NCBI GenBank assembly: GCA_938029995.1
Contig: CALHGI010000379.1
Span: 1 to 10,492, forward strand
From: an uncultured cyanobacterium
GTDB taxonomy: Bacteria > Cyanobacteriota > Cyanobacteriia > Phormidesmidales > Phormidesmidaceae
Direction of reading: 5' to 3'
DNA length: 10,492 nucleotides
How positions within the stretch are numbered: position 1 is the first letter of the stretch; every line of letters starts with the position of its first letter. The position numbers were made by a program, and so were the translations under genes. The notes beneath the pieces were generated by a model, which searched no databases, was not told the origin of the DNA, and was given only the letters and a program-made list of their open reading frames with translations. Below, in pieces: positions 1-10,492 of this stretch.

Positions 1-479
1 CCTTCCCCCTGGATAACAATAATTTTGTGGCCCTGGTTGTTCAGGGATTGGAGTGTTTCCATGGCACCATGGCGCCCAATGAAATAGGGATTGGTGATGG
101 GGGAAACGGTGGGTTGAGCCGAGGGTGCAGCCGGTTGGGTAGTGCTGGGGTGGTTGATGCGGGGCCATGCTTCCCAGGGCCATGTTTCTTCTGCCACATG
201 GACCATTTTGCGTTTGGCTCGTTTTAGCCAGTACACCAAGCGGGAGCGGTAGTTGCCCTTGGTGATCCGCTCCCCTAATGCCTCGGATAGTAAGCGCCAT
301 AGTTGGGAGGCGACGTCTTTGATATGGCCTTCACTATAGCCAGCGACGGTTGCGATCGCACGGTAGGTTTTACCTCCCCAAACCTGCTTTAAAATACAGC
401 ATTGCAGATCGCTGAGATGCTGCCCTGTTTTCTCATAGAGCAGAGAATCCGTAAATTCGATTGCGGTATCAACACCCAT
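1..479 (-). CDS. STAND-type NTPase with N-terminal HTH domain (NB-ARC/AAA-like), partial at left edge
   Basis: The first 159 codons of a minus-strand gene are visible; the rest lies outside the window. Residues 1-85 match the HTH-like domain common at the N-terminus of cyanobacterial vWA-MoxR-associated and NB-ARC proteins, with the signatures KTGQHLSDLQ, YSEGHIKDV and LWRLLSEALGERI. A Pro/Thr/Ala-rich linker follows (about 105-130). Then comes YFIGRHGAMETL and the beta strand KIIVIQGEG, which is where the P-loop of a STAND/NB-ARC NTPase would start. The Walker A lysine is cut off by the edge. The ATG at 479 is the only start, because an in-frame TGA lies four codons upstream. Such proteins act as nucleotide-dependent switches in signalling or conflict systems, with an effector or sensor at the missing C-terminus, so its specific role cannot be stated. 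It is divergent from uppS. The family is fairly secure; the exact subtype is inferred. Confidence 0.8.
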   Translation of the reverse strand, partial: MGVDTAIEFTDSLLYEKTGQHLSDLQCCILKQVWGGKTYRAIATVAGYSEGHIKDVASQLWRLLSEALGERITKGNYRSRLVYWLKRAKRKMVHVAEETWPWEAWPRINHPSTTQPAAPSAQPTVSPITNPYFIGRHGAMETLQSLNNQGHKIIVIQGE

Positions 480-560
480 CGGCCATGGTCAATGGTTTTC
501 CTCACACTGACAGACTACCGCCACAGTTAGGAAGATTGCGCATCAGATATTCCGACTTTT

Positions 561-579
561 TCAGACCTTTAAAGTCTGA
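561..579. repeat. Inverted repeat TCAGAC-7-GTCTGA
   Basis: Six-base arms at 561-566 and 574-579 flank CTTTAAA. A third copy of TCAGAC occurs at 595-600. It lies about 80 bases upstream of the minus-strand STAND gene start, so it could be an operator or simply chance. Nothing in the sequence decides between them. Confidence 0.35.
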
Positions 580-605
580 CCCCTCCCTACAATCTCAGAC
601 AAAGA

Positions 606-617
606 ACCCTATAGGGT
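606..617. repeat. Perfect 12-base palindrome ACCCTATAGGGT
   Basis: A complete 12-base palindrome sits in the shared upstream region of the STAND gene and uppS, about 130 bases from the STAND start. This is a plausible position for a dimeric regulator site. No known consensus was recognised. Confidence 0.35.
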
Positions 618-882
618 GTAAACAAGCAAGGGGTACACTGGTTTGACCTGTGTTGTAATCAAATGATCTTGATGTCAATCCTCAGCTTAGTCCTTTATCA
701 TTAATCCTTCGCCAGGGTGAGGGACGTCTCAAACTTAGGGACTTAGGGCATCCTTGTTAAAGCGATGGACCCATTCAGGGTCAATATTTTAATTTTTCAG
801 TGAACTGGGTGCTATTGGCTGTGTAACAGCACAGATAGGCCGATTCACGTTTAATGCATATTTGGAGCACGTATCTGTAATT

Positions 883-1659
883 ATGACTACCCAAACTCTG
901 CAAACTCTACCCTCTGATCTTGACCCCCGTGGTCTGCCTAATCATATTGCTGTGATTATGGATGGCAATGGCCGTTGGGCTCAGAGCCGTGGTCTACCCA
1001 GGATTGAAGGCCATCGTCGCGGTGCCAACGTTCTCAAGGATTTGTTGCGCTGTTGCAAGGATTGGGGAGTTGGGGCGTTGACGGCCTACGCCTTTTCTAC
1101 CGAAAACTGGCGACGTCCCCACGAGGAAGTCGATTTCCTAATGGTGTTGTTCGAACGGTTACTGCGGAAGGAACTGTCGGAAATGCATCGAGAAGGGGTG
1201 CGCATTCGGTTTATTGGCGATTTATCGGGCTTGCAACCGTCCCTACGCCGCGAAATGGAACGTTCCATGGCCCAAACTCAGCATAATGATGCGGTGGAGT
1301 TTAATGTGGCCATTAACTATGGCAGCCGCCATGAGATCACCCAGGCCTGTCGTTCTGTGGCGGAGCGGGTAGAGCGGGGTGAGCTGTCCGCTGATTCTAT
1401 TACCGAAGAACTGTTAGAACGTCATCTCTACACGGCGGGTAGTAGCGATCCAGATTTACTTATTCGCACCAGTGGTGAGCAGCGGTTAAGTAATTTTCTG
1501 CTGTGGCAAATGGCTTATGCCGAAATGTACTTTACCGATGTGTTTTGGCCACAGTTTGATCGCCATCAGTTTCACCAGGCACTGCTGGCCTTTCAAAAGC
1601 GTGATCGACGGTTTGGGGCATTGGCTGAGCCGGTGAAGGCGGAGGCGCTTACGGCCTAG
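883..1659 (+). CDS. uppS: Isoprenyl transferase (undecaprenyl/polyprenyl diphosphate synthase, cis type)
   Basis: This enzyme condenses isopentenyl diphosphate units in cis onto farnesyl diphosphate, giving the C55-type lipid carrier used for peptidoglycan and other cell-envelope sugars; it works at the membrane surface. The 258-residue product is the usual length. It shows the family block [13 protein letters not shown], with the catalytic Asp at residue 27, then [29 protein letters not shown] and the C-terminal signature [15 protein letters not shown] followed by AYAEMYF. I chose ATG 883 because MTTQTLQ is the typical cyanobacterial beginning. An in-frame TTG at 862 would add seven residues. 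A GGAG at 864-867 is 15 bases from the ATG, too far for a normal Shine-Dalgarno. From memory, many cyanobacteria place uppS next to a diadenylate cyclase gene (cdaA) and lysA; here an accessory STAND gene lies upstream. A hairpin follows the stop. Confidence 0.97.
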
Positions 1660-1682
1660 GGATGTCTTAGGGATGTGGGTTT

Positions 1683-1712
1683 GTGGGGGTTGAGCTGTGA
1701 CTGAACCCCCAC
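1683..1712. terminator. Hairpin between convergent uppS and oxidoreductase genes
   Basis: Perfect nine-base arms GTGGGGGTT (1683-1691) and AACCCCCAC (1704-1712) enclose a 12-base loop. It lies 23 bases past the uppS stop and 25 bases past the stop of the opposing gene. The stem is GC-rich, but no T-run follows on either strand, so termination is inferred from position rather than from a full intrinsic-terminator pattern. Confidence 0.55.
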
Positions 1713-1737
1713 TGTTCCACTGTCAGACCTCTTTGGA

Positions 1738-2589
1738 CTATTTATTGACGGCTGCAAAGACGGCTGAATAGTCTTGATTTGCTAAACCTTGTTCAATGGC
1801 CTGTTGGACCATTTGGGCGACGGTTTGGGCAACATCGGCGTTGAAGCTATCGGCGGATTGCACAAATAGGTTCATGTCTTTCAGCAGGTGCTTGGTGGGG
1901 AAATTGGGATTGGCGAAGTTGCGATCGCACATTCGTCCCAACTTCTTGTCAAAGGTCGGAGCGTAAAGGGCACTTTGGCGGACGATATCCATAAAGGCTT
2001 CAACGTCGATGGCTTCCTGCTGCACCAGGCTTAAACTCATGGCAAAGGCCGTGGTGAGGGTGCCAATGAGCTGATTCATGGCTAGTTTGACACCGCTACC
2101 GGCCCCCACTGGACCCATCAATTTAGGTTCCGGCCCAAAGCAAGCCAAAATCGGGCGCCACTGTTGAAATTGCTCCGGTGTGGCACCGGCCATGACAATT
2201 AATGTTCCAGCTTTGGCTTCAGGAATGCTGCCTAGGACGGGGGCTTCTAGATATTCACCACCGGCTGTTTGTACGGCTTGGGCAATGGCTTTACTTTCTT
2301 GGGGGGCAATGGTCCCCATCTGAAGAATAGTTTTTCCCCCTAACTTGGTTTGGGCGTCTGGGCTGAGGAGGGTCGCTTGGATTGCTTCAGCATCGGTCAG
2401 CATCAGGATAATGAGGTTTGAGGCTGCGATCGCGGCTCCCGGTGTCTCCATTGGCTGGATGCCCTCCGACACCAGCGCTGTTACCTTGTTGGAGCTACGG
2501 TTCCAGCCGTAGACCTGATGCCCAGCTAGCTGTAGCTGCTGGGCCATGGGTGCGCCCATGAGACCTGTGCCTAGAAAACCAATGTCCAC
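1738..2589 (-). CDS. NAD(P)-dependent beta-hydroxyacid dehydrogenase family oxidoreductase (3-hydroxyisobutyrate dehydrogenase / glyoxylate-succinic semialdehyde reductase type)
   Basis: From the GTG start the product is 283 residues, the normal family length. The N-terminal Rossmann fold opens with DIGFLGTGLMGAPMA (dinucleotide motif G7-T-G9-L-M11-G12). The second strand ends in GWNRS; Arg31 after Asn30 usually signals NADP(H) preference. The substrate-binding loop EAPVLGSIPEAKAGTL is at about 115-130. The catalytic lysine motif GAGSGVKLAMNQ is at about 162-173 (Lys168, Asn172), at the start of the all-helical C-terminal domain. Cyanobacterial relatives are thought to reduce small aldehydes such as succinic semialdehyde or glyoxylate; the true substrate cannot be read here. 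The start at 2589 has AGGGGA seven bases ahead and places the protein exactly at the family's usual M-x-I-G-F-L-G beginning. An in-frame ATG at 2622 would add 11 residues. It stands alone, convergent with uppS. Confidence 0.93.
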   Translation of the reverse strand: MDIGFLGTGLMGAPMAQQLQLAGHQVYGWNRSSNKVTALVSEGIQPMETPGAAIAASNLIILMLTDAEAIQATLLSPDAQTKLGGKTILQMGTIAPQESKAIAQAVQTAGGEYLEAPVLGSIPEAKAGTLIVMAGATPEQFQQWRPILACFGPEPKLMGPVGAGSGVKLAMNQLIGTLTTAFAMSLSLVQQEAIDVEAFMDIVRQSALYAPTFDKKLGRMCDRNFANPNFPTKHLLKDMNLFVQSADSFNADVAQTVAQMVQQAIEQGLANQDYSAVFAAVNK

Positions 2590-2596
2590 GTGTATT

Positions 2597-2602
2597 TCCC
2601 CT
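2597..2602 (-). promoter_or_regulatory. Shine-Dalgarno site AGGGGA deciding a GTG start
   Basis: AGGGGA read on the minus strand is followed by seven bases and then GTG at 2589-2587. This favours the GTG over the upstream ATG at 2622 as the oxidoreductase start. The upstream ATG has no comparable site. Confidence 0.6.
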
Positions 2603-2825
2603 GGGTCAAGATGTTTTGTCACGGTGTTCAGGCTGCAGCTGTCCTGGGGTAACCCAAGTAAGCTGTAAAACTAATCAGAAAGACCGTCTTTGCCGATGAA
2701 ACTGTGGCCAGTGGCGTCCGTTTGTGCAAACATTCAGCCATGGGCAAAATCTTTGTCGACATCAGCTGCAGTGACATCACCGTATGTCTAAATTTTATAT
2801 GTCTAACTTCTCTCGTTTTCGTCGT

Positions 2826-3263
2826 ATGAACCGTCAATTTTTATCCCTGGCTACTGCAGTCTGTCTGGTGTTGACCAGCTGTACGCCTCGGGAAGATTGT
2901 GCTTTGCTCAATGGGGCACTGGCCGACGGCAATTCACTCATCCAGGAAATCTATGAAGGGAACCGTGGTGGTCCAGGCTATAACCAGGGCATTGAACGGC
3001 AAGTGGGGCGCGTGTATTTTGATATATCCCAGGTGATTGATGGTCTGCTGCTCTCAGATCGGCGGTTACAAACTATCCAAATTAGTCTGGTGGAGGCCTA
3101 TCAGCAGGCCTCGGACTATCGATATGAGGCAGCAGATGTGATTGCGAATAATCCCCAGCCCACCGCTCAGATCGAGGCTGATATTCGTCAGCTGCAACTC
3201 GATCCGGAAGCGAATATCGGCACGATTACAGCAACGTTGCGGAAGCGGTGCCCACTGCGCTAA
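2826..3263 (+). CDS. Small lipoprotein of unknown function
   Basis: The 145-residue product begins MNRQFLSLATAVCLVLTSC, a textbook lipoprotein signal peptide with lipobox L-T-S-C and the lipidated Cys at residue 19. The mature part is soluble and mostly helical in appearance, with NQGIERQVGRVYFDI and LVEAYQQASDYRYEAADVI. It holds two further Cys, one six residues after the lipidated Cys and one near the C-terminus (RKRCPLR), which could form a disulfide. I did not recognise a family; it may be a lineage-specific lipoprotein. ATG 2826 gives a signal peptide of normal length. In-frame ATGs at 2784 and 2799 would lengthen the n-region with Arg-rich sequence and cannot be excluded, since none of the three has a Shine-Dalgarno site. 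It diverges from the oxidoreductase and is convergent with the DUF3386 gene. Confidence 0.75.
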   Translation: MNRQFLSLATAVCLVLTSCTPREDCALLNGALADGNSLIQEIYEGNRGGPGYNQGIERQVGRVYFDISQVIDGLLLSDRRLQTIQISLVEAYQQASDYRYEAADVIANNPQPTAQIEADIRQLQLDPEANIGTITATLRKRCPLR

Positions 3264-3283
3264 GTCGGTGCTGGGGACTATGG

Positions 3284-3317
3284 AATGCTAGGCTAACCCG
3301 CAGCCGCGTCTAGCATT
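3284..3317. terminator. Hairpin between convergent lipoprotein and DUF3386 genes
   Basis: Perfect eight-base arms AATGCTAG (3284-3291) and CTAGCATT (3310-3317) enclose an 18-base loop. The left arm starts 21 bases past the lipoprotein stop, and the right arm lies inside the last codons of the opposing gene. There is no T-run on either side, so termination is inferred from position only. Confidence 0.4.
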
Positions 3318-3946
3318 TGGATATTGGTGAATAGAAATTCCATGTCGCCCTCATCGGCGGATGCGATCGCACGCCGAGTCAGCACTTGGTAGTCACCCAC
3401 CTTGCCATACTCATCAGTAAACTGACTGTGCCCTTTCTTCTGTTCCCCTGTTTTCGGATCGTGGTAAACCGAATCGTAGGTGTGAGATAGGTAGCCTGCT
3501 CCTGTGTCGTGGGTACTAAAGGTATTGATGGTGACGACGACACCATGGATATGGCGATGCACCAGCACGACCTCATCATTGAGCACCTTATACTTATCGC
3601 CGGTGGATTTCCCCTCCACTAAAATTTCCACCGCCCCTCGATCATCGGTTTCCCCGAGGGCAAAAACATTTTTACCATGGGTATCTTCAAATTCACGACG
3701 CACACGGTGAATAGCGACTTCCCACAGCTGCCCCTTGATGAGCTTCAGCGCAGCTTCATCCTCAATCTCAAACACCTCTGCTGAAAGATCGGGATTGACC
3801 TTGGCTTTACCCACATGGGTTTTATCACCCTGCTTAAATTCCACATCCGTAGTGTAGCCAGGGAAATTACCATCCCAGGTATAGCGATTCTCGTAGGCGG
3901 CACGCATTATATCGCGAGCAGAAAGCTGTACGGCACTCATGGGCAT
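3293..3946 (-). CDS. DUF3386-type protein of unknown function
   Basis: The 217-residue product matches what I know of the DUF3386 family of cyanobacteria and plants: ARDIMRAAYENRYTW followed by DGNFPGYTTDV near the N-terminus, and the block GYLSHTYDSVYHDPKTGEQ in the C-terminal half. It has no signal peptide, membrane segment or cysteine, so a soluble cytoplasmic protein is likely. The alternating pattern (VVLVHRHIHGVVVTINTF) suggests a beta-rich fold. No catalytic motif is evident and no function is claimed. The start is ATG 3946; a second ATG two codons later (3940) is equally possible, as neither has a Shine-Dalgarno site. It lies 98 bases downstream of msrA on the same strand, so co-transcription is possible but unproven. 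A HIP1 site falls inside the gene. Confidence 0.85.
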   Translation of the reverse strand: MPMSAVQLSARDIMRAAYENRYTWDGNFPGYTTDVEFKQGDKTHVGKAKVNPDLSAEVFEIEDEAALKLIKGQLWEVAIHRVRREFEDTHGKNVFALGETDDRGAVEILVEGKSTGDKYKVLNDEVVLVHRHIHGVVVTINTFSTHDTGAGYLSHTYDSVYHDPKTGEQKKGHSQFTDEYGKVGDYQVLTRRAIASADEGDMEFLFTNIQMLDAAAG

Positions 3947-3985
3947 TTATTTGATTTACATCTTCCCTTTACTTTAGTCAGTTTT

Positions 3986-4015
3986 TCATCCCTTGGTCAG
4001 AGAGATATGGGATGA
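3986..4015. repeat. Inverted repeat in the msrA-DUF3386 gap
   Basis: Seven-base arms TCATCCC (3986-3992) and GGGATGA (4009-4015) are separated by 16 bases. In the direction of msrA transcription no T-run follows, so it could be a weak terminator, an mRNA processing stem or chance. Confidence 0.3.
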
Positions 4016-4044
4016 GCGTCTAGAAGAAGGTGTGACCAGACCCA

Positions 4045-4740
4045 TTACTCAGTTGGAGGACCCCACAGGTCTGCCAACCGCTGATCGCGTCCACAGCCAA
4101 ACCGATAGACCCGATAACGCGCTGGATGGGTTTGATAATAATTTTGGTGATAGTCCTCCGCTGGGTAAAACGCGGCGGCTGGCAGAATATCCGTTGCAAT
4201 GGGCTGAGTAAACAGGTCAGCCACTGACTGTTTAGAGTCGTCAGCGAGCTGGCGCTGGGCGTCATCATGATAAAAAACAATGGAGCGATACTGACTACCC
4301 TGGTCACAAAATTGACCTCGTCCGTCCAAGGGGTCTACATTGTGCCAGAACGTATCCAATAGGGTTTTGTAGCTGACCAACTCGGTGTCATACTCTATCT
4401 GCACTACCTCTGCATGGCCTGTCGTTCCTGAAGAGACCTGGCGGTAGCTAGGAAACTCTACTGTGCCCCCCATATAGCCCGATGTGGTGGATAGAACCCC
4501 TGGTAACTCATCAAAGGGATGCTCCATACACCAAAAACACCCCCCAGCAAACGTGGCTTGAGCCTGGGCCGCCATGGCGGTGGTGGGAGCCATCAAGCAG
4601 AAGCCTAGGGCCATCAGCACGCTAATGATGATTTGCTTTCTGGGCCGCCCTAGGTCGATAAATGTGAAAAAGTTTTGCTTTCTGGGCCACCCTAGGCCGA
4701 TAAATTTAAAGAAACTGCCGGTAGAAGTTGCCAAATTCAC
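4045..4740 (-). CDS. msrA: Peptide-methionine (S)-S-oxide reductase with export signal
   Basis: This enzyme reduces methionine-S-sulfoxide in proteins using thioredoxin or a similar donor. The catalytic motif GGCFWCMEHPF is at residues 66-76 (nucleophile Cys68). It is followed by LPGVLSTTSGYMGG, TGHAEVVQIEYD, FWHNVDPLDGRGQFCDQGSQYRS and a C-terminal YRFGCGRD whose Cys is a candidate resolving residue. Ahead of the core is a signal peptide: RPRKQ, then a hydrophobic stretch IIISVLMALGFCLMAP ending TAMA, a good cleavage site at about residue 57. The enzyme is therefore probably periplasmic or in the thylakoid lumen. The n-region before it is odd: residues 12-39 are two copies of a 14-residue unit (FIGLGWPRKQ / FIDLGRPRKQ). 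The start is GTG 4740 with AGGGA about ten bases upstream. The gene begins 13 bases after the stop of a small membrane protein gene, suggesting an operon. Confidence 0.92.
   Translation of the reverse strand: MNLATSTGSFFKFIGLGWPRKQNFFTFIDLGRPRKQIIISVLMALGFCLMAPTTAMAAQAQATFAGGCFWCMEHPFDELPGVLSTTSGYMGGTVEFPSYRQVSSGTTGHAEVVQIEYDTELVSYKTLLDTFWHNVDPLDGRGQFCDQGSQYRSIVFYHDDAQRQLADDSKQSVADLFTQPIATDILPAAAFYPAEDYHQNYYQTHPARYRVYRFGCGRDQRLADLWGPPTE
4632..4715. repeat. In-frame tandem duplication (2 x 42 bases) in the msrA leader
   Basis: Units 4632-4673 and 4674-4715 agree at 35 of 42 positions, with the first 28 bases nearly identical. Each contains TTTGCTTTCTGGGCC and a CCTAGG hexamer. The period is exactly 14 codons, so the frame is kept and MsrA gains an extra basic block ahead of its signal peptide. 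Confidence 0.85.
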
Positions 4741-4753
4741 TGGTTAGAAATCC

Positions 4754-4855
4754 CTATATCCAAGGCAATACAAAGGCTCCTAGGCCAAAGGACAAAGCCG
4801 CTAGCAGCCAATAGTCTATGTATCGCTTGATTATAGGGCTTATTCGATGGCCCAT
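4754..4855 (-). CDS. Small single-helix membrane protein (33 residues), upstream of msrA
   Basis: A 34-codon frame begins MGHRISPIIKRYIDY and continues with the hydrophobic stretch WLLAALSFGLGAFVLPWI to the stop. It has a short basic N-terminus and one transmembrane helix, so a cytoplasm-in N-terminus is predicted. AGAGGAGA lies eight bases before the ATG, one of the best ribosome sites in the window. A possible promoter is about 40 bases upstream, and msrA starts 13 bases after the stop. It does not match the small photosystem or cytochrome subunits I can recall (PetL, PetN, PsbX, PsbY, CydX). The function is unknown; the pairing suggests a role with exported MsrA or membrane oxidative stress. 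Evidence is the ribosome site, composition and spacing, not homology. Confidence 0.6.
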   Translation of the reverse strand: MGHRISPIIKRYIDYWLLAALSFGLGAFVLPWI

Positions 4856-4862
4856 AGTTAGA

Positions 4863-4870
4863 TCTCCTCT
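4863..4870 (-). promoter_or_regulatory. Strong Shine-Dalgarno site for the small membrane protein
   Basis: AGAGGAGA on the minus strand precedes ATG 4855 by about eight bases. Most genes in this window have weak or no such site, which makes this one stand out and supports the short frame as a real gene. Confidence 0.6.
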
Positions 4871-4891
4871 CTCCGTGGCTAGCCGACCTCG

Positions 4892-4919
4892 ATTGTCGCA
4901 GGTTGTAGAAACCTTGCAA
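4892..4919 (-). promoter_or_regulatory. Possible promoter of the small membrane protein-msrA operon
   Basis: On the minus strand TTGCAA (4919-4914) and GACAAT (4897-4892) are 16 bases apart, each matching four of six consensus positions. Transcription would start near 4885, giving a leader of about 30 bases. The match is moderate, and the support is mainly its position. Confidence 0.35.
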
Positions 4920-4962
4920 ACACAGTTTCAGGGTTCACCAATTTTTCATAACATTCAGCCCC

Positions 4963-5511
4963 CTATGGGGTTTGTCCGGTTAATGGTGGTGAGTGTGTGA
5001 TGATAGTGCCCGATGTCATTAGATTAGCTAATTGGGTGACGGAGATTTGACTGAGTTTAGACTGGGGATGGTGCTGATTAAAGTCGAGAATCTGAGACGT
5101 AATGGCTAATCGTTCTACTCCTTTTTTACCCAATTTTTGGGGTAATAGTGGCTTGATACCCAGGCCAGAGGTGGAAATCATCTGGTGAGAGCTTAACTGC
5201 TCGGTACTGTTAGAGGCCGCCTTAGTCTGCCAAGATACGGATAACTGGTGACGCACCAATGAGACCGTCATCCCCGCCATCATCGCCAGGGGTAATAGGA
5301 CAGCGATACCTCGGGTTTGCCACCGCTGGTAGGTGATAACGCGTTGACTGACATGGATAAATCTTTGGGCCAGGGTGGATAGGTCCTCTCCATGGGCCTG
5401 TAAAAACCGCTCGATGTCTTTAATGTATTGTTGACCTAAGAGGTATTCCGGACATTTGAGTTCTCCCCGTTGGCGCCATATCCAGGCTCGATCTTCAAGA
5501 TCCCATATTTA
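4963..5511 (-). pseudogene. Severed C-terminal part of the caspase-nSTAND gene
   Basis: Directly after the TGA that ends the caspase-nSTAND frame comes a second stop (TAA). The same frame then stays open for 181 codons to TAG at 4963. It begins DLEDRAWIWRQRGE and goes on LKCPEYLLGQQYIKDIERFL, then DLSTLAQRFIHVSQ. This is the sequence that normally continues after the LRQWL element of nSTAND1 proteins. A transmembrane helix follows (about 5310-5254, GIAVLLPLAMMAGMTVSLV). The last 86 or so residues are Ser/Gln/Leu-rich and not recognised. No ATG, GTG or TTG with a ribosome site occurs near its beginning; the first in-frame ATG is at 5283, at the helix. It therefore looks like the lost tail of the upstream gene, not a separate one. 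Readthrough across two stops is possible in principle but unlikely. Confidence 0.7.
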
Positions 5512-7599
5512 TCACAAAGTGGTTTGGCTGGTTTCTAACCACTGACGCAGGAGGCTCCAATCTGATACCAATGACTTATGGGCCAAGGTAATCGTTTCCT
5601 CTACTTTTTTCGTTGGAGTGGGGCTATGGGGCACTAACCAGTGTTGAATATCGGTTGTTGTTTGACCTTGTGTTTCCCAGACCGTTCCGACCATGGGCTG
5701 ATTCCCGACCTGGGGAGTTAAGTTAGGTTGATCGATGACTAGAAGACCGGCTGCGACTAGTTTCTGCAGCGTTCGGTCAATTAGATGTTGGGGAAACCTT
5801 TGATTGATTAATTCGCATTTGTGAATTTGACGACATTGGTCCAATCGACCCTCACCGACATCGCAGAGGGCGAGAAATATGCGTTGAGCTGCGTTTTGCT
5901 CCTCCTCTGGCAAGGACTCATACAGATCCGTTGCACGATCCGTTAACAGGGTCGATATGCGCCCTAATTTCATATAGCTATCTAAGGATAAATAGGGGCC
6001 ACCTTTGCCATAGGCTGCTGGGGAACGATGTTGCCATAACTCATGGAGGGTGTTTTGCAGTAATGCCAGTTCACCGGGTGCTCCAGTGAGGTCTAGGGTG
6101 AGATTGTGTATTAAATAGGGATCGATGGTGAGGCCTAATTTTTCAGCTGGTTTTTCAATCACATCGCGAATGTCTTGATAACGCATGGGAGTGATGACAA
6201 CTCGATTGTTTTTGATTAAAGAGAACAGCTCGCTATGGGTAATTAGGCTACTTAGGGCATTGGAACGTAGACCCACGATGATGCCTAGGTTCAATGCGGG
6301 ATGGTTCAATGCGGTGACTAATGCCTGAATGATGTCTGTTCGTTCTTGATTTAATTGAGGGTCAGGCGTGGGGGTTAGGAGTTCTTCAAACTGATCGATG
6401 ATGATCCACAACTTGTCAGCATTGGGATGTTGGATTAGGGCCGCTGTCACTAAGTTGACTAAGCCCTCTGGTCCATGGCGTAGCAGTCGTTCTGCCTGTA
6501 ATAATTGCTGGGCGATTTCTGTTTCTTGTTGCCCTAGGGCAAAAGCCGCTGCTAGGTTTTTGAACGGTTGCATACCTGGTATGACATAGCGTACTAGCCA
6601 ATTTTCACTGCCTAGAATGTCGTTCCCTGCGGCTAGGCGTGGCATGATACCGGCTCTTAACAAGGATGTTTTGCCACTGCCTGAGGCACCTATTAGGGCA
6701 CAAATATTGGTTTGTTCTAATTTTTGAAGAAATTCTTGGGCGAGGTTTTCTCTCCCAAAGTAGTAGTCAGCATGTTTTTCTTCGAATGGTTGGGGGCCAA
6801 GGTAGGGGCAAAAGTTAAAGCTGTACTGTTTTAGACGCGAAATGAGTGAGATGTTTTCTAACTTGGGTAAAGAGGATGCTGCCTGACGGGTAATGACAAT
6901 TTCACTTCCCCCTTGTTCAAAGAGAGGTTGTTGAATTTCATGGCTGAGTTGATTGGTAATGGCAGCCACGAGGTCAGTGCTGGTCACTCGCCCATTGTCA
7001 GTCTGTTGAGGTCGTAAACTCGATAAGATGGCTTGGGTGAGAACACTGTAGTCACTACTCAAGGATTCATAGGCCTCTTCATATTCGCGGGATGCTGCTA
7101 TGAATAGGTAGCTTTGACCATCACTGCCTTGCCATGCCTCATCTTTTAAAGAGAGAAACTCCCCGCTGTGGCAACAGTCTAAAATAATGATGATCTGGCG
7201 AACTGGACTATGCTTGATCAGACGGCGTAGCCACGACAGGGAGATGCCACTGTTAGAGGTGTTGGGTTGAGTGTCACTGGTGGCTAAATATCCTTCCCGG
7301 AGACCCACTTCTCGCTGTAGACCATGGCCTGAGAAATAGAAAAAGACCGCTTCAGGCACATGGTCGCCTTTGGGCAATAAAAGACGTACTAGACTATTTT
7401 CAAGCTGTTGAGTTGAAACGGGTGTCTGTTGCCCGATTTTCGGTCTTTGCTTGTCAATGATTTCAGGCAGCCGACGCACGCGGAAGTCGCCGTCAGTTTC
7501 CAGGATGTTGGCAACGCCTTCGGCATCTTGGGCTGCCGCGTTGAGTCTTGGCAGGTTTTGATACTGATTAATTCCTACAATTAGTGCATCTCGTGCCAT
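5512..7599 (-). CDS. Caspase-like protease fused to an nSTAND ATPase, truncated by in-frame stops
   Basis: The product from ATG 7599 is 695 residues. Residues 1-235 form a peptidase C14 (orthocaspase/metacaspase-like) domain: MARDALIVGINQYQNLP, FFYFSGHG with the catalytic His92, and IIIILDCCHSGEF with the catalytic Cys143. The nSTAND1 hallmark CPYLGPQPFEEKHAD-YYFGRE follows at about 264-284, then Walker A GASGSGKTS (304-312, Lys310) and Walker B LWIIIDQFEELL (Asp402). A winged-helix-like region ends in LAHKSLVSDWSLLRQWL. Both catalytic and both nucleotide motifs are intact. Known relatives are NTP-controlled signalling and conflict proteins in which the ATPase gates the protease. A typical member would continue into the tail at 4963-5511, which carries a membrane helix. 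I preferred ATG 7599 (AGGA ten bases upstream) over the in-frame TTG at 7605. A 12-base unit repeated with a 15-base period (6288-6314) encodes ALNHP-ALNLG. No HIP1 site occurs in the gene. Confidence 0.9.
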   Translation of the reverse strand: MARDALIVGINQYQNLPRLNAAAQDAEGVANILETDGDFRVRRLPEIIDKQRPKIGQQTPVSTQQLENSLVRLLLPKGDHVPEAVFFYFSGHGLQREVGLREGYLATSDTQPNTSNSGISLSWLRRLIKHSPVRQIIIILDCCHSGEFLSLKDEAWQGSDGQSYLFIAASREYEEAYESLSSDYSVLTQAILSSLRPQQTDNGRVTSTDLVAAITNQLSHEIQQPLFEQGGSEIVITRQAASSLPKLENISLISRLKQYSFNFCPYLGPQPFEEKHADYYFGRENLAQEFLQKLEQTNICALIGASGSGKTSLLRAGIMPRLAAGNDILGSENWLVRYVIPGMQPFKNLAAAFALGQQETEIAQQLLQAERLLRHGPEGLVNLVTAALIQHPNADKLWIIIDQFEELLTPTPDPQLNQERTDIIQALVTALNHPALNLGIIVGLRSNALSSLITHSELFSLIKNNRVVITPMRYQDIRDVIEKPAEKLGLTIDPYLIHNLTLDLTGAPGELALLQNTLHELWQHRSPAAYGKGGPYLSLDSYMKLGRISTLLTDRATDLYESLPEEEQNAAQRIFLALCDVGEGRLDQCRQIHKCELINQRFPQHLIDRTLQKLVAAGLLVIDQPNLTPQVGNQPMVGTVWETQGQTTTDIQHWLVPHSPTPTKKVEETITLAHKSLVSDWSLLRQWLETSQTTL

Positions 7600-7679
7600 G
7601 ACCAATATATCCTGTTCGACATTTAGGCGATCTCAACATTTTCTGTGGAAAAAGTTAGATGACTCCTGGCTTTGTTCTT

Positions 7680-7697
7680 CTATCTCTTCTGAGATAG
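7680..7697. repeat. Hairpin in the caspase leader region
   Basis: Perfect seven-base arms CTATCTC and GAGATAG enclose TTCT, 81 bases upstream of the caspase ATG. It could form in the mRNA leader. Confidence 0.45.
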
Positions 7698-7771
7698 CGG
7701 AATAAGTTTAGAGAGTACTTAACTTGAAAATAGAAATCTTTTCTAAGACCACTTCATAGAGCTGTATAACG

Positions 7772-7808
7772 ACTTATCAAAATTTGTAATTATAGAGTTT
7801 TGGTAAGT
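7772..7808. promoter_or_regulatory. Long inverted repeat around a TATAAT box upstream of the caspase gene
   Basis: Eleven-base arms ACTTATCAAAA (7772-7782) and TTTTGGTAAGT (7798-7808) pair with one T-G wobble. The spacer contains, on the minus strand, a perfect TATAAT (7794-7789). No good -35 lies 16-18 bases upstream, so promoter activity would depend on an activator or a -10-only mechanism. A dyad centred on a -10 box is a plausible operator of the caspase gene; its leader would be about 180 bases. Confidence 0.4.
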
Positions 7809-7849
7809 GATCCTGTTGCCATATTCAACATATAAAAGTTTTTGCGGAG

Positions 7850-7945
7850 ATGCGAGGGGGTGAAACCCTTGATAGACAAGCATCAAGAGGACTTAATGTA
7901 TTCGTGTTGGCGAGCTATCCATATATTTTCGTAGAAATGGATTAA
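7850..7945 (+). CDS. Possible 31-residue peptide gene ending at a hairpin
   Basis: The ATG at 7850 opens a 32-codon frame: a basic N-terminal half (MRGGETLDRQASRG) and a hydrophobic C-terminal half (LNVFVLASYPYIFVEMD). A TATAAA lies at 7831-7836, but without a good -35, and GGAG sits almost on the start codon, too close for an ideal ribosome site. The TAA falls inside the left arm of the 13-base-pair hairpin at 7941. The stretch may equally be a short noncoding RNA of about 130 bases, or neither. Homology is unknown and this is a weak call. Confidence 0.2.
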   Translation: MRGGETLDRQASRGLNVFVLASYPYIFVEMD

Positions 7946-7972
7946 GCCATCAAACATGGTTGATGGCTTAAT
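7941..7972. terminator. Strong 13-base-pair hairpin, terminator-like
   Basis: Perfect arms ATTAAGCCATCAA (7941-7953) and TTGATGGCTTAAT (7960-7972) enclose ACATGG. AT pairs at the base and a GC core resemble an intrinsic terminator, but the following bases are only TTGG on the plus strand. It would end a short plus-strand transcript or block leftward readthrough into the caspase gene. Confidence 0.5.
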
Positions 7973-8038
7973 TTGGACAATCTGTATATGCACTCGATCT
8001 ATCAATCAAAGTCACTCAGAGAAATCAGTGTTTTTAGG

Positions 8039-8069
8039 GTTTGTTTTGTTCTCCATGAACAAAACAAAC
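8039..8069. repeat. Perfect 13-base-pair AT-rich hairpin
   Basis: Arms GTTTGTTTTGTTC (8039-8051) and GAACAAAACAAAC (8057-8069) enclose TCCAT. A T-run of six lies at 8083-8088, 13 bases further, too far for a standard terminator. It could belong to an RNA structure, a recombination site or a small mobile-element remnant. Confidence 0.7.
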
Positions 8070-8094
8070 GTGCTAATTAATATTTTTTGATTAG

Positions 8095-8114
8095 TATCAG
8101 CCAATTGGCTGATA
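8095..8114. repeat. Perfect 20-base palindrome, copy 1 of a repeated core
   Basis: TATCAGCCAATTGGCTGATA is fully self-complementary with no spacer. Its core CAGCCAATTGGCTGAT recurs at 8181-8196. Uninterrupted palindromes suit a dimeric DNA-binding protein better than an RNA hairpin. Confidence 0.75.
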
Positions 8115-8180
8115 TTGGTCCAGAAATCCGTCTGTGATTGTACTGAAATTTGAGCTGTGATGCTTCCGTGATGACCGTTA

Positions 8181-8196
8181 CAGCCAATTGGCTGAT
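8181..8196. repeat. Copy 2 of the palindromic core
   Basis: CAGCCAATTGGCTGAT repeats the core of copy 1 exactly; its first 14 bases are a perfect palindrome. The two sites start 83 bases apart, about eight helical turns, so proteins bound at both would face nearly the same side of the DNA. Confidence 0.75.
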
Positions 8197-8582
8197 GGGA
8201 GTTTTACTGACCCGTTGAGGTAAAGCTTGGCATGCTTAGTATTGCGTAGGGTGTGATTCTGTTGTGTCAATAATGTTGCTTTATTGCTTGAAATTATGTA
8301 GAGATTTACGTCTGCTGCATTTAGTCACTTGTGTGTTTCTACGGTTACATCTAGGTGTATTTCTCTTGGGGTTTACCGTAGTTGAGAGGTTTTGCACTGA
8401 GAAAAGGGTGATTTATCTGAGATTGATGGATGCCTTAGGCGGTGGTGTTTGCACTCGATACTTAAAAATTCAGGTTTAAGGCAGCGTTAGTTCTAGCGTT
8501 TTGAGTTCTGCATGGGGCTGATCACGATGATCCCTTCTGGTGGCTGTGGTTCAGCATTACTTCATCTGATCTGATCGATAGT

Positions 8583-8611
8583 GCTTTGTTTCCTGTGGTG
8601 AGGAACAAAGC
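8583..8611. repeat. 11-base-pair hairpin with one bulged T
   Basis: GCTTTGTT-T-CCT (8583-8594) pairs with AGGAACAAAGC (8601-8611) around a six-base loop GTGGTG. No T-run follows. The bulge suggests an RNA structure or an older, slightly decayed repeat. Confidence 0.5.
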
Positions 8612-9003
8612 GGCGCAACAAATTTTCTATGGATATAACGACAATGCATAGGAGGATGGAGTTCAAGGAGATGTTTGAATAACAGGGGTTATTAGAGTTT
8701 GGCTGGGCTGTGATTGGGTAGTTGGCATAGAGCTAAATCGATGGCTTGTTTGACCGGTTATGGCACATGAATTTTCGGCACTAGCCAATCTTGTAGATGT
8801 CTAGGTAGTATGCTTTGCTAAAAAATCTAGATCTGGGAACTTCAGGGGCATATCTTCTTCAGGACTAGGATGTTTGAAAATTTCGAGAGCTGATGAGTCT
8901 AATTGCTATGGCAGCTGAAGAGCTTTGACTCAGCATGGGTTGTAGCGCTTGTAGCACATGGCTCAGCTATTGGTGATCGAATGCTTTAGGGAATAGCGGC
9001 TAT

Positions 9004-9061
9004 GGATGCAGTAACTGACTGAATGCATCCCATCAGTTGCTATGGCTCAGCTTCTGATGGG
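9004..9061 (+). promoter_or_regulatory. Overlapping hairpins upstream of the TPR-like gene
   Basis: GGATGCA (9004-9010) pairs with TGCATCC (9024-9030). CCCATCAG (9029-9036) pairs with CTGATGGG (9054-9061). A third pairing, AACTGA (9013-9018) with TCAGTT (9033-9038), would compete with both. The structures lie 67 bases before the start codon and could be a folding switch or attenuator, but no ligand or leader peptide is evident. Confidence 0.35.
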
Positions 9062-9127
9062 GTTGGGATAAGGGGACGCCCTGACTATTGATTGAAATTA
9101 CATATTCACTATTAAGGTAAATTTCAT

Positions 9128-9424
9128 ATGTCACAAGAGATGCTGGAGACTGCCATAGATGCAGTCAGAGATGGTCAGTTTCAGGAGGGCATTACTGGAC
9201 TGAAGCGTGTTGCTTCCCAAGTGCGTCCGCCTGACAAACTATATTATTCGGCTAACATTTGGTTAGTGCGTGCCTATAAAGAAAGTGGTCAGTTGCCTGC
9301 GGCCATTCGGTTATGTCGCCAGCTGGCGACGAGCTCTCATCCTAGGGTGCAAATTTGGGCTCAGCAGGCATTGCCAGTGCTACGTCAGCCCGTCAATGTT
9401 TCTGGTAATCTCGATTCGTTTTAG
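9128..9424 (+). CDS. Small TPR-like helical-repeat protein
   Basis: The 98-residue product is all-helical, with pairs resembling tetratricopeptide repeats: LETAIDAVRDGQFQEGITGL at about 6-25, then ANIWLVRAYKESGQLPAAIR at about 42-61, and a closing helix HPRVQIWAQQALPVL. The pattern W-L-x-x-A-Y-x-x-x-G-Q-x-x-x-A-I fits the TPR signature. Similar short cyanobacterial proteins are known to me only as hypothetical TPR proteins, so a protein-binding scaffold role is inferred. It has no signal peptide and no catalytic residues. ATG 9128 is preceded by AAGG ten bases upstream. The gene sits alone, 166 bases before the SbcC-like gene on the same strand. That gap holds a small dyad (TTAAAC/GTTTAA, 9525-9540) and no clear terminator, so shared transcription is possible. 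Confidence 0.75.
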   Translation: MSQEMLETAIDAVRDGQFQEGITGLKRVASQVRPPDKLYYSANIWLVRAYKESGQLPAAIRLCRQLATSSHPRVQIWAQQALPVLRQPVNVSGNLDSF

Positions 9425-9590
9425 GCTAGGGAGTCCACCTCGCTTTTGTATCTTTGAATAGTTGTTTATACTGTGTATCCTTTTGGTCTCGGTAATATGG
9501 GCCAGATGGGTGCAACCTGAGTGGTTAAACTAGGGTTTAAGCAGGTAAACTGCACTAGCGCATTATTTAAGGATGGAGCGAGGGGCTGCC

Positions 9591-10492
9591 ATGTATTTGT
9601 TGTCGGTTACCCTGATTAACTTTAAGGCTCATCGCGATCGCAACTTTGAGTTCCAGCTAGGCACCAATGCCATTTGTGGGGTGAACGGTGCTGGTAAGAC
9701 TAGCATTCTAGAGGCCATTGCCTGGGTGTTGTTTAACCATCGGGGTAACTATAAGCAAGAGGATCTGATTCGCAATGGCAGTGGTAGTGCCCAGGTTAGG
9801 GTGGCCTTTGTGTCCAGCTACGATAGTCGCACCTATGAGGTAGAACGCTGTACGAGCCGGGGGTATACCCTGTTTGATCCGCAGTTGGGGGAGCGGCTCA
9901 ACTATAGCCGGATTAAGGATGAGGTGGAGCCGTGGCTGCAGCAGCATCTAGGGGTGCCGGTTGGTACAGATTTGGGACAACTTTTTGCTAATACCATCGG
10001 TGTGCCCCAGGGGACATTTACCGCTGACTTTTTGCTGAGCCCTGAAAAACGTAAGCCTATTTTCGACCGGGTGCTCAAGGTAGAAGAATACCGGCAGGTG
10101 CATAAGGATACCAATAGTCTGCGGCGGTATGCGGAAGCCCAAGTAGAATTGCGTAAAAGCCAGCTGCAGCAGTATGGTGATCAGCTGCAATCTTGGGATG
10201 AACTGCAGGCACGCCATGCCAGTATTATTCAGGAGATTGCTGTTGGCGAGCAACAGCGGGCGCGTTTACAACAAGACTTGGAGCAGTTAGAGGGCCAAAA
10301 ACAATCCTTGTCTGCCCAGACGCAGAAAATTCAATCTTTACAGCAGCAGAAACAACAATTAGATCTACAGCTTGAGTCAAAGCAGCAAGCTTATCAAGTC
10401 ACGGGGGAGAGCCGGTCGAGGGCGCAGCAGGCTAAGGAACTATGCGAGGCTCATGCCACTGCCCATCGTTGTTTTTTGGACGTTGAACAGGG
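9591..10492 (+). CDS. sbcC: SbcC/Rad50-type SMC-like ATPase, partial at right edge
   Basis: The first 300 residues of a larger protein (SbcC proteins usually have about 1000) are present. The start MYLLSVTLINFKAHRD is the classic first strand of the SMC/Rad50 ATP-binding head, and Walker A GVNGAGKTSILEA is at 30-42 (Lys36). Head elements continue to about residue 175, including the Q-loop-like GVPQGTFTADFLLSP and a helix FDRVLKVEEYRQV. A Gln/Glu/Leu-rich coiled coil then begins (LQQQKQQLDLQLESKQQ). With the SbcD nuclease, SbcC clears hairpins and protein-blocked DNA ends. The hook, signature motif and Walker B lie beyond the edge, so another RecN- or SMC-like ATPase cannot be fully excluded, and no sbcD is visible here. 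ATG 9591 has AGGGG five bases upstream; an in-frame ATG at 9573 is less well placed. A HIP1 site lies in codons 14-18. Confidence 0.85.
   Translation, partial: MYLLSVTLINFKAHRDRNFEFQLGTNAICGVNGAGKTSILEAIAWVLFNHRGNYKQEDLIRNGSGSAQVRVAFVSSYDSRTYEVERCTSRGYTLFDPQLGERLNYSRIKDEVEPWLQQHLGVPVGTDLGQLFANTIGVPQGTFTADFLLSPEKRKPIFDRVLKVEEYRQVHKDTNSLRRYAEAQVELRKSQLQQYGDQLQSWDELQARHASIIQEIAVGEQQRARLQQDLEQLEGQKQSLSAQTQKIQSLQQQKQQLDLQLESKQQAYQVTGESRSRAQQAKELCEAHATAHRCFLDVEQ

Follow-up and report, generated by a model that had tools for sequence, protein, structure and literature searches.

What does it mean when the gene for a conserved protease is closed, in one genome, by two adjacent in-frame stop codons, and the reading frame runs on undisturbed behind them? 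The gene in question lies on the minus strand at 7599-4963 of the window, by which we mean the whole 10,492-nucleotide stretch analyzed here, one entire contig of a draft genome of 3,744,046 bases in 733 contigs that is 70.3% complete. Reading from the ATG at 7599, which is the start methionine common to the aligned orthologues, 695 codons (5515..7599, minus strand) encode a caspase (C14) domain, an nSTAND1 NTPase and a helical part, as assigned by Pfam and the frame. Codon 696 is then a TGA (5512..5514) in frame with that ATG, and codon 697, directly adjoining it, is a TAA (5509..5511). There follows an open tail of 181 codons (698-878; 4966..5508, minus strand), homologous to the C-terminal region that intact orthologues carry, up to the final stop of the frame, a TAG at 4965-4963. 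A first-pass annotation of this DNA had described the two stops as interrupting one frame with no shift, and both the frame reading and the orthologue alignment agree with it.

The part before the stops has two recognizable domains. The caspase-like Peptidase_C14 domain (PF00656; 6916..7587, minus strand) scores 62.7 bits against a cut-off of 21.4, and its SGHG and DCCHSG motifs, which we take to carry the catalytic His and Cys, are intact: S90, G91, H92, G93 and D141, C142, C143, H144, S145, G146 are invariant in all 30 rows of our alignment. The nSTAND1 domain (PF20703; 5515..6807, minus strand) scores 287.9 bits against a cut-off of 27.1, and the translated frame contains GASGSGKTS, presumably the P-loop, and IIIDQFEEL, presumably the other nucleotide motif. 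That all these motifs survive upstream of the stops had been noted at first pass, and it holds. The position of the stops relative to nSTAND1 has to be revised. They had been placed past that domain, and instead they cut into its end: before the stops the match covers 1-356 of the 379 profile positions, and with the tail included (5461-6807) it covers 1-375, so that the product ahead of the stops lacks the C-terminal end of the module. The tail searched alone against Pfam matched no family. It contains a predicted transmembrane helix, residues 764-782 (GIAVLLPLAMMAGMTVSLV; 5254..5310, minus strand), with a mean hydropathy of 2.08 in a 19-residue window; by that window 96 residues follow the helix, rather than the 86 or so first proposed.

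The openness of the tail is not due to chance, because 181 open codons in random sequence of the tail's composition have P ~2e-4, the remaining five frames of the same stretch have 8-18 stops apiece, and the tail aligns with the orthologues. The same gene is present in all eight genomes of the genus that we examined, the window's included, and in the 7/7 others it is full-length and has no stops. These seven orthologues (L033-L039, including L035 from Adonisia turfae CCMR0081 and L036 from Leptolyngbya sp. PCC 7375), as well as the nearest protein homologue, P0003 from Leptothoe sp. PORK10 BA2 at 80% identity, have the domain set and order of the window gene. The seven differ from it in having no stops, a length of 853-903 residues, and the membrane helix and tail in place. 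The neighbors, which we take to be an MsrA-like gene on one side and a gene for a TPR-like protein on the other, are the same on both sides in 6/6 same-genus relatives with sufficient flank, and for that reason we regard the window gene as their orthologue; in the seventh relative (L034), whose contig ends close by, the MsrA-like gene is in its usual position.

A protein search extends this comparison. It gave 1587 hits, of which we used the best 120; leaving out the window's own product, 119 homologues remain. For the alignment we took the 29 closest (P0003-P0031, with P0018 and P0020 near-identical), excluding the window's short product P0002 and a partial record, P0032. All 29 read through the site and have downstream of it a 19-mer of hydropathy above 1.6. 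Among the 119 from the best 120 hits, none ends at the stop site and every one extends at least 19 residues beyond it; 103 of the 119 have, after the site, a stretch whose mean hydropathy reaches 1.6 or more, and 16, including one partial record, stay below. Had the orthologues all shared this end, the notion of a truncation would have fallen, and this was not what we found. Because the relatives are all uninterrupted and no homologue among those best hits ends at the site, we read both stops as private to this genome and derived. The pattern is that of a nonsense-truncated gene, with stops absent from the orthologues at the same place and a tail homologous to theirs.

The change at the site is tightly clustered. 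Where the window has stop, stop and Ile at codons 696-698, the 29 homologues have at the first Arg in 22, Lys in 4 and Tyr in 3, at the second Gln in 27 and His in 2, and at the third Gln in 16, Arg in 12 and Ser in 1. Residue 699 is Arg in 29/29 homologues and Trp in the window, and a few codons earlier residue 692, Arg in 27/29, is Gln. Compared as DNA with L033, the nearest relative compared in this way, the four-codon patch (stop, stop, Ile, Trp; 5503..5514, minus strand) differs at 6 of 12 bases, and the 11 bases directly after it are identical. Supposing that the second stop arose on its own as a neutral hit, it would have fallen on the very next codon with a chance of about 1 in 85 (84 other single changes make a stop in the tail), and because of these odds the patch suggests one complex event, or an artifact, in preference to two separate hits. 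Template switching or other local copying, tried as a source of the patch, was set aside: the window contains no second copy of any sequence of at least 11 bases from around it.

Could the organism then lack the stops altogether, the patch being an error of local assembly or of the consensus, or else the allele of a minor strain? A draft as fragmented and incomplete as this one invites the suspicion. Six differences in twelve bases followed by identical sequence would be odd for point mutations, and the short form P0002 is known from a single contig (2 member sequences, 1 contig). Against such an error, no local template is seen within the window, and the stops come without any frameshift, which is the more usual assembly error. 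We also surveyed the draft for similar breaks, in a non-random sample of 60 of the 733 contigs (330,248 bases): 20 numbered beside the window's contig, 37 spread across the numbering, and 3 chosen for earlier hits. These contain 11 pairs of open reading frames in the same frame, of which 5 were scanned with Pfam and 6 judged by eye, and in none of the 5 scanned pairs is a family common to both sides. Pairs 1 and 4 are plainly separate genes (a 4Fe-4S protein beside NADH chain 6; an MnmA-like tRNA methyl transferase beside an ATP-sulfurylase). Pair 2, an AMP-binding plus carrier protein beside a condensation domain (NRPS parts), and pair 3, MbhD/MnhB, could in principle each be one split protein, and pair 5 is a solute-binding protein beside a stretch without any family. 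At the loci of the seven relatives, in 77,245 bases chosen around the caspase-nSTAND1 gene, there are no such pairs. Thus the draft is not full of breaks of this kind, and a few may exist. We consider an artifact or a minor-strain allele unlikely, and still the most serious competitor to a real truncation.

If the truncation is real, how old is it? On a fixed tree, the window branch takes 0.0259 of the total tree length in the body of the gene and 0.0263 in the tail, with column bootstraps of 0.0212-0.0298 (30 replicates) and 0.0193-0.0378 (60 replicates), respectively. The comparison of tail and body that the first-pass annotation had called for therefore gives no acceleration of the tail. 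The stretch 692-720 stands out with a share of 0.0558, because of the clustered changes. The nonsynonymous difference between the window and L033 amounts to 0.129 over codons 700-780 vs. 0.142 over the body, and seven pairs that do not involve the window have 0.162-0.228 over both stretches. For the same window-L033 pair, pN/pS is 0.21 in the body, vs. 0.22-0.28 in seven other pairs, and 0.34 in codons 700-878, from which a neutral tail would be expected to gain amino-acid changes about three times faster. Because the tail on the window branch has no excess of amino-acid change relative to the body, these substitution patterns point to a recent truncation; as a rough inference, the tail would have been free of constraint for at most about a quarter of the window branch, and that is an upper limit. 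The dating is coarse, since the synonymous difference between the window and L033 in the body (pS 0.69) is near saturation. The computed probability of the tail staying open is about 0.57 at 0.02 neutral substitutions per site and 0.06 at about 0.1, and thus the openness by itself is compatible with neutral divergence as high as the latter level.

The gene as a whole also gives a slight hint of relaxed constraint. Relative to the P0003 branch, the window branch is 2.1 times as long for the body and 1.4 times as long for the tail. Where columns are conserved to 70% or more, the window has 17 changes of its own and P0003 has 5; a faster rate across the whole genome would look alike. With these few events, window-only and P0003-only changes at conserved columns give no contrast between body and tail (Fisher P 0.46-0.58).

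An open tail had been taken at first pass as a sign either of recency or of continued translation, and the two fare differently: the unaccelerated tail agrees with the former, and the site itself speaks against the latter. Stop readthrough or recoding would give a full-length protein and would account for a tail that is open and conserved to the same degree as in relatives. It would also need passage of two consecutive different stops, next to a Trp in place of the invariant Arg-699, in a position where no examined relative carries stops; a search of the window for Rfam RNA elements, at the stops or upstream, gave none, and recency explains the open tail already, at the first of the two substitution levels just given. 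We regard readthrough as highly improbable. Equally improbable, in our estimate, is that the gene has become two, with the tail translated from a start of its own. ATG codons do occur in the tail, from 5283, and the proteins they would start begin inside the membrane helix, after 75 tail codons; no ATG, GTG or TTG precedes the first of them in the tail, and a simple consensus scan of the minus strand at 4740-5700 found no sigma-70-like site. A separate tail gene with its own start, which would have undone the idea of a truncation, is thus not what the tail looks like.

To see what the stops would remove, we used a structure predicted for the orthologue P0004 (mean pLDDT 77.1, pTM 0.54), whose numbering at the site matches that of the window. 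The stop site falls within a helix, 692-711. In terms of this model, the truncated product would keep the caspase and NTPase parts along with the helices as far as 690. It would lose most of helix 692-711, then two short helices and a long one (742-785) containing the membrane segment, and finally the C-terminal part, where the prediction is poor in places. As the nSTAND1 module loses its end as well, the model implies that truncation does more than detach a soluble half from a membrane half. No solved structure is related by sequence at E 0.001. Structure comparison of the model returned MALT1 and yeast metacaspase for the caspase part, and Orc1/Cdc6-like and archaeal ATPases for the NTPase part; the TM-scores, taken over the full model, are 0.16-0.24.

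These losses bear on the suggestion that the stops are a selected release, the short soluble caspase-nSTAND1 being a useful product freed from membrane control. Its intact motifs and a constraint on the body near that of other pairs would fit such a product, and two adjacent stops make a tight end. Set against this, the cut inside helix 692-711 strips the last part of the nSTAND1 profile, none of the 119 homologues described above ends at the site, and the case would be built on one sequence. In eubacteria, moreover, there is reported to be no evidence of selection favoring extra stops (PMC6764699, title). Finding nothing positive for a selected release, we hold it to be quite unlikely. Its more specific form, a soluble caspase-ATPase that arose from a single complex mutation in one lineage and is kept because freedom from the membrane alters its trigger, seems to us more doubtful still.

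A private and recent nonsense truncation of a conserved gene, one of the possibilities raised at first pass, is in our view the best reading and probably the correct one, given the absence of the stops from the seven other same-genus genomes and a tail that evolves no faster than the body. The gene is the orthologue found throughout the genus, whose protein has a C-terminal membrane helix, at its usual locus, and in this one draft genome a tightly local change has produced the two adjacent stop codons. Translation would terminate past residue 695, and the product would keep the protease and NTPase core but lack the last helix of nSTAND1, together with the membrane helix and the C-terminal tail. 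The tail would be untranslated, and intact solely owing to the youth of the event. Most likely this would be an early step of gene loss, or a loss of regulation. The body has no clear decay, its motifs being intact and its pN/pS in line with other pairs, which would be expected if the event is recent and likewise if the short form works; some residual soluble activity of the predicted 695-residue product is possible. The case looks like an ordinary nonsense event private to a single draft genome, and not a new mechanism. And an allele without the membrane helix would be a natural test of whether these caspase switches require it.

The setting in the genus makes the truncation mildly notable. 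Caspase-domain matches number 3 in the window's genome and 13, 4, 13, 14, 5, 4 and 8 in G001 to G007, in that order. The window's genome, G002 and G006 have one nSTAND1 match each above 250 bits, in each case the orthologue, and for the window's genome that single match has to be read with its 70% completeness in mind; the other five have 4-7, counted in four of them from 89 of their candidates scored. The orthologue is intact in G002 and G006 although it is the sole strong nSTAND1 match there, which suggests that it matters. Some strains of the genus are associated with sponges and have reduced genomes, and two published reduced genomes are reported to have fewer pseudogenes than others of the genus, which counts against a nonsense truncation as the explanation (PMC8225149, in excerpt). 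In another genus of the family a homologous caspase-nSTAND copy appears to be split in two, its first piece containing a TGA (G022:C582:7086-8902), so broken copies of such genes occur elsewhere.

As to function, STAND NTPases and caspase domains are parts of proposed conflict or defense systems of multicellular bacteria (PMC7159879, PMC8195603, PMC10907252, all in excerpt), and by analogy the intact protein would act as a caspase tethered to the membrane, with its NTPase as the switch. The nSTAND1 and EACC1 conflict systems likewise combine a caspase domain and a STAND NTPase, and nSTAND1 is said to be present in EACC1 systems at times (PMC8195603, PMC7159879, in excerpt). The window protein differs from these in falling below the cut-off of the caspase_w_EACC1 model (NCBIfam NF047832; 95.6 bits vs. 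140), and its match to the PADLOC 'caspase' model (2.4e-18) is a domain match only. Among the cyanobacterial architectures in the published excerpts, the closest are a caspase-AAA-transmembrane protein of Acaryochloris marina and a caspase with a C-terminal helix in seven cyanobacterial species; unlike those, the window gene has its C-terminal helix cut off by stops, and its NTPase is nSTAND1 by Pfam. Among the papers listed, no title or opening lines of an abstract described a truncated gene of this kind.

Upstream of the gene, the window has about 1.5 kb of low-GC DNA poor in open reading frames (7606-9127, minus strand). Within it a block at 7821-7870 (GGGTTTCACCCC...CCGCAAAAACTT), some 220-270 bases ahead of the start codon, is strongly conserved in the window and six aligned relatives. 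It has no match in Rfam, and it may be a promoter, a leader or a small RNA. Further out, a palindrome, CAGCCAATTGGCTG, occurs in two copies 83 bases apart (8096-8113 and 8181-8196), the copy nearer the gene being partly conserved in relatives, and an inverted repeat with 16-base arms lies at 7941-7972; the palindrome copies and the inverted repeat are possible operator sites.
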